Part shown: positions 1-64,000 of the stretch, in pieces
Layout: the number at the start of each line of letters is the position of its first letter
How positions within the stretch are numbered: the first letter of the stretch is position 1
Assembly (NCBI GenBank): GCA_947258795.1
Contig: CAMYJU010000004.1
Location: 62,001-126,000, forward strand
Source of the DNA: an uncultured Gammaproteobacteria bacterium
Lineage (GTDB): Bacteria; Pseudomonadota; Gammaproteobacteria; DRJJ01
Direction: 5' to 3'
Length of the DNA: 64,000 nt
Translations under genes and position numbers: made by a program
The notes under the pieces: generated by a model
What the model was told of the DNA's origin: nothing
Databases searched by the model: none
Seen by the model: the letters and a program-made list of their open reading frames with translations, nothing else

Positions 1-479
1 TTTGGAATGGTAATTTCACGGTTATCACCGGTCTTCAATACCGTATTAAAGATATTAACTTGATCCACGACACCGCTGGTCCCACCTGCCTCGACGAAAT
101 CACCTGTTTTAAACGGCCTGAACAAGATCAGCATCACCCCGGCCGCAAAATTCGACAATGAATCCTTCAGCGCCAGGCCTATGGCCAGGCCGGCAGCACC
201 CAGAATCGCCAGCAGGGAGGTGGTATTGACGCCCAACTGGTCCAGTGCCGCGATCACCACCGCAACCAGCAATACCGCGTAGACCATGTCGGCGAGGAAC
301 TTGATCAGCATTTCATCGATACCGGATTTACCCATCAGTTTCTTGATCAGCTTGACGATCATGCGTGCGATCATACGCCCGATGTAAAACACAAGGATTG
401 CCATCACAATCTTGATACCCCACGGAATTGCGTAGGTGTCGATATAGTGAGTCAATTGATCCATGTTGAGGTCATTCAT
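1..479 (-). CDS. Mechanosensitive channel, MscS family (partial)
   Basis: N-terminal 159 or so residues of a small-conductance mechanosensitive channel; the rest lies beyond the left edge. The reading frame begins at the ATG at 479. It shows two hydrophobic segments (about residues 20-40 and 60-85) followed by the glycine/alanine-rich pore helix typical of MscS (LLAILGAAGLAIGLALKDS) and the start of the beta domain (FRPFKTGDFVE). In this family the protein forms a heptameric inner-membrane channel that opens on membrane tension and releases solutes on hypo-osmotic shock. It is divergent from prk. The family assignment is firm from the pore-helix motif; which MscS subgroup cannot be told from the fragment. 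Confidence 0.9.
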   Translation of the reverse strand, partial: MNDLNMDQLTHYIDTYAIPWGIKIVMAILVFYIGRMIARMIVKLIKKLMGKSGIDEMLIKFLADMVYAVLLVAVVIAALDQLGVNTTSLLAILGAAGLAIGLALKDSLSNFAAGVMLILFRPFKTGDFVEAGGTSGVVDQVNIFNTVLKTGDNREITIP

Positions 480-836
480 GTAGTTCTCCCCTTTAATCTA
501 CTTATCGAAGGTTATTAACTTGTTTTTTGTATTGTTACTAATAGACTGCTGTTTTATAAGGACTTTAATTGACATAACATTTTGATTCAAGGCCTGCCAG
601 CGTACACAAAAGTCCCCAAAAAGGCCATCTCTTCTTGAGCTGACAGGCCGAAAAATGGTTCAATATACGGTTCTTGTGTTCGGCGTGCAGATGGCCGGGA
701 CAAACGGGGTCCTGGCGTGGCGGAAACCGGAGTAGACACAGCGGAATTCAGGGTGGCGCAGTGCGCGTAGCCCGACAGATAAATCGATTAAACGACTTAA
801 CGCAGACTATTAATATCTTTTAAGGAGCAATAGCAA
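480..836. other. Intergenic region between mscS and prk
   Basis: Divergent promoter region with no convincing gene. A TTGACA hexamer lies at 569-574 on the plus strand, but no good -10 box follows at 16-18 bp, so I do not call a promoter. A good ribosome binding site (AAGGAG, 822-827) precedes prk. Nothing clearly resembling a CbbR operator could be fixed by eye. Confidence 0.5.
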
Positions 837-1727
837 ATGTCAAATAAACACCCCGTCGTGGCGGTCACCGGATCATCCGGTGCTGGCACCACCACCGTCA
901 AGGTTGCGTTCGAGCACATCTTCGTCCGTAATGGTATTAACCCCGTAATCGTCGAGGGCGACAGCTTCCACCGCTATGACCGCGCCGCGATGAAAGAGGC
1001 CATCGAGGAATATGCCGCGAAGGACCAGAACCTCAGTCACTTCGGACCGGATGCCAACCGTTTCGACAAGATCGAAGAGCTGTTCAAACAGTATGGTGAA
1101 AACGGCACCGGCCAGAAGCGCTACTACCTGCACAGCCCTGAAGAGGCCGCTGAACACAATGAAAGACTGGGCACCGACCTGGGTGCGGGCCAGTTCACAC
1201 CATGGGAAGACATCTCTGAAGGCAGCGACCTGCTGTTCTACGAGGGCCTGCATGGTGGCGTGGTAACCGAAACCGAAAATGTTGCCAAATACGTCGATCT
1301 GTTGATTGGTGTGGTGCCACTGGTCAACCTGGAGTGGATACAGAAAATCTTCCGTGATAACGCCCAACGTGGTTACAGTGCCGAGGCCATCGTCGACACC
1401 ATCCTGCGTCGTATGCCTGACTATGTACACCACATTACGCCACAGTTCTCACGCACCGATATCAACTTCCAGCGCGTGCCGACGGTTGATACCTCCAACC
1501 CGTTTATCGCCCGTGATATCCCGACACCTGACGAGAGCTTCGTCGTAATCCGTTTCCGTGATCCGGCCAAGTTCGATGTCGACTTCCCATACCTGCTGAG
1601 CATGATAGACGGATCATTCATGTCACGTCGTAATTCCATTGTCGTACCTGGCGGCAAAATGGGCTTTGCAATGGAAATCATCCTGGCGCCGATTATCGAC
1701 CGTATGATGGCGGGGCGTAACGGCTAG
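837..1727 (+). CDS. prk: Phosphoribulokinase
   Basis: Phosphorylates ribulose 5-phosphate with ATP to ribulose 1,5-bisphosphate, the CO2 acceptor of the Calvin-Benson-Bassham cycle; cytoplasmic. The 296-residue length fits the octameric bacterial class I enzyme rather than the longer plant form. The Walker A loop lies at residues 12-19 (GSSGAGTT), followed by the PRK-specific GDSFHRYDR segment (residues 41-49) and an FYEGLHGG motif near residue 133. AAGGAG ends 9 bases before the ATG. It is monocistronic: a strong intrinsic terminator follows. No other Calvin-cycle gene is in the window. Presence of prk is good evidence for autotrophic capacity. Confidence 0.97.
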   Translation: MSNKHPVVAVTGSSGAGTTTVKVAFEHIFVRNGINPVIVEGDSFHRYDRAAMKEAIEEYAAKDQNLSHFGPDANRFDKIEELFKQYGENGTGQKRYYLHSPEEAAEHNERLGTDLGAGQFTPWEDISEGSDLLFYEGLHGGVVTETENVAKYVDLLIGVVPLVNLEWIQKIFRDNAQRGYSAEAIVDTILRRMPDYVHHITPQFSRTDINFQRVPTVDTSNPFIARDIPTPDESFVVIRFRDPAKFDVDFPYLLSMIDGSFMSRRNSIVVPGGKMGFAMEIILAPIIDRMMAGRNG

Positions 1728-1770
1728 CCGTCGGATGCGAAATGCCTACAGAGTCGTCACTCTGCACCAA

Positions 1771-1806
1771 AGAATGGGCGCACATTGTTGCGCCCGTTCT
1801 TTTTTG
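1771..1806 (+). terminator. Intrinsic terminator after prk
   Basis: A 12-bp stem (AGAATGGGCGCA, 1771-1782, with TGCGCCCGTTCT, 1789-1800, one G-T pair) closes a 6-nt loop and is followed by six T residues. It overlaps an upstream in-frame ATG of the next gene, which argues that the next gene really starts at 1854. Confidence 0.9.
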
Positions 1807-1853
1807 AATTAAACTTAAGGTCTACAACTATTAAAGACCGCAAGAACCAGACC

Positions 1854-2984
1854 ATGGAAGACCAGCCCTTTCTGATTGCCTCAGCTTCCAATATGCATGC
1901 CTCCGAACTGGTAGGCGCCTGTATTGGAAAACTGGGTGAACTGGACACCAGTATCAATATCGGCTTTGCTTACGCAACCGATATCCTGGCAGACGACTTT
2001 GCCACCATCATTCGGCAATTACAGGAACAAACAGGAATCAATAACTGGCTGGGAACCATCGGTACCGGCATCTGTGCCGGCAGCCAGGAACTGTATGATC
2101 ATCCGGCCCTGTGTATTATGCTCGGCAGCTTTCCGGAAGACAGCTACCGCTTCTTTCGCCTGGGCGATACTGATCTGCAGGATTTCACTTCCGGCCATGC
2201 CGACTGGCTGAATGCCAACCAGTATCATATCGCCGTGATGCATGGTGACCCTCGTGCCCAGACGGTCAGTGACCAGATACCGGATTTTGTTGATACCGTA
2301 CCACAGAGTTTCGTGGTGGGCGGTCTGACCTCCTCACAATCCGACTCATACCCGCAATACGCCAATGGTATGCATGAGCATGGTATCTCCGGTGTGGTAT
2401 TCAACCAGCAGGTGCCGGTAGCCACGACACTGAGCCAGGCCTGTAGTCCGATAGGCTCGGTCCACTCGGTCAGCAAGGCCAAACATAATGTGGTCATGGC
2501 GCTGGACTCAAGACCGGCACTGGACGTTTTCAGGGAGGATATAGGTGAAGTCCTGGCGCGTGACCTGAGCCGCGTCGGTGGTTATATCTATGTCGGCCTG
2601 CCGGTACAGGGCTCGGATACCGGCGACTATCTGGTACGAAACCTGATCGGTCTGGACCCGGTGAACAAACACGTGGTGATCGGTGACTGGGTGGAAGACG
2701 GCCAGAAACTGATGTTTTGTCGACGTGATGGCGCCAGCGCCCGTTCGGACCTGCGTCTGCACCTGGACAAGCTGAAACACCGTGTTGGAGACAACCCCAT
2801 CAGGGGAGGACTGTATTTCTCCTGCCTTGGCCGTGGCCGCTACCTGTTTGGCGATGAATCACAGGAACTAAAACTGATCCATGAGATCCTGGGTGAATTT
2901 CCACTGTGTGGTTTCTTCGCCAATGGTGAAATTGCCAATAGCCAGCTTTATGGCTATACCGGGGTGCTGACCCTGTTTTTGTGA
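1854..2984 (+). CDS. FIST N/C domain sensor protein
   Basis: 376-residue soluble protein with the FIST_N and FIST_C arrangement. The N-terminal half contains an alanine/glycine-rich sensor fold with the GTGICAG segment. The C-terminal half carries the typical CLGRGRYLFG and PLCGFFANGEI motifs. FIST proteins are thought to bind small ligands and often sit beside signalling genes; the ligand here is unknown. I chose the ATG at 1854 (MEDQPF...) because the earlier in-frame ATG at 1785 lies inside the prk terminator. It converges on the cNMP-binding/rhodanese gene with a 15-base gap. The domain call is confident; the role is inferred only as sensing. Confidence 0.82.
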   Translation: MEDQPFLIASASNMHASELVGACIGKLGELDTSINIGFAYATDILADDFATIIRQLQEQTGINNWLGTIGTGICAGSQELYDHPALCIMLGSFPEDSYRFFRLGDTDLQDFTSGHADWLNANQYHIAVMHGDPRAQTVSDQIPDFVDTVPQSFVVGGLTSSQSDSYPQYANGMHEHGISGVVFNQQVPVATTLSQACSPIGSVHSVSKAKHNVVMALDSRPALDVFREDIGEVLARDLSRVGGYIYVGLPVQGSDTGDYLVRNLIGLDPVNKHVVIGDWVEDGQKLMFCRRDGASARSDLRLHLDKLKHRVGDNPIRGGLYFSCLGRGRYLFGDESQELKLIHEILGEFPLCGFFANGEIANSQLYGYTGVLTLFL

Positions 2985-2999
2985 TACCTGGTTGTCGTA

Positions 3000-4070
3000 T
3001 CAGGCCACTTCCGAGCCAAGCTGGGCACGCAGTACAGCCGGTAAAACCTGTAGTCCGCCTTTCAGTACACTGACCTCGTATCCGGCCTGACCAAGCAAAA
3101 AGGCAGCCGCCGAACTACGTGAACCCGTCATGCAGTAACAAATATAGTGCATATCCTGGTCCAGCCTGTTCATGCCCTCGCGTAAATCATTCAGTGGCAA
3201 ATTGATTGCGTTGGGTAAACGGTAGTGCTCAAACTCCTTCTCCGATCTGACATCCAGCCAGACAGCACCCTTGTTAACCCGCCCTCTTGCACTGTTTGCA
3301 TCCAGCCTCTGCAGTAACGGTTCCTGCAACAGTTCCCTGAAATCCTGCTTGGACAGTCGCAATACACTACCGTCTTCACGCATGACTACCGTTGCATTTC
3401 GAGGGTTGCCACTAATCAACGCCTCTTCGCCAAAACTTTCACCAGGCTGTAATACAGCCAGCTCGCGGTCACGGCTGACACTGGCAGTACCTGTTTCAAT
3501 AAAATAGAAATAGTCGCCCGGCTCACCTATATTGATCAGCCGGTCACCTGCACGAACCTGTAGATGTTCCAGACGTTGTTTTAACTGCTCGATATTGGTA
3601 GCAGGGATTTTCCTCAGTATCGGGGATTCAATGATACGCTTCATCAGGCTGGAATGCTCAGGACCCGCGGCCTGGTCCGGGGTATCCAGGTCACCGACCT
3701 GCGCGGAAAGCTGGTCCCAGGTCAGCATATAGTCCAGCACGGTATTATCCACTACCAGCACTACTGATTCCTGCTCAACCACGGCGTTATAGTGATGAGG
3801 CTGATGGCCATCCAGCGCATGCCTGGAAAGGGAGGTCTGTGCAGTGATCGCCATACCTGACGGATCCGTATCACAGGTCAGGCGAATACGGCCGCCGACT
3901 AACCAGGCAGACTGGTGATCCGCCTCTCCCTGGCTGAATACGGTTCCGCCGGGTACATAGTGCACAATACTGGCCAGACTGCTGAGCTCTTCAAGGGTTT
4001 CGTCCGGTAAACTGTCGAGCGGTACGAAGGATTTTAATTGTTTGATCGTCGGTCCTGCGGTGTTGCTCAT
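3000..4070 (-). CDS. Cyclic-nucleotide-binding-like / rhodanese fusion protein
   Basis: 356-residue cytoplasmic protein. A degenerate first cNMP-binding-like module occupies about residues 10-130. A better second module at about 150-245 has the phosphate-binding-cassette-like stretch FGEEALISGNPRNATV. A rhodanese domain at about 260-345 has its active-site cysteine in CYCMTGSRS (near 310). There is no DNA-binding domain, so it is not a Crp-type regulator. The ATG at 4070 is chosen because GGGAGGGATT lies just before it; in-frame starts up to 4112 lack this. Domain order and many motifs match the first 350 residues of the giant protein at 9748-15165, so the two are paralogues. A redox or sulfur-linked signalling role is inference. 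Confidence 0.85.
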   Translation of the reverse strand: MSNTAGPTIKQLKSFVPLDSLPDETLEELSSLASIVHYVPGGTVFSQGEADHQSAWLVGGRIRLTCDTDPSGMAITAQTSLSRHALDGHQPHHYNAVVEQESVVLVVDNTVLDYMLTWDQLSAQVGDLDTPDQAAGPEHSSLMKRIIESPILRKIPATNIEQLKQRLEHLQVRAGDRLINIGEPGDYFYFIETGTASVSRDRELAVLQPGESFGEEALISGNPRNATVVMREDGSVLRLSKQDFRELLQEPLLQRLDANSARGRVNKGAVWLDVRSEKEFEHYRLPNAINLPLNDLREGMNRLDQDMHYICYCMTGSRSSAAAFLLGQAGYEVSVLKGGLQVLPAVLRAQLGSEVA

Positions 4071-4224
4071 CGGAATCCCTCCCATCTTATTTTTCATCAG
4101 ATTCAACGGCATAGCGTTGCTTATCTGCCAACCGCCTGTTGTTTATCGGCAACTACCTGTTTTACTTAAGTTCTGAGCGGCTTTTTTCTGCATCACATAG
4201 CTGTTTATCGCAGTTTGGCAAATC

Positions 4225-4253
4225 TTGCCAAGGCCGGATCGAGGTTCTATATA
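4225..4253 (+). promoter_or_regulatory. Candidate sigma-70 promoter for the 97-residue protein gene
   Basis: TTGCCA (4225-4230), 17-base spacer, TATATA (4248-4253), facing the gene at 4442. It lies in the 371-base divergent region 4071-4441, which otherwise holds no gene. The -35 box matches consensus at 5 of 6 positions and the -10 at 4 of 6. A short inverted repeat (GTTCTA ... TAGAAC, 4244-4268) overlaps the -10. Confidence 0.4.
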
Positions 4254-4441
4254 TGTTCATAGTAGAACGTTTTCGGCTACTCAACGTTCGGGCTGGCCCG
4301 GAATCACTATTATTCTTATCGTCTTTGACCTGAATCATTTAACAGGGACATCGTTCGTATAAAACTGAGAACAGACAAACTGCGGAACATAACGATACAA
4401 ATCAGATGATGGATGTGTAGCTTCATATCCAGGAGGGAAGT

Positions 4442-4735
4442 ATGACAGCACAAACGATGCTGCCCGAAGTAGGCAAATGGTATAAGAACAGGAATGGCGA
4501 CAATTTCGAGGTTGTCGCGATCGACGAACATACAGGGACGATAGAAATCCAGTACTTTGACGGGACCCTGGAAGAGTATGACCAGGACACCTGGATAGAG
4601 ATACATCCTCATCCGGTCGAAGCACCTGAGGACTACTCCGGTTCGATGGATATTGAGCCGGAGGACTATGGTATGGACCGGGATGAGCATGCCCCCAAGG
4701 ACTGGAATAACCCGCTCGATGAATTCGACTCCTGA
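4442..4735 (+). CDS. Small acidic conserved protein (DUF6763-like)
   Basis: 97-residue soluble, strongly acidic protein. The N-terminal part (residues 8-55) forms a short beta-rich module (VGKWYKNRNGD...FEVVAID...IEIQYFDGTLEEYD). The C-terminal tail is rich in Asp, Glu and Pro and ends in WNNPLDEFDS. It resembles small proteins of sulfur-oxidising Gammaproteobacteria that I recall as DUF6763; that family name is from memory. A strong ribosome binding site (AGGAGGGA) precedes the ATG. No catalytic residues are evident and the function is unknown. Confidence 0.8.
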   Translation: MTAQTMLPEVGKWYKNRNGDNFEVVAIDEHTGTIEIQYFDGTLEEYDQDTWIEIHPHPVEAPEDYSGSMDIEPEDYGMDRDEHAPKDWNNPLDEFDS

Positions 4736-4856
4736 TCGGCCAGTCGTCACGCCACTATCTATTAATACTCATGCGGGTCTGCGGATTAGCTGATTCCGGA
4801 ACCACCCGTCACCTCTGAACCTTCGGCTAATCAGCCAATCTGAACTGGAGGCTGTC

Positions 4857-5363
4857 ATGAAAAGAAGACTTTATTTTCTGCTACCTGATGTCAGCACTAC
4901 ACGCCAAATCGTCAACGAGTTGCTGCTGGCTCGTATCGACTCGCGGCATATACACGTGATTGCAAAGGATGAAACCTCGCTCAAAGGCCTGCCCGAGGCC
5001 AATCTTTTTCAGAAAAGCGATGTCATACACGGCCTGGAAATGGGACTGGTCGTCGGTGGCCTGACCGGTGCGGTGGGTGGCATTATTGCTGCACAACTTA
5101 ACACCGTACTGGCAGGTGGCGCACTGATACTGGCATGTAGCCTGGCCGGTGCTTTTATCGGATCGTGGGTTGCAGGCATGATCGGTGCAGATGTCCGTAA
5201 CAGCCAGATCAAGAACTACCAGGATGCGATCGACAATGGTGAAGTATTGCTGATGGTGGATACACCCAAGCCACGTGTAAGCGAAACCATCGCCATGATT
5301 AAACGTCGTCACCCCGAGGCACATGGACAGAAAGTCGAGCCGACCATACCGGCCTTTCCGTAA
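4857..5363 (+). CDS. DUF1269-like membrane protein with glycine-zipper core
   Basis: 168 residues. A soluble N-terminal part (1-60) is followed by a long glycine/alanine-rich hydrophobic stretch (about 62-122, GLVVGGLTGAVGGIIAAQL and onward) that can form two membrane helices, then a hydrophilic tail with DTPKPRVSETI. This matches the DUF1269 / general-stress-protein layout, in which an N-terminal ferredoxin-like fold precedes a glycine-zipper hairpin. The start is supported by GGAGG shortly before the ATG at 4857. It lies 121 bases after the small acidic protein gene and probably shares its transcript. Function unknown; a stress-response role is inferred from the family. Confidence 0.78.
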   Translation: MKRRLYFLLPDVSTTRQIVNELLLARIDSRHIHVIAKDETSLKGLPEANLFQKSDVIHGLEMGLVVGGLTGAVGGIIAAQLNTVLAGGALILACSLAGAFIGSWVAGMIGADVRNSQIKNYQDAIDNGEVLLMVDTPKPRVSETIAMIKRRHPEAHGQKVEPTIPAFP

Positions 5364-5387
5364 CAGGCCTGCACTGTCACTGACAAA

Positions 5388-5409
5388 CCGGACGCCATCC
5401 GGCGTCCGG
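5388..5409. terminator. Hairpin between convergent genes
   Basis: Perfect 9-bp inverted repeat CCGGACGCC (5388-5396) and GGCGTCCGG (5401-5409) with loop ATCC, between the ends of two convergent genes. There is no T-run on either strand, so it may stabilise mRNA ends rather than terminate by itself. Confidence 0.55.
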
Positions 5410-5414
5410 CGCGT

Positions 5415-5756
5415 TCATTTGCTGCGATAGATGTAATTGGGCTGGATATGTCGTAACTTGTCTGAGCCGGCCACCAGTGCCTGCAACCGATCCAGTCCCG
5501 GGTCCCGGCTCAGGGTAATTTGGTAGAGCGTAGTATCCAGCCGTTTGATACCGGTCGGTTCGAAGCGCGAAAACAACTGCGCGATATCCTGTTCCGGATA
5601 GCCTGCTGTTGTCGTCACCAGGTAGACCGATGTCACCCTGTTTTCAGATACAGGCTGTTCAAATGCCTGTTCTTCAGGTCGCCTGTCATAACACCCTGCC
5701 AGAAACAGCGCAACGATCAGCACCAGCCATAAACCAGGTCCAGCGCGCCGACTCAT
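5415..5756 (-). CDS. Small lipoprotein resembling a subtilase propeptide
   Basis: 113 residues. A signal peptide ends in lipobox LAGC (cysteine near residue 22), so the product should be an exported lipoprotein. The mature part ends in LRHIQPNYIYRS, nearly the same as the end of the propeptide of the neighbouring subtilase (IRHVQPNYIYRS). At DNA level 20 bases are identical (5422-5441 and 7159-7178). This suggests a stand-alone I9/propeptide-like domain that arose by duplication and could act in trans as a protease chaperone or inhibitor; that role is inference. The ATG overlaps the subtilase stop (ATGA, 5753-5756), so translation is coupled. Confidence 0.75.
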   Translation of the reverse strand: MSRRAGPGLWLVLIVALFLAGCYDRRPEEQAFEQPVSENRVTSVYLVTTTAGYPEQDIAQLFSRFEPTGIKRLDTTLYQITLSRDPGLDRLQALVAGSDKLRHIQPNYIYRSK

Positions 5757-7532
5757 GGCACCTCCACCGCGCGAACGCCGCTTGGTGGCCTGATGTGCAC
5801 CAGGCTACCGGCCGCATTGACTACCTTGCCAGTCCCCGTTAACGGTGCCAGGGACGCAACCGATTCGCCACCAGACCTGATCGCACTGGCCGTATCCACG
5901 GCCGTATAGGATGGGTTCATCGCCCGTAACAGGGCCGCCACCCCGCTGACATGAGGGGCAGACATGGACGTACCGTTTAACAGGCGCACGATATTCCCAC
6001 CCGGCTGCAGGGTCTGGATTTCAAACTGCGGAATACCCACGCCCTCATTACCGGCATCATTATTGTCTGTCTGCAGTCGTACACCGATACTGCAGGTTGC
6101 AGTCAGGCAGTTATTGATAGCCAGTTCCCAGGTATTGGTCATATTCCGGTACTGCGACCCGCTCTCTCTGAGTGTCTGTACATCATTGACCCCGTCAAAC
6201 GGATCACCGCCGGATGCATCGCTATTCAGCGTAAAAAAGTCGGCATTCATCTCGGTGTCGACAAACGCGGTCATCAGGATAGTTGCCGCGCTGGCTGTAC
6301 TCAGGTCATACGACGTCGATGCCTGATCGTCCAGGCTGGAGGCATAGGTTGGAAACGGCGGGTTAGGGTTCGCGCACCAGTCTGCCGGATTGACCAGGGT
6401 ATCGGTATTGGTAATCACACAGGCAGCGGCACGCGTCCAGCCACCACCCAGGGTCCAGCTGGAAAAATCGTCGCGGATAAACATGCCTGCCCAGGCGCTG
6501 AGTATATTGGTGCCGGGTGCGGCAATATCGACGCTGGTCGCGCCGTAGTTCGCAAAAAAAGCGCGATTGAATGCCTGGTCGATCGCCGTCACACACAACA
6601 GGTTGTCCTGGGTAAACGCGCATGGGTACTCCTTGTTGTTCACCGTTGTCGGCCGCAAAACGAACCGCGTCCCTGATCGTCAGGGTGGTTCCAGCGCCGG
6701 TCGCATCCAGCGCCCTGAGCGCCATCAGCTGAACCTGCCAGCAGACGCCGGTGGTACCCAAACCGTTGTTTCCGACTGCACCGATCGTGGCCGCGACATG
6801 GCTGCCATGATGCTCGCCACCACCTGCCGGGGCCGGATCGTTATCAACCACCGTATTGCCGGTGTTGAAATCGATGACGTCTACTCCGACAAAGTCGCGG
6901 CCATGATTTGGAAAACCGGCGCCGCTGCCGTCCCACATATTGGCAGACAGATCCTGATGGGTATATTCGATACCGGTATCGACCACGGCCACGATAACCG
7001 CGCTGCAATCGTTAATATGATCCCAGGCCTCCACGGCATCGATATCCAGACCGGCTACACCCGGGTTACTACTGCTATAGATTGACGGGTTGATCAGTTG
7101 CCCGGTATTCTGTAATCCCCACTGCTGGTCAAACCGGCTGTCATCAGGCAGTAGCGTACTGCGATAGATGTAATTGGGTTGTACATGCCTGATATCCGGA
7201 TCCTTGCGATAAAACTGACTGGCCTGCTCCAGCGACATGTCGTCCGGTATCAACACAGTCGCGATTTCACCCAAACGATTCTTCCGGCTCAGGCGTGCAC
7301 CCGCTAGTGATGAAAGCTTGCGTTCACGCTGTAGCGGTGCCAGTCCGTCCCGAAACTGGATCAACAACTCGTTGGCGATATAGGCAGGCCGTGTCCCGTC
7401 AGATAACGATAATCCGGATTTCGGTGACGAATGTGTACCAGACAGGGCGTTAGCTGCCGTAAACATTAGCACCAACACACCTGTCAGCAAGCTGAACGGT
7501 CTCGACCCAAACATGTGCGTTAACTGTTTCAT
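5753..7532 (-). pseudogene. Secreted S8 subtilase gene, disrupted by internal deletion and frameshift
   Basis: The coding sequence begins at ATG 7532 with a signal peptide, then a propeptide ending in QPNYIYRS (near residue 125), then the Asp motif (VAVVDTGIEYTH, near residue 184) and the His motif (HHGSHVAATIGAVG, near 245). Frame is lost near 6640-6658. The other frame continues from EYPCAFTQDN through YGATSVDIAAPGTNIL and the Ser motif (NGTSMSAPH) to the stop at 5753. In related proteases about 35-40 residues lie between these parts, including the block with the oxyanion-hole Asn (AAGN-type motif); they are absent here. A single deletion of a length not divisible by three explains both the missing block and the frame change. 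Triad residues survive but are split across two frames. Assembly error cannot be excluded. Confidence 0.85.
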
Positions 7533-7924
7533 GGAACATTCAATACAAAACTGCTGGACGACGCACTTTCCGTACCACCGCTTTGCCCGGCCCGGTTCAG
7601 TGCGCTATATGCTGTAACCCGGAAGTAATACACCCGCCCACTCTGCACAGAGACTGTCGTCGTGACCGGCGCGAACGACCCTGTCGTATAGGGCACATCG
7701 ACCATGGTCACAGCCGGGTCGGTCAGCGCTAATCCCGCAGCGGTTGCGTAATAGACCCGGTATCCGCCACCGGCACGGTTCACCGCCGCTTCCCGGTTCG
7801 TATCCCAGCTCACCTTGATATTAACCTGCTGGACAGGGCGCGATGGCTCATCCGAGCCACCTCCGCATGCGGATTGCAGCAAGGCCAGAACGACCATCAA
7901 TAGCGATCTTAACAATCTGGACAT
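7529..7924 (-). CDS. Lipoprotein with fibronectin type III-like domain
   Basis: 131 residues from the ATG at 7924 (MSRLLRSLL...). A signal peptide ends in lipobox LQSAC (cysteine near residue 20), followed by a Gly/Ser linker. One Fn3-like beta-sandwich domain follows, with KVSWD near its start, GYRVYYATAAG in the middle and VYYFRVTAYSALNRAG near its end. Such domains usually mediate binding at the cell surface. It is the first gene of a three-gene set; its stop overlaps the subtilase start by four bases. An earlier in-frame start at 7957 would place extra charged residues before the signal peptide and is less likely. Confidence 0.8.
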   Translation of the reverse strand: MSRLLRSLLMVVLALLQSACGGGSDEPSRPVQQVNIKVSWDTNREAAVNRAGGGYRVYYATAAGLALTDPAVTMVDVPYTTGSFAPVTTTVSVQSGRVYYFRVTAYSALNRAGQSGGTESASSSSFVLNVP

Positions 7925-8237
7925 ATCAATATACCGGTTTGTCTTTCCATGCGTCATATCCAGGGGCTAGACGCGCACTGATATATTAAACATAGATACA
8001 GCTCGCTGGGTCACCAATCACCAGCAAACCGACAAACTGTGACACAAGCCTCAATCTCGCAATAATATCACAAACTATAGTTAATACAGATACTTACATT
8101 TCCTGATTTATCATATTGTATTTATTGATTATTCAAGGCATACTGCTTCAAAGGAACACAAAAGCATTTGTGGGCCCTAAATATACAGGCAGCCATGCCG
8201 ATATATCGGGTAAGTGCTGTGCAACTGGAGAAGCCAG
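7925..8237. other. AT-rich divergent intergenic region
   Basis: 313 bases between two divergent genes, markedly AT-rich from about 8040 to 8150. Promoters for both sides must lie here, but I could not pair -35 and -10 boxes convincingly. No RNA gene seen. Confidence 0.4.
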
Positions 8238-8471
8238 ATGATCAAGATTTTTGATATGGTAAATGGCGTATTCGAAACACCGGGAAAACCCGATTATCCC
8301 GTAACGCCCCCTGTCGGGCAGCGTGACCTTGAACCTGGGCATCGCTATCAACCTGAGGACCTGTTACCACAATTACAGGAAGTGCCCGGCAGTGAAACAG
8401 ACCGGCCTCAACCGGAACTACCGCCCGACCTGATCGATATCTCAATCGACAGCTTTATTCGACGCCAGTAA
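8238..8471 (+). CDS. Small proline-rich conserved hypothetical protein
   Basis: 77 residues, not recognised. It begins MIKIFDMVNGVFETPGKPDY and is rich in Pro, Glu and Asp with no signal peptide or membrane segment; the C-terminus (DLIDISIDSFIRRQ) is amphipathic. The ATG at 8238 is supported by GGAG eight bases upstream; an in-frame ATG at 8214 has no such site. Its last 17 bases overlap the end of the convergent Rieske gene. Confidence 0.6.
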   Translation: MIKIFDMVNGVFETPGKPDYPVTPPVGQRDLEPGHRYQPEDLLPQLQEVPGSETDRPQPELPPDLIDISIDSFIRRQ

Positions 8472-8835
8472 TTCTGTCGCCATCCGGCAGACGATAGGCC
8501 TGTTCAGGCAGGTAAATCATCCGCCCCCGCATAACAACCTCGACCGCGGTCAATTGCTGACCGACGCAGGGCCCACTCAGACAGATCCCGTCACCGATCC
8601 GGAAACGTGCATCATGCGTAGCACATTGTATGGTTTGCCTGTCCAGATCCAGGAACTGATGTGGCAACCAGTCCAGTGGTCCACCGGTATGCGGACAGCT
8701 GTTCAGATAAGCGTAGATCCGCTCTCCCTGTCGGACCAGAAATATCTCGGCGGGTCCTCGCGGCCCCTGTACCTGAAAACCACGAGTACCGGGATCTTCC
8801 AGTTCATCCAGCTGACATAACAGACCTTCACTCAT
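8455..8835 (-). CDS. Rieske [2Fe-2S] domain protein
   Basis: 126-residue stand-alone Rieske ferredoxin-like protein. The two cluster-binding motifs are CPHTGGPLDW (near residue 48) and CATHDARF (near residue 72). They hold a Cys-His pair each, although the second is CATH rather than the common CPWH type. There is no membrane anchor or signal peptide, so it is a soluble cytoplasmic electron carrier or a ferredoxin component of an oxygenase; no oxygenase is nearby. The ATG at 8835 overlaps the stop of the ketohexokinase-like gene (ATGA), so the two are translated together. The partner is unknown. Confidence 0.88.
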   Translation of the reverse strand: MSEGLLCQLDELEDPGTRGFQVQGPRGPAEIFLVRQGERIYAYLNSCPHTGGPLDWLPHQFLDLDRQTIQCATHDARFRIGDGICLSGPCVGQQLTAVEVVMRGRMIYLPEQAYRLPDGDRITGVE

Positions 8836-9695
8836 GACTGCGTAACGATTTCTTGCCGGGCACATTTTTCTCCCGCCATTTTGCAGGCTTGTTCCAGCGC
8901 GTTCTGCAAGGACCGGCTTTTCAGCATCGCGTTGATGAATGCCGCATTAAACACATCTCCTGCACCCAGCGTATCTACCACCCTGCCCGGTACCCAGGCC
9001 GGGGAGTAATATAGTTTTCCTTGCCGGTCACAGGCCCAGGCGCCCTGTTCGGCATCACTGCAGACCTGGATCGCATGATCATCCTGCTGATGCCGGGATT
9101 TCAGCCATTGTTCACCCGGTGTGGCTGACTGTGAGCGCACGAAGGTACCTGAATATAAAACCAGATTGGCATACGGCAGGAGTGTTTCTATCCCTGGCCG
9201 TGGCTTTTCGAGTTCAAGCGATATAACGGTTGCCGGACAGTTTTCCCGTACATGAGCCATCATCTCCCGGGTCTGGTCTATGTTGCGCCCTTCAAAGTGC
9301 AGCCAGTCGAAGCCATCTAGATCCATGCCTGTCAGTGCCGATGCCGGCAACTCGGGCAGGTCTCGATAATGAACGATGGTGCGGCTGGCACTATCGGCCG
9401 CAACCAGTACGCAGGACACCGGAGACCGGCCCGACATGCGTACACAGGGAGAAATATCGATATGATGATCCTGAAGTGCCTGACAAATCAGGTCTGACTC
9501 GTGGTCTCTGGCCAGCACAGCGGCAAGGGCAACCTGATGACCGAGATCTGAAAGCACCATTAGGGTATTACTGGCATTGCCACCACAACTCATACGCCGG
9601 GCATTCGCCCGCACCTCCTGATCCGGTTCAGGATAGTGTTCCACATAGTTAATGATATCCAGTGTGGCAACACCCACACCCAGTATCCTGGCCAT
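8832..9695 (-). CDS. PfkB-family sugar kinase, ketohexokinase-like
   Basis: 287 residues from the ATG at 9695. It has the ribokinase/PfkB fold with GGNASN near residue 37, HFEGRN (near 135), LEKPR (near 160) and the anion-hole/catalytic signature VVDTLGAGDVFNA near residue 240, whose Asp is the catalytic base of this family. The specific run of motifs, including AGEKC near the end, resembles animal ketohexokinase more than bacterial ribokinase. ATP-dependent phosphorylation of a ketose such as fructose is therefore likely, but the substrate is inferred. The track-length frame extends to 9854 but would overlap the giant gene; the start at 9695 follows that gene by 52 bases. It is coupled to the Rieske gene. 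Confidence 0.85.
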   Translation of the reverse strand: MARILGVGVATLDIINYVEHYPEPDQEVRANARRMSCGGNASNTLMVLSDLGHQVALAAVLARDHESDLICQALQDHHIDISPCVRMSGRSPVSCVLVAADSASRTIVHYRDLPELPASALTGMDLDGFDWLHFEGRNIDQTREMMAHVRENCPATVISLELEKPRPGIETLLPYANLVLYSGTFVRSQSATPGEQWLKSRHQQDDHAIQVCSDAEQGAWACDRQGKLYYSPAWVPGRVVDTLGAGDVFNAAFINAMLKSRSLQNALEQACKMAGEKCARQEIVTQS

Positions 9696-9747
9696 GTCTG
9701 TCAGCCTGAATTCATCAGCATATGACGGTAAGTGTATCGGTCGCGGC

Positions 9748-12700
9748 TTATCTGACCCTGACAACCCGGAAACCGACATCCACCCCGGTATCGGCCGCGT
9801 AGGCCTCGCGCTTCCTGGAGCGAACATTATCCGCGGTGCTACGGTATGAGCCACCCCTGACTACACGGCGTTCACAACCGGCAGCCTGCACCGCCGTTCC
9901 ATTGCTCGGAGCACCCTGGTAACTATCCTGGTAACAATCCTGCACCCATTCCGGCACATTACCGGCCATGTCATACAGGCCCAGGCTGTTGGGTTTGAAC
10001 TGACCCACCGGAGCGGTTGAGCGACCATCCCATTTGCTGCCACAATCAAAGCAATTGGCCTTGTTCTTGTCCTTGCTAACCCCCCATGGATAAGGTGTGG
10101 TGGTACCACCACGGGCCGCGTACTCCCACTCGGCCTCGGTTGGCAGACGATACTTGTGCCCGGTCTGTTTTGATAACCACTTGGAGTAGGCCACTGCATC
10201 ATTCCATGAAACATTAATTACCGGCAGCTTGCCACGTGCCCAACCGTTATCGTCCGGTTTCCTGCGCCCGGTCGCGGTCGCAAAGCGGTCGTAATCCTCA
10301 AAGGTCACTTCGTATTTACTGATCGAGAAGCTGCCCAGCTTGACCTGGCGCGGCGGCCGTTCGTCGAAATTGGTTGAACTTTCCGCGCTACCCATCATGA
10401 ACCGGCCACCCGGCAGTTCCACCATAACCGGCCCTGCGCCACCGTCTTCCAGGAAATCGCGATAGGTCCGTCGTGCCTTCAGCAGTGCGGGCTTCTTGTC
10501 TGCGTCGGCCTTTTGCTTGACTGCTGGCTTGGTGTTCACCGGCTTGCGTAACGGTTGCGGGTCCTTGCGCACAGCTGCAGTCGCGGGTTTTTTCCCGACT
10601 ACAGGCTTGGCAGGTGTCGGTTTCTTACTGCTGACTGGCGCCGGCTTGCTCGTTGCCTTGTTCTGCGCAGCCGGCTTTTCCAGTTTTCTGACAGACAGCT
10701 TGCCGGAATCATCCTCAACGATCTCCACCGCCGTATCCTTTTCCTGTGGCTGTTCCTGTCCGGCCGGCTTCAACACAAACCACCAGTACGCACCTGCACC
10801 AGCCAGCGCGATGATCAGTAACAGCAGAATGAGCCCTGTTTTCCTGCTACGCGGCGGTTTACCGATGAACATGGAGTCATCCACATCGCTCATGCCGAAT
10901 ATATCGTTGGCCTCCTGCGTAGACCGGGGTTTGCTCTGTGTAGTTGGTGGGATGGCCGCCGTCGGATCCGGTGCGCGCACCTCGGCCGGGCGTATCGGTT
11001 GCGGCTGACCCGCCGGCTCGATCTGTTCCTGTTGATAGATATTTTCAATTTCTGTCTGTGCGTTACTGGAAGACACCGCCTGCGCGGCAGTTGATGCCAA
11101 TGAGGGTTGTTGACGCTGCTCACGCCTGAGTTCTTCCAGGTCGGTCTTGTAACCGGATTGCTGCTCCAGTTGCTGGCGTGCCATATACAGCTCAGACTCC
11201 AATTCGGCCACTCGGGATTCGGCCTTCTGCATGGATTCATGCAGGGATTCCATGCGGTCCAGCGACTGCGACTTGGCCGCCTCCAGCGCATCGATGTTTT
11301 CCTGCATGGCCTCCATACTTTGCTGAATAATCTCGTTATCAGACTCGCTGGATTGCAGTGCAGTGATCTGGCTGCGTTTGCTTTCCAGTTCCTTGTCCAG
11401 TTCCTGCAACTGACGTAGCTGCTCATCCGACTGTGATGATACCTTGACCAGCTCCCGTTCAAGTTCCCGGTTAACTTTTTCCTGCTCGGCCAGTTTCTTT
11501 TCCAGTTCCTGACCGGCCACTTCCCGGCTCTGCATGGCCTGCTCATGCGCATCCTGTTCGGACTTGCTTTGCTCCATGCGCCGTTCCAGACCATCAAATT
11601 CCAGCTGTAGTGTATCCAGCCTTTCCTGCAATTCCTGCCGGGACGCCTCGGCGTCTGACTTTTCCTTGATCAACTGTTGTGACAGCTCATCACGCTGGGC
11701 CTGCATCGAGCCCAACTGCAGCGTGATCTCCTCACGTTTGCCTTCCATGGACTCCAGCTGTTGCTCGTAGCGTTCCAGCTGTGTCCGGGTATCCTGCATG
11801 TCTATCTCTGCAGTTTTTAGCTCGGATTCTTTTTCTGAGCTACGCTGCTTGAGCTCATCAAACTCCTGCTCGAGTTCTGTATACCTGCCCTCAAGCGTCT
11901 CTTTCGCTGATTGCAGTTCGGCCAGCTTGCGTTCATGCTGTTCGGCATCGGCAACGGACTGCTCGGAAACCTCTTTCAGCTCACTGACTTCCTTTAATGT
12001 TGCTTCACGCTGCTGTTCGGCGTATTGCTTTTCATCAGCCAGCCGTTCGGCATCGCGTTTCAGATGATTGATCTCTGATTCCAGGTCGGCCAGTTTCTTG
12101 AGGTCTGCCTCGCCACCCGAGGCCAGCTGCTCGCGCAGGCCCTCCAGTTCGGCTTCCAGTGCCTGCTTGTCCTTGGCCAGTGCATCCCGTTCGCGCAGGA
12201 TCTCACTGTTATCATGCTCGCCGGGCTGCACACCGCCGGCTTCATTTATGACCGAGTCATAGCGCTTGCGCAGGGTTTTCAGTTCCTGTTCTACCGCCGT
12301 GCGCAGATCGACTGCGGCATCGCGCTCACCACGCATTGCACGGAACTTGCTCTCCAGGGTTTTCAGCTCTGCGACCACGCCATCGTGGTCTTCCTGCATC
12401 CGTGAAACCTGGCGTTCATGCGACGCCGCGGTGTCTGCCAGCTTGGTTTCCAGTCCGTTTTTAGCCTCATCCACCTCTGCACGTAGCTGGTTTAGCGCCT
12501 GCTCATGTTGTGACTCGGCTTCGGTCAGCCTGGCCTGATACTGCATCACCTCGGTACGCGCCTGATTCAGCGAACGTCGCTCGTCGTCCAATTGCGTTTT
12601 CAGGGTTTGCAAGGACTGTTTGCCGGCCTCCAGTTCCTGGGTCTGGCTCTGTTGTAACTGTTTGCTGGCCTCCAGCTCCCGGGCCTGGTTGTTGAAATTC

Positions 12701-15165
12701 TGTAGCTGGGCATGCAGGTCAGCTTCCATGCCAGACAAACGCTGTTCCAGCTCGGCGGACTGTGCCGCGATCAGGTCTTTCTCGGCGGTAACCGTAGTCA
12801 GTACCGATTCGCTATGCTGGGAGGTTTTCTCCAGTTCCTGTTTCAGGTTGTCCTTGTCCTGCTCGAGCCTGTTGATTGTGCCTTTCAGCTCCTGCGACTG
12901 TTTATCAGAGCCCTGTAACTTTTCCCTGAGAGTTGATATCTCGTTCTGATAACTTTCCTGGCTATCCGTTTTATCACTGCGCAAGGCCTCCAGATCACTT
13001 TGCAGGCCGGCGACCTGTTTACTGGCATCGGCCAGACTGCTACGCAGTTGCTCGGATTCATTGCCCGCCTCTGCATGACTGGCATTCGCCTGGTCGAGTT
13101 CTGACTGCAAGGCCTGCTTTTCAGCACCCAGCGCATCAAGCTGCTGCTGCAGCTCGCCGGCCTGCTGGCCCAGCGTCGACAGCTCCTGGTTGACCGATTC
13201 CAGTACCGCCTTGTGTTCCTGTTCGGCAGCCTGCTGATCGCGGCTGGCGGCCGAATGCTGCTCGCGCGCCTGCTCCAGCTGCGCACGTAAATCGTCCAGT
13301 TCTTTCTGGTCACCCTCGACCCTGGACTGCAGTTGTTCCTTCTCTTTTTGCAGCGACTCAAATTGCTGCTGGGTCTCACCCAGGTTTGCATCCGTTTTGC
13401 TGCGTATGTCTTCCAGCTGATTCAGCAGTTTATCCCTTTCCTGCTGGTAGGCATTCATATCATCCTGCAGTTTTTGTTCTTTGTTTCTGGATGCGGCAAG
13501 CTCTACGCTCAGTTTTTCGTATTCCGACTGCAGAGCGTTCTTGGTACTCTCCCCGGATGCACGGGCAATATCCAGCTCTTTCTTGACTGACGCCAGTTCG
13601 TTTTCGAGACTGGCGAGTTTCTCCTCACCTGCCTTGCGCTGTTTACGCTGAAGTTCCAGATCGTCGCGCAAATGCACCGATTCTTTCTCGACACCTTGCT
13701 GCGCATTCTGCAGCTCTTCGAGCTGCGCCGCATACATATCTTCCTGTTTGGCCAGTTTTGCCGACAGTTCTTCCTTTTCCTTCAGCGCTGCACTCAGCTC
13801 GCTGCTTTTATCGTTAATACGGCTGGTCAGTCGTTCCAACTCCGCCCTGAGTTCATCACTGGCCTCACTGCGCTGTTGTTGCGATTGCATGCTTTCTTCA
13901 AGTGCCGCATCCAGCTCGGCCTTTCTGTTTGCCAGCTCAGCCTCGATACTCTGTAGCTGCTGTTCTTTTTGCAGCAGGGCCTGTTCTCTGGCCTTTAACT
14001 GCTCATCCACATCCTTCAGAACCGCCGGTTCCTGCTCGTTTTGCTGACGCTGCTTGTTAAAGTCTATGATGTCTGCACTGGCGTCATCTTCGGATTTTTC
14101 ATCCGTAACCAGATCTTCATGGGGAACTTCGGCGATTCCATCTTTCAGAACATAAGTATGGATACCATAATGTCCCAGCAGGAAGGCGGCACTGGCGCTG
14201 CGACGACCTGTATCACAATAAACGATGTAATTGACATCCGGGTCCAGACTCTCTGCCTCGACACGTAACGCAGCCAGTGGGATATTAATAGAATCCGGCA
14301 GATGCGCGTTTTCAAATTCGCCCGGCAGTCGTACATCCAGCCAGCGGTCACCCGACCCGATCTTCTCCCTGGCATTCCCGTATTCAAGGTGATTGACCAG
14401 AGGCTCTTTCAGTAGCTCGTCAAAATCCTCTTTTGACAAACGCATGATTTCACCATCTGAAGCCATGGTAATGGAGGCATTGCGCTTGCCACCAGAAAGC
14501 AGCGCCTCTTCACCAAAGCTGTCACCGGACTGCAGTTCAGCGAGTTTTACCTCGCGCGCGTTACTGGAGGGTTTGCGTGTTACAATCGCACTACCTTGCT
14601 TGATGATGTAAAAATAGTCGCCTTCATCATCCTGGTTCACAATAGTGGTGCCCGCAGTAACCTCGATGTTCTCCATACGCATGATTAACTGCTGGATATT
14701 CAACGCAGGCAGACGCAACAACAACTCTGATTGCAGCATCTTGGCCATCCAGTCATCGTGGATCTCGCTGTCAGTGTCGATTTCGCTGACTTCGATTTCG
14801 CCGCTCTGGTCCCAGGTCAGCATCACATCGAGCAGACCGGAATCGATATGCAGTATGGTTACGGGGGTCTTGCTTTTGGCAGTAAACTGGCGCGGCTGTT
14901 GTGGCGCCAGGGGATGTATGGCCTCTTCGGTATTGCCATGCAGTTTCTGCTTGATGCTACGTCCTACCATCAGGTGCACTTCACCGGACAGCACATAACA
15001 AGTCTGGTTGTCTCTTTCACCCTTCTTGAACAGCACCTTGCCGGCCGGCAATTGCTTGATAATGATCTTTTTGATTACTTCTTCAAAATGCGCGTCACTG
15101 AGGCCATTGAATGGCACCAGTTTACGAATCTGGTCTTTGGCAACGGTTTGTGGTGCTGCACCCAT
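9748..15165 (-). CDS. Giant coiled-coil membrane protein: cNMP-binding-like, rhodanese and FGE/sulfatase-modifying-factor domains
   Basis: 1805 residues. In order: degenerate cNMP-binding-like module (about 15-130); second cNMP-binding module (about 150-250, FGEEALLSGGKRNASI); rhodanese (about 268-345, active Cys in YCDTGRRS near 316); about 960 residues of almost unbroken coiled coil (385-1350) rich in Gln, Glu, Leu and Lys; a Pro/Thr linker; one transmembrane helix (about 1441-1464, after SRKTG); an Ala/Lys/Pro-rich spacer; and a C-terminal FGE-sulfatase domain (about 1578-1805) with RLPTEAEWEYAARGG, MAGNVPEWVQD and GFRVVRVR. The likely topology is cytoplasmic sensor and rod with a periplasmic FGE domain, giving a rod that could span long distances. 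AGGAG before the ATG at 15165 decides the start over 15225. The N-terminal 350 residues parallel the protein at 3000-4070. Whether the FGE domain is catalytic is unknown; the role is not known. Confidence 0.9.
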   Translation of the reverse strand: MGAAPQTVAKDQIRKLVPFNGLSDAHFEEVIKKIIIKQLPAGKVLFKKGERDNQTCYVLSGEVHLMVGRSIKQKLHGNTEEAIHPLAPQQPRQFTAKSKTPVTILHIDSGLLDVMLTWDQSGEIEVSEIDTDSEIHDDWMAKMLQSELLLRLPALNIQQLIMRMENIEVTAGTTIVNQDDEGDYFYIIKQGSAIVTRKPSSNAREVKLAELQSGDSFGEEALLSGGKRNASITMASDGEIMRLSKEDFDELLKEPLVNHLEYGNAREKIGSGDRWLDVRLPGEFENAHLPDSINIPLAALRVEAESLDPDVNYIVYCDTGRRSASAAFLLGHYGIHTYVLKDGIAEVPHEDLVTDEKSEDDASADIIDFNKQRQQNEQEPAVLKDVDEQLKAREQALLQKEQQLQSIEAELANRKAELDAALEESMQSQQQRSEASDELRAELERLTSRINDKSSELSAALKEKEELSAKLAKQEDMYAAQLEELQNAQQGVEKESVHLRDDLELQRKQRKAGEEKLASLENELASVKKELDIARASGESTKNALQSEYEKLSVELAASRNKEQKLQDDMNAYQQERDKLLNQLEDIRSKTDANLGETQQQFESLQKEKEQLQSRVEGDQKELDDLRAQLEQAREQHSAASRDQQAAEQEHKAVLESVNQELSTLGQQAGELQQQLDALGAEKQALQSELDQANASHAEAGNESEQLRSSLADASKQVAGLQSDLEALRSDKTDSQESYQNEISTLREKLQGSDKQSQELKGTINRLEQDKDNLKQELEKTSQHSESVLTTVTAEKDLIAAQSAELEQRLSGMEADLHAQLQNFNNQARELEASKQLQQSQTQELEAGKQSLQTLKTQLDDERRSLNQARTEVMQYQARLTEAESQHEQALNQLRAEVDEAKNGLETKLADTAASHERQVSRMQEDHDGVVAELKTLESKFRAMRGERDAAVDLRTAVEQELKTLRKRYDSVINEAGGVQPGEHDNSEILRERDALAKDKQALEAELEGLREQLASGGEADLKKLADLESEINHLKRDAERLADEKQYAEQQREATLKEVSELKEVSEQSVADAEQHERKLAELQSAKETLEGRYTELEQEFDELKQRSSEKESELKTAEIDMQDTRTQLERYEQQLESMEGKREEITLQLGSMQAQRDELSQQLIKEKSDAEASRQELQERLDTLQLEFDGLERRMEQSKSEQDAHEQAMQSREVAGQELEKKLAEQEKVNRELERELVKVSSQSDEQLRQLQELDKELESKRSQITALQSSESDNEIIQQSMEAMQENIDALEAAKSQSLDRMESLHESMQKAESRVAELESELYMARQQLEQQSGYKTDLEELRREQRQQPSLASTAAQAVSSSNAQTEIENIYQQEQIEPAGQPQPIRPAEVRAPDPTAAIPPTTQSKPRSTQEANDIFGMSDVDDSMFIGKPPRSRKTGLILLLLIIALAGAGAYWWFVLKPAGQEQPQEKDTAVEIVEDDSGKLSVRKLEKPAAQNKATSKPAPVSSKKPTPAKPVVGKKPATAAVRKDPQPLRKPVNTKPAVKQKADADKKPALLKARRTYRDFLEDGGAGPVMVELPGGRFMMGSAESSTNFDERPPRQVKLGSFSISKYEVTFEDYDRFATATGRRKPDDNGWARGKLPVINVSWNDAVAYSKWLSKQTGHKYRLPTEAEWEYAARGGTTTPYPWGVSKDKNKANCFDCGSKWDGRSTAPVGQFKPNSLGLYDMAGNVPEWVQDCYQDSYQGAPSNGTAVQAAGCERRVVRGGSYRSTADNVRSRKREAYAADTGVDVGFRVVRVR

Positions 15166-15640
15166 TTTACGGTCAACTCCTGTCTGGCCAATCTGGTTGC
15201 TCGCTGCCTGATGCAGCCGTTGCACACCTCATGTAACCGTATATAGCTTTTCAGTATAGGACAGATACCCCTCCCCTGGACAACACAGCAGGGATAAGAT
15301 CGCCTCCAGCAATAGAATATAACGGCATAGCAGGTGAAACGTTTAACTGGTTTCCGGTATACATGCGAGATCCAGGTCACAGACTCGTAATTCTCCGGTT
15401 TTTTTTACCAGTATTCTGAATATTAGCCGCTTGAAAGCAATTATGTCAATACATTCAAAAAGTTATGCATGACATTTAAAAATATCCTTAAAAATCAGTC
15501 ATGCATGCCATTAAAACAGCTATTTTTTAGGGGAAACAGACGTATTGTCAGTGATTACACCACTTTATTTTTATGGTATATATTGTGTCCTGGTTCAAAC
15601 TTTGGCTAACAGTTTCAAACCTGATCTGCACACGACCTGA
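15166..15640. other. Intergenic region upstream of the giant gene
   Basis: 475 AT-rich bases between the end of the ExoIII gene and the start of the giant gene, both on the minus strand. It should hold the promoter of the giant gene. A perfect 9-bp inverted repeat (ATGCATGAC, 15465-15473, and GTCATGCAT, 15499-15507) encloses a 25-base AT-rich spacer and looks operator-like. No gene or RNA was recognised. Confidence 0.45.
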
Positions 15641-16417
15641 CTAGTCCAGCTGATAATCGTAATTCATGATCAGTGGCGAGTGATCCGAGAAACGCCGGTC
15701 CTTGTATATCGCTGCATCGACGACCCGGTCACGTAGTGCCGGCGTAGTAACCTGGTAGTCGATACGCCATCCGACATTATTGTCCCAGGCACGGCCACGG
15801 TTTGACCACCAGGTGTACTGATCGGGCTCCGGATTGACCTGACGGAACGCGTCGACAAAACCCATCGGACCGAATAATTCATCCATCCAGGCACGCTCCT
15901 CCGGCAGAAAACCTGAATTTTTCTGATTGGAACGCCAGTTTTTCAGATCAATCTGTTTATGTGCGATATTCCAGTCACCGCACAGGATAAATTCACGTCG
16001 CTTGCGGCGCATGGCCTTCAACATCGGCGTAAAACCTTCCATAAACTCGAACTTGCGCTGCTGCCGCTCCTCACTGGAAGAGCCCGATGGCAGGTACAGT
16101 GACACTACGCTCAGCTTGCCGATGTCGATTTGCAGATAGCGCCCTTCGCGGTCGAACTCCGGCCAGTCCATTCCAATAATAACCCGGTCAGGTTCATGGC
16201 GACTGTAGATGGCGACGCCACTGTATCCCTTTTTTTCCGCATCATGGAAAAAGGCATGATAGCCACGTGGGTGAAACACCGGATCAGTCAACTGCCATTC
16301 CTGGGCCTTGGTTTCCTGAATACAAATAACGTCTGCCTTCTGACGTTTCATCCAGTCAAAAAAGCCCTTTTTTGCGGCGGCGCGGATACCGTTAAGATTT
16401 GCTGTAATAATTTTCAT
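15641..16417 (-). CDS. xthA: Exonuclease III family nuclease, Crc-lineage
   Basis: 258 residues of the ExoIII/AP-endonuclease fold. It would cut abasic DNA and remove 3' blocking groups. Catalytic signatures are intact: ICIQETKAQ (Glu near 35), CGDWNIAH (Asp/Asn near 148-150) and the final FSDHSPL (Asp-His near 248-249). Length, the LPSG stretch, RRKRREFI and KNWRSNQ strongly resemble Pseudomonas Crc. Its place divergent from pyrE is also that of crc. Crc has lost these catalytic residues, so this appears to be an active enzyme of the branch from which Crc arose. An independent Crc-like regulatory role is not supported by the sequence alone. Confidence 0.9.
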   Translation of the reverse strand: MKIITANLNGIRAAAKKGFFDWMKRQKADVICIQETKAQEWQLTDPVFHPRGYHAFFHDAEKKGYSGVAIYSRHEPDRVIIGMDWPEFDREGRYLQIDIGKLSVVSLYLPSGSSSEERQQRKFEFMEGFTPMLKAMRRKRREFILCGDWNIAHKQIDLKNWRSNQKNSGFLPEERAWMDELFGPMGFVDAFRQVNPEPDQYTWWSNRGRAWDNNVGWRIDYQVTTPALRDRVVDAAIYKDRRFSDHSPLIMNYDYQLD

Positions 16418-16588
16418 AACGGCCTAGAGTAATGAGTCATCGTTACGCTGACAAGCCCGTTGCAGGTGGAGGCACCTATTTCAGGCACTTGACCATGCCC
16501 TTTCGGGTTGAGAACCATCCGGATGAAAGAAATGCGCTGTTCAATTTCGACTTGTATGCGATAGCTGATCTCTGTATCTTCTCACCCC

Positions 16589-17233
16589 ATGAAAAACTAC
16601 CAGCGTGACTTTCTTTCCTTTGCTATCGACACCGGTGTGCTGAGATTCGGTGAATTTACGTTGAAATCCGGGCGTATCAGTCCGTATTTCTTCAATAGCG
16701 GCCTGTTCAATACCGGCGCCAGCCTGGCCCGCCTGGGTCGCTATTATGCCGAAGCCATCCAGTCGTCCGGCATCGCATTTGATATGCTGTTTGGACCGGC
16801 CTACAAGGGTATCCCGCTGGCCGCTGCGACCACGATCGCGCTCGCTGATCATCATCAGCGCGACCTGCCCTATGCCTTTAACCGCAAGGAGGCCAAGGAC
16901 CATGGTGAAGGCGGTACGACGGTCGGTGCCGCGCTGCAGGGACGGGTCCTGATTATCGATGATGTGATTTCAGCCGGCACCTCGGTGCGTGAATCGGTCG
17001 ACATCATCGCTGCACAGGGTGCGGAACTGGCCGGCGTGGTCATTTCACTGGATCGCCAGGAACGGGGTAGCGGTGAGGTTTCGGCCATCCAGCAGGTGGA
17101 ATCCGACCTGGGTGTACCGGTTGCGAGTATCGTAACCCTGGGTGACCTGCTCGAGTACCTGGCCGAGCAGCCCGACTATGAGCAGGAACAGGCAGCGATA
17201 CAGGCGTACCGGGAGCAATACGGAACCAGCTGA
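16589..17233 (+). CDS. pyrE: Orotate phosphoribosyltransferase
   Basis: 214 residues. Joins orotate to PRPP to make orotidine 5'-phosphate in pyrimidine synthesis; cytoplasmic dimer. The PRPP-binding motif [13 protein letters not shown] lies near residues 121-133 and the family start [13 protein letters not shown] is present. Other family segments are [14 protein letters not shown] and [11 protein letters not shown], with [14 protein letters not shown] as the flexible catalytic loop. Length is as in the enterobacterial enzyme. It is divergent from the ExoIII-family gene, the arrangement seen for pyrE and crc in Pseudomonas. Confidence 0.97.
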
Positions 17234-17260
17234 TCGGTCGAATACCGGATCGACGATGCG

Positions 17261-18016
17261 TCAGCCCGTAATCAGTTTCAGCCCGACCAGCAGGGTCACT
17301 ACTTCAAACACTCGCTTGATCCAGCGATTACCCTTGACGATGGACAGATGGGCCCCGGCATAGCCACCCAGCAATGAACCCAGCAGCAAGGCGGGCAACC
17401 ATGCCCACTGGATATCGCCCAGCAAACCCAGCGTCAGCGCACCGGCACCGTTCCAGAACATGCCCACCAGTACCAGGGTATAGGCAACTGCGCGCCGGTA
17501 ATCGAGACCAAACCAGCCAATCAGCCACAGGGTCACGAACAGCCCGGTACCGGAGGTCAGCGAACCGTTCAGTATACCGATCAGAAACAGGCCCAGGCCG
17601 CCGAGCACATAGCCCCTGATATCCCGATGCAGCGGTTGGTAATACTGACCAAAATCCTGCCTGAACACCGAGTAAATGCCCAGGCCGGCGGTGAGGATAC
17701 CCAACGCCACCTGCGCTGTGCGGTCCGGCACCTGCAGGATCAGGCTCGCACCAATCACCACCCCGGGAATACCCGCAACCAGCATGAACAACGCAAAACG
17801 GCGCTCCAGACTGCTTTCACGCATATGTCGCACGGTGGCTCCGATACCGAGTGCGACCGTGGCCAGCTTATGGGTCGCCAGCGCCTGGGCAAACGGCAGA
17901 CCCAGGAAAATCAGGGCCGGTAACTGCACCAGTCCCGCGCCACCTCCGGAAAACGCCGAAAAAAGATTAGCCACAAACGAGATAAAAAACAGGATTATCT
18001 GGTCTAAGAGATACAA
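17261..18016 (-). CDS. TauE/SafE family membrane transporter
   Basis: 251 residues with about eight hydrophobic segments. The N-terminal FSGGGAGLVQLPALIFLGLP and central GSLTSGTGLFVTLWLIGW segments form the two pseudo-repeats typical of the TauE/SafE (DUF81) family. Members export sulfite, sulfoacetate or related organosulfur anions across the inner membrane. In a sulfur oxidiser sulfite export is plausible, but the substrate cannot be read from the sequence. It is convergent with pyrE (27-base gap) and stands alone. Confidence 0.88.
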   Translation of the reverse strand: MYLLDQIILFFISFVANLFSAFSGGGAGLVQLPALIFLGLPFAQALATHKLATVALGIGATVRHMRESSLERRFALFMLVAGIPGVVIGASLILQVPDRTAQVALGILTAGLGIYSVFRQDFGQYYQPLHRDIRGYVLGGLGLFLIGILNGSLTSGTGLFVTLWLIGWFGLDYRRAVAYTLVLVGMFWNGAGALTLGLLGDIQWAWLPALLLGSLLGGYAGAHLSIVKGNRWIKRVFEVVTLLVGLKLITG

Positions 18017-18249
18017 CGCGGTCCCCTGCTGAATGATATGAGCGCCTGTGTGACTGGCTTAACGATATGGTGTGCACTTTGCCACACCAGGCGGTTGAGG
18101 TTCACCTGTCCGCCCCCATATAGTGAATAGTAACGCAGAGTTACAGCGGAAAAACTGATATATTCATATTATAGCCAGGTTGACCGATATACTGACTATG
18201 TTGGGCCTATCCATCAGCTAATGCACAAACACTGGACTAGTAGTTAACT

Positions 18250-19784
<1,535 letters not shown>

Positions 19785-22313
19785 TCAGAAAGGTATTTGC
19801 ATATCCGGTTTAACCGATTGCAGGTGGTCCCTGAACATTTGCTGTATGCGACTCAGTGCCTCGGCTGACGTGGCCTCGAATCTCAGTACCAGGGCAGGTG
19901 TGGTATTGGATGCCCGCACCAGTCCCCAGCCATCTTCAAATTCCACCCGCAGTCCATCGATGGTAATCACTCTGGCGCCGCCATACTTGGCACTATCCAG
20001 CAGTTGCTGCATGACCTGGAACTGTTCACCCTCGCGCAATTCGATCGCCAATTCGGGTGTGGAGACATCTTCAGGTAATTCCGCAAATACGTGGGTACTG
20101 GGCTGATCTTCCGCAGAAAGCACCTCCAGTAACCGGGCAGCGGCATACAGGCCGTCGTCAAAACCGAACCAACGCTCCTTGATGAAAATATGGCCGCTCA
20201 TTTCGCCGGCCAGCTGGGCCCCGGTTTCCTGCATCTTGGCCTTGATAAAGGAATGGCCAGTCTTCCACATCAACGGTTCACCGCCATTCTCTGAAATATA
20301 ATTTCCAAGATGCCGGGTACATTTGACATCATAAATAATCTTGCTGCCCGGCTGCCGCATCAGCACATCGCTGGCCAGTAGCATCAGGAAGCGGTCCGCC
20401 CAGATGATCTTGCCATCCGAATCCACTACGCCGAGACGATCGCCATCACCGTCAAACGCGATGCCCAGATCCGCCTGATGCTCATTCACACTGCGTACTA
20501 ACGGGACCAGATTCTCGGGCTTGCTCGGGTCCGGGTGATGATTCGGGAAATTTCCGTCTACCTCACAGTACAGCTCGGTCACTTCACAGTTGAGATTACG
20601 GAACAGCTGCGGCGCCACGACACCGGCCACGCCGTTGCCACAATCAATGACCACTTTCATTGGCCTTTCCAGTCTCACATCACTGGTAATGCGCTCGATA
20701 TAGCTAGGCACCACATCCAGGTTCTGCGCCTCGCCCTCGCCCTGCGTCAAGCGGCCGCCCAGGATACGTTCACGCAAGGCCTTTATCCCGTCTCCATATA
20801 GGGTCTCACCACCGATCATGATTTTCAGACCGTTGTACTCGGGCGGATTATGACTACCGGTCAGCATCACGCCGGAACCATTGCCGAGGTAGTGGGTCGC
20901 AAAATACAGCACCGGTGTCGGCACCTGACCCAGCTCCAGCACCTGCATACCGGTGGAGACCAAACCCTGAACCAACGCACTCATCAGCTCCGGACCGGAC
21001 AGCCGGCCATCGCGTGCCACTACAATCTTGTTCAGACCCTGTTGTTTGGCCTCACTGCCAATGGCCCGCCCGATATCCAGCACCACGGCCTGTGTCAGGC
21101 TCTTGCCGGCGATACCGCGAATATCATAGGCACGGAAAATCTCATCCGGCAACTTGCTGGCACTGGCTGCACTGGCCAACTCTTCCACTTCCAGTGCATC
21201 GCTGACCGGCGCACCGGCACCCGCATCCCCCTGGGGGGAATCCGGCTTTGCGGCCCTGGCGGGCTGACTGGCCGGCGCCTGGGCCTTTAACTTGCGCCCG
21301 GTCAGGTCTCTGGCCATTAATTGAACCTGCCCGATCAGGCCTTCGAACTCGACTAATGAAACCGGGTAGCGTATCGCCACCGCATCATCGCGTATGTCCT
21401 TGATAATCTTGATTAGTGTGACCTGGTCCCGGTTCATCCCTTTCATCAGGCGCCCGTACAGCCACACGGCCACCAGGCACATTACCAGTACCGCGCCGAT
21501 AAAGCCCAGCCAGTAAACCAGCGCCCCCATACCACCGGATACTCCACCCGTCACCGGTGCCCAGTAGGCGATACGCCAGCGCGTACCCGGCACCCTGGCG
21601 GTAAAGGCATCGCCTGAATCCTTCAACCCGGCCTGCCCGCGCTGACTGAAGGTAACCACCTGACCTTTGTCATTTTCCTGTTGTAACTCGACATAGGCGT
21701 TTGTCATCTGCAGACGTCCCAGCACCTGTTTCAGGCTGGCCAACGACAGTGTCAGCATCAGGTTGCCGACCGGCCTGCCATCCAGTCCCAGCACCGGATG
21801 CACCACATCGATATGCTGTTCAGGCTGGCGGAAACGATGCACCTCGGCATGGACTGTTTTACCGGCATCGGTCGCCTTGTTCAGTAAATCCAGACAACCA
21901 TAGGACAATGGTGGCTTCATGCTATCGTCGGGTTTGCTGATGCCGGTACGCAGCAGCTTGATACGTATCGCCTCCGGGAACACATACAACAACATTTGCT
22001 CGCGCTGCCTGATCTTCGCGGCATCGCCGGAGCGCAACAAATGCTGAATTTCCGGGTCCCTGGCCTGCAGGGCCAGACTGTTCTGATAACCACTGACAAA
22101 CTCACCGATCTGGCCGGCAAAACTGGAGGCGACGCTTTCCAGCTGTACACGCTGTACCCGGTTCGCATCGATTGATATCTGGGTAAACACCAGTACCGCG
22201 ACGATACTGAAAGTGATGACAACCGTGGTGATCAGGTAGACCAGCAGGCGTTTCACACTAACGCTACCGGTACTCTTGCTTTTCAGAACAGATTTCTGTT
22301 TACCGAATTTCAT
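19785..22313 (-). CDS. algC: Phosphomannomutase/phosphoglucomutase with membrane-anchored sensor-like N-terminus
   Basis: 842 residues. The C-terminal 455 or so residues form the alpha-D-phosphohexomutase, which interconverts sugar 1- and 6-phosphates for LPS and exopolysaccharide. The phosphoserine loop is LTGSHNPPEYNG, the metal site DGDGDRLG and the sugar loop GEMSGH. The N-terminal 390 residues hold a transmembrane helix (about 23-47), a periplasmic domain, a second helix (about 260-285) and a Pro/Ala-rich linker. This looks like a chemoreceptor-type sensor half and resembles the long form of Pseudomonas AlgC. The function of the extension is unclear. It lies between dut and argB. Confidence 0.93.
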   Translation of the reverse strand: MKFGKQKSVLKSKSTGSVSVKRLLVYLITTVVITFSIVAVLVFTQISIDANRVQRVQLESVASSFAGQIGEFVSGYQNSLALQARDPEIQHLLRSGDAAKIRQREQMLLYVFPEAIRIKLLRTGISKPDDSMKPPLSYGCLDLLNKATDAGKTVHAEVHRFRQPEQHIDVVHPVLGLDGRPVGNLMLTLSLASLKQVLGRLQMTNAYVELQQENDKGQVVTFSQRGQAGLKDSGDAFTARVPGTRWRIAYWAPVTGGVSGGMGALVYWLGFIGAVLVMCLVAVWLYGRLMKGMNRDQVTLIKIIKDIRDDAVAIRYPVSLVEFEGLIGQVQLMARDLTGRKLKAQAPASQPARAAKPDSPQGDAGAGAPVSDALEVEELASAASASKLPDEIFRAYDIRGIAGKSLTQAVVLDIGRAIGSEAKQQGLNKIVVARDGRLSGPELMSALVQGLVSTGMQVLELGQVPTPVLYFATHYLGNGSGVMLTGSHNPPEYNGLKIMIGGETLYGDGIKALRERILGGRLTQGEGEAQNLDVVPSYIERITSDVRLERPMKVVIDCGNGVAGVVAPQLFRNLNCEVTELYCEVDGNFPNHHPDPSKPENLVPLVRSVNEHQADLGIAFDGDGDRLGVVDSDGKIIWADRFLMLLASDVLMRQPGSKIIYDVKCTRHLGNYISENGGEPLMWKTGHSFIKAKMQETGAQLAGEMSGHIFIKERWFGFDDGLYAAARLLEVLSAEDQPSTHVFAELPEDVSTPELAIELREGEQFQVMQQLLDSAKYGGARVITIDGLRVEFEDGWGLVRASNTTPALVLRFEATSAEALSRIQQMFRDHLQSVKPDMQIPF

Positions 22314-22355
22314 TCAGGTCCCTATTATTTTATTACGCCGCTTCAGTGCAGCATG

Positions 22356-22811
22356 CTATTGCCTGCCGGTGTGCCCAAACCCCCCTGCACCACGGGCACT
22401 GTCTGCGAACTCGTCCACGACATCAAAACTGGCCCGGACCACCGGTACAAACATCAACTGCGCAATACGCTCGCCTATCTCTATAGTAAAACGCGTGTCG
22501 CCACGATTCCAACAGGAAACATACAATTGACCCTGGTAATCGGAATCGATCAGTCCGACCAGGTTACCCAGCACAATACCATGTTTATGCCCAAGTCCGG
22601 AACGCGGCAATATCACGGCTGCCAGTGCCGGATCAGCGACATGAATGGCCATGCCGGTCGGCAACAGTTCGGTCTGCCCTGGCTCCAGTGTCATTGGCGC
22701 ATCCAGCAGGGCGCGCAGGTCCATACCCGCCGAGCCATCCGTTGCATAGTCCGGTAACGGAAAGTCAGTGCCTAAGCGTGGATCCAGAATCTTTAACTGC
22801 ACCTTTTGCAT
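22356..22811 (-). CDS. dut: Deoxyuridine 5'-triphosphate nucleotidohydrolase
   Basis: 151 residues. Hydrolyses dUTP to dUMP and pyrophosphate, keeping uracil out of DNA. The trimeric dUTPase motifs are visible: AGMDLRA (motif 1), [11 protein letters not shown] (2), [11 protein letters not shown] (3), RIAQLMF (4) and the C-terminal [12 protein letters not shown] (5) that closes over the active site. The start at 22811 has GGAG upstream and lies inside the end of coaBC, giving a 47-base overlap in different frames. Confidence 0.96.
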
Positions 22812-23997
22812 GATATTGCTCCGCAATCACCTTAATCAATTTTCGCGCCAGTTTTTCCTTGCTGCACAACGGCAGACTCAGCTGGCCGTTGTGCCAGAAC
22901 ACTTCCAGCGCATTGTCATCTTTGTCAAAACCCTGGCCATTACTGACATCATTGGCCGCGATCATATCCAGCTGCTTGTTAAGCAGTTTGCTGTGTGCGT
23001 ATTCATGTATGGCCCGGGTTTCAGCGGCAAATCCGACCGTATAAGGTCCTTCGGGTAGCCGGCCCACGGTCGCCAGGATATCCGGTGTCGGTTCGAACTG
23101 TATCGTAAGTTCACCCGCTGATTTCTTGATCTTGTCCTGCGCCTGACTGACCGGGCGATAATCGGCAACGGCCGCAGCGGAAATAAAGATATCGCAGTCA
23201 TTAATGGAATCCATGACCGCCCGTTGCATCTGCTCCGCACTTTCCACCCGGACACAGTCCACGGCCTCGGGCTGTTCCAGGCTGACCGGTCCGCTGATCA
23301 GCAATACCCGTGCACCGGCCTCGGCTGCAGCACGCGCCACGGCATAGCCCATTTTGCCTGAACTGCGGTTACCCAGGTAACGAACCGGATCGATCGCCTC
23401 GCGCGTCGGACCCGCGGTTATGATCACACGCTGTCCACCCAGGCTGCCGGTCATAAAAAAGCCTGACAAATGCCTGACCAGGTCAGCCGGTTCCATGAAC
23501 CGGCCCAGGCCGTTCTCGCCACAGGCCTGGTCGCCGGCAACCGGACCGAGCAGTTGCACACCCCGTTGTTCTAGCACTGCGACATTGGATTGCGTAGCCG
23601 GATGCGCCCACATTGAACGATTCATCGCTGGCGCCAGCAGCAGTGGCACATCACTGGCCAGACAGATCGCGGCCAGCAGATCATCGCTACGACCGTGTGC
23701 GAGCCGTGCCAGGGTATCGGCACTGGCCGGTGCTATCAGCACCACATCCGCCCAGCGCGCGAGTTCGATATGGCCCATGCTGGACTCTTCCTGACTGTCC
23801 AGCAAATCGGTCCTGACCGGCGAACCGGACAGTGCTTGCATGGTCAGTGGAGTAATAAACGCCATCGCCGCGCGGGTCATCACCACACGTACCTCGGCAC
23901 CCTGTTCGCGCAGGCGCCTGACCAGGTCAGCCGCTTTATAGGCCGCGATACTGCCGGTTACCCCGAGTACTATGCGCTTGTTCTGCAAGCTGTTCAT
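22765..23997 (-). CDS. coaBC: Bifunctional phosphopantothenoylcysteine decarboxylase / phosphopantothenate-cysteine ligase
   Basis: 410 residues. Catalyses two consecutive steps of coenzyme A synthesis. The N-terminal flavoprotein CoaC half begins [18 protein letters not shown] and has the APAMNRSMW motif with the catalytic Asn and [13 protein letters not shown] substrate-flap cysteine. The C-terminal CoaB half has [24 protein letters not shown] and the [13 protein letters not shown] block. The ATG at 23997 gives the usual N-terminus; the upstream in-frame start at 24033 is less likely. It is the first gene of the coaBC-dut-algC-argB run and is divergent from radC. Confidence 0.96.
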
Positions 23998-24188
23998 CCG
24001 CAACAGTTTATCAGATTGTTGTCGCACCGGCACGGTGCATTATCAGGGCCAGGATCGGGTCATTTACAGACAGCTGCCGAGCCAATACTATAGTTAAGGA
24101 ACCTATGATTTAGTCTATCGCGAATTGCGTTGCTGACCCAGAGGTTCCTAAGCCTGTTATTCAGGCCAGAACCACACAAGGAGGTGTT

Positions 24189-24863
24189 ATGTCGATCACT
24201 GACTGGCCGGAGTGCGAACGCCCGCGCGAACGGCTGTTATCCCAGGGTGCTCAGGCACTGTCCGATGCCGAATTACTGGCCATCTTCCTGCGTACCGGTA
24301 TCCGTGGCAAATCGGCTGTCGACCTGGCACGCGAGTTGTTACAGGGGTTTGGCGGACTGCGTTCGCTGTTGCGCGCCGATCATCGGGAATTTTGCAGTCA
24401 CAAGGGGCTCGGTACGGCAACCTTTGTGCAATTGCAGGCGATCCTGGAAATGGCGCGCCGTCACTTGCAGGAACAGCTGAAGCACGGCAGCGCGCTGGAA
24501 AATCCACAGCATACCCGTGACTACCTGGCCAGCCGCATGCGTGAATACCAGCGCGAGGTATTCGCCTGCCTGTTCCTGGACAATCGTCACCGGGTGATCG
24601 CCTGCGAGGAGCTGTTCCAGGGTAGTATCAGCAGCGCCAGCGTACATCCGCGCGAAGTGGTCAAAAGCGCGCTGGCACATAATGCCGGCGCCGTGATCCT
24701 CGCCCATAATCACCCGTCCGGGGTGGCCGAGCCCAGCGAGGCAGACCGCAACCTGACCCGAAAACTGCAGGACGTGCTGGCACTGATCGAGGTCAGGGTA
24801 CTGGACCACCTGGTCATCGGCGACCAGGAAAGCGTTTCATTTGCCGAGCGAGGACTGATATAA
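24189..24863 (+). CDS. radC: RadC-family JAB-domain protein
   Basis: 224 residues. An N-terminal helix-hairpin-helix-like part (1-95) is followed by a JAB/MPN-type metal-binding domain with Glu (near 130) and the HNHPSG...E...D motif near residues 172-186. RadC was once linked to recombinational repair, but its biochemical role is unproven. A strong ribosome binding site (AAGGAGGTG) lies just before the ATG. Its place between coaBC and rpmB-rpmG is conserved across Gammaproteobacteria. Confidence 0.95.
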
Positions 24864-24958
24864 ATAATTGATTTTAAATGTTGTTTTCCACCAAACGGGC
24901 TCGTGCGCCACGGACTGCCGGTAGCCATGGCATTGTGCTGGCTGCCGGCATGGCGCTC

Positions 24959-24987
24959 TTGTCTCGGGCACCATGCATCTGTATAAT
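24959..24987 (+). promoter_or_regulatory. Sigma-70 promoter for rpmB-rpmG
   Basis: TTGTCT (24959-24964), 17-base spacer and a perfect TATAAT (24982-24987), about 50 bases before the rpmB start. Spacing is optimal and the -35 matches consensus at four of six positions. Confidence 0.75.
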
Positions 24988-25045
24988 TCGCCCTCTTGTC
25001 CCTGTCAGCATTTGCTCGCTGACCGGCAACAACTGGAGAGTAACG

Positions 25046-25282
25046 ATGTCACGAGTATGCCAAGTGACGGGCAAACGCCCGATGAGCGGCAACAATGTAT
25101 CGCACGCGCACAACAAGACGCGTCGTCGTTTTATGCCGAACCTGCATAGCCACCGTTTCTGGGTGGAAAGCGAAAATCGCTATGTAAAACTGCGCCTGTC
25201 TGCCAAGGGTATGCGTATTATTGACAAAAAAGGCATCGACGCAGTGCTGGCTGAATTACGCAGCCGCGGCGAGAAGGTCTGA
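25046..25282 (+). CDS. rpmB: 50S ribosomal protein L28
   Basis: 78 residues, starting [12 protein letters not shown] with the [15 protein letters not shown] stretch characteristic of L28. It is part of the large ribosomal subunit near the exit region. The ATG at 25046 follows CTGGAGAG. rpmG follows after 10 bases in the usual two-gene operon. Confidence 0.98.
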
Positions 25283-25292
25283 GGTAGTTATC

Positions 25293-25448
25293 ATGCGTGA
25301 CAAAATCAAGCTTGTATCCAGCGCCGGCACCGGTCACTTCTACACCACGACCAAAAACAAGCGCACTATGCCATCCAAGATGGAAATCAAGAAATTCGAC
25401 CCTGTGGTCCGCAAACACGTGATCTACAAGGAAGCCAAGATCAAGTAG
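25293..25448 (+). CDS. rpmG: 50S ribosomal protein L33
   Basis: 51 residues, [19 protein letters not shown] and onward, ending [11 protein letters not shown]. This is the zinc-independent form: the two CxxC pairs of the zinc-binding version are absent. Start at 25293 after GAGGTAG. It is followed by an intrinsic terminator that closes the operon. Confidence 0.98.
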
Positions 25449-25470
25449 ACGAGCAGACTGTACAGCAACA

Positions 25471-25497
25471 AAAAAACCGCCAACAGGCGGTTTTTTT
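25471..25497 (+). terminator. Intrinsic terminator after rpmG
   Basis: A stem ACCGCC/GGCGGT (25476-25481 and 25486-25491) with loop AACA is preceded by an A-run and followed by seven T residues. The flanking A and T runs could make it act on both strands, also serving the convergent desaturase gene. Confidence 0.92.
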
Positions 25498-25517
25498 GTG
25501 CCCCGGCTGCGGCGGCG

Positions 25518-26720
25518 TTAGCAGGCCGAGCGCAACGTATACTGGCGCAAATGCCGTGAAAATTCCTCCAGCACCTGTATTCCGGTCGCCTCTGCCTGCA
25601 CGCACCATTCCTTCAGTGCCTGGACCAGATGTTCGTGACTGGACGCTGTACGCTCCCATACCTGCTGTAATTGCAGACGGTACTGGTAGACCGTATTGAG
25701 CTGCTCGTTACTGTCCAGCACTGCATTCAGCTCACTGCGCGCATGTTCATCCATCATACGCTGGTCTCGCGATAGCAGGGATTTCAACTTGCGGTAGGTA
25801 CAGGTACAGGCCCCGACAGCTGACAGCCTGTGCTGTTTCAGGACCGGTTTGGTCACCTTGCGTGCGTAACTGGCCATCACATGCAGACGATTGTTAAATA
25901 CCGCCTTCAGTGTATCCATATCAATGCGATCGTTGCCGCTGTTGACATGCGGCACCGGCGCGACCTTTTTGATCTTTGCCAGCCCCAGCGCCGACAGGAC
26001 GCGCAGGTAAATCCAGCCGATATCGAACTCCCAGGGCCTGATCGAAAATCTTGCCGAAGCCGGAAAGGCATGATGATTATTGTGCAACTCCTCCCCGCCA
26101 ATCCAGAATGCAAACGGGGTCAGGTTGGTCGCGGTATCCCGGGTATGGAAATTGCGATAACCCCAGTAGTGTCCGGCACCATTGATCACACCGGCAGCCC
26201 AGAACGGAATCCAGATCATTTGTAGCGCCCACACGGTCAAACCGAGCGCACCAAACAGGGCCAGATCAGCCAGCAACATCACGCCTATGCCGGCATATTT
26301 ATAACGACTGTAAAGTTGCCGCTCGACCCAGTCGTCCGGGGTACCGTGGCCATAGCGGTCCAGGGTTTCCTGGTTGCGGGCCTCATTGCGATACAGTGAC
26401 ACTCCGTCGAACAGAACCTTGTTGATGCCTTCGACCATCGGGCTGTGCGGGTCCTCAGGTGTTTCACACTTGGCGTGGTGTTTGCGGTGAATAGCCACCC
26501 ATTCCCTGGTCAACATGCCGGTGCTGACCCAAAGCCAGAAGCGAAACAAATGACTCAGTAGTGGATGCAGGTCCACGCCGCGATGTGCCTGGCTGCGATG
26601 CAGGTACAGGGTCACACTAGCAATCGTGATCTGCAGCATCACCAGGGTGACTACCAGCAGTTGCCAGATTTCCAGCTGCAACCAGCCAGCGGCAATAAAT
26701 TCCAGAAAAGATTCGAACAT
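25518..26720 (-). CDS. Membrane fatty acid desaturase
   Basis: 400 residues. An integral-membrane di-iron desaturase that introduces a cis double bond into acyl chains. The three histidine boxes are present: HRSQAHR (near residue 41), HRKHH (near 78) and HNNHH (near 216). Hydrophobic segments flank them (about 15-40, 55-72, 145-190). The box pattern is that of the delta-9 acyl-CoA/acyl-lipid type. About 130 residues after the third box form a hydrophilic helical extension ending in LRSAC, which is longer than in simple members. It is convergent with rpmG. Confidence 0.88.
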   Translation of the reverse strand: MFESFLEFIAAGWLQLEIWQLLVVTLVMLQITIASVTLYLHRSQAHRGVDLHPLLSHLFRFWLWVSTGMLTREWVAIHRKHHAKCETPEDPHSPMVEGINKVLFDGVSLYRNEARNQETLDRYGHGTPDDWVERQLYSRYKYAGIGVMLLADLALFGALGLTVWALQMIWIPFWAAGVINGAGHYWGYRNFHTRDTATNLTPFAFWIGGEELHNNHHAFPASARFSIRPWEFDIGWIYLRVLSALGLAKIKKVAPVPHVNSGNDRIDMDTLKAVFNNRLHVMASYARKVTKPVLKQHRLSAVGACTCTYRKLKSLLSRDQRMMDEHARSELNAVLDSNEQLNTVYQYRLQLQQVWERTASSHEHLVQALKEWCVQAEATGIQVLEEFSRHLRQYTLRSAC

Positions 26721-26905
26721 AAAAAACGCGCTCCGTTGATCGGCATTCAGAAAACTGACCGAAAGAACCTGCCAGCCAGACCTGCTATTCTATCCTAATC
26801 CGGTGACTCGCGCCGAATTATCATACATTTCATGTGGTTATGATCAGACATCATGTCTATAACAATGCTATCGGCAGCCGTAGCGGCGCCCGCAGTGCAT
26901 GGTTC

Positions 26906-28861
26906 TCAATGCCGATCAAGCAACAGGCTCTGACTGCGGTGCACCCGTGCCCGCCAGCCAGGTGCCAGCCAGGTCGTGGACACGGTCTCGGTAATCAACG
27001 CCGGGCCTGTGATCTGCTGATCCAGGCATAAGCGATCTCTTTCGAATACCGCTACCGGCTGGTCGATACCGGCCATGATGACGCTTGCTGCTGCCATTAC
27101 CGGCTGACCGTCCGCTACCGGGGTCATCTGCAACTCGTTGTCCGGGCCGGTCATCGCGACCCGAATATTGACCAGCTCAACCGGCTGTTCCAGCGCATGA
27201 CCATAGCGCTCACGGTGCTTTTGATGAAAGGCGTCTACACAGCCTTGCCGGTCAGACCAGGCAATCTCCAGGGTACTGGATTGACCCAGATAGCGCAGGT
27301 CCAGCGTATCCTTGCGCAGCATGTCGGCATCGGCCACGCCTTCCTGCCGCAAGGCCTGGCTGGCCTGACCGGCCAGCTGATCCAGGCCTTGCCGGATCTG
27401 CCGCCCCGACCAGTCCAGCAACAGACCCTGGACCGTGCGGGAAAGATTGCGCTTGCGCGGCGCGGTCAACATGCCCAGCGCAGACAGGACACCGCCGTGG
27501 GCCGGTACGATCGCGTTGCGCATACCCAGTGCCTCGGCCAGCGCACACACATGCAGTCCGCCGGCACCGCCAAAGCACATCAGGCTGAAATCTCGCGGAT
27601 CCAGCCCGCGCTCTACCGACATTACCCGCAAGGCCTGTACCATATGCTCATTCGCAACACTGATAATCCCGGTTGCCGCACTGGCCAGATCAGTAGACAA
27701 CTGATCGGCAATGGCCTGAACCACCTGTTCGGATGCACTGGATTGCAGGGTCATTGCACCGCCGAGGAAGCGCTGCGGCGACAAACGTCCCAGCACCAGG
27801 TTCGCATCGGTCACCGTAGCCTGCCTGCCACCCTGGCCATAACAGGCCGGCCCCGGATCAGCGCCGGCCGACTGCGGCCCGACCTGCAACAGTCCCCCGG
27901 CATCGACACTGGCAATCGAACCACCCCCGGCACCGATGGTATGCATATCCACCATCGGCACCGAAACCGGGTAATGGCCGATACTGCCCTCCGCGGTTAA
28001 CTCGATATCACCATCGATCAGCGCCACATCGGTCGAGGTACCACCCATATCGAAGGTCAGCAGGTGCTCATGACCACAAGCCTGACCGATAAAACGGGCT
28101 CCAGCCATACCGCCGGCTGGCCCCGACAACAGCATATTCACGGCCTGCCGACCGGCCTGTTCGGCACTGACGGTTCCGGCACTGCTTTGCATCACCGTGA
28201 CATGTGCCGGTGCGGCGGCCGTACACAGGCGCACCAGGTAACGCTCTACCAGCGGCCCGACCCAGGCATTCAGCCAGGTGGTGATGCCGCGTTCATATTC
28301 ACGATATTCGGGTAGCACCCGTGAGGACAGGGAAACAAACAGCTCGTCCGGCAATGCGCTGGCAATGGCCTGCTCATGACTGTCATCGACAAATGAAAAC
28401 AGCAAATTAACCGCCACGGCCTGCGGCTGCAAGCGTGCTATCGCCTCACAGACCGCGGTGACGGATTCAGGATCCAGCGGCTGCAATTCCTCGCCGCTGG
28501 CCGATAGCCTGGCATCCACTTCCAGGCAATGCGACGCTGGCAGCGGTGGTGTGACCGGCCCGGGCTGCAGGTCATACAAGGCCCTGCGCGCCTGCCTGCC
28601 GATGGTCAGGATATCGGCAAAACCACGGTTGGTAATGTACACCGTATCCACACCCTTGCCTTCGAGCACCGCATTGGTCGCGACGGTAGAGCCGTGAACC
28701 AACGACAGCTCCTGCCCGAGCACACCGAGATCACGCATGCCCTGCAGGATCGCCTGCTCAGGCGCCGACGGTGTCGACAACACCTTGTGCACCTGCAAAC
28801 GGCCATCCCTGAGTAACACAAAGTCGGTGAATGTCCCGCCAGTATCAACGCCTAGCCACAT
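26906..28861 (-). CDS. Hydantoinase/oxoprolinase family protein, HyuA-type subunit
   Basis: 651 residues. The N-terminal actin-like ATPase signature GVDTGGTFTDFV (residues 4-15) and the central LTFDMGGTSTDVALI (near 265-280) define the hydantoinase A / N-methylhydantoinase A family. These cleave cyclic amides such as 5-oxoproline or hydantoins with ATP. The usual HyuB partner is not adjacent, so the substrate is unknown. The ATG at 28861 is preferred over an in-frame GTG at 28870. It sits between the desaturase and the divergent ABC transporter, in a stretch that separates rpmB-rpmG from mutM. Confidence 0.87.
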   Translation of the reverse strand: MWLGVDTGGTFTDFVLLRDGRLQVHKVLSTPSAPEQAILQGMRDLGVLGQELSLVHGSTVATNAVLEGKGVDTVYITNRGFADILTIGRQARRALYDLQPGPVTPPLPASHCLEVDARLSASGEELQPLDPESVTAVCEAIARLQPQAVAVNLLFSFVDDSHEQAIASALPDELFVSLSSRVLPEYREYERGITTWLNAWVGPLVERYLVRLCTAAAPAHVTVMQSSAGTVSAEQAGRQAVNMLLSGPAGGMAGARFIGQACGHEHLLTFDMGGTSTDVALIDGDIELTAEGSIGHYPVSVPMVDMHTIGAGGGSIASVDAGGLLQVGPQSAGADPGPACYGQGGRQATVTDANLVLGRLSPQRFLGGAMTLQSSASEQVVQAIADQLSTDLASAATGIISVANEHMVQALRVMSVERGLDPRDFSLMCFGGAGGLHVCALAEALGMRNAIVPAHGGVLSALGMLTAPRKRNLSRTVQGLLLDWSGRQIRQGLDQLAGQASQALRQEGVADADMLRKDTLDLRYLGQSSTLEIAWSDRQGCVDAFHQKHRERYGHALEQPVELVNIRVAMTGPDNELQMTPVADGQPVMAAASVIMAGIDQPVAVFERDRLCLDQQITGPALITETVSTTWLAPGWRARVHRSQSLLLDRH

Positions 28862-29043
28862 AAAGCCCACTCAGTCTGAAAATAAGCCACTAGTATAAAC
28901 CGACAGGGATAGTAACATTCGTTTTAAACCATAATTCAGAATCATATAGGTCTTGCAAAAGGGTATCGTAAGTAAAAATTATAAATACTAATTAGTCTGA
29001 GGCCCCCTAACTTTCATACACCCATTTGGTGCATAATACGGGC

Positions 29044-29976
29044 ATGAATATGGACGCTGGACTGGTGGCACAGGGCATAAGCTACCGATACGGGGACAAA
29101 CTCGCGGTTGATGAAGTGGATATTGCTGTCAAGGCAGGGGATATCCTCGGATTTCTCGGCCCGAATGGTGCCGGTAAAACCACCACACTGAACATGCTCA
29201 GCGGCTGCCTGCTGCCGGTGACCGGCTCCATCCGGGTGTGCGGCCTGGATATGCAGCGCGCTGCCGGCAAGGCACGTGCACGGCTCGGTTATGCACCGGA
29301 AGTACCGCCGTTATACCATGATATGCAGGTTCGTGAGTACCTGCGTTTTGCTGCGCGGATACGACATGTCAGCGCGGACAGGCTCACTGCAATGGTACAA
29401 CGGGTGCTTTCAGACTATGAACTGGAAAGCGCTGCCTCGAAACGCATCGCCACCCTGTCCAAAGGCTACCGCCAGCGACTCGGACTGGCCCAGGCCGTGG
29501 TGCACGATCCGGAAGTGGTCATACTGGATGAACCCACAGATGGGCTGGATCCCGGCCAGATCCGCCGTACCCGCGAACTGATTCGGGAGATGGGTCAACA
29601 ACGCGCGGTACTGATATCCAGTCACAATCTGACCGAGGTCGAGGCCATTTGCTCCCATGTGCAAATCCTGCACAACGGTCGATGTGTATACAGTGCCAGC
29701 CTTGATGCGGAAACCGCCGCACCAGAATCCACCCTGGTTGCGTTCCTGCAGGCCCCAGAACTGAACGAACTGTCCACCCTGCCCGGTGTCAGCGGCTGTG
29801 AGGCCCTGGATAAACGACGTGTACGCCTGCGTCACCAGCCCGGTTTCAATACTGAGCACCTGCTGCGCCTGTCCAGCCAGCGTCAATGGGGGCTCATCCT
29901 GCTGCAACCGGAGTCCCGTGGCCTGGAGCAGATCTTCATCGATATCACCACGGGTCGATCGGAGCGAGTGGCATGA
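29044..29976 (+). CDS. ABC transporter ATP-binding protein, GldA-like
   Basis: 310 residues. The Walker A GPNGAGKTTT is near residue 40, the ABC signature LSKGYRQRLGLAQA near 138, Walker B VVILDEPTDGLDP near 158 and the switch histidine SSHN near 195. The C-terminal 90 residues form the extra domain seen in ABC-2 exporters. It powers the permease encoded next, with which it overlaps by four bases (ATGA). The ATG at 29044 is chosen; an earlier TTG in frame lies in the promoter region. The three-gene layout resembles gldA-gldF-gldG. The cargo is unknown. Confidence 0.92.
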   Translation: MNMDAGLVAQGISYRYGDKLAVDEVDIAVKAGDILGFLGPNGAGKTTTLNMLSGCLLPVTGSIRVCGLDMQRAAGKARARLGYAPEVPPLYHDMQVREYLRFAARIRHVSADRLTAMVQRVLSDYELESAASKRIATLSKGYRQRLGLAQAVVHDPEVVILDEPTDGLDPGQIRRTRELIREMGQQRAVLISSHNLTEVEAICSHVQILHNGRCVYSASLDAETAAPESTLVAFLQAPELNELSTLPGVSGCEALDKRRVRLRHQPGFNTEHLLRLSSQRQWGLILLQPESRGLEQIFIDITTGRSERVA

Positions 29977-30722
29977 TCTGGCACCTGGCAAGCCGGGAAT
30001 GGAAACGCCTGTTCCGTACCCCGCTCGGCTGGTTCGTACTGGCCGCGGCGCAACTGGCCCAGGGCATGGTCTTTCTCCAACTGGTCGACACCTACCAGCG
30101 CAGTCCGGCAACGGCAGCCGGCAGCGGCGCGACTTACCAGGTGGCCAGTCTGAGTCTGGCCAGCAGCGGCTACATCGCATTACTGGTCATTCCGATACTC
30201 AGCATGCGTATGATCAGTGAAGAGCGCAGGCTGCACAGTCTGCCATTACTGCTGTCTTCGCCACTCAGTTCGACCCAGATCATTCTCGGCAAATACCTCG
30301 GCTTCAATGCCTACGCACTGTTGCTGCCGCTGTTCAGCCTGCTCATGTCACTGAGCCTGGCCGGTGCAACCCGGCTGGATTTCGGGATGCTCACAGCGGC
30401 CGGCCTGGGCAGTATGCTGCTGATCAGCGCCTATACCGCGATCTCGCTGTTCTGCTCGGCTGCCAGCCGTGCACCGGCGCTGGCCGCGGTATCCAGTCTC
30501 ACCATCCTGATCCTGTTATGGAGCACCACGGTATTCCACAGCGGTATCATTGAACTTGACCAGATCATGAACCTGATCAGCTGGCCGCAGCATCTGCAAC
30601 CTCTGCTGCAAGGAATAGTCGACACGCGCAATCTGTTATTTTTCCTGCTGGTCATTGTCTTGTTTCTGGGCCTGGCGGTATTGCAACTGCATAACCTGCG
30701 CAACAGGGAAGAGGGTGAGTGA
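29973..30722 (+). CDS. ABC-2 type permease, GldF-like
   Basis: 249 residues with about six membrane helices (for example 20-40, 58-80, 100-130, 140-165, 172-195 and 215-240). The cytoplasmic loop MRMISEERRLHSLPLLLSSP is typical of ABC-2 permeases of the Gld/NosY group. It forms the channel of the exporter with the preceding ATPase. The start overlaps the ATPase stop, and its stop shares one base with the next start (TGATG), so the three are translationally coupled. Confidence 0.88.
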   Translation: MIWHLASREWKRLFRTPLGWFVLAAAQLAQGMVFLQLVDTYQRSPATAAGSGATYQVASLSLASSGYIALLVIPILSMRMISEERRLHSLPLLLSSPLSSTQIILGKYLGFNAYALLLPLFSLLMSLSLAGATRLDFGMLTAAGLGSMLLISAYTAISLFCSAASRAPALAAVSSLTILILLWSTTVFHSGIIELDQIMNLISWPQHLQPLLQGIVDTRNLLFFLLVIVLFLGLAVLQLHNLRNREEGE

Positions 30723-32044
30723 TGCGAGCTCGAACACGTAACCTGGTCGCCCGCCTGACGCTGATCATCGTAATCATCAGCCTGCTGACGCTGAGCCAGT
30801 TTCATGGCTGGCGATCCGACTGGTCACTGAACCGCGGCAATCAGCTCAACGAACAAACGGTTGACCTGCTCAAACGCCTGAGCGGCAAGCTGGTGTTTAT
30901 CGCCCTGCTTGAAGATGACATCCGTGTTCGAGACAGCCTGGATAAACTTCTGCAACGCTACCGGGATGTAAAACCCGATATCGAAATCCGCCTGCTCAGG
31001 GCTGTCGAGCAACCGGCATTACTGCGCAAATACCAGCTCGACCGCTACGGCGGCCTGGTCATCGAGTACCAGCAGCGCAGTGAGATTCTGAAGGCGGTCA
31101 ACGAAACCCGTCTGACCAACGCGCTCTATCGCCTGTTCCAGGATGAAGAACAGTGGCTGGTGTTACTTTCCGAGAGCCCGACCGAAAAGCTGGTCGAGAA
31201 CAGCCCGCTGGCCCTGAAGCGACTGCGCCAGGATATGAAGCGCCAGGCCATCCAGGTTCAGACCCTGGAGACTGACCGGTATTCGAACATCCCGGACAAC
31301 ACAACCGTTGTGATCCAGCGCAGTGTACTACCCGAGCTGTCACCCGCCCGTCGCTCAATGCTCAAGGGCTACGTGGAACGCGGTGGCAACCTGCTATGGT
31401 TACTGGAACCTGGCCAGACCGACGACTGTACACTGCTGTTTCAATTACTCGGCGTCAGCTGCCTGCCCGGCACCCTGATCAGCTCCCGTACCGCTTCCCT
31501 GGGCGTGAGTGACCCATCAGTACTGGTACTGCCAATCAGGGAGGCACAACATGCGATAACCGATGGCCTGTCACACCCGGTGATCCTGATCGGCGCCATT
31601 GCACTGGATGCCTCTGATGCCAGCGGCTGGGATATCAAGCCGGTGTTGCTGACCGATCAAAAGACCTGGACCGAGACATCAAAACTGGACCAGCCACCAC
31701 TGAAGTTTGACCCTGAACAAGGGGAGCAAACCGGCCTGCTCAAAACCGGCCTGGCCATGCAACGCAAGCGTGCCGGCGGTGGCCAGCAACGGATCCTGGT
31801 CATAGGTGACAGCGATTTTCTTAACGACAGCTATATTGATAACGGCGCCAACCGTGAACTGGCACAGCGCCTGGTACACTGGTTAAGTAAAAGTGACAGC
31901 CTGATCGATCTGAAAAACGTCCAGCGACCCGACCGCGTACTGGACCTGAGTGTTACCCATGCCTGGCTGATACGCTATGGCTTCCCGTATGCATTGCCAC
32001 TACTGTTGCTACTGGTTGGTATACCCGCCTACCGGCGACGCTGA
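30722..32044 (+). CDS. GldG-like ABC auxiliary protein
   Basis: 440 residues. A membrane helix near the N-terminus (about 10-27), a large extracytoplasmic domain and a C-terminal helix (about 420-438) followed by YRRR. The body shows the GldG/DUF7088-like beta-alpha pattern ([51 protein letters not shown]). Such proteins accompany Gld-type ABC exporters; in Bacteroidetes they act in gliding, and in other phyla the role is open. The ATG at 30722 is used rather than a GTG three bases earlier. Confidence 0.82.
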
Positions 32045-32049
32045 AGCTG

Positions 32050-32865
32050 ATGCCCGAATTACCTGAAGTCGAAACCACCCGGCGTGGCATCGAACCGCAT
32101 CTCACCGGCCAGCGCATCAACAGGCTGGTCATACGTGACCATCGCCTGCGCTGGCCGATAGACCCCGAACTGCCGGCATTACTGAAAAACAGGACCATCC
32201 ACTCGGTTAAACGGCGGGCAAAATACCTGTTGCTGGACTGTGATCACATCACCCTGATCCTGCATCTGGGTATGTCGGGTAACCTGCGCATACTCGACGC
32301 AGGCAACAAGGCGCAGAAACACGACCATTACGACCTGGTCCTCGCAAACGGGCTGTGTCTGCGCTTTCATGACCCGCGGCGCTTTGGCGCCCTGCTGTGG
32401 ACGGATGGGCCGGTATCGGCACATCCGCGCCTGGCCAGCCTCGGCCCGGAACCGCTGTCCCAGGCCTTTGCCGGGGAATGGCTGTACCAGCACTCAGGTG
32501 CACGCAAACAGGCCGTCAAAACCTTCATTATGGACAGCCGTATCGTCGTCGGCGTCGGTAATATCTATGCCTGCGAGGCGCTGTTCAACGCCGGTATCCA
32601 TCCGGCCCGTGCGGCCGGGCGTATCTCGGCACAACGCTATACACGACTGGCCGACGCAATCAGGCAGGTCCTGTCCGAGGCCATCGCGCAGGGTGGCACC
32701 ACCCTGCGCGACTTCACCAACTCCGACGGCAAACCGGGTTATTTCACCCAGTCACTGAAGGTCTATGGCCGCGCAGGCCAGCCCTGTGTGAACTGTGGCC
32801 GGCCGATCAAACAACTCAGGCAGGCGCAACGCAGCACCTACTATTGCAGCCACTGCCAGCGCTGA
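32050..32865 (+). CDS. mutM: Formamidopyrimidine-DNA glycosylase
   Basis: 271 residues. Removes 8-oxoguanine and other oxidised purines and nicks the abasic site. After the start Met it has the catalytic N-terminal [12 protein letters not shown] (Pro at mature position 1), the helix-two-turn-helix [13 protein letters not shown] near residue 168 and a C-terminal zinc finger with CVNC and CSHC near 246-269. It begins five bases after the GldG-like gene and is probably read through from that operon. In E. coli mutM adjoins rpmG; here about 6.6 kb intervene. Confidence 0.97.
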
Positions 32866-32898
32866 CACCGAACAAACCGCCAGGAATGGCACAACTTA

Positions 32899-32999
32899 TT
32901 GATTTATATTTAATTAATATAATCAACCCAGGGCGCGGCCGTGTACTTACACACGGTGGTTTCTCCAGTCCGGCGAGTCAGGTAAAATACCTGACTCGC
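32899..32999 (+). promoter_or_regulatory. Cluster of three palindromes upstream of the LexA-fold gene
   Basis: Three symmetrical elements lie within 101 bases. An AT-rich imperfect palindrome spans 32899-32926 (TTGAT ... ATCAA ends). A second is CCGTGT ... ACACGG (32939-32956). The third has perfect 12-bp arms GCGAGTCAGGTA / TACCTGACTCGC around AAA (32973-32999). The last ends 17 bases before the ATG at 33017 and could be an operator or the mutM terminator hairpin; it has no T-run. Confidence 0.5.
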
Positions 33000-33016
33000 A
33001 AACAGAGGTACCCGGC

Positions 33017-33361
33017 ATGAATGAATTGGACAAAACCTATGGTGACGAAGGCGGCTGTTCCGCCAGGGCGCCGTTTGTGCTCCAGGTATTGGGAAATGAT
33101 ATGGAGCCCGAATTCAAACACGAGGCCATTATCGTCATCGATCCGAATGTACCACTGTTCAACAAGGCCTACGTTGTCATAGACTACCAGGGTGAAACCA
33201 CCTTCCGCCAGTTTGTCGTACGCGAGGAGAAACACTACCTGGTCGCGTTGAAGGACGGCACTGAAATCGAGTTAACCGGCAGCTATACAGTGCGTGGCAT
33301 CGTCACGCAACAGGCCAGAAGCCGGAAAAACGGTCTGAAAAAGGCCAGACACTACGTATAA
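33017..33361 (+). CDS. LexA/S24-fold protein without catalytic dyad
   Basis: 114 residues matching only the C-terminal peptidase-like domain of the S24 family; no N-terminal helix-turn-helix. The position of the nucleophilic Ser in the usual GxSM is occupied by Asp (VLGNDMEPEF, near residue 28), and the usual lysine region reads TTFRQFVV, with Arg. Self-cleavage is therefore unlikely. It may be a dimerisation or sensing domain that acts on another repressor; this is inference. Its 3' end overlaps the convergent end of lptF by 10 bases. Confidence 0.75.
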   Translation: MNELDKTYGDEGGCSARAPFVLQVLGNDMEPEFKHEAIIVIDPNVPLFNKAYVVIDYQGETTFRQFVVREEKHYLVALKDGTEIELTGSYTVRGIVTQQARSRKNGLKKARHYV

Positions 33362-34464
33362 GAATTCTGATTTATTCTACGGCTGCTGAAACCCGGCAAC
33401 AGACGCCTGAAACCATACTGGCGCATCATCAGCACCATGCTCAACACGATAAACAGGCCGTGCACCCAGTTCATACCAAACGGCACCGGCAGTACCGACC
33501 TGCCTACCCAACTCCTGCCCAGCGTGAGCAGATTCACATACACGATAAACAACAGGATACCGACTATCAGGGTGGTAAAGCGGTCACTGCGCGGTTTCAG
33601 TCGTGACATCGCCGGCGCCAGCAGGGCCAGCACCAGCAAACTGACCGGAATCGCCAGCCGCCACTGGAACTCGGCCTTGTCAAACGGGTCGTCCGAGGCC
33701 AACAGGGTCGCGGTGCTTTTTTCCGCACGGCGTTGCCTGGTTTTCTGTACCTTGGGTGCTGCCAGCTGTACGGTGTGACGGTCGAACTGCATGATCCTGT
33801 AACCTTCCTTGCCTGGCTCGCCGTCATAACGGTACCCGTCAACCAGTGACAGCTGCCGTTCTCCGGTTGCACGATTGACCTGCCATTCACCCCTGGGTGC
33901 GCTTAGCATCACCGGCCGGTCACGCAAATGCAAACGTATGAAAACGTTTTCCAGTTGCCCCTGATCGTTGATATCCTCGACATAGACCACCCGGCCCTTC
34001 TGCTTGTTATGTCGAAACTGGCCGGCTGTCATGCCACCCAGTTCCAGCTCGCGTTGTGCTTCGTTCAACAGGCCGGCTTCGAACTGAGATGTGCGCGGGA
34101 CGACAAACAACGACATCCAGCCCATCAGCAGGGCCAGGGGGATGGCGAGCATAAATACCGGCCGGTAGGTATTGACCGGTGACAGGCCACAGGCGGCCAT
34201 CGCAATCAGTTCACTGTCCCGGTGCAGACGACCCATGACCAGTAAAATGGAAATAAACAGCGCAATCGGCACCATCAGGATCAGGTACTTGATTACTTTC
34301 AGACCCAGCAGTGACAGCAGTACGCCACCGGTCAGCTCGCCCGCGGCGATATCGGCCAGGTAGTTCATCAGGCGATTGCTCAGGAACACCACCAGCAGGA
34401 CCAGCACCACCGCAAGCATGGTGCCGAGCATTTCCCGAATCAGATAGCGGTCTATGACACGCAT
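33352..34464 (-). CDS. lptF: LPS export permease LptF
   Basis: 370 residues. Inner-membrane subunit of the LptB2FG exporter that extracts LPS towards the Lpt bridge. There are three helices at the N-terminus (about 12-35, 55-85, 98-122), a periplasmic beta-jellyroll domain (about 130-265) and three C-terminal helices. The segment DSELIAMAACGLSP is the coupling helix that touches the ATPase. It resembles LptF more than LptG, but the two are related. The partner lptG is not adjacent in this window, which is unusual as the pair is commonly in tandem. Confidence 0.88.
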   Translation of the reverse strand: MRVIDRYLIREMLGTMLAVVLVLLVVFLSNRLMNYLADIAAGELTGGVLLSLLGLKVIKYLILMVPIALFISILLVMGRLHRDSELIAMAACGLSPVNTYRPVFMLAIPLALLMGWMSLFVVPRTSQFEAGLLNEAQRELELGGMTAGQFRHNKQKGRVVYVEDINDQGQLENVFIRLHLRDRPVMLSAPRGEWQVNRATGERQLSLVDGYRYDGEPGKEGYRIMQFDRHTVQLAAPKVQKTRQRRAEKSTATLLASDDPFDKAEFQWRLAIPVSLLVLALLAPAMSRLKPRSDRFTTLIVGILLFIVYVNLLTLGRSWVGRSVLPVPFGMNWVHGLFIVLSMVLMMRQYGFRRLLPGFSSRRINQNSYT

Positions 34465-34513
34465 TCGAAAACCTTCTGTAAAACCAGTCCTTACCAGTCT
34501 AGCATGCAGCGAC

Positions 34514-36121
34514 CTATTGCCGGGCCAGCTCCGGATGTTCCTGCAAGGTACCGCGCCGGAGCAGTGCTATCCACTTGCCACGATAGGGCTGGATATATTC
34601 ATCTTCCCGATAATCCAGCTCATGGCGTTTTTTCAGCACAAGTACAATCCAGGCCGGGTCCCTTTCCTTTATCCATAAATGGATACTGGCCCATTCCACG
34701 ATCTCGATCGCTTGTGTCAATCTGCCTTTGAACTGGAACTGGTTATGATATTTTCCAAGAACCGCCACGCTATGACCCTGCGCCTGCAGGCGGGCTATGC
34801 GTGTCGCCACCTCTTGCACATCAAACGCAGGTGAGTACAGGGTCTTCATCGCGCTCAATAACAGTACCAGTGTAAAGATAATCGAGCTGAGCGCCATGAC
34901 CCGAGCCTGTGCACGCAGGCTGCGCCTGGCCCACGGCAGCATCACCATGACCGCCAGTAACACAAAGACCAGTATCGGCCACTGTGGAAAGTACTGCAGC
35001 CACTCAGGCAGGACCTGATCACGCTTGATCACCAGCTGGACCAGCCAGGCCGCCGCAATCAGGACATAGACTACTGCCAATAACCAGTTTCGCCTGGTCT
35101 TGCGGTTGCCCTGTCCATGTTCTGCATCCAGCGCCAGCCAGATCGCAAAGGCCGGGAACAGGGGCAGCAGATAATGCGGCTGCTTGCCGCTAATCAGGCT
35201 GAACGCCACAAAAACCGGCACTACCCAGGCCAGCAGGAAGCGGCCCGCACGGATGCCCTGTTGATTCTGTCCTATAGCAGGCTTGCGCCACATCGATGTC
35301 CAGAACAACCACGGAAACAACAATACCGGCAACAGCGGCAGATACCACCACCATGCCCGACGATGGGCAAACGACTCGACCATGCGATTGGCGGTCTGCC
35401 CCCAGAAAATCTCGTTGAAATACTGGTCACCACCGGACAGTCCAGCCGGCACGGCCCAGGCCAGGATCATGATGGCACCGAGCAATACTGACAGCAGGAT
35501 ACCGATGTACCATCGCCCCCACTGTTGCTCCCGCTGTAACCAGAATGGCGCCAGCAGGGCCAGCGGTAGCACTTGTAACAGGATTACCGGGCCCTTGCTC
35601 AGCAAGCCGCCGCCCAGTGCAAAACCGAGCAGCAACCAGGAACCCCAGCCGGATTTCAGTGCAGCCTGCACCACCGCAATCACCGCCAGCAACACCCAGA
35701 AACTGAGTATAGTGTCGAACATGGTCATCGTGGAGAACAGGGTCCACAAGAAACTGCTGAACAGGATCAATGGTGCCAGCTCGTGTGCCACCGGCTGATC
35801 CGGGCGTAACAGGCGTGCCAGCCTGATGATCAGAAACAGACTCACCAGCGCGAATAATGACGGCATCAGCCGTGGCCACCATTCACTGACCCCAAACAGC
35901 CACCAGCCGAGGTTGATCATCCAGAACAGGAAAGGGGGTTTGTGGCTGTAAGGCAATCCATTCTTGTGTGGCACCAGCCAGTCGCCACGGAGCCACATTT
36001 CCCACGCCACGCCTACGTAACGTGTTTCATCAATCGGTAACAGGCCGCGCACCCATAACGAGACCAGCACAATGCTCAAGGTGCCACCCAGCCAGATGGC
36101 CCTTTCAGGGGTAAGCCGCAT
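34514..36121 (-). CDS. GT39-family membrane glycosyltransferase (ArnT-like)
   Basis: 535 residues. Many membrane helices, with the acidic first-loop motif LPIDETRYVGVAWEM (Asp-Glu, near residue 28) and the SHKPPFLFWMI segment that mark PMT/ArnT-type (GT39/GT83) enzymes. They move a sugar from a polyprenyl-phosphate carrier to lipid A, protein or another acceptor on the periplasmic side. It is the last gene of a coupled set GT2-LABN-GT39; its ATG shares one base with the LABN stop. The probable job is to use the sugar carrier made by the GT2 enzyme. Confidence 0.87.
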   Translation of the reverse strand: MRLTPERAIWLGGTLSIVLVSLWVRGLLPIDETRYVGVAWEMWLRGDWLVPHKNGLPYSHKPPFLFWMINLGWWLFGVSEWWPRLMPSLFALVSLFLIIRLARLLRPDQPVAHELAPLILFSSFLWTLFSTMTMFDTILSFWVLLAVIAVVQAALKSGWGSWLLLGFALGGGLLSKGPVILLQVLPLALLAPFWLQREQQWGRWYIGILLSVLLGAIMILAWAVPAGLSGGDQYFNEIFWGQTANRMVESFAHRRAWWWYLPLLPVLLFPWLFWTSMWRKPAIGQNQQGIRAGRFLLAWVVPVFVAFSLISGKQPHYLLPLFPAFAIWLALDAEHGQGNRKTRRNWLLAVVYVLIAAAWLVQLVIKRDQVLPEWLQYFPQWPILVFVLLAVMVMLPWARRSLRAQARVMALSSIIFTLVLLLSAMKTLYSPAFDVQEVATRIARLQAQGHSVAVLGKYHNQFQFKGRLTQAIEIVEWASIHLWIKERDPAWIVLVLKKRHELDYREDEYIQPYRGKWIALLRRGTLQEHPELARQ

Positions 36122-36405
36122 CAACGCTCCTGCTTGGCCAGTGCCTTGCGTTCCTTGCTAATGAAATACAGGTTACGACTGTAAATAAACAGGCCTGTAG
36201 ACTGTCCAATAATAAACACCGGGTCCTGCTTGTATACCGCGTAGCTGAACAGCGTCAGACCGCCCAGGATACTGAAATACCAGAACTCTATCGGTATGAT
36301 GCTCTTTTTCTGACGCTCACTTTGATACCACTGCACCAGAAAGCGCATTGAAAACAGGGCCTGGCCCCCAAGACCTATAATCAGCCATATCGTTTCGGTA
36401 CTCAT
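36121..36405 (-). CDS. Small membrane protein with LpxB N-terminal (LABN) domain
   Basis: 94 residues with three hydrophobic segments (about 5-22, 40-60, 64-82) and the LABN hallmark RFLVQWYQSERQKKSIIP. This domain occurs at the N-terminus of some lipid-A-disaccharide synthases and as free small proteins beside GT2 and GT39 enzymes. A role as a carrier-flipping or docking subunit for lipid-linked sugars is inferred from this context. The ATG overlaps the GT2 stop by four bases. Confidence 0.85.
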   Translation of the reverse strand: MSTETIWLIIGLGGQALFSMRFLVQWYQSERQKKSIIPIEFWYFSILGGLTLFSYAVYKQDPVFIIGQSTGLFIYSRNLYFISKERKALAKQER

Positions 36406-37133
36406 TTGTTCTCAACCTCTGTCGTCTCTACCCGCACGCGACGCCGCTGCAACCAAGCCACGCCAATCAGGTCTACAATGCCCACCCACAGGCGATTATG
36501 AAATCCATATTTGGAAACACCCTTGACACGCGCGCGGTGATGCACTTCCACAATCTCGACCCGCCCACCATCACGCTGGATCAATGCGGGAAGAAAACGG
36601 TGCATATGGTCAAAACGGGGTAATACCAGGAAGGCATCACGTCTGAATAACTTCAGTCCGCAACCGGTATCCGGTGTGCTATCATGCAGGATGCGACTGC
36701 GTATCGCATTGGCACCACGTGATGATATGCGCTTTAGCCAATTATCATTACGCTTTTTGCGATAACCGGCATACATGACCGCGGCCTGGTCCTGTTCTGC
36801 AGAAAGATCGCGCGCCGTCAGCAAGCGCGGAATATCGGCCGGGTCATTCTGACCATCACCATCCAGTGTTGCTATCCAGTCACTGCGGGCATAGCTTACA
36901 CCGGTAATAATCGCGGTGCTTTGTCCAGCATTATTGATATGCCGGATTCCACGTAAACGGGGCGAATCATTTTTTAGTGCCTGCAGTTTATCCGGCGTGC
37001 CGTCAGTACTGCCATCGTCCACAAATAACATCTCGAAATCACATACCCCGTCCAGGGCCTGGCAGATTTCATCGTGCAATACACCGATATTTTCCACCTC
37101 GTTGTAGATGGGAACAACAACGGAAAGTTCCAT
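36402..37133 (-). CDS. GT2 glycosyltransferase, dolichol-phosphate-mannose-synthase-like
   Basis: 243 residues. The GT-A fold begins ELSVVVPIYNEVENI; the FVDDGSTDGT motif (near 37-46) and DGDGQNDP (near 91) bind the nucleotide-sugar and metal. Resembles polyprenyl-phosphate sugar transferases such as ArnC and DPM synthase, but it has no clear C-terminal membrane pair; a short hydrophobic segment lies near 215-230. It probably loads a sugar onto undecaprenyl phosphate for the GT39 enzyme two genes on. First gene of the set. Confidence 0.88.
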   Translation of the reverse strand: MELSVVVPIYNEVENIGVLHDEICQALDGVCDFEMLFVDDGSTDGTPDKLQALKNDSPRLRGIRHINNAGQSTAIITGVSYARSDWIATLDGDGQNDPADIPRLLTARDLSAEQDQAAVMYAGYRKKRNDNWLKRISSRGANAIRSRILHDSTPDTGCGLKLFRRDAFLVLPRFDHMHRFLPALIQRDGGRVEIVEVHHRARVKGVSKYGFHNRLWVGIVDLIGVAWLQRRRVRVETTEVENK

Positions 37134-37158
37134 AAGACTGTAACTGCCAGGTTGTCGA

Positions 37159-37398
37159 CTATAGTGTTAATGCCGTGTTCTTAAACAGCACGGCATTGAT
37201 CCACATATGTGCAAGAATACTGCCGGAATAACCCAGCGCGATGACCGGTGTCCATTTCAGGTGACCCAGAAAAGTGTACTTGCCACGTGCCTGCCCCATC
37301 AGTGCCACGCCGGCGGCAGAGCCGATCGACAGCATGCTACCCCCTATACCCACGGGCATGGCCAGCAGTACACCGATTAACCAACCTAAACTTTTCAC
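37159..37398 (-). pseudogene. C-terminal remnant of a NhaD-type sodium/proton antiporter
   Basis: 79 codons, opening with GTG. The segment GGSMLSIGSAAGVALMGQARG and the following LGHLKWTPVIALGYSGSI resemble the extreme C-terminus of NhaD, an antiporter usually above 400 residues. Upstream codons in this frame show no antiporter-like helices. The most likely reading is a decayed fragment of a former nhaD; an independently useful two-helix peptide is the alternative. A GGGGAG sits close to the GTG, so it may still be translated. The 245 bases from 37399 to 37643 hold no gene I can support. Confidence 0.65.
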
Positions 37399-37643
37399 AG
37401 ACCGACTCCCCGACCTTGTAATGAGATTCGATAAATGCGCTAGTTTAGCCTGACAGCGCGACTCAGGAAAGCAAACAGTTCATTTTACAGGCAAACCGGC
37501 ATACAGACCGCTTTCGAGCCAGCTGCCAGCCCGGACACCGGGTGACGCCGGACGACCCAATCCGCAGCAGCAGGCCGAACCGGGCCAGTCCTGGTATAAA
37601 GTCACAGAAACAATAGCTTATAGCATTTGCGCTGGGAGTTTCT

Positions 37644-39353
37644 TTATTCCGGGCCGGTAAAGACCCTGGCCTGGCCATTCCCGCGCTGATCGGATGCGGC
37701 CGTGACCCGGTTGTTGCGCTTGTCCCATACCACGACATGCATATTGCCGTAGTCGGCATCAAGTTGCTTCAGCTTGTGTCCGAGCCCGGTCAGGCCATCG
37801 AGTACCGAGTCGGAAAACCCGGCCGGCTCCACCTGCACCCGGTCCGGCAGATACTGATGATGGAAGCGTGGCAGATTCACCATATGGGTGGCATCACCCT
37901 GATTGACATAGTCCAGCAAGGCCAGCAACACCATGGTGATGATACGACTTCCGCCCGGTGTGCCGATAATCGCAATACCGTGCTCACTTTCGACGAAGGT
38001 GGGGGTCATGCTCGACAACGGCCGCTTACCAGGTGCAATCGCATTGGCCTCAGCGCCGACCAGGCCGTACACATTCGGCGTACCGGGTTTACTGGAAAAA
38101 TCATCCATCTCGTCATTCAGCAACACTCCGGTCCCCTCGGCGATAAAACCGGAACCGAACGGGTAGTTGATGCTCAGCGTCGCGGCCACGCGGTTGCCCT
38201 CTCGGTCCAGCACCGAAAAGTGCGTGGTATGCCGTCCCTGTTGCGGTACCACCGGGACAGCTGCGAGAGCACTGCTCTCCGTCGCCTTGTCCATGCGAAT
38301 GCCGGCACGCAATCCGTCCGCGTACCAGGGATGGATCAGGCGTTTCACCGGGATACTGACAAAATCCGGATCGCCGAGGTACTCCGCGCGGTCGCGATAG
38401 GCCCGACGCATGGCCTCGATCATTACATGCATGCGCTGCAGTTCAGACAGGGTCTCCAACCGGTAAGCAGACAGGATATTCAACATGGTCATCAGCACGA
38501 TCCCGCCGGATGAGGGTGGCGCGGCGGTGGTAATCCGGTAGTCACCATACTGGCCCGTGACCGGTTCCCGCTCGATCACCTGATAGTTACGCAAATCGTC
38601 CCGCGTCCAGATACCGCCGTGCCGCTGTACGGCCTTGACCAGCTTATCAGCCACCTCGCCCTGGTAAAAACCGGCATGCCCCTGTTTTGCAATCGCCTCC
38701 AGGGTAGCGGCCAGCTCCGGTTGACGGATCAGGCTACCCGTCTGCGGCACCGCGCCATGATTGAGCAGGGTAGTTGCCGCGGCCGGTGAGGCCTGCAACG
38801 CGTTCTGCCGGAAACCGGCCATGCGCTGATAATATTCGTCCACGCGGAAACCATCACGCGCCGCCCGGATCGCCGGTGCCAGTGACGCACTCAGCGACAG
38901 GCGGCCATAGTGCTTGGCGATATGCACCAGCGCCGCCGGTTCACCCGGGATACCGGCAGCCAGCGGGCCGTCGATCGACAGACCCGGGATCACATTGCCC
39001 TGCTTGTCCAGATACATATCCCGATGGGCCTTGCCGGGCGCCTGCTCGCGCCCATCGATCATGACCTGCTTGTTGTCGCTGGCTCGATGCAGCAACCAGA
39101 ACCCACCGCCGCCTATACCTGAGCCATAGGGCTCGACCACGGCCAGCGTCGCCGAGATCGCGACCGCTGCGTCAAACGCATTCCCACCGGCACTGATGAT
39201 TTCCTCACCGGCTGTGGTAGCGATCGGATGTGCACTGGCAATGGCGGCCTGTGGCGGTTGCGAAGTTGCGTGGCTGAACTGGCTAAAAAGGCTTAACTGA
39301 ATACTGCATACGATGAATGCAATATACCGCCCGATACGAATCGTCTGTCCCAT
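37644..39353 (-). CDS. ggt: Gamma-glutamyltransferase
   Basis: 569 residues. Periplasmic enzyme that splits glutathione and other gamma-glutamyl compounds. A signal peptide (1-28, ending in SHA) precedes the large subunit, with AAVAISATLAVVEPYGSGIGGG and DGREQAPG. Autoprocessing would occur before the catalytic Thr in HTTHFSVLDREGN (near residue 383). The small subunit contains LLNDEMDDFS and RPLSSMTPT, which bind the glutamate moiety. Length is normal for the family. It is divergent from soxC, with a 340-base region between. Confidence 0.94.
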   Translation of the reverse strand: MGQTIRIGRYIAFIVCSIQLSLFSQFSHATSQPPQAAIASAHPIATTAGEEIISAGGNAFDAAVAISATLAVVEPYGSGIGGGGFWLLHRASDNKQVMIDGREQAPGKAHRDMYLDKQGNVIPGLSIDGPLAAGIPGEPAALVHIAKHYGRLSLSASLAPAIRAARDGFRVDEYYQRMAGFRQNALQASPAAATTLLNHGAVPQTGSLIRQPELAATLEAIAKQGHAGFYQGEVADKLVKAVQRHGGIWTRDDLRNYQVIEREPVTGQYGDYRITTAAPPSSGGIVLMTMLNILSAYRLETLSELQRMHVMIEAMRRAYRDRAEYLGDPDFVSIPVKRLIHPWYADGLRAGIRMDKATESSALAAVPVVPQQGRHTTHFSVLDREGNRVAATLSINYPFGSGFIAEGTGVLLNDEMDDFSSKPGTPNVYGLVGAEANAIAPGKRPLSSMTPTFVESEHGIAIIGTPGGSRIITMVLLALLDYVNQGDATHMVNLPRFHHQYLPDRVQVEPAGFSDSVLDGLTGLGHKLKQLDADYGNMHVVVWDKRNNRVTAASDQRGNGQARVFTGPE

Positions 39354-39478
39354 TTATCGTTTTCCCTCAGATATGGACATTTGCGTCTAATCATAAACCA
39401 ACCTGATAACTGCTGCTGAAAGTTTTTCAACGAATTGATTTGTCATACAAACTCAGCGATGATCAACGAATTTTCATG

Positions 39479-39582
39479 GCCCTCCGTTGTATCCCGTCAT
39501 AGACCGTCGGTAGCAGGGATGCTGCCGTCGAGCTTACATGGATGTATTAACAGCGTGTCTATGACGGTATACAGCGGAGGGC
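39479..39582. repeat. 104-bp MITE-like element with 26-bp terminal inverted repeats
   Basis: Arms 39479-39504 and 39557-39582 are inverted copies matching at 24 of 26 positions; both outer ends are GCCCTCCG-type. A smaller hairpin (CGGTAGC ... GCTGCCG) lies in the 52-base centre. No open reading frame and no clear target-site duplication. It sits in the 340-base region 39354-39693 between ggt and soxC, so it may influence either promoter. Confidence 0.7.
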
Positions 39583-39693
39583 GATTACTGTCCTTCGTAC
39601 CATTATTATGACAAGTGCGATACGCATAGACCTTGCCAGCACATTCAGCATGATCCACACTGTCAGTCTGTCTGATACCAAACCGTGATCGAC

Positions 39694-40989
39694 ATGAAAA
39701 AACGCCTGCCATCCACATCCGGGAGCGGTCTCGAAAAACCGCTCAAACCCGACCTGAAAAAACGCCGCCTGTTCCTGCAGTCCGGCCTGGCCGCCGGCGC
39801 CAGCCTGATCGGTGTCAGTACCGAGGCATCCACTGTCCCGGGCAAACTGGTGCCAGGCTGGAGCCGCCATCTGGGTGCCGGTGTGGCCAGTAGCGGGTAC
39901 GGCATACCTTCGCGCTTTGAGGCCGATGTACAGCGCCGGACACTGGACTGGTTGCATGCACGCCGTGAGGCCTCGATCAGCTTTACCCCGTTACAGTCCC
40001 AACAGGGCATTATCACGCCAACCGGCCTGATGTTTGAACGTCACCATGGCGGCATTGCCGACATCGACCCGGAACGCCATTACTTGCTGATCCATGGCCT
40101 GGTCAAGCAGCCACTGAAACTGACCCTGACCGAGCTGATGCGATTTCCATCGGTTAGTCATATTCACTTTCTGGAATGTGCCGCGAATGGTGTCCTGAAT
40201 TACCCCGCCGCCCAATACAACTCACTGCAGTTTACCCATGGCATGCTCAGCTGTTGCGAGTGGACCGGAGTGCCCCTCAGGCTGATCCTGAATGAGGTCG
40301 GGATCCGCAAAAAAGCCAAATGGATACTGGCCGAGGGTGCCGATGCAGCCGCACTGACGCGCAGCATCCCGATCGACAAGGCCCTGGACGATGCGCTGAT
40401 CGTATATGCCCAAAACGGCGAGATGTTACGGCCGGAACAGGGCTACCCGATGCGCCTGTTATTGCCGGGCTGGGAGGGCGTCACTAATATCAAATGGCTG
40501 CGCCGGCTCGAGCTCGGTGACCAGCCGTGGGATACACGCGAGGAGACGGCCACCTATACCGACCTGCTACCGACCGGCAAGGCGCGCCAGTTCACCTTTG
40601 TGATGGAAACCAAGTCCGTGATTACCTCACCCTGCCCGGAAAATCCGCTACCCGGCAAGGGCCGGGTCGCGATCAATGGACTGGCCTGGTCCGGCTATGG
40701 ACGTATCAAACGCGTCGACGTATCTGTGGATGGCGGCAGAAACTGGCAAACGGCCAGGCTGCACGGTCCGGTGCAGAACAAGTCACTTACGCGTTTTTCA
40801 ATGGAGTGGGACTGGAATGGCCAGACAGCCCTGCTGCAAAGCCGTGCCATCGATGAAACCGGCTATGTACAACCGACCCTGTCCGAGCTGCGTAAAATTC
40901 GCGGCAGCCGTTCTTTATACCACAATAACGCGATACAGACCTGGCGTCTGAACAGTAACGGCGAGATTGAAAATGTACAGCTGGCATAG
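39694..40989 (+). CDS. soxC: Sulfite/sulfur dehydrogenase molybdopterin subunit, SoxC-like
   Basis: 431 residues. The Tat-type signal KKRRLFLQSGLAAGA sits near residues 20-35, so the enzyme is folded with its cofactor and exported to the periplasm. The molybdopterin domain of the sulfite-oxidase family carries the Mo-ligating cysteine in LECAANG (C162). The C-terminal dimerisation domain runs from about 305, with GLAWSGYGRIKRVDVSVDGG. SoxC with SoxD oxidises protein-bound sulfane sulfur in the Sox pathway. The ATG at 39694 is preferred to a GTG at 39685. No soxXYZAB is in the window. Confidence 0.9.
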   Translation: MKKRLPSTSGSGLEKPLKPDLKKRRLFLQSGLAAGASLIGVSTEASTVPGKLVPGWSRHLGAGVASSGYGIPSRFEADVQRRTLDWLHARREASISFTPLQSQQGIITPTGLMFERHHGGIADIDPERHYLLIHGLVKQPLKLTLTELMRFPSVSHIHFLECAANGVLNYPAAQYNSLQFTHGMLSCCEWTGVPLRLILNEVGIRKKAKWILAEGADAAALTRSIPIDKALDDALIVYAQNGEMLRPEQGYPMRLLLPGWEGVTNIKWLRRLELGDQPWDTREETATYTDLLPTGKARQFTFVMETKSVITSPCPENPLPGKGRVAINGLAWSGYGRIKRVDVSVDGGRNWQTARLHGPVQNKSLTRFSMEWDWNGQTALLQSRAIDETGYVQPTLSELRKIRGSRSLYHNNAIQTWRLNSNGEIENVQLA

Positions 40990-41581
40990 ACTGGTAATAT
41001 TCATAACCTTTTTCATCTCAGCTGCTCCAGCAATGACAGCTGACCAACGCTATGGCTATGGTACTGTACCGACCGAGATCGAAATCAGGGCCTGGGACAT
41101 CGATGTCCGTGCGGATGGCGCAGGCCTGCCAGATGGCAAAGGTAGCTCGGTACAGGGTGAAGCGCTCTATCTGCAACTATGCTCGGCCTGCCATGGTGAA
41201 TTCGGTGAAGGCATAGGCCGCTTTCCGGCGCTGATCGGTGGTGAAGACAGCCTGGACAAGGAGCGACCGAAAAAGACGGTCGGCAGTTACTGGCCTTACG
41301 CAACAACGCTGTGGGATTACATCAACCGCAGCATGCCGTTCGGCAATGCCCAGTCACTGGAGCCCGACCAGGTCTACGCGATCGTAGCCTATATCCTGAA
41401 CATGAACGATCTAATCAGTGCCGATACCGTGCTGGACAGGAAAAGCCTGCCTGCAATCAGGATGCCGAACCGTGACGGTTTCCTATCGCCCGACCCGCGA
41501 CCGGATGTTCATAGCAAGGCCTGCATGAAAAATTGCCGGGACAATATCGAGATTACCAGCCATACTCGCAATAAGCCCTGA
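40973..41581 (+). CDS. soxD: SoxD-like c-type cytochrome
   Basis: 202 residues. A signal peptide (1-23) is followed by a region typical of SoxD (GTVPTEIEIRAWDIDVRADG) and a class I cytochrome c domain with one CSACH haem motif near residue 70; the likely distal ligand is the Met in NRSMPFGNA. Only one CxxCH is present, whereas the Paracoccus SoxD has two haems. It accepts electrons from SoxC. The ATG lies inside the 3' end of soxC (17-base overlap), so expression is coupled. The tail holds a CMKNC pair of unknown use. Confidence 0.88.
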   Translation: MYSWHRLVIFITFFISAAPAMTADQRYGYGTVPTEIEIRAWDIDVRADGAGLPDGKGSSVQGEALYLQLCSACHGEFGEGIGRFPALIGGEDSLDKERPKKTVGSYWPYATTLWDYINRSMPFGNAQSLEPDQVYAIVAYILNMNDLISADTVLDRKSLPAIRMPNRDGFLSPDPRPDVHSKACMKNCRDNIEITSHTRNKP

Positions 41582-41617
41582 TTGACCTGTCTGAGGAAAC
41601 ATAACAGAACCCCCACA

Positions 41618-41929
41618 ATGAAGTCTTGCCGCCTACAACAAACAGCACTGTTATGCCTGACGCTGCTACTCATGCACAGCATCGGCCACGCCGACACCCA
41701 GACCACCCTGGACGCAGTCGATGAAGTGATGTTTGAATTTGAAAAGGTCGGACCCGAATTTGTCAGCTACATTGTGGTTTCGGAAGGCCATGTCAGCCTG
41801 ACCGTGGATGAATCCGTTCCGGATGATATCTACGTCGAACTGATCCAGAGTCTGCGTGCGCATAAAGATATCCGCAGTGTACTGGCCGGACGTGACGATA
41901 TCTGTGGTGGTACCTATATAGTCAGATAA
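41618..41929 (+). CDS. Small exported protein downstream of soxCD
   Basis: 103 residues, not recognised. A signal peptide (1-25, ending in GHA) precedes a mature part of about 78 residues with the pattern VMFEFEKVGPEFVSYIVVSEG and a final CGGTYIV. No cofactor motif is seen. The ATG at 41618 gives a proper signal peptide; a TTG frame start at 41582 does not. It lies 36 bases after soxD and is probably in the same operon, which would place it in the periplasm with SoxCD. Confidence 0.6.
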   Translation: MKSCRLQQTALLCLTLLLMHSIGHADTQTTLDAVDEVMFEFEKVGPEFVSYIVVSEGHVSLTVDESVPDDIYVELIQSLRAHKDIRSVLAGRDDICGGTYIVR

Positions 41930-41940
41930 TCAGGCGTCTG

Positions 41941-42602
41941 TTACTTCACCTGTATCGAAAACCAGGTACCGTTCTCGCCACCCTTGACGTACCCGGGCGT
42001 ATCCAGATCATCGTTTATGACCAGATCAAAGCTGTCGACATGACTGACCGGTATCCATGGCGTACAGATATAAATCGACACCGGATTTTGCGCCATCGGC
42101 TGTTCGATCAACTCCAGTGGCCAGGCGCCCATGCCGATACCGCTGTTGAAAAACTCGTCATTTTTCCGAAACCCGATCACTGGACGTGCATCACGGGTAT
42201 GGCGCACCACCACCCGCGCCTCGAGCTTCGCAAAACGCGCCCAGGACGGGATCAGGAAACGGGATTTCTGATGTGACTCACTGCGATCCAGCACAATGTC
42301 ATGCAGATTATCACTGTCATATTCCTCGACATCGAACACCAGCGGCACATTGCCATCCATTTCTGCTCGAGAACTGTATACCAGCGCTCCCCGGTGTCGG
42401 CTTCGGCAAAACCAACGAGCAAGCCAGGACATATAAATACCTCAGTATTCTTGTAAGTTGTCGTACTACCAGTAGTCGCACCGGGAAGGGATATAAAGGC
42501 ATCTCCGCAATATGCCACGTATATCACCCTGTCATGCGATAACGCACCGGGAGTAGTGATATTAATATCACTGTGACCGTGTAGATTCTGTGGAATATTC
42601 AC
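41941..42602 (-). pseudogene. Unknown gene split by a frameshift
   Basis: One frame opens at GTG 42602 behind GTAGGAGTGG and reads MNIPQNLHGHSDINI... to VGFAEADTGERW. The second frame continues with SSRAEMDGNVPLVFDVEEYDSD and ends at 41941 in GTWFSIQVK. The change falls near 42360-42385. Neither half alone looks complete: the first frame becomes Cys/Met/Trp-rich nonsense and the second has an unlikely basic start. A one-base indel would rejoin about 220 residues. No family is recognised; the second half is beta-rich. Sequencing error is possible. Confidence 0.6.
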
Positions 42603-42656
42603 ATTTTCCCCACTCCTACGGAGTCAGGGCATCCAGGCGCCTTGGGCGAGCATAAG

Positions 42657-42767
42657 TGCAATGCACTCTGTTTATTGCACCCTACAAATCTATTGTCATT
42701 CCGGAAAGTGCGCAGCACTTGTCCGGAATCCATTGCTTCTGGATTCCCGCCTGCGCGGGAATGACGG
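42657..42767 (+). repeat. Structured three-hairpin repeat, copy A
   Basis: Three successive inverted repeats: GTGCAAT ... ATTGCAC (42657-42680), ATTCCGGA ... TCCGGAAT with an inner AGTGC/GCACT (42698-42729), and ATTCCCGCCTGCGCGGGAAT (42743-42762) followed by GACG. The same order occurs at 60771-60879, with base changes in the arms that keep pairing. The third hairpin fits the 20-bp ATTCCC-N8-GGGAAT pattern known as dRS3 in Neisseria. It fills the gap between the frameshifted gene and the DUF389 gene. Confidence 0.8.
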
Positions 42768-42835
42768 GGTTAAGCGGCTATTTGGTACCGGGTACCCACT
42801 ACCTGTCTTCACCAGGGACAGCTAGTCTATATTTC

Positions 42836-43837
42836 CTAGGCAATACGATGACGCAGGTAAATCGCGCCGATCAGGATCGTTAAACTCAGTATCCAGATAC
42901 TGATGTACAGCAGCATCGACTGTTTGGCCTTGCGCTGCTCTAACCAGGTCCTTGGGCGTACGCCATAAAACAGCAAGGTCAGCTTCGCGGCCAGGTTCAC
43001 ACAGACGATATTGACTGCCAGCAGCAGGGTCGCGCCCAGTGCCTTGTCCATTTCGCCGGCGCCGAGCAACAAGCCTATCGTCGCCATCGGCGGCAACAGG
43101 GCCACCGCGACCATTACTCCGACCAGCACCGATGACAGCCCGGTGGTCAGCGACATGACTGCGGCCGTACCGGATGCCAGCGCCAGCGCGACACCATCCA
43201 GTCCGACATCAGTACGGGACAACACTTCCTGGCTGAGTACCGAGCCAGGCCAGAACTGACCAATCAGCAGGGACAGCAGCAGGGACAGGCCCATCCCCGA
43301 TAACAGGGCCTTGAACGACTGCCACATCAGTTCGCGGTCACCCAGCGCCGCGCCCAGGGCCAACGCCATATTCGGTCCCAGTAATGGCGCAATCACCATC
43401 GCTCCGATAATCACCGCGGCACTGTTCTGCAACAGACCGATAGCCGCAACCACCGTGGACAACACCACAAGTATATAAAAGGTGTAATCAGGTCGGGCGC
43501 CCCGTTCTATCTGGCTATACAGTTCTTCACGGGTGACCGCCGACTTGCTCGGCGCGGCTTTACCGGTCGACTCGGCCGGCTCTTCAGCCGGTTCGGGTAC
43601 CGGCCAGATCGCCTCGATCGGCTGGATTACCACCCTTGAACCCTCATGTGTACCGAGCGCCAGCTGCAGTGCATCCATCACAGCCTGGCTTTTATTAGGC
43701 GGGACCAGCATGCGCACACTGACCCGTTCGGACTCACTGGCCGGCAATTGCCAGAAGTCGGCGATGGCCTGTTGCTCGGCTATTCCAAGCACCGTGTCCA
43801 AATGCCCCTGATCCGTAATAACTTCAATGATTTTCAT
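42836..43837 (-). CDS. DUF389 (TIGR00341) membrane protein
   Basis: 333 residues. A soluble N-terminal domain (1-85) and a Pro/Glu-rich linker (80-105) are followed by six or so hydrophobic segments, with AVIIGAMVIAPLLGPNMALALGA and VGVMVAVALLPPMATIGLL as the conserved DUF389 core. Function unknown in the family; it is found widely in bacteria and archaea. It is divergent from ompW, and the shared upstream region carries an FNR box about 92 bases before this start. Confidence 0.88.
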   Translation of the reverse strand: MKIIEVITDQGHLDTVLGIAEQQAIADFWQLPASESERVSVRMLVPPNKSQAVMDALQLALGTHEGSRVVIQPIEAIWPVPEPAEEPAESTGKAAPSKSAVTREELYSQIERGARPDYTFYILVVLSTVVAAIGLLQNSAAVIIGAMVIAPLLGPNMALALGAALGDRELMWQSFKALLSGMGLSLLLSLLIGQFWPGSVLSQEVLSRTDVGLDGVALALASGTAAVMSLTTGLSSVLVGVMVAVALLPPMATIGLLLGAGEMDKALGATLLLAVNIVCVNLAAKLTLLFYGVRPRTWLEQRKAKQSMLLYISIWILSLTILIGAIYLRHRIA

Positions 43838-43902
43838 TGCTTATATTACCCTGATGGCATCCTGGGAATGTTGGTCCAGACGTCATGTGTGACAAATTTT
43901 TG

Positions 43903-43964
43903 ATCAAGACCGCCCCCGGTCTTGATCTGGATCAATGTTGTCATTAACAAGTACCTATATTATC
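43903..43964 (+). promoter_or_regulatory. FNR/Anr-type operator and promoter for ompW
   Basis: TTGATCTGGATCAA (43923-43936) is a perfect FNR half-site pair with four-base spacer. A -10-like TATTAT at 43959-43964 would place transcription start near 43971, so the box would be centred at about -41.5, as in class II FNR activation. The left half-site also belongs to a perfect 11-bp inverted repeat (GATCAAGACCG, 43903-43913, with CGGTCTTGATC, 43918-43928), which could form a second overlapping operator. Confidence 0.78.
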
Positions 43965-44089
43965 AAACCCTGATTAAGCACGCTTTCGAGGGTGCCTGTA
44001 TGTTTGTACGATTTTTTTATGGCCTGCAACAGTGACTGCATATTGTACGCATTTAGCTGTCAGGCTCTTTTTCAGTTTGGGAGTATCAC

Positions 44090-44752
44090 ATGTCTGTAAA
44101 ACGAAATAAAACCATGATAACAGCCGCCTGCCTGGCCGCCACCTTAACCGCCTCCACTACCGCACTGGCACTGGATCAGGGTGACTGGATTGGCCGTATC
44201 GGCATCAGCCATATCTCACCGGGTGATAAAAGTGATGAGGTACCTGGTCTTGGTCCACTCACTCCCGGCAGTGGTGTCGAGGCCGATAGCGCTACCGGCC
44301 TGTCATTTAATATCGGATACATGTTGACAGACAACCTGGCCATCGACGTGCTGGCTTCGCTGCCATTCAAGCATGATATCAAGGCTACCGGCAGTATTGC
44401 CGGACTAGGCACCATCGGTGAGACCAAACAACTGCCACCGACCATCTCGCTGCAGTACCACTTCAGTCCGAAAGCCAGTGTCCGTCCTTACATTGGTGCC
44501 GGCCTCAACTATACCATTTTCTTCGATACTGACACCAAAGGCGCCCTGGCAGCTAGCAGTCTTGATCTGGACAACTCTTTCGGTCTCGCTGCGCAGGCCG
44601 GCGTCGATGTCGACCTGAACAATGGCTGGTTTGTATATGGTGATGTCCGCTACATCGATATCAACACCGATGCCAGTCTTGATGGTGGCCAGGATTTCGA
44701 GGTTGAGATCGACCCATGGGTGTTTGCGGTCGGCGTAGGAACCACGTTTTAG
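44090..44752 (+). CDS. ompW: OmpW-family outer membrane protein
   Basis: 220 residues. A signal peptide (1-27, ending TALAL) precedes an eight-stranded barrel with the family phrases GLSFNIGYMLTDNLAIDVLASLP, LPPTISLQYHF and RPYIGAGLNYT. The protein ends in a C-terminal Phe (GVGTTF), needed for BAM insertion. OmpW forms a narrow hydrophobic channel in the outer membrane. In E. coli it is controlled by FNR, and an FNR box lies upstream here too, so regulation by oxygen is likely. Confidence 0.92.
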   Translation: MSVKRNKTMITAACLAATLTASTTALALDQGDWIGRIGISHISPGDKSDEVPGLGPLTPGSGVEADSATGLSFNIGYMLTDNLAIDVLASLPFKHDIKATGSIAGLGTIGETKQLPPTISLQYHFSPKASVRPYIGAGLNYTIFFDTDTKGALAASSLDLDNSFGLAAQAGVDVDLNNGWFVYGDVRYIDINTDASLDGGQDFEVEIDPWVFAVGVGTTF

Positions 44753-44790
44753 CTGTAATTAACATTTATTATCCCTATACTTGAATGTGA

Positions 44791-44812
44791 TGCGGGGCCG
44801 CCATACCCCGCA
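44791..44812 (+). terminator. Hairpin after ompW
   Basis: TGCGGGG (44791-44797) pairs with CCCCGCA (44806-44812) over an 8-base loop, between ompW and ccoN. No T-run follows, so termination may be incomplete. Confidence 0.4.
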
Positions 44813-44885
44813 CACGTTCAGGGCCACCTGACTGCGGTGGCCGGGTAACAAGAATACTAACCCACCTTACTATTGGAGGATCCAG

Positions 44886-46301
44886 ATGGATACCCAGACC
44901 ACCTACAACTATACGGTTGTACGGCAGTTTGCCGTGATGACGGTCATCTGGGGCATCGTCGGAATGCTGGTTGGCGTAATTATCGCCGCACAGATGGTAT
45001 GGCCAGCACTGAATTTTGACTTGTCCTTTTTAACCTTTAGCCGCCTGCGTCCATTGCATACCAATGCGGTAATATTCGCATTTGGTGGCTCGGCATTGTT
45101 CGCAACGTCTTATTATGTTGTACAACGCACCTGTCAGACGCGCCTGATTTCAGACAAGTTGGCCGCGTTTACGTTCTGGGGCTGGACACTGGTCATCCTG
45201 TTGGCCGCGATCACCTTGCCGCTCGGGATTACCAGCAGCAAGGAATATGCCGAGCTGGAATGGCCGATCGATATCCTGATTGCCGTGGTCTGGGTTGTGT
45301 ATGCGATCGTGTTCTTCGGCACAATCATGAAACGCCGTACACCACACATTTACGTGGCCAACTGGTTTTTCGGTGCATTTATCCTGACCGTTGCGGTACT
45401 GCATATCGTTAACAGCCTGGCGCTGCCGGTATCGTTGACCAAATCCTACTCACTGTATCCGGGCGCGATCGATGCGATGGTGCAATGGTGGTATGCACAT
45501 AACGCGGTCGGCTTTTTCCTGACCGCCGGCTTCCTCGGCATCATGTACTATTTCATACCGATACAGGCGAACCGGCCGGTTTACTCTTATCGCTTGTCTG
45601 TGGTTCATTTCTGGGCACTGATATCTATCTATATGTGGGCCGGACCACATCACCTGCACTACACCGCGCTGCCTGACTGGGCACAGTCCTTGGGTATGGC
45701 ATTCTCGTTGCTGCTGCTGGCGCCATCATGGGGTGGCATGATCAACGGCATGATGACCCTGTCGGGAGCCTGGCATCTGTTGCGTGATGATCCAATCCTG
45801 AAATTCATGATCGTGTCGCTGTCGTTCTACGGCATGTCCACCTTCGAAGGACCGATGATGTCCATCAAGACGGTTAATGCGCTGTCTCATTACACCGACT
45901 GGACCATTGGCCACGTACATTCCGGCGCACTGGGCTGGGTCGCCATGGTATCCATCGGTGCGATCTATGCGTTACTGCCCAGGCTGTTCGGCCGCGAACA
46001 GATGTACAGTATAAAACTGATCAACCTCCATTTCTGGGTCTCGACCATCGGTGTACTGCTGTACATCGCCTCGATGTGGATAGCTGGTGTCATGCAGGGG
46101 CTGATGTGGCGCGCGGTCAATGACGACGGCACGCTGACCTACAGCTTCGTCGAAAGCCTGGAACGCATGTACCCGTATTACACGGTACGCTTGATCGGCG
46201 GCCTGCTGTTCTTCCTTGGCATGCTGGTGATGCTCTATAACATGCTGAAGACCATCTCGGGGGCCAAAGCCGCCAATGACGCCATACCACAAACAGCCTG
46301 A
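44886..46301 (+). CDS. ccoN: Cytochrome cbb3 oxidase subunit I
   Basis: 471 residues, about 12 membrane helices. Catalytic subunit that reduces O2 at a haem b3-CuB site with high oxygen affinity. Ligand motifs are visible: [12 protein letters not shown] (haem b His near 60), [11 protein letters not shown] (CuB His near 200), [14 protein letters not shown] (CuB His pair near 250) and [12 protein letters not shown] (haem His near 340). GGAGG precedes the ATG. First gene of ccoNOQP. No FNR box was found immediately upstream. Confidence 0.97.
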
Positions 46302-46315
46302 CGGAGAATCATGAC

Positions 46316-46945
46316 ATGAGCCATGAAAAAGTAGAAAAGAACATCGGGCTGATGATGGTACTGATAATCATCGTGATCAGCTTCGGTGGACTGGTTGAAA
46401 TTGTGCCCCTGTTCTATATCAAGGACACCACTGAACCGGTCGAGGGACTAAAGCCCTACACCGCCCTGCAACTGGAAGGCCGTGACGTCTATGTACGCGA
46501 GGGCTGTTATGTCTGTCACTCGCAGATGATCCGGCCGTTCCGTGCCGAAACGGAACGTTATGGCCACTACTCGGTAGCCGGTGAGTTTGTATACGATCAT
46601 CCTTTCCAGTGGGGCTCCAAGCGTACCGGACCGGACCTGGCACGCGTAGGCGGCCGATACAGCGATGAATGGCATCGCGTACACATGATCAACCCGCGTG
46701 ACGTGGTACCGGAGTCTAACATGCCCGGTTTTCCGTGGCTGGATGAAACGAAGCTGGACGGAGAGCTGACCGGCAAGAAAATGGAAGTCATGAACACGCT
46801 GGTCAGTGCCACCTGTAACGGCTGCACCACCTACAGCGATGCGGAAATCGCCGCAGCAGGTGATGCGGTACGCGGCAAAACCGAACTGGACGCACTGGTC
46901 GCCTATCTGCAGGCGCTGGGCACCAGCATCAAGACCCGGAGGTGA
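46316..46945 (+). CDS. ccoO: Cytochrome cbb3 oxidase subunit II
   Basis: 209 residues. One membrane anchor (about 10-32) and a periplasmic mono-haem cytochrome c domain with [11 protein letters not shown] near residue 65. It passes electrons from CcoP to the CcoN haem. The NMPGFPWL segment carries the likely axial Met. It lies 14 bases after ccoN. Confidence 0.97.
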
Positions 46946-46951
46946 ACTGTT

Positions 46952-47149
46952 ATGAATGCATCTGACTTACATGCCTACTGGACCATTGCGATGCTGATCC
47001 TGTTCGTCGGCATCTGGATCTGGGCCTGGGGCAGCAAACGTAAAAAAGACTTTAACGAAGCATCACAGTTACCTTTTGCGGATAATCAAATCGCGCATCG
47101 TTCCGGTGAACCTGCTGAAGCATCTCACACAGAAGGAGACCGTAAATGA
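46952..47149 (+). CDS. ccoQ: Cbb3 oxidase small subunit
   Basis: 65 residues with a single membrane helix (about 8-27, WTIAMLILFVGIWIWAW), then a charged cytoplasmic tail. In the family it stabilises the CcoNOP complex. The stop overlaps the ccoP start by four bases (ATGA). Confidence 0.9.
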   Translation: MNASDLHAYWTIAMLILFVGIWIWAWGSKRKKDFNEASQLPFADNQIAHRSGEPAEASHTEGDRK

Positions 47150-48036
47150 ACAGTTTTTTACACTGGTTTGTGATTATCATCAGTGTCGGTAGCTTCCTCG
47201 GCTGCGTCTGGCTAATCTGGTGGACCAGCAAGAAACAACCGGGCGAAAGTGCCGAAGGTGAGACCACTGGACACACCTGGGATGGCGGTGATCTGGCAGA
47301 ACTCAACAACCCTATGCCACGCTGGTGGCTGTACCTGTTTTACATCACAATCGTATTCGGCCTGGTTTACATGGTGCTATACCCGGCACTGGGCAACTAC
47401 AAGGGTTTACTGGGCTGGACCTCGGCCGGCAAGTATGAAGCGGAAATCAAGGCCGCCGATGCGAATTACGGGCCGTTGTATGCCAAGTATGCACAGTTGC
47501 CCGTCGAAAAACTGGCCACCAACAGTAATGCCGTAGCGACCGGCCGCAGGTTGTTCCTGAACTATTGTTCTACCTGTCATGGTTCAGACGCCGGCGGTGC
47601 GCCGGGCTTTCCAAGCCTGAAAGACAGCAGCTGGTTGTACGGTGGCAGCCCTGAAGCGATCAAGACCAGCATACTGGATGGCCGCCAGGGCACCATGCCA
47701 CCGATGGGCGCCGCACTGGGCAGTGACGCCGATGTCGACAATGTTGCCAACTATGTCCTCAGCCTGAGCGGTGCTCCTCACGATGCCGATAAGGCCAGTC
47801 AGGGACAGGTCAAGTTTGCGGCATGCGGCGCCTGTCACGGCATGGACGGCAGCGGCAACCAGGCCATCGGTGCACCCGATCTGACTGACCAGAACTGGAT
47901 GTACAGCGGCTCGGTCGGTGCAATCAAAAAGGCCATCAACAACGGACGTAGTGGCAAGATGCCGGCACATCGTGACTTTCTCGGTGAAGACAAGGCGCAC
48001 CTGCTGGCCGCCTATGTCTACAGCCTGTCAAAATAA
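47146..48036 (+). CDS. ccoP: Cytochrome cbb3 oxidase subunit III, dihaem
   Basis: 296 residues. Two membrane helices in the N-terminal part (about 5-25 and 58-80) with the N-terminal CcoP motif (DGGDLAELNNPMPRWW) between them. Two cytochrome c domains follow, with CSTCHG near residue 143 and CGACHG near 227. It takes electrons from soluble cytochromes and hands them to CcoO. The second helix makes this the long-form type found in many Gammaproteobacteria. Confidence 0.97.
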   Translation: MNSFLHWFVIIISVGSFLGCVWLIWWTSKKQPGESAEGETTGHTWDGGDLAELNNPMPRWWLYLFYITIVFGLVYMVLYPALGNYKGLLGWTSAGKYEAEIKAADANYGPLYAKYAQLPVEKLATNSNAVATGRRLFLNYCSTCHGSDAGGAPGFPSLKDSSWLYGGSPEAIKTSILDGRQGTMPPMGAALGSDADVDNVANYVLSLSGAPHDADKASQGQVKFAACGACHGMDGSGNQAIGAPDLTDQNWMYSGSVGAIKKAINNGRSGKMPAHRDFLGEDKAHLLAAYVYSLSK

Positions 48037-48076
48037 CAGCCTGTCTAAAGACTGTTACTTACCCGGTATCAAGCTA

Positions 48077-48108
48077 ACCCTCACCCTGTAATCGTACAGG
48101 GTGAGGGT
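48077..48108. repeat. Perfect 14-bp hairpin after ccoP
   Basis: ACCCTCACCCTGTA (48077-48090) and TACAGGGTGAGGGT (48095-48108) pair perfectly around ATCG. There is no T-run. It could protect the 3' end of ccoNOQP mRNA or set the relative level of downstream cco genes. It shares the CCCTCACCC word with the repeat at 49865. Confidence 0.65.
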
Positions 48109-48126
48109 CAAACTGAGGGCTCATAT

Positions 48127-48399
48127 ATGGATGAAAAAAAACTGCCGCAATCAGAATTCGAGATCCCGGTCATCCAGCGCGTCATCTCGGTATTATGGCC
48201 GTCGTTTCTGACCGCAGGCGTTGCAACCATCTTTACATTTACCTTTTTTGATCCGCAGGAGATTGTGACCTGTATGGGGCACGACAAACCTGTCAATCGT
48301 CTTGGCATATACAGCATGGGGTTCTTTCTGTTCTGGTTACTAACCTCTTCATCCTGCGCCCTGACCTGTTATTTCCGCAGACCGGTGCATCCCAAGTAA
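48127..48399 (+). CDS. Small membrane protein in the cbb3 cluster
   Basis: 90 residues, not recognised. Two hydrophobic segments (about 25-45 and 57-78). Between them is DPQEIVTCMGHDKPVNRLG, with one Cys and one His; CALTC occurs in the second helix. The location between ccoP and ccoG suggests a role in oxidase assembly or copper handling, but this is inference. It is too short and different to be CcoS or CcoQ. Start follows the ccoP hairpin by 18 bases. Confidence 0.65.
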   Translation: MDEKKLPQSEFEIPVIQRVISVLWPSFLTAGVATIFTFTFFDPQEIVTCMGHDKPVNRLGIYSMGFFLFWLLTSSSCALTCYFRRPVHPK

Positions 48400-48420
48400 A
48401 TATCAGCAATACCGTTATCC

Positions 48421-49830
48421 ATGAAAAAATCCAGATCTGTCGATGTAAAACCACCCGTCGTTGATGACGGGTCTTTTTACGCCAAACACCAGAAGATCTA
48501 CCCGCGCAAGGTATCGGGCGTGTTTGCGAGCCTGCGCACGACCGGGGTACTTACCTTGCTGGGCCTGTACTATTTTGTACCCTGGCTCAACTGGGACAAC
48601 CGCCAGGCGGTATTGTTCGACCTGCCCGCGCGCAAATTCTATGTTTTCGGCATAACCTTCTGGCCCCAGGACTTTTTCTACCTGGCCATGCTACTGATTA
48701 TTGCCGGCCTGGCCCTGTTTTTCTTCACTACCCTGGCCGGCCGCCTGTGGTGCGGCTATGCCTGCCCGCAAACCGTATGGACCGAAATCTTCCTGTGGTT
48801 TGAACGCATGATAGAGGGCAACCGCTCCCAGCAAATCAAACTCGACAAGGCGGACTGGGACAGTCGCAAACTCCGCCTGAAAGTCACCAAGCAGATAGTA
48901 TGGGTCCTGTTTGCATTCTGGACCGGTTTTACCTTTGTTGGCTACTTCACGCCTATCGACGTGCTCGGTAACGCCCTGCTCAGTTTCAGTACCGGACCTT
49001 GGGAAACCTTCTGGATCATCTTTTATGGTTTTGCGACCTATGGTAATGCCGGCTGGATGCGCGAGCAGGTCTGTATCTACATGTGCCCGTACGCGCGTTT
49101 CCAGAGCGCGATGTTCGATCGCGATACCCTGATTATCTCCTACGATGGTCAACGCGGTGACCCGCGCGGCAGCCGTAAAAAGGGAGCGGACCCGTCATCA
49201 CTCGGCCTAGGCGACTGTATCGACTGCACCCTGTGCGTGCAGGTCTGCCCGACCGGGATCGATATACGTGACGGCCTGCAGTACGAGTGCATCGGCTGTG
49301 CCGCCTGTATCGATGTGTGCAACGGCGTCATGGACCAGATGGGATACCAGAAGGGGCTTGTACGCTATACTACTGAAAACACTATCGAAGGTAATAAAAC
49401 ACATATCTTCAGGCCACGCATCGTGATTTACGCGCTGCTACTGACCGCACTGACCGGCCTGCTGCTGTTCCTGATTGCGACACGCTCGCCGGTGGAACTG
49501 GATATCATGCGCGATCGTAATACGCTATATCGGGAGTTACCCGGCGGCCTGGTCGAGAACGTCTACACCCTGCGTGCAATCAATAAGTCCAACATTGACC
49601 GCATCTACCAGTTGAGTGCCACTGGACTGGAGGGCCTGGAACTGATCGGCAAGCACACGGTTGTCAATATTCCTGCCGGTGGCGTTACCGAAATCAATGT
49701 CAACCTGCGCCTGGACCCGGCCGTACTCAAACGCCCGAGCAACAAGATCCAGTTCATACTGGAATCCGGTGATGGCGAACCGGTCAAGACTATACAGGAG
49801 AGCCGTTTTATCGGCCCGGTAATCAGGTAA
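48421..49830 (+). CDS. ccoG: Cbb3 oxidase accessory ferredoxin protein CcoG
   Basis: 469 residues. Membrane helices in the N-terminal half (near 40-55, 85-105, 165-190 and 200-215). The motif LWCGYACPQTVWTEIF is near residue 110, and two [4Fe-4S] sites follow with CIDCTLCVQVCPTG (near 266) and CIGCAACIDVCN (near 291). A C-terminal helix (near 340) leads to an Ig-like periplasmic domain. CcoG reduces copper for delivery to the cbb3 oxidase. It lies 21 bases after the small membrane protein gene. Confidence 0.94.
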   Translation: MKKSRSVDVKPPVVDDGSFYAKHQKIYPRKVSGVFASLRTTGVLTLLGLYYFVPWLNWDNRQAVLFDLPARKFYVFGITFWPQDFFYLAMLLIIAGLALFFFTTLAGRLWCGYACPQTVWTEIFLWFERMIEGNRSQQIKLDKADWDSRKLRLKVTKQIVWVLFAFWTGFTFVGYFTPIDVLGNALLSFSTGPWETFWIIFYGFATYGNAGWMREQVCIYMCPYARFQSAMFDRDTLIISYDGQRGDPRGSRKKGADPSSLGLGDCIDCTLCVQVCPTGIDIRDGLQYECIGCAACIDVCNGVMDQMGYQKGLVRYTTENTIEGNKTHIFRPRIVIYALLLTALTGLLLFLIATRSPVELDIMRDRNTLYRELPGGLVENVYTLRAINKSNIDRIYQLSATGLEGLELIGKHTVVNIPAGGVTEINVNLRLDPAVLKRPSNKIQFILESGDGEPVKTIQESRFIGPVIR

Positions 49831-49864
49831 ACTTATCAGAACGAAACCATCACATCACTATTTA

Positions 49865-49899
49865 CCCCCTCACCCCAACCCTCTCCCTGGGGGAGAGGG
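49865..49899. repeat. CCCTCACCCCAACCCTCTCCC-class hairpin repeat
   Basis: The hairpin CCCTCTCCC (49879-49887) TGG GGGAGAGGG (49891-49899) preceded by a C-rich stretch. This kind of palindrome is a familiar dispersed intergenic element in proteobacterial genomes. Here it sits between ccoG and fixH. Confidence 0.6.
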
Positions 49900-49920
49900 A
49901 GTTAACTGGACTATAGATAT

Positions 49921-50436
49921 ATGACTTATCATACAGACACACCAACGATACCCTGGTATCGCCAATTCTGGCCATGGTTCCTGCTGGCACTGCCGGCCAC
50001 CGCCGTGATCGCCGGCATCGCCACGGTGATCATTGCGATGCAAACCCACGACACCCTGGTCAGCGACGATTATTACAAGGACGGCCTGGCGATCAACCAG
50101 GACCTGAAACGTGAACAATTAGCACGCGACATGGGTCTGAAGGCACACATCTCTGTGAACAGGCGCAACGAACTGCGGATTCAAATGAGTGCCAGTGAGC
50201 CGTTAGCGGCATTTCCGGCGCTCGAAATCGTGTTGACCCACCCGACCCTGGCCAGCATGGACATTGCGCTGACCGCATTGATAGACCGAAATGGTGACTA
50301 TGCTGTTCAACAAGCGACCATTCCGGCCGGTCACTGGTATATCAGGATCGAAGCGCCCGGACAGGACTGGCGTCTGAACGGCAGCATTCTGGTTAGTGAA
50401 GACGGGGATACGCAGGTCGTGTTACAGAATCGTTGA
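49921..50436 (+). CDS. ccoH: FixH family protein
   Basis: 171 residues. One membrane helix (about 17-40, FLLALPATAVIAGIATVII) and the conserved DDYYKDGLAINQDLKRE segment of the FixH/CcoH family near residue 50. The rest forms a periplasmic beta-rich domain. Needed in the family for assembly of cbb3 oxidase. No ccoI copper ATPase or ccoS follows; the cluster ends here in a repeat mosaic. Confidence 0.88.
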   Translation: MTYHTDTPTIPWYRQFWPWFLLALPATAVIAGIATVIIAMQTHDTLVSDDYYKDGLAINQDLKREQLARDMGLKAHISVNRRNELRIQMSASEPLAAFPALEIVLTHPTLASMDIALTALIDRNGDYAVQQATIPAGHWYIRIEAPGQDWRLNGSILVSEDGDTQVVLQNR

Positions 50437-50482
50437 TTGAGCTGACTTGATACACACGGACAGTCGTTTGAAATATCTGTAG

Positions 50483-50732
50483 GGTGGGTTAGCGTTTTTT
50501 GCGTAACCCACCAGGCGTTACGCAGCAACACACATCAAGATCAGACCAGGGTGGCGCAATGTAGACCTGGTTGCGAATTGTAGTCCGTGGAAACGACTGG
50601 ATTCCCGCCTACGCGGGAATGACGACTGTAAAGTGAATGTAGCCCGAATAGAGCGCAGCGCAATCCGGGATGACCGGGCAGCCGTCACATTCTCCCCCGG
50701 ATTGTGTTTCACTTCATCCGGGCTACGCTGCT
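50483..50732. repeat. Mosaic of three intergenic palindromes
   Basis: In the 338-base gap between fixH and pilE. (1) GGTGGGTTA (50483-50491) with TAACCCACC (50504-50512). (2) ATTCCCGCCTACGCGGGAAT (50600-50619), the same hairpin as in the repeats at 42.7 and 60.8 kb. (3) A long imperfect inverted repeat whose arms, each about 31 bases, start GTAGCCCG (50639) and end CGGGCTAC (50728), both containing CAATCCGGG in the outward reading. No gene is present. Confidence 0.75.
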
Positions 50733-50774
50733 AAACACTATAAGCGTTCTGTAGGGCTACAGCACTTATACTAA

Positions 50775-51236
50775 CTACCAGCAACGATCAACCGTACCGG
50801 TGCCAGTTATGCCTTTGATACCTGTATTGGTCAGTGTCAGTGCCGCACATGCTCCATCTCTGACTTGGTCACCAGCCGGAGTCGCCCTGATCACAAAAGT
50901 TGTTGCCGTCGTTGCAGGTGCAGGATCAATTGCCAAATTATAGTAAGTCGCAGCACCCTCGATAGGACACTTACCCGGATATCTGGCCGGATTCGGGGTA
51001 CCGCTATTAGCTGGTACGGCATTCGTGCCAGCCATACCCAGATAGGTATTTCTTTCTGTAAAATTCCGCTCCATCGCCGCGGCCAGACCGGTCAGCACCC
51101 CGGCACAATCGGCACGACGGCTTTTGCGTACCTGGTCCAGATAGGCCGGATAGGCCACGCCGACCAGGATTGCCAGAATCGTGATCACGATCATCAGTTC
51201 GATTAAGGTAAAACCTGTCTGTAGCTGTTTTTTCAT
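50775..51236 (-). CDS. pilE: Type IV pilin-like protein
   Basis: 153 residues. The prepilin signal has the cleavage site in TGFTLIELM (Gly-Phe, with Glu at mature position 5), followed by the hydrophobic helix IVITILAILVGVAYPAYL. The globular part holds two Cys near the C-terminus (CAALT and DRCW) that would form the D-loop disulfide. Position after pilY1 fits PilE minor pilin as in Pseudomonas. The ATG at 51236 is the normal short prepilin leader. Confidence 0.9.
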   Translation of the reverse strand: MKKQLQTGFTLIELMIVITILAILVGVAYPAYLDQVRKSRRADCAGVLTGLAAAMERNFTERNTYLGMAGTNAVPANSGTPNPARYPGKCPIEGAATYYNLAIDPAPATTATTFVIRATPAGDQVRDGACAALTLTNTGIKGITGTGTVDRCW

Positions 51237-51265
51237 ATGGATACTCGATTGTTTAGGTATACAGA

Positions 51266-51293
51266 AAGGCAACACCCGTACGGGTGTTGCCTT
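51266..51293 (-). terminator. 28-bp perfect palindrome between pilY1 and pilE
   Basis: Arms AAGGCAACACCCGT and ACGGGTGTTGCCTT are perfectly complementary with no loop. Only a short T-run follows on the minus strand (CCTTTCTG), so it may reduce rather than stop transcription into pilE. Confidence 0.6.
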
Positions 51294-51305
51294 CATCAGC
51301 GATGA

Positions 51306-54300
51306 TTACTGCAACTGGATTTCGCGCCAGGAACGTCTGCCACCCGGTGTCGTAATTAGACCAAAATCTTCATCGGAAATGGCACCGGTTGAATCACCGG
51401 CGAGTATTTGTACTTCATCATCGCCACCATCGCCTTCAACAATTACTGGCGTGCTCATAATTCCCGGTACAGACTGGGTTGCACCGGCTGTCTCAATATC
51501 ACCGCCGCCATTGTAGACAGGCGGTTGCGTACCACCCAGCCCAAAGCCCGGGAACGCGGTACCGGTCTTGAAAAACAGTGCATACAGGCGGCTGGTACCT
51601 TCAGGTGTACACTGGTCCAGTGGGGGCGAGTATTCCGGGAAAAGCACAAATGAGCGGAATGTCAACGATGCAAAGATGTTGCGTGTACTGTTGGTGCCCA
51701 GTGCGAAATTGATAAACCAGCCATCCTTGGTCGTCATATAATTACTGAAGCGGGTAAAATCAGAATTATCGACCGCGACATTATCGATATCGCCACCACT
51801 AATCGCGCCTGCAGTTATCACGCCATTAGGATCCCGCATATCACCCTGCGAGAATACCTGTAAGCCGGTCGTTTCCTGCAAATCGCTTACCATTACCTGC
51901 CCCCAGGTATTGCCTGATCCCGGGTCTTTTATACCGTAAAAGGTCTGCTGTGTAGCACTCTGATTATCGCTGTTCACATACAACCTGCCGGTACCGGCAT
52001 AAACCCAGTGGTCACCGCTTAGTCTATCGATAGAAAAAGACGGCGCCGTGGTAAACGGCTGGTTTGTAATCGGTGATAACAGGGCCGAAGGGATATAAGC
52101 AGACGTTCCGGCCAGGGGGATGCGATACAGACCACCGGACGGTTCCACAACCGCTCCTGAAAGGCCCTCTTCTACCGTTCCATAGTATATGGCATCATCC
52201 ATGAAATCAGCAGTCCAGTTCATACTGGCCGGATCGCCCACGAATGCATTGGCGATACCCAGATCCAGATAATTGTTACCACTGAAATTCACAAACTGCT
52301 TCAGATTCAGATCATAAACATACAAACGCGCATTCTGGTCACTATCCACCTGGGACAATGCGGTCGAGCCGATCGGACCGGAGCCGAAGGCCAGATACCA
52401 GTCGTTCCTGATCGGCGCGTTGAAGTTATTGCCTGGCCCGGCATCACGTTGCACCACCAGGGTCGGCTGACTGGTGGTAAAGCCGAGATTCGCGTCCGAG
52501 ATCTCGGCCAGCACTGTTGGCGGCTGTTCTGGATTGGTAATATCCAGGATCACCACCGCGGAACGAGCAGTAATATCCGGCGTAGTGGAGCCGCCATCCC
52601 CGTCATGATCGTAGGTGACCGCACCGCCACCGAAGCGCATGTTCACCACCAGGATGGTGCCCCAGCCATTCGGGTGTATCGCATCCGGTGTAAAGATATT
52701 CACATCATAGGCCTGTGGCGAACCATCGACATAATACAGATGCGGGTAGTCCCGTTCTTTCAGCCATTGCATGTGCGGCAACAGGTTGCCCGGCACATAG
52801 GCCCACAGCTCGGCACCCAGCGGATGCGAGGTCGGTGCCGCACTCTCGTAGGACTGCTGCGCCCGGGTCAGAGTGAAGCTATTGTTTGATGCGTTGAAGA
52901 AACCGCTGTTGAACGCATGCAACATGCCATCGTTACCGCCTACGTAGACCACCTGGCGACGGTTTGCATATTGATTCCGGAATGCAGCATAGGTGGAATC
53001 ACCATTGAGGATATCAAAGGCCTTGTCTGGTTGACCAACAGCAACCGGTGAGGAGTGAATGATATCACCCAGACGCCAGTATTCATCCGATCCATCATCG
53101 TCGTAATCAATGGTACGTGAACGATAACCCGTAATACCTTCCTTGCCACGAATAAACGCAACCACATTATCAGCCTCGGTCGCATCGGCCACCGCCATGA
53201 TGTTTTCATCCAGGTTGGCCGCGACAAAATCGACGATTTCGTTCTGAGTGACTACACGGTCTGCATTGATGTCGTTCCAGGTCTTGATATGTCTGCTGGC
53301 GCCGATATTGGACACGGTTGCTGTATAGGTGCGCTGGTTCTCGATACTGCTGTTTTGCAGACCCGCCAGGGCTTCACGTGCCTTCCAGATTGCCTTCAGT
53401 TCATCCACTTCGCCTATGTCGGTTTCTGTATCATTATCATAAGCGGTCTGTGTATCGTAGCGGTACACCTGCGTTCTTTCTATCCCGGCAGCCTGATTAA
53501 AGCTTAGTCGTACTATATTGTCTGTCGCAATGTCATCCAGCTGACCATTACCATCACCGTCTTCACGCAAGCGTCCTGATGTGTCAATAAACAGCGAGTG
53601 AAGCTGCCCTGCCCACTGAATCTCCTGGCCTGTGTCGATGCTTACCTTGGGCGAATAAATCGCCTGATAAAATGCACCGGTACCGGTCACGCCGTCAGAT
53701 ATCACCGCGGCCGCACTACCGGAACTGATACGCTGTTCGATATTACTGAACGCCTTGGTCAGACCGGCAACCAGCTTGGCCGGGTCGTTCGCCAACACGT
53801 AATTATCGGGTACACCATCACCATCGGCATCCCATTCACTGGCCTGGTCAGGCCAGTAAGTTCTGCCACTGGTTCCATGGGCAACGAAATTCTGTTCGTT
53901 GAAACCGCCATATTTACCAGCCAGCCACAGCATATTCATCTCACCGGTCAACGGGTTAGCACTATATTCCTGGGTATCGATCATGAAGGTCTGTACGGTC
54001 TGCATACCCGGGAAATCCCCACGGATATCCTGACTGGCCGCATAATAGGCCAGCCCGGCGATATAGTAGGAATTTTCCTTCGGCGCATAGGGCGCCGTAC
54101 CAAAGGCCTCACCGAGATTGGCAATCAGCTTGGAATTATTGGCCATGTCACAGTCGCCCGGTACACAACCGACATTGCGGTTGGTGCCATTAATACCCTG
54201 CATCGCGCCGACCAGATTGGTCTCGGTGGTCACATTAATCGCGCCATCCGCATTACTGGGCTCACCCCAGTCGTTACTAGATGCCCTGAAGGTATAACCT

Positions 54301-55619
54301 GAATAAGTATTTGTTGTCGCAGACGTACCCGGTAGTTTTTTGTCCTCCCACGGGTTTGCGTCATTGATACCGACGATATAGTTTTGCTGGCATTCGTGCT
54401 GGATCGGGTCGGTCCATGCCGTGATCGCCGGGAAGCCGTCCAGTTCGGCATCGCCGGATGCAACACCGGTCATATAATCGGTGGTTCGCCCCCGGTTCTT
54501 GTAGTAGTTCAGACACTCGTAGAACAGCTCACCGATCGGGTCAAAGGATTTGTAGCCATTCGCACCAAACTTGTTGATGTAGTTGATCACACCACTATTG
54601 GCCACACCACTTGCCGTCGCGTCGGTGGGATCCGGGTTTACCGGGAAGGTGCCGTCGGTATCACTGAATTCCTGGTTCGGATTGACCTCAATACCACCAC
54701 CGGCGGCCGGGCGGAACTTGCCGACGTATTTCATATTCGCACGTAATACCCCGCCGTGCCGACCATGGCTGCCGTCAAGCAGATAACTCATTACCGCAAA
54801 GCGCATATTAGCTGAATTTTTCTGGATCAGGCCTTCCGGCTTCAGGTTCGCGCCATAGCCCTTGCAGTTACGATATGTGGTCAGTGCGGTTTCATAGGTA
54901 CCGTCGCAGACCAACGCCCTGGCAAAAAGGTTATTGACCACATTACCACTGGTATTGCGGGCAGAGCTAAGCCTGAACTGGGTACCATAGCTCTGAATAT
55001 AAATATCGGTTTGTGTATAGGGGGTTACGGTATTGGTGGCAACGTTAACCGAGGAGCCGATCCGCTTGTACGGGAACCAGCTATGGCCAGCGCCGAGACC
55101 CATATTGCCACGCTCCAGTACGGTGGTGGTCGCGGTATCGGTCGAACGATGCCCGCCGGTCAGCGCCCAGCGAAACTCGTCGATTGCGGTCATGGTCGCC
55201 CAGTTCAGGAAGTTACCGCTCCAGCCGCCGGCTACGCCATTACAGGAATGATCGGCATTGCTCGGTCCGGCCGGATTGAAACGCTGGTTGCCACTGTCGT
55301 AGTCATAACACAGGCGCGGATTGAAATAACCGAGGTAATCCTTGTTGGTAAAATAACAGGTGCCGTCACTGCCCGTACGCCCAGTACAACTACCACCACC
55401 AGCAATATCATTTTGATCGTTATAGGCCGCGCCCTGCATTGGCGTTTCGATCGACAGGTTGATCATCACGTTCGGGTCAGCACCATTGATAATCGATGGT
55501 GGCACCGCGGCGTTATTATCCATCACCGATGTAGGCAGCGCTGCCGCATGCGACAGGCTACTGAAGCCGGTCAGGGCTGTGATCAACGCAGAAATCAGAA
55601 TATTGCTTAGTTTAAACAT
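51306..55619 (-). CDS. pilY1: Type IV pilus tip/biogenesis protein PilY1
   Basis: 1437 residues. A signal peptide (1-26) leads to a large N-terminal region with a von Willebrand-like part. EF-hand-like calcium loops appear at WDADGDGVPDNY (near 598), EDGDGNGQLDD (near 688) and DINADRVVTQNE (near 785). The C-terminal beta-propeller (from about 850) contains YVGGNDGMLHAFN and VYAGTGRLYVN, the PilC/PilY1 domain that drives pilus extension and adhesion. It sits in the minor-pilin operon before pilE. Somewhat longer than Pseudomonas PilY1. Confidence 0.92.
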   Translation of the reverse strand: MFKLSNILISALITALTGFSSLSHAAALPTSVMDNNAAVPPSIINGADPNVMINLSIETPMQGAAYNDQNDIAGGGSCTGRTGSDGTCYFTNKDYLGYFNPRLCYDYDSGNQRFNPAGPSNADHSCNGVAGGWSGNFLNWATMTAIDEFRWALTGGHRSTDTATTTVLERGNMGLGAGHSWFPYKRIGSSVNVATNTVTPYTQTDIYIQSYGTQFRLSSARNTSGNVVNNLFARALVCDGTYETALTTYRNCKGYGANLKPEGLIQKNSANMRFAVMSYLLDGSHGRHGGVLRANMKYVGKFRPAAGGGIEVNPNQEFSDTDGTFPVNPDPTDATASGVANSGVINYINKFGANGYKSFDPIGELFYECLNYYKNRGRTTDYMTGVASGDAELDGFPAITAWTDPIQHECQQNYIVGINDANPWEDKKLPGTSATTNTYSGYTFRASSNDWGEPSNADGAINVTTETNLVGAMQGINGTNRNVGCVPGDCDMANNSKLIANLGEAFGTAPYAPKENSYYIAGLAYYAASQDIRGDFPGMQTVQTFMIDTQEYSANPLTGEMNMLWLAGKYGGFNEQNFVAHGTSGRTYWPDQASEWDADGDGVPDNYVLANDPAKLVAGLTKAFSNIEQRISSGSAAAVISDGVTGTGAFYQAIYSPKVSIDTGQEIQWAGQLHSLFIDTSGRLREDGDGNGQLDDIATDNIVRLSFNQAAGIERTQVYRYDTQTAYDNDTETDIGEVDELKAIWKAREALAGLQNSSIENQRTYTATVSNIGASRHIKTWNDINADRVVTQNEIVDFVAANLDENIMAVADATEADNVVAFIRGKEGITGYRSRTIDYDDDGSDEYWRLGDIIHSSPVAVGQPDKAFDILNGDSTYAAFRNQYANRRQVVYVGGNDGMLHAFNSGFFNASNNSFTLTRAQQSYESAAPTSHPLGAELWAYVPGNLLPHMQWLKERDYPHLYYVDGSPQAYDVNIFTPDAIHPNGWGTILVVNMRFGGGAVTYDHDGDGGSTTPDITARSAVVILDITNPEQPPTVLAEISDANLGFTTSQPTLVVQRDAGPGNNFNAPIRNDWYLAFGSGPIGSTALSQVDSDQNARLYVYDLNLKQFVNFSGNNYLDLGIANAFVGDPASMNWTADFMDDAIYYGTVEEGLSGAVVEPSGGLYRIPLAGTSAYIPSALLSPITNQPFTTAPSFSIDRLSGDHWVYAGTGRLYVNSDNQSATQQTFYGIKDPGSGNTWGQVMVSDLQETTGLQVFSQGDMRDPNGVITAGAISGGDIDNVAVDNSDFTRFSNYMTTKDGWFINFALGTNSTRNIFASLTFRSFVLFPEYSPPLDQCTPEGTSRLYALFFKTGTAFPGFGLGGTQPPVYNGGGDIETAGATQSVPGIMSTPVIVEGDGGDDEVQILAGDSTGAISDEDFGLITTPGGRRSWREIQLQ

Positions 55620-55649
55620 GGGGCATTCCTCGAAACTTGCACGACGGCG

Positions 55650-55955
55650 TTACTGGTTCATTTCCAGTACGACGATTTTCTTCACGACATTGCTGTTGTC
55701 CAGCGTAATAGCAGCATTATCGACATAACCAACGCCGGTCAACGTGGTAAGTGAATTTTTCCTGCCGTCGATCATCACGGTGACATTTCTGACCGGGTCG
55801 AAATACGGCATTTTCAGCTCGGCGCCATCACTCATGATGACCTTCTGGTTGGTAATCTGGTCGATACGGCCGGTAAAGGTGTAATCGCTGGCCAGCGCAG
55901 AAAAAGACAGTATGGCTGCGCAGACCAGTAATGATATTTTGCTGAATAGGTTCAT
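55650..55955 (-). CDS. Small periplasmic protein in the pil operon (PilY2-like by position)
   Basis: 101 residues. Signal peptide (1-20, ending ALA) and a short beta-rich mature domain: YTFTGRIDQITNQKVIMSDG followed by VTVMIDGRKN. The ATG at 55955 gives the signal peptide; the upstream frame overlaps pilX. Pseudomonas has a small gene, pilY2, next to pilY1, but after it; here the small gene lies before pilY1. The relation is suggested by size and position only. Confidence 0.65.
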   Translation of the reverse strand: MNLFSKISLLVCAAILSFSALASDYTFTGRIDQITNQKVIMSDGAELKMPYFDPVRNVTVMIDGRKNSLTTLTGVGYVDNAAITLDNSNVVKKIVVLEMNQ

Positions 55956-55999
55956 TGTATTTGTCCTGAATTTAATCGCGTAAGCGTCGGATAAGCTGG

Positions 56000-56602
56000 T
56001 TAATCTATGCGAAAGGTTGACTGTAACATTACCCGCGCACCCGAATTGATGTGTACGCCCAGCGCGGTGATGCGGTACATATCCGGACAGGTTGCACACA
56101 GGCGCGGGTCCGGCTCCGCCGCCGCTGGTGGAGCCGGCTGGGTTTTGCCCATGTACTCAATAATGAAGCTTGCGTTCTCGCCTTCTTGCAAAGAGCCAGA
56201 ATATGGCTTGAATGATGCATTCCATACATTCAGTCCGCCGTCGGTCCAGTATTCAAGCGGACAGCCATTTTCTCCTGCAGCACCAATCCGGTTGTCGCAA
56301 TCGCAAAAACCGTTCGTGCATACCGTATCGGCAATGTCGCCATTAATATCGGTGTTCGCGGTCATGCTTTGGCTGACATAATTTTCTCCCTCCCTGAGCG
56401 CTGCCTCGGCAGCCTGGAACGCGAGCTGGCTGCTGCGTGAATTGGCCGCCATTTTTTCCTCGAGCACGGAGTTGTTGACACTGGTAATACTGAGTAAAGA
56501 CATCACCAGTAATATCAATAGGGAGATGACCAGAACCGAGCCCTGTTCACGGCGGCCCGGTGCCTGGCTAGATATAATTGAATGAGAGACGCGTGCTTTC
56601 AT
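56000..56602 (-). CDS. pilX: Minor pilin assembly protein PilX
   Basis: 200 residues. The N-terminal helix with RREQGSVLVISLLILLVMSL and an Ala/Gln-rich stretch (FQAAEAALREGENY) are typical of PilX, which lacks the usual Phe after the cleavage Gly and joins the PilVWX-FimU priming complex with PilY1. The start is ATG 56602, or a GTG at 56608 overlapping the pilW stop. Confidence 0.88.
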   Translation of the reverse strand: MKARVSHSIISSQAPGRREQGSVLVISLLILLVMSLLSITSVNNSVLEEKMAANSRSSQLAFQAAEAALREGENYVSQSMTANTDINGDIADTVCTNGFCDCDNRIGAAGENGCPLEYWTDGGLNVWNASFKPYSGSLQEGENASFIIEYMGKTQPAPPAAAEPDPRLCATCPDMYRITALGVHINSGARVMLQSTFRID

Positions 56603-56604
56603 GA

Positions 56605-57756
56605 TCACAGCACCCCGCGATTTCTGAATTTAAAGGTTGAGGTCACGATAAAGCGAATATTGCGGTCCGACGGACTGGTCACATCAACGCCATTGATGGT
56701 CTTGGTGACCGTCTCCGGCTGAACCTTGACCTGCTCGATCGAGCGCATTAGCAGACTGACGCGGGCGCTGACTATATTCGCGACGTTCGTTACATTATTC
56801 ATGGTCACGTAGCGATCGGCGATACCGTCTGCCGTGGTGTCTTCACCATACAGCACCTGCATGTTCTCGACGCCCTCGACCAGTTCCTGCACGTTACTTA
56901 TAGGGCCCATGTTGAAACTGCCACGCCACAACGACGGCCCGCCATAATTGCCCTGCGCAATATAATAGCCATTGCTGACCAAAGTATAGATTTTCATGGT
57001 GCCGGTATAGACATGGCTCCAGGTCGATGCGGCCAGATTATCCGGGGCCGTGCTGGCGATCACGGCACGTGATAGTGTAGTAGCGGACGCGGCAGGCGCC
57101 TGTCGAAACAGGTCTGCACCAATACAATCGCTGACCAATGTGATCGATAACGGCGGTACACCATTCGCAACGGTCGTGGTTAATGCCGCTGCGCTAACAA
57201 CGGTAGTGCCGTCCGCAGTCGCGCCGGTCGGGCTTTCCTGCGCGTATTTGACGATTACCAAATCGGATCCTTCGATTGGTGGAAACAGGAGGCCCGCAAA
57301 ATCCGCGTCCAGACCATTCCCATTACTATCAGTCCAGTTAGTCTGCGCTACCGTGTTATTAGTGGTAGTGAAGCCATCACCAGGAGAAGTTGAGAAATCA
57401 CCGGTAGATGTTGTACTGGCCTCCCATCCGGCCACTGCATTTTGCAGATTATAAAAGTTATCAGCATTTGTTCCAGCAGCTATATTGAGCTGGTTGGTAA
57501 AACTATTGCCAGTACAGCCCATGAAACCGGCCTCTCTGAAGTCCTGGCCGAGGAACATCAGAGCAAAGCGCGCGTTCTCTTGGATGCGCGCGACCGCCTC
57601 CTGGTAGCGCGAGGTCTGCTTGTTGCTGGACAACACCTGCAGGATGCCGGCCAGCAGGAACAGGCTGATCGCAACCGCAACCATGATCTCGACCACGGTA
57701 AAGCCCTGCTGACGATGAGACGGTTTGTGACAAGATTGTTTTCGCAACATGATCAT
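56605..57756 (-). CDS. pilW: Minor pilin PilW
   Basis: 383 residues. Prepilin motif QQGFTVVEIMVAVAISLFLL near residues 17-36, then a large globular domain; FMGCTGNSF and a second Cys (SDCIGADL) are conserved in PilW. It helps start pilus assembly at the cell envelope. The ATG overlaps the pilV stop (ATGA). Confidence 0.9.
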   Translation of the reverse strand: MIMLRKQSCHKPSHRQQGFTVVEIMVAVAISLFLLAGILQVLSSNKQTSRYQEAVARIQENARFALMFLGQDFREAGFMGCTGNSFTNQLNIAAGTNADNFYNLQNAVAGWEASTTSTGDFSTSPGDGFTTTNNTVAQTNWTDSNGNGLDADFAGLLFPPIEGSDLVIVKYAQESPTGATADGTTVVSAAALTTTVANGVPPLSITLVSDCIGADLFRQAPAASATTLSRAVIASTAPDNLAASTWSHVYTGTMKIYTLVSNGYYIAQGNYGGPSLWRGSFNMGPISNVQELVEGVENMQVLYGEDTTADGIADRYVTMNNVTNVANIVSARVSLLMRSIEQVKVQPETVTKTINGVDVTSPSDRNIRFIVTSTFKFRNRGVL

Positions 57757-58283
57757 AATTCGGTACTCATCCTGACATTGAGTAATTTACTCTCTAATGG
57801 GTTCTTCAAGTCGCGTTTGTCTATCCATTCCAGTGTGATGGTAACAGCACGGGCGGTGCTACCAGCAGGTGGAGCAGGAAAGTCCACACTGCCCGTGCCA
57901 CCCGGCAACAATGCTTCAATAGCGGTTTTCCATTCAAACAGGTCGAAAGTGGCCATTTCCGTTGTCGTACAGGTCGCACTGAGACAGTCACTAACGTATG
58001 TTGACGCTGGGGTGCCTAAAGCCGTTGTATACTCGATATTCGTGGCATCTGGATTCGCCCGGATCCGATCCAGCATGTCATAAGCGAGGCTGGTTGCCTG
58101 GGTACGCTGTAATGAAGAGGTCACATACTTCAGGCTGGTGACCTGCATACCGGCCAGCCCGAGCAGGCCGACCGACAGGATCACCACCGCGATCAGCACC
58201 TCCAGCAACGAGAAGCCCTGTTGACCTGTGGCCTGTCCGAGCGACTTGAACCGTACTAATTTGTTAGGCATGTTCTGTTCCAT
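57753..58283 (-). CDS. pilV: Minor pilin PilV
   Basis: 176 residues. Prepilin motif QQGFSLLEVLIAVVILSVGL near residues 21-40 with the following LLGLAGMQ and an arginine-containing segment YDMLDRIRANPDA typical of PilV. First gene in this set; fimT/fimU are not upstream in this window. The exact start is uncertain between 58283 and 58271. Confidence 0.88.
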   Translation of the reverse strand: MEQNMPNKLVRFKSLGQATGQQGFSLLEVLIAVVILSVGLLGLAGMQVTSLKYVTSSLQRTQATSLAYDMLDRIRANPDATNIEYTTALGTPASTYVSDCLSATCTTTEMATFDLFEWKTAIEALLPGGTGSVDFPAPPAGSTARAVTITLEWIDKRDLKNPLESKLLNVRMSTEL

Positions 58284-58552
58284 CAAAGAGAAATTGCTCT
58301 ATGTAAAATTGTCGGGCCATGGCTTCGTCCGCGACGCGCCTTTTACCCGTACCGTAAGAGAATAATCGGCACGATTGAAATCGCAAGCAACGACTGACCA
58401 GTGGCCGAATATGCCGGACAGATGGCTGTAAGCGTGCACAGGTCACATACGAAACCCGTTCAGGCATGCCTCGCTGCATAACACCAGCCAGTCATACTCA
58501 TCTGATACTTATTTCCATATTATATATATGGTTTATATATCATCACATGTTG

Positions 58553-58579
58553 TCAAGTTTTACCAATCAGGGCCGATAG
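58553..58579 (+). promoter_or_regulatory. Sigma-28 (FliA) promoter for the chemoreceptor gene
   Basis: TCAAGTTT (58553-58560), 11-base spacer and GCCGATAG (58572-58579) match the FliA consensus TAAAGTTT-N11-GCCGATAA at 14 of 16 positions. The predicted start is near 58586, about 60 bases before the chemoreceptor ATG. It lies in the 365-base region 58284-58648 between pilV and the receptor, which also has an AT-rich palindrome CCATAT ... ATATGG at 58515-58531. Confidence 0.85.
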
Positions 58580-58648
58580 ATGTGCCTACAAGCACATATT
58601 GTCAGAATTTGTAACCGTATTTGGAATTGATAACTCAGGGTGATGAAC

Positions 58649-60685
58649 ATGAATGGAGTAACACAGTGGTTAGGTCGCTTTAAAATCTCCCAGAAAATCT
58701 GGGCCGGCTTTGGCCTGTTGTTAATGACCATAGCCATTATTTCAATGAGCGCAGTGAGCGGCTTCCAGTCCACCAGTAGCGATGTACACAGCGTAGTCGA
58801 GGAAGACGTACCGGCTATGACCGCATCGATGAAGCTGCAGAATGCACTGGTATCCTCTGCCCAGGCACTGGGTTTCTATATGCATAGTCGTGACGAACGC
58901 GACAAGAAGACCTACCTGAGCTCCATCGAAGAGATCGATCAGGCTTTGGCTGACCTGCAGGCCCTGCCCGGCGTTGCCGAAAACGAGACCCTGCAGCAGG
59001 GCATGCCGGACATCATCAGCAAGATCGACCACTACAAGTCCTATCGTCAACAAATGGTGGAGCTGGCCACAGAAGAATTCAAGCGCGTCCCGGCAACCGC
59101 CCTGTCAGCAGACAATCTGAATCCTCGTGTACGCACGATACTGCAGGCCACCCAGGAAATGATTGCCAGCGAACAGGATGAGGAAGTTTCTGAACTCTCA
59201 CGTCAGAAAATGGGTTTATTAAACAGCTTACGATATAACTTTACCACCCTCATTTCCGAGTTCCGGCTGTTCCTGAACAGCCGCAGCGATATCCAGCTCA
59301 GTAACATCAAACTCTACCTGGGTGAGATAGACAACGGCCTGAACAGACTCAGAAACGAGTTTGGTGACAATCTGACTTTCGAACAGGAAGAGGGTCTGGA
59401 CAAGATCGAAAACACCTTTGGCAGTTACAAGTCCCATCTGGACAAGGTACTGGAGATCCAGGGCAGTGATAAATGGCGTGTCGACCAGTACCTGATCCGT
59501 ACCGAGCTCAGACCTTTAATCGATGGCATCAAACAGGATCTGGGTAACCTGGTACAGGCACAACAGGCCATCAGCACGCAGACCGGTGCGGAACTAGAAG
59601 AACTGGTCTCCGGTACGCAGGGCTTTGTACTGGTGCTGTCCATCATCGGCATGCTGGTCGGTGGACTAATCGCATGGATGACCACTACCATGATCACCTG
59701 CCCACTAAAAAATGCAGTAAAGGCGATGGATGAGATCTCCGAGGGTGATGGCGACCTGACCCGGCGTCTGGACGTCAATGGCAAGGACGAGATCGCCCAT
59801 CTGGCCACCGCGTTCAATACCTTTGCCGGCAAGATCCACAACCTGGTGGTTGAAGTCAGCTCCTCGACCTCCCAGCTTGCAGCCGCATCAGAGGAACTGT
59901 CACTGATTACGCATGAAACCACTAACGGTGTGGTCAGCCAGCAGAGTGACATCGACCAGGTGGCGACTGCGATTAACGAACTGGCCGCCACGGTACAGGA
60001 AGTCAATAACAACGCCCAGTCTGCCGCCAGTGCCGCAGACCAGGCCAATGTACATACCCAGGACGGTAGCAAAGTGGTCAAGACCAGCATTACCGGTATT
60101 GGCAACCTGGCCCAGGAAATCGAACAGGCCTCAACTGTTATCCATCAGCTGGAACAGGATACCGACGCGATCGGTGAGGTACTGGCTGTGATCCGAGGCA
60201 TTGCCGACCAGACCAACCTGCTCGCGCTCAATGCGGCAATCGAGGCGGCACGTGCCGGTGAGCAGGGACGCGGTTTCGCAGTGGTTGCCGACGAGGTGCG
60301 CACGCTGGCGTCGCGCACCCAGGAATCGACCCAGGAGATCCAGCAGACCATCGAGCAATTGCAATCGGGTGCACGTAATGCGGTGCAGGCCATGGATACC
60401 AGCCGTGAAATGGCCGAGTCCAGCGTCAGCCAGGCCAGCCAGACCGGCCAGGCACTGGATGAGATCACCACCGCGGTGTCGACCATTAATGACATGAACT
60501 CAATGATCGCCAGCGCCTCCAACGAGCAGAGCGCTGTGACCGAAGAGATCAACCAGAATGTGGTGAACATCACCCAGGTGGCTGAGCAGACCGCCAGCAG
60601 TGCCGAGCAGATCGATTCCTCGAGCAAGGAACTGGCGCATCTGTCATCGCAACTGCAATCACTGGTTGGGCAGTTTAAGGTCTGA
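58649..60685 (+). CDS. Methyl-accepting chemotaxis protein
   Basis: 678 residues. First membrane helix (about 18-40), a four-helix-bundle-type periplasmic sensor (45-320), second helix (about 328-350), HAMP ([20 protein letters not shown]) and a cytoplasmic signalling coiled coil. The hairpin tip has [20 protein letters not shown] and [15 protein letters not shown], which contact CheA/CheW. Glu/Gln-rich sites flank the tip for methylation. The ligand is unknown. The sigma-28 promoter upstream ties it to the flagellar regulon rather than to the pil genes. ATG 58649 follows AGGGTG. Confidence 0.93.
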
Positions 60686-60696
60686 AAATCAGGGTG

Positions 60697-60734
60697 CAGA
60701 TTTCAGACATTAGAGATCAACTCTCTGAAATCTG
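60697..60734 (+). terminator. Hairpin downstream of the chemoreceptor gene
   Basis: CAGATTTCAGA (60697-60707) pairs perfectly with TCTGAAATCTG (60724-60734), and an inner AGAG/CTCT pair fits in the loop. No clear T-run follows. Confidence 0.55.
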
Positions 60735-60770
60735 ACTTCTGATTCATACTACACCAGTCTGTACTATGAT

Positions 60771-60879
60771 GGCGCAATGCACTTTGTTTATTGCGTCCTA
60801 CGTACTGTCATCCCCGAACGGTTTTGTCGGGGATCCATAGACTAGTGGGTTTGGATTCCCGCCTTCGCGGGAATGACGG
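60771..60879 (+). repeat. Structured three-hairpin repeat, copy B
   Basis: Same order as copy A at 42657: CGCAAT ... ATTGCG (60773-60794), ATCCCCGA ... TCGGGGAT (60810-60834) and ATTCCCGCCTTCGCGGGAAT (60854-60873) followed by GACGG. Where the arms differ from copy A, both sides differ so that pairing is kept. It lies between the convergent ends of the chemoreceptor and the response-regulator genes. Confidence 0.8.
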
Positions 60880-60895
60880 CTAAATCCAAGCTTTT

Positions 60896-61267
60896 CTAAA
60901 CCAGCATCCCGATCTTCTGCAGCAAACGCTCGAAATCGACCGGTTTGACATCGTAATCATTGCATCCAGCCGCGATCGCCCGGTCGCGCTCATCCTGCAG
61001 CGCGTGCGCGGTCAGCGCAATGATCGGTATGGTCTTTGTGGACTGCCCAGACTTGAGTAGCCGGGTCGCCTCCCAGCCATCCATGACCGGCATGTCCAGG
61101 TCCATCAGAATCAGGTCGGGCAACAACTCGCGCGCCTGTTCCAGACACTGCCAGCCGTTTTCGGCCAGTAACACATGAAACCCGGCCTTTTCCAGCCGCA
61201 GCAACATCATATCCCTGTTCAGCTCATTATCTTCCGCCAGTAATATCGTTGTTACTTTCATATCCAT
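60896..61267 (-). CDS. Single-domain CheY-like response regulator
   Basis: 123 residues. Only a receiver domain: acidic pair in LLAEDNELNRDM, phosphoacceptor Asp in LILMDLDMPVMDGWEA (near residue 58), Thr/Ser in IIALTAHAL and the final Lys in YDVKPVDFERLL. The AEDN start and IALTAHAL strand resemble receivers of hybrid kinases rather than classical CheY. It may relay signal to an unlinked partner. Start 61267 or 61261. Convergent with the chemoreceptor. Confidence 0.9.
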   Translation of the reverse strand: MDMKVTTILLAEDNELNRDMMLLRLEKAGFHVLLAENGWQCLEQARELLPDLILMDLDMPVMDGWEATRLLKSGQSTKTIPIIALTAHALQDERDRAIAAGCNDYDVKPVDFERLLQKIGMLV

Positions 61268-61370
61268 AACAAGTCCGGGCAATGCTGTAACAGTAGTACT
61301 GTTTAAACCGAAATGGGTACTTTTCCATACAAGAATAGTGGGGTTTTATGTAAAACTTTGTGTCGGGATG

Positions 61371-61835
61371 CTATCGAGACGATGATGTGCGGTGGTTGCG
61401 CGTACCCAGCCAGAATGTCACCGGCCCGTCGTTGACCAGGCCAACCTGCATATCGGCGCCGAAACGCCCGTACTGGACCTGTTGATAACTTTCACGGCTA
61501 TAGTCGATTAACTGCTTAAACAGCCTGGCGCCGGTGTCCGGATCTGCCGCGGTACTGAAGCCGGGACGCGTGCCCTTGGCGGTATCGGCGGCCAGCGTGA
61601 ATTGCGGCACCAGCAGCAATGCGCCTTTTATATCGAGCAGGCTGAGGTTCATGCGATCTTGTGAGTCTGGAAAGATGCGATAGTGAATGATGCGTTCGGC
61701 CAGGCGCGCCACGTCAGACAGGTCATCGTCACGCTCAACACCAATCAATGCCAGGATACCCCGATCAATGGCGGCAACGCATTCACCGCCTATATCAACC
61801 TGTGCACTAATTACCCGTTGAATCAATGCAATCAT
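61371..61835 (-). CDS. dtd: D-aminoacyl-tRNA deacylase
   Basis: 154 residues. Removes D-amino acids (and glycine from tRNA-Ala) from mischarged tRNA. Family motifs: LVPQFTLAADTAKGTRPGF near residue 77 and the cross-subunit VNDGPVTFWLG near the C-terminus. Its ATG overlaps the stop of the upstream pip gene by four bases, an arrangement that recurs in Gammaproteobacteria. Confidence 0.95.
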   Translation of the reverse strand: MIALIQRVISAQVDIGGECVAAIDRGILALIGVERDDDLSDVARLAERIIHYRIFPDSQDRMNLSLLDIKGALLLVPQFTLAADTAKGTRPGFSTAADPDTGARLFKQLIDYSRESYQQVQYGRFGADMQVGLVNDGPVTFWLGTRNHRTSSSR

Positions 61836-62782
61836 CGCAGCAACTTGTGCATGTCTTCAGTGGCATTAATCAGTGCATCGATAATACCGGTCTCGGCTGC
61901 GGAATGGCCCGCCTTGTCGACGATATTTAGACTGGCATCCGGCCAGGCCCGATGCAGCGCCCAGGCCTGCTCCATCGGGCAGACCATGTCGTAACGACCA
62001 TGCACGATGATACCCGGCACATCCTTCAACACAGCCATGTTGTCCAGGATCTGGTTCGGCCGCAAAAAACTGTCATTGATGAAATAGTGGCATTCGATAC
62101 GTGCCAGGCTAAGTGCCGCATAGGGCTGGCTGAAATGCGCTTCCAGTGCGTTGTCATGGAGCAGGGTTGCACAACGCGCTTCCCACACCGACCAGGCCTT
62201 GGCCGCCGACATGCGGGCAATCTCGTCATTACCGGTCAGGCGCGCATAATAAGCCTTGACCATATTGTCACGTTCAGCCACCGGGATCAGTGCGATGTAA
62301 TCCTGCCAATAATCCGGAAAGACGTGACTGGCACCATCCTGGTAAAACCAGTGTATATCGCGTTCACGACACAGGAAAATACCGCGCAAAATCAGCCCGA
62401 GCACCCGTTCAGGGTGAGACTGCGCGTAAACCAGCGACAGGGTCGAACCCCATGATCCACCGAACAACAGCCACTTATCGATGCCGAGGTGGTCACGAAT
62501 CTTCTCGATATCGGCAACCAGGTCGTCGGTAGTATTCTGACTCAATTCTGCATGCGGGGTTGAACGACCAGAGCCGCGCTGATCAAACAACACGATACGG
62601 TAATGATCGGGGTTGAAGTAGCGCCGGTGATCCGGATGACAGCCCGCACCCGGCCCGCCATGTACAAACAGCACCGGTAACCCTGACGGGCTGCCACACT
62701 CTTCTATATGCAGGCTGTGCAGTTCATCAACCGCCAGAGTGTGGTTAACATAGGGTTGCAGCGGTGGAAACAGGAAACGCAT
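61832..62782 (-). CDS. pip: Proline iminopeptidase
   Basis: 316 residues. Alpha/beta hydrolase that releases N-terminal proline from peptides (family S33). The oxyanion motif HGGPGAG near residue 41, nucleophile elbow GGSWGSTLSL (Ser near 109), catalytic Asp in GRYDMVCP (near 264) and His in DKAGHSA (near 292) are all present. Cap-domain residues MSAAKAWSVWE are typical. Coupled to dtd. Confidence 0.94.
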   Translation of the reverse strand: MRFLFPPLQPYVNHTLAVDELHSLHIEECGSPSGLPVLFVHGGPGAGCHPDHRRYFNPDHYRIVLFDQRGSGRSTPHAELSQNTTDDLVADIEKIRDHLGIDKWLLFGGSWGSTLSLVYAQSHPERVLGLILRGIFLCRERDIHWFYQDGASHVFPDYWQDYIALIPVAERDNMVKAYYARLTGNDEIARMSAAKAWSVWEARCATLLHDNALEAHFSQPYAALSLARIECHYFINDSFLRPNQILDNMAVLKDVPGIIVHGRYDMVCPMEQAWALHRAWPDASLNIVDKAGHSAAETGIIDALINATEDMHKLLR

Positions 62783-62792
62783 CGTAATATTG

Positions 62793-63350
62793 CTAATCCC
62801 TGACCAGTTCCGGCCGCAACCAGATCAGCGCAGCAATCCCCGCCGACAGCAAGGCCAGCAGCACCAGCCAGGGGCCTGCCTGTAGCAGGGTTCCGGCCCA
62901 GCCAAATCCAAACGTCAGCAGATACAGGCTGCCTGAGTGCAACAGCGCACCGGTGATGAACAGCCAGCTGATCACCTGTTTGACCAGTACCGGCGCGGCC
63001 AGAAAACACAGCACCAGGCCGGCGATGATGTTCAGCACCGCCTCGAGATTGCCATGAGCGTGTGGCCCACCCTTCATGCTGTCAACCGGCGCTGAGGCAT
63101 TGACCAGCTGATTCAACGCCAATATCCCCCTGGTATTGGAACGGGCGAGTTGCTCCGCCGAAATCGGGGCCATGGTGTTCTCGTCTTCAAAGTCGTTATC
63201 GGCCAGCAACTGCAAAGGCCCGACTTCCTTTTGCTTGGTCTGCTGCGCCTCTGATACCACGGGTAATAGCTCACTGACTATGTATGGCCCTAACGAGGCG
63301 GTCAGTACCAGATACAAAAATCCGAAAACTATATTCTTTTTACCTATCAT
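62793..63350 (-). CDS. Membrane protein of unknown function
   Basis: 185 residues, not recognised. One helix at the N-terminus (about 5-28, with GPYIVSELLPVV), a hydrophilic part (30-95) and a cluster of four hydrophobic segments in the C-terminal half (about 102-185). The ATG at 63350 has AGGAGAGA upstream and gives MIGKKNIVFGFLYLV. It lies 10 bases before pip and probably starts that transcript. Confidence 0.7.
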   Translation of the reverse strand: MIGKKNIVFGFLYLVLTASLGPYIVSELLPVVSEAQQTKQKEVGPLQLLADNDFEDENTMAPISAEQLARSNTRGILALNQLVNASAPVDSMKGGPHAHGNLEAVLNIIAGLVLCFLAAPVLVKQVISWLFITGALLHSGSLYLLTFGFGWAGTLLQAGPWLVLLALLSAGIAALIWLRPELVRD

Positions 63351-63493
63351 TCCATCTCTCCTGATCTCCAACCAGCATTTATGGCAGCTCACCAATAACC
63401 TTAAAGCTTAGCCCATTATCGCGTAAAGCAGCAGTGATTCAAGTCTGGCGGGAAATCCAGCCCCGAAAACAACGTCAGGATAATCCTACAAAT

Positions 63494-63526
63494 ATTCCAG
63501 CGCTCTCTGACAGCCAAAGCTGGAAT
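63494..63526. repeat. Hairpin related to the ATTCCCGC repeats
   Basis: ATTCCAGC (63494-63501) pairs with GCTGGAAT (63519-63526) and is followed by GACG, as are the ATTCCCGC hairpins at 42.7, 50.6 and 60.8 kb. Probably a diverged member of the same family. Confidence 0.5.
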
Positions 63527-63547
63527 GACGTGACAGTATACAGTCAC

Positions 63548-63712
63548 ACTGATTGAAGGACTCGATCAGTTAATGGAACCTTCGGAACCCCAGTCCGAAC
63601 TGTACAGGGATAGTACCAGCGTGAAGCCGTCATGGATGCGGCGCGACACGTACATCACCTCTAGCCAGGTTATTGGCTTACCTGACCCCGGTCCTGTACC
63701 GGGGTTTTTTTT
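63548..63712 (+). ncRNA. Candidate structured leader or small RNA before the esterase gene
   Basis: A run of short hairpins ends in an intrinsic terminator, with no coding gene before it on this strand. Elements: ACTGAT/ATCAGT (63548-63570), and near the end two mutually exclusive pairings, AGCCA/TGGCT (63663-63678) and CAGGT/ACCTG (63666-63684). A 48-codon frame beginning ATG at 63573 runs through the terminator and is probably not a gene. The 400-base region 63351-63750 has no other gene. Attenuator versus free small RNA is undecided. Confidence 0.45.
63685..63712 (+). terminator. Strong intrinsic terminator before the esterase gene
   Basis: ACCCCGGT (63685-63692) pairs with ACCGGGGT (63698-63705) over loop CCTGT, followed by eight T residues. 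It ends 38 bases before the next ATG. Confidence 0.9.
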
Positions 63713-63750
63713 ATCTTGAATTATCTCACCGCTTATCTGAATATAAGCTC

Positions 63751-64000
63751 ATGAATACATCACGCACCGCTCGCATCTTGAGCATACTAGCAAGTCTGTT
63801 GCTGTTTGGCATGACCCAGACCATCAATGCAGCTATGCCCGCAGGTGATTACGATATCAACATCGAGCACGGCAGTATACCACGCAGTGCGCTGGTCCAT
63901 GTGCCCACCTACGCCGAAGGCGAACACCTGGCGCTGGTGATCAACTACCATGGTGGCGGCAGCCACGCCCGGGCGCAACAGACCTATACCGGCATGAATC
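63751..64000 (+). CDS. Secreted PHB-depolymerase/LpqC-like esterase (partial)
   Basis: The first 83 residues of a gene cut by the right edge. A signal peptide (about 1-28, ending TINAA) precedes the start of an alpha/beta hydrolase with the oxyanion motif NYHGGGSH near residue 70. The pattern IEHGSIPRSALVHVPTY fits the polyhydroxybutyrate-depolymerase/feruloyl-esterase type (LpqC-like). The catalytic Ser lies beyond the window, so the substrate is unknown. Confidence 0.7.
   Translation, partial: MNTSRTARILSILASLLLFGMTQTINAAMPAGDYDINIEHGSIPRSALVHVPTYAEGEHLALVINYHGGGSHARAQQTYTGMN

Follow-up and report, generated by a model that had tools for sequence, protein, structure and literature searches.

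A gammaproteobacterial family of giant proteins that joins two cNMP-binding-fold domains and a rhodanese to an FGE-fold domain through a long coiled coil, a candidate membrane receptor

FGE/C-type-lectin (CLec) domains occur in receptor fusions of the types Ser/Thr kinase-TM-FGE, TIR-TM-FGE and nSTAND1-FGE, some of which are diversified by retroelements, and in such fusions they are regarded as putative sensors (PMC10907252, PMC7517822). Signalling from the periplasm to a kinase has experimental support in the TagR-PpkA-PppA threonine phosphorylation pathway of type VI secretion, where the periplasmic TagR acts on the kinase PpkA (PMC6082577, PMC10482370). Tandem cNMP domains are found in the PKA regulatory subunit and in PKG. 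Here we analysed a giant protein that joins such parts in one chain. Each of its domains and the receptor fusions of its FGE half are already known, and the version with a cNMP-cNMP-rhodanese head on a rod appears to be new. The original prediction knew of no described protein with the full order; likewise, none was found in the literature searched, mainly openly accessible papers, and that literature yielded no papers on the head family or the giants either. We estimate a probability of about 0.55 that the giant is a single-pass inner-membrane receptor/transducer, with a cNMP/sulfane-sulfur head inside and a lectin-fold sensor outside.

The window is the whole stretch of DNA that was analysed, 64,000 nucleotides from an uncultured gammaproteobacterium. 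The giant gene (9748..15165, minus strand) runs uninterrupted from an ATG at 15165, with AGGAG directly 5′ of it, to a stop at 9748 and encodes 1805 aa; an alternative start at an upstream GTG would give 1825 aa. The order of its parts is cNMP - cNMP - rhodanese - coiled coil - TM helix - FGE-fold domain. Pfam matched cNMP_binding in two stretches (E 1.8e-25), rhodanese at residues 266-346 (E 9.6e-13) and FGE-sulfatase at residues 1579-1803 (E 1.9e-62). The original prediction of a single 1805-residue frame with this order, about 960 residues of coiled coil, one membrane helix and an intact rhodanese active Cys was borne out by the translation, Pfam, heptad periodicity, hydropathy and alignment, and the minus strand is added here. 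A relation to SMC/Rad50-type proteins was rejected, as those matches reflected coil composition and lay far under the cut-offs, and Pfam showed no ATPase domain. Rfam gave no match to a structured RNA in the window.

The head begins with a cNMP-binding-fold domain at about residues 12-126 (14788..15132, minus), recognised by Pfam and modelled by AF2 as a beta-roll with the same fold as the second domain (mean pLDDT 90.8). Its phosphate cassette is atypical and lacks the canonical Glu; P91 is invariant and R92 is 93% conserved. The second cNMP-binding domain (residues 168-253; 14407..14664, minus; Pfam and head alignment) carries the canonical cassette FGEEALLSGGKRNA, in which E219 and R228 are conserved in 99% and 100% of 69 heads. 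The rhodanese domain (residues 266-346; 14128..14370, minus; Pfam and alignment) has the active loop C317-DTGRRS, and C317 is conserved at 90-100% in each of the three groups counted. Judged by these residues, the head has the Glu and Arg cassette of a cyclic-nucleotide-binding regulator in its second domain only, and the fold and catalytic Cys in the active loop of a rhodanese. The best Foldseek matches to the head were the tandem cNMP domains of PKA and PKG (E ~1e-20). The whole-chain TM was only about 0.3, because the two cNMP domains are oriented differently from those of PKA/PKG. Class III cyclase-type domains are encoded in the genome of the giant, so a cyclic nucleotide could be available to the head.

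The coiled-coil rod spans approximately residues 386-1340 (11146..14010, minus). The 3.5-residue heptad periodicity exceeded that of shuffles in most windows between residues 386 and 1365, the sole proline between residues 381 and 1353 is P981, and the rod (386-1340) is rich in Glu, Gln, Leu and Ala. The median identity to relatives was 49% for the head, 18% for the coil and 57% for the FGE domain. The head-to-TM distance was 601-1301 residues in 25 of 26 relatives and 372 in the remaining one, and rod length differed 3.5-fold among relatives. The rod behaves as a spacer, since its length and sequence vary freely while both ends stay fixed. If straight, its 955 residues at 0.148 nm each would reach at most ~140 nm, which exceeds the width of the periplasm and is far below the length of a cell. 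The proposal of a “cell-scale scaffold or signal rod” therefore survives in part: the module swapping described below favours a signal rod, whereas a cell-scale scaffold is weak, given this reach and the unconstrained sequence and length of the rod.

A hydropathy scan found a single TM helix at residues 1446-1464 (10774..10830, minus). The basic stretch PPRSRK precedes it, which suggests an N-in/C-out topology by the positive-inside rule. A Pro/Lys/Ala-rich linker, predicted to be periplasmic, follows at residues 1465-1565 (10471..10773, minus), and the TM-to-FGE distance in relatives was 56-163 residues. The C-terminal FGE-sulfatase-family domain (residues 1579-1803; 9757..10431, minus) has a C-type-lectin fold according to Pfam, Foldseek and an AF2 model (pLDDT 94.5). 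At the catalytic positions of FGE (loop GGSxxC....C), S1776 replaces the first Cys and no Cys stands at the second, and the same holds across giants. The missing copper-binding active cysteines rule out a formylglycine-generating enzyme, and the earlier label “FGE-type” thus holds for the fold and not for a sulfatase-modifying activity. Four cysteines, C1705, C1708, C1744 and C1764, are invariant in giants and would suit disulfides in an oxidising compartment. Residues 1773-1797 vary among giants, a few fixed residues excepted; where proteins of the FGE/C-lectin fold are diversified by retroelements, this region makes up their variable ligand site. A retroelement-diversified receptor (DGR variable protein) was ruled out, since no reverse transcriptase (RVT_1) was matched in the genome of the giant. 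The periplasmic domain is probably of the receptor-type C-lectin fold.

The family was surveyed in an even sample of 274 Gammaproteobacteria genomes, in which proteins interrupted by contig ends were counted among the giants. The head was found in nearly half of them (127/274), mostly as a protein of ~355 aa, and the full giant in about a tenth (27/274). All 26 aligned full-length relatives, from ~20 families, matched the cNMP, rhodanese and FGE models. In a sister species of the same genus, the giant was 66% identical over the first 1311 residues (84% for the head) and 64% over the C-terminal part, and it was broken solely by contig ends. The same order in one frame in ~20 families, together with the 84% identical head of the sister species, rules out a recent fusion or an assembly chimera, and the gene can be regarded as single and unbroken, as originally claimed. 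These alignments indicate that the giant is an old gammaproteobacterial family and not peculiar to one genome.

A quick tree of 76 heads grouped them by architecture into an all-giant clade (n = 25), a stand-alone clade, heads with a rod without TM, and heads with a rod and TM followed by a disordered periplasmic tail. Seven giants fell outside the main giant clade in this tree, some deep forks of which are unsettled; this implies either repeated losses of the FGE domain or more than one joining event. The window also encodes a stand-alone cNMP-cNMP-rhodanese paralogue of 370 aa (3000..4112, minus), which is 42% identical to the giant’s head and belongs to the stand-alone clade. It adjoins a FIST-domain gene (window 1785-4112), and a FIST homologue of the same cluster adjoins a stand-alone head in genomes G001 and G055. 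At five loci (the L091/L212 sets), two head-rod genes without TM lie next to each other, several of them divergently. These paired genes group in a single clade, and their products could assemble into heteromeric rods.

The two neighbours named by the original prediction, a ketohexokinase-like kinase and a Rieske protein, were both confirmed by Pfam. The PfkB kinase (287 aa; 8832..9695, minus) matched human ketohexokinase with E 8e-54. Its start was corrected to 9695, 52 bases downstream of the giant’s stop, since this Met is where the alignment of every homologue begins. The small Rieske [2Fe-2S] protein (8455..8835, minus) has an intact CPH...CATH motif, and its start codon and the stop of the kinase gene overlap as ATGA. 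The kinase and/or the Rieske gene adjoins the giant in 22 of ~32 giants, and the two are fused in G055. Giant and kinase co-occurred, the kinase being present in 17/27 giant genomes and 58/247 others (p 5e-5). An obligate partnership was ruled out, since the pair also occurs without the giant and some giants lack the pair. The pair is a linked but separable unit, and its operon link to the giant may be loose. In a Thiogranum-type clade (eight loci), the giant adjoins an HU-like gene, a TerB gene and a GspA-GspB-subtilase group. In the window, an S8 subtilase lies in two overlapping frames at 5753-7532 (minus; 6363-7532 and 5753-6658). Its homologue in the sister species is intact with 645 aa (L064:3193-5130), and the split is a frameshift or a sequencing error.

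The nearest non-giant relatives of the FGE half are FGE domains behind a TM helix on other cytoplasmic modules. This FGE-TM module was joined to a Ser/Thr kinase at two loci, to a PP2C phosphatase at four, to nSTAND1 at one, and to TIR in the genome of the giant itself. The TIR-TM-FGE protein (697 aa; L097:9435-11528, minus, contig C8) shares this periplasmic fold and is likely to function as a receptor or in defence. In a Methylococcaceae MAG, three consecutive FGE-domain genes were found (L051:1953-10261), of which one is the nSTAND1 fusion. PP2C also lies between rhodanese and rod in two giants of one family, and in one of these (L121) the C-terminal FGE part lies in a separate frame. By its predicted parts, the giant has the architecture of the FGE/CLec receptor fusions, with a C-terminal FGE fold after a TM helix and an N-terminal cytoplasmic signalling domain.

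We propose that the periplasmic FGE-fold domain recognises a ligand or partner in the envelope, that binding would alter how the tethered rods cluster or where they lie, and that this change would gate the cytoplasmic head. The second cNMP domain may bind cAMP or cGMP, and the rhodanese may take up or read sulfane sulfur (persulfide). The rod would act as a spacer or tether that defines the reach and brings heads together as dimers. The kinase and the Rieske protein would belong to this pathway too, most likely serving as its outputs or as redox partners. Since kinases and phosphatases are found fused to this same receptor half, our best guess for the downstream output is Ser/Thr phosphorylation. 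A receptor is favoured because 26/26 relatives keep the cNMP, rhodanese and FGE domains with conserved ends and a free rod, because the canonical cNMP cassette is near-invariant and the rhodanese Cys is kept, and because the head fold matches the PKA/PKG tandem domains in a genome with class III cyclase-type domains. It is also favoured by the FGE-TM halves on kinase, PP2C, TIR and nSTAND1 and the PP2C in two giants, by the sensor role proposed for FGE/CLec domains (PMC10907252, PMC7517822), and by the frequent adjacency of kinase and/or Rieske gene. It is a more tentative idea, which we hold to be possible but rather doubtful, that the giants form an undescribed receptor class in which a lectin-fold sensor, via a rod of free length (up to ~1300 residues), controls a head that integrates cNMP and sulfane sulfur.

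The giant could alternatively be a structural tether or spatial scaffold, in which the rod keeps the head, or a complex attached to the head, away from a membrane site marked from the periplasm, and the cNMP and rhodanese folds act chiefly as surfaces for binding. A long rod, free in sequence yet always there, is present in nearly all members, and the periplasmic linker is flexible. One subfamily has head, rod and TM with a disordered tail in place of FGE, and another has head and rod without TM; since these keep head and rod without FGE or without TM, rod and head appear to be the older core. However, a tether would not need the near-invariant cassette Glu and Arg and the rhodanese Cys, the fusions with PP2C and kinases speak for signalling, and the rod varies 3.5-fold in length, so we consider a tether unlikely. 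The domain outside the membrane might instead be a leashed PvdO-like oxidoreductase, with a cytoplasmic part that does no more than regulate or anchor it. PvdO (5hha) was the nearest solved structure by sequence (E 4e-39) and by fold (Foldseek 3e-24), followed by FGEs, the Treponema variable protein 2y3c and PorK. The PvdO model was also the top NCBIfam match, but its 157 bits did not reach the cut-off of 500. The absent FGE cysteines speak against an enzyme, as do two other proteins of this fold, PorK, a structural part without enzymatic function, and 2y3c, a variable binding protein. The variable stretch 1773-1797 is also easier to reconcile with diverse ligands than with a single fixed reaction. 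We regard the enzyme as quite improbable.

The rhodanese head might also be a reverse-Dsr sulfurtransferase held at the membrane, passing persulfide into a Dsr/DsrC relay. The dsrA gene was detected in 21/27 giant genomes and in 71/247 others (Fisher p 9e-7), and by family in 15/18 with the giant and 44/150 others (p 1e-5). DsrC-like genes lie near the giant at three loci (L130:6246-6992, L126:14895-15251, L125:3897-4253), and at L130 two of them stand directly behind the Rieske gene. On the other side, dsrA was not detected in six giant genomes, one of them 81% complete, and in the giant’s own genome it lies on another contig, so the giant is not adjacent to dsr genes there. A weaker link of this sort to dsrA also exists for the kinase gene (p 1e-4), which means that the giant-dsrA association is confounded by lineage and in part explained by it. 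The giant was therefore rejected as a direct sulfur-pathway gene, the association being real in the sample and confounded by lineage, and we rate a sulfur-metabolism device as very unlikely. The link to sulfur oxidation is suggestive only. The original placement among sulfur-oxidising Gammaproteobacteria fits the dsrA distribution, with the same confounding by lineage.

If a receptor of the undescribed class exists, it would link envelope state, a second messenger and sulfur oxidation, and if the head reads both cNMP and sulfane sulfur, second-messenger signalling would be tied to sulfur handling at the envelope. Stand-alone heads, head-rod and head-rod-TM proteins, full giants, PP2C giants and FGE-TM modules on kinase, phosphatase and TIR form a set of natural experiments, and E219, R228 and C317 are residues whose change bears directly on the idea of signalling.

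The operon kinase resembles human ketohexokinase by sequence. The giant’s periplasmic domain shares the fold and the core motifs RLPTEAEWE, GNV.EW and GGS with the formylglycine-generating enzyme (SUMF1, 1y1e; 6s07) but has neither active cysteine. PvdO, its nearest solved relative, which acts in pyoverdine maturation, is a free periplasmic protein, whereas the giant’s domain is tethered and scores under the NCBIfam cut-off. Like the PKA regulatory subunit and PKG, the giant has two cNMP domains in tandem, but only the second has the canonical cassette, and they are joined to a rhodanese instead of a kinase. TagR, which we take to be an FGE-family protein, acts with PpkA and PppA in a pathway that couples periplasmic sensing to a kinase and a phosphatase across the inner membrane, as we propose here. 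Those are separate proteins, whereas the giant’s locus has no signalling kinase or T6SS gene; a T6SS is present elsewhere in its genome. The FGE/C-type-lectin receptor fusions share with the giant a C-terminal FGE-fold sensor, a TM helix and a cytoplasmic signalling part. The giant would not be hypermutated as the retroelement-diversified fusions are, its genome being without reverse transcriptase, and its cytoplasmic part differs from that of the fusions in being a cNMP-cNMP-rhodanese head on a 955-residue coil.
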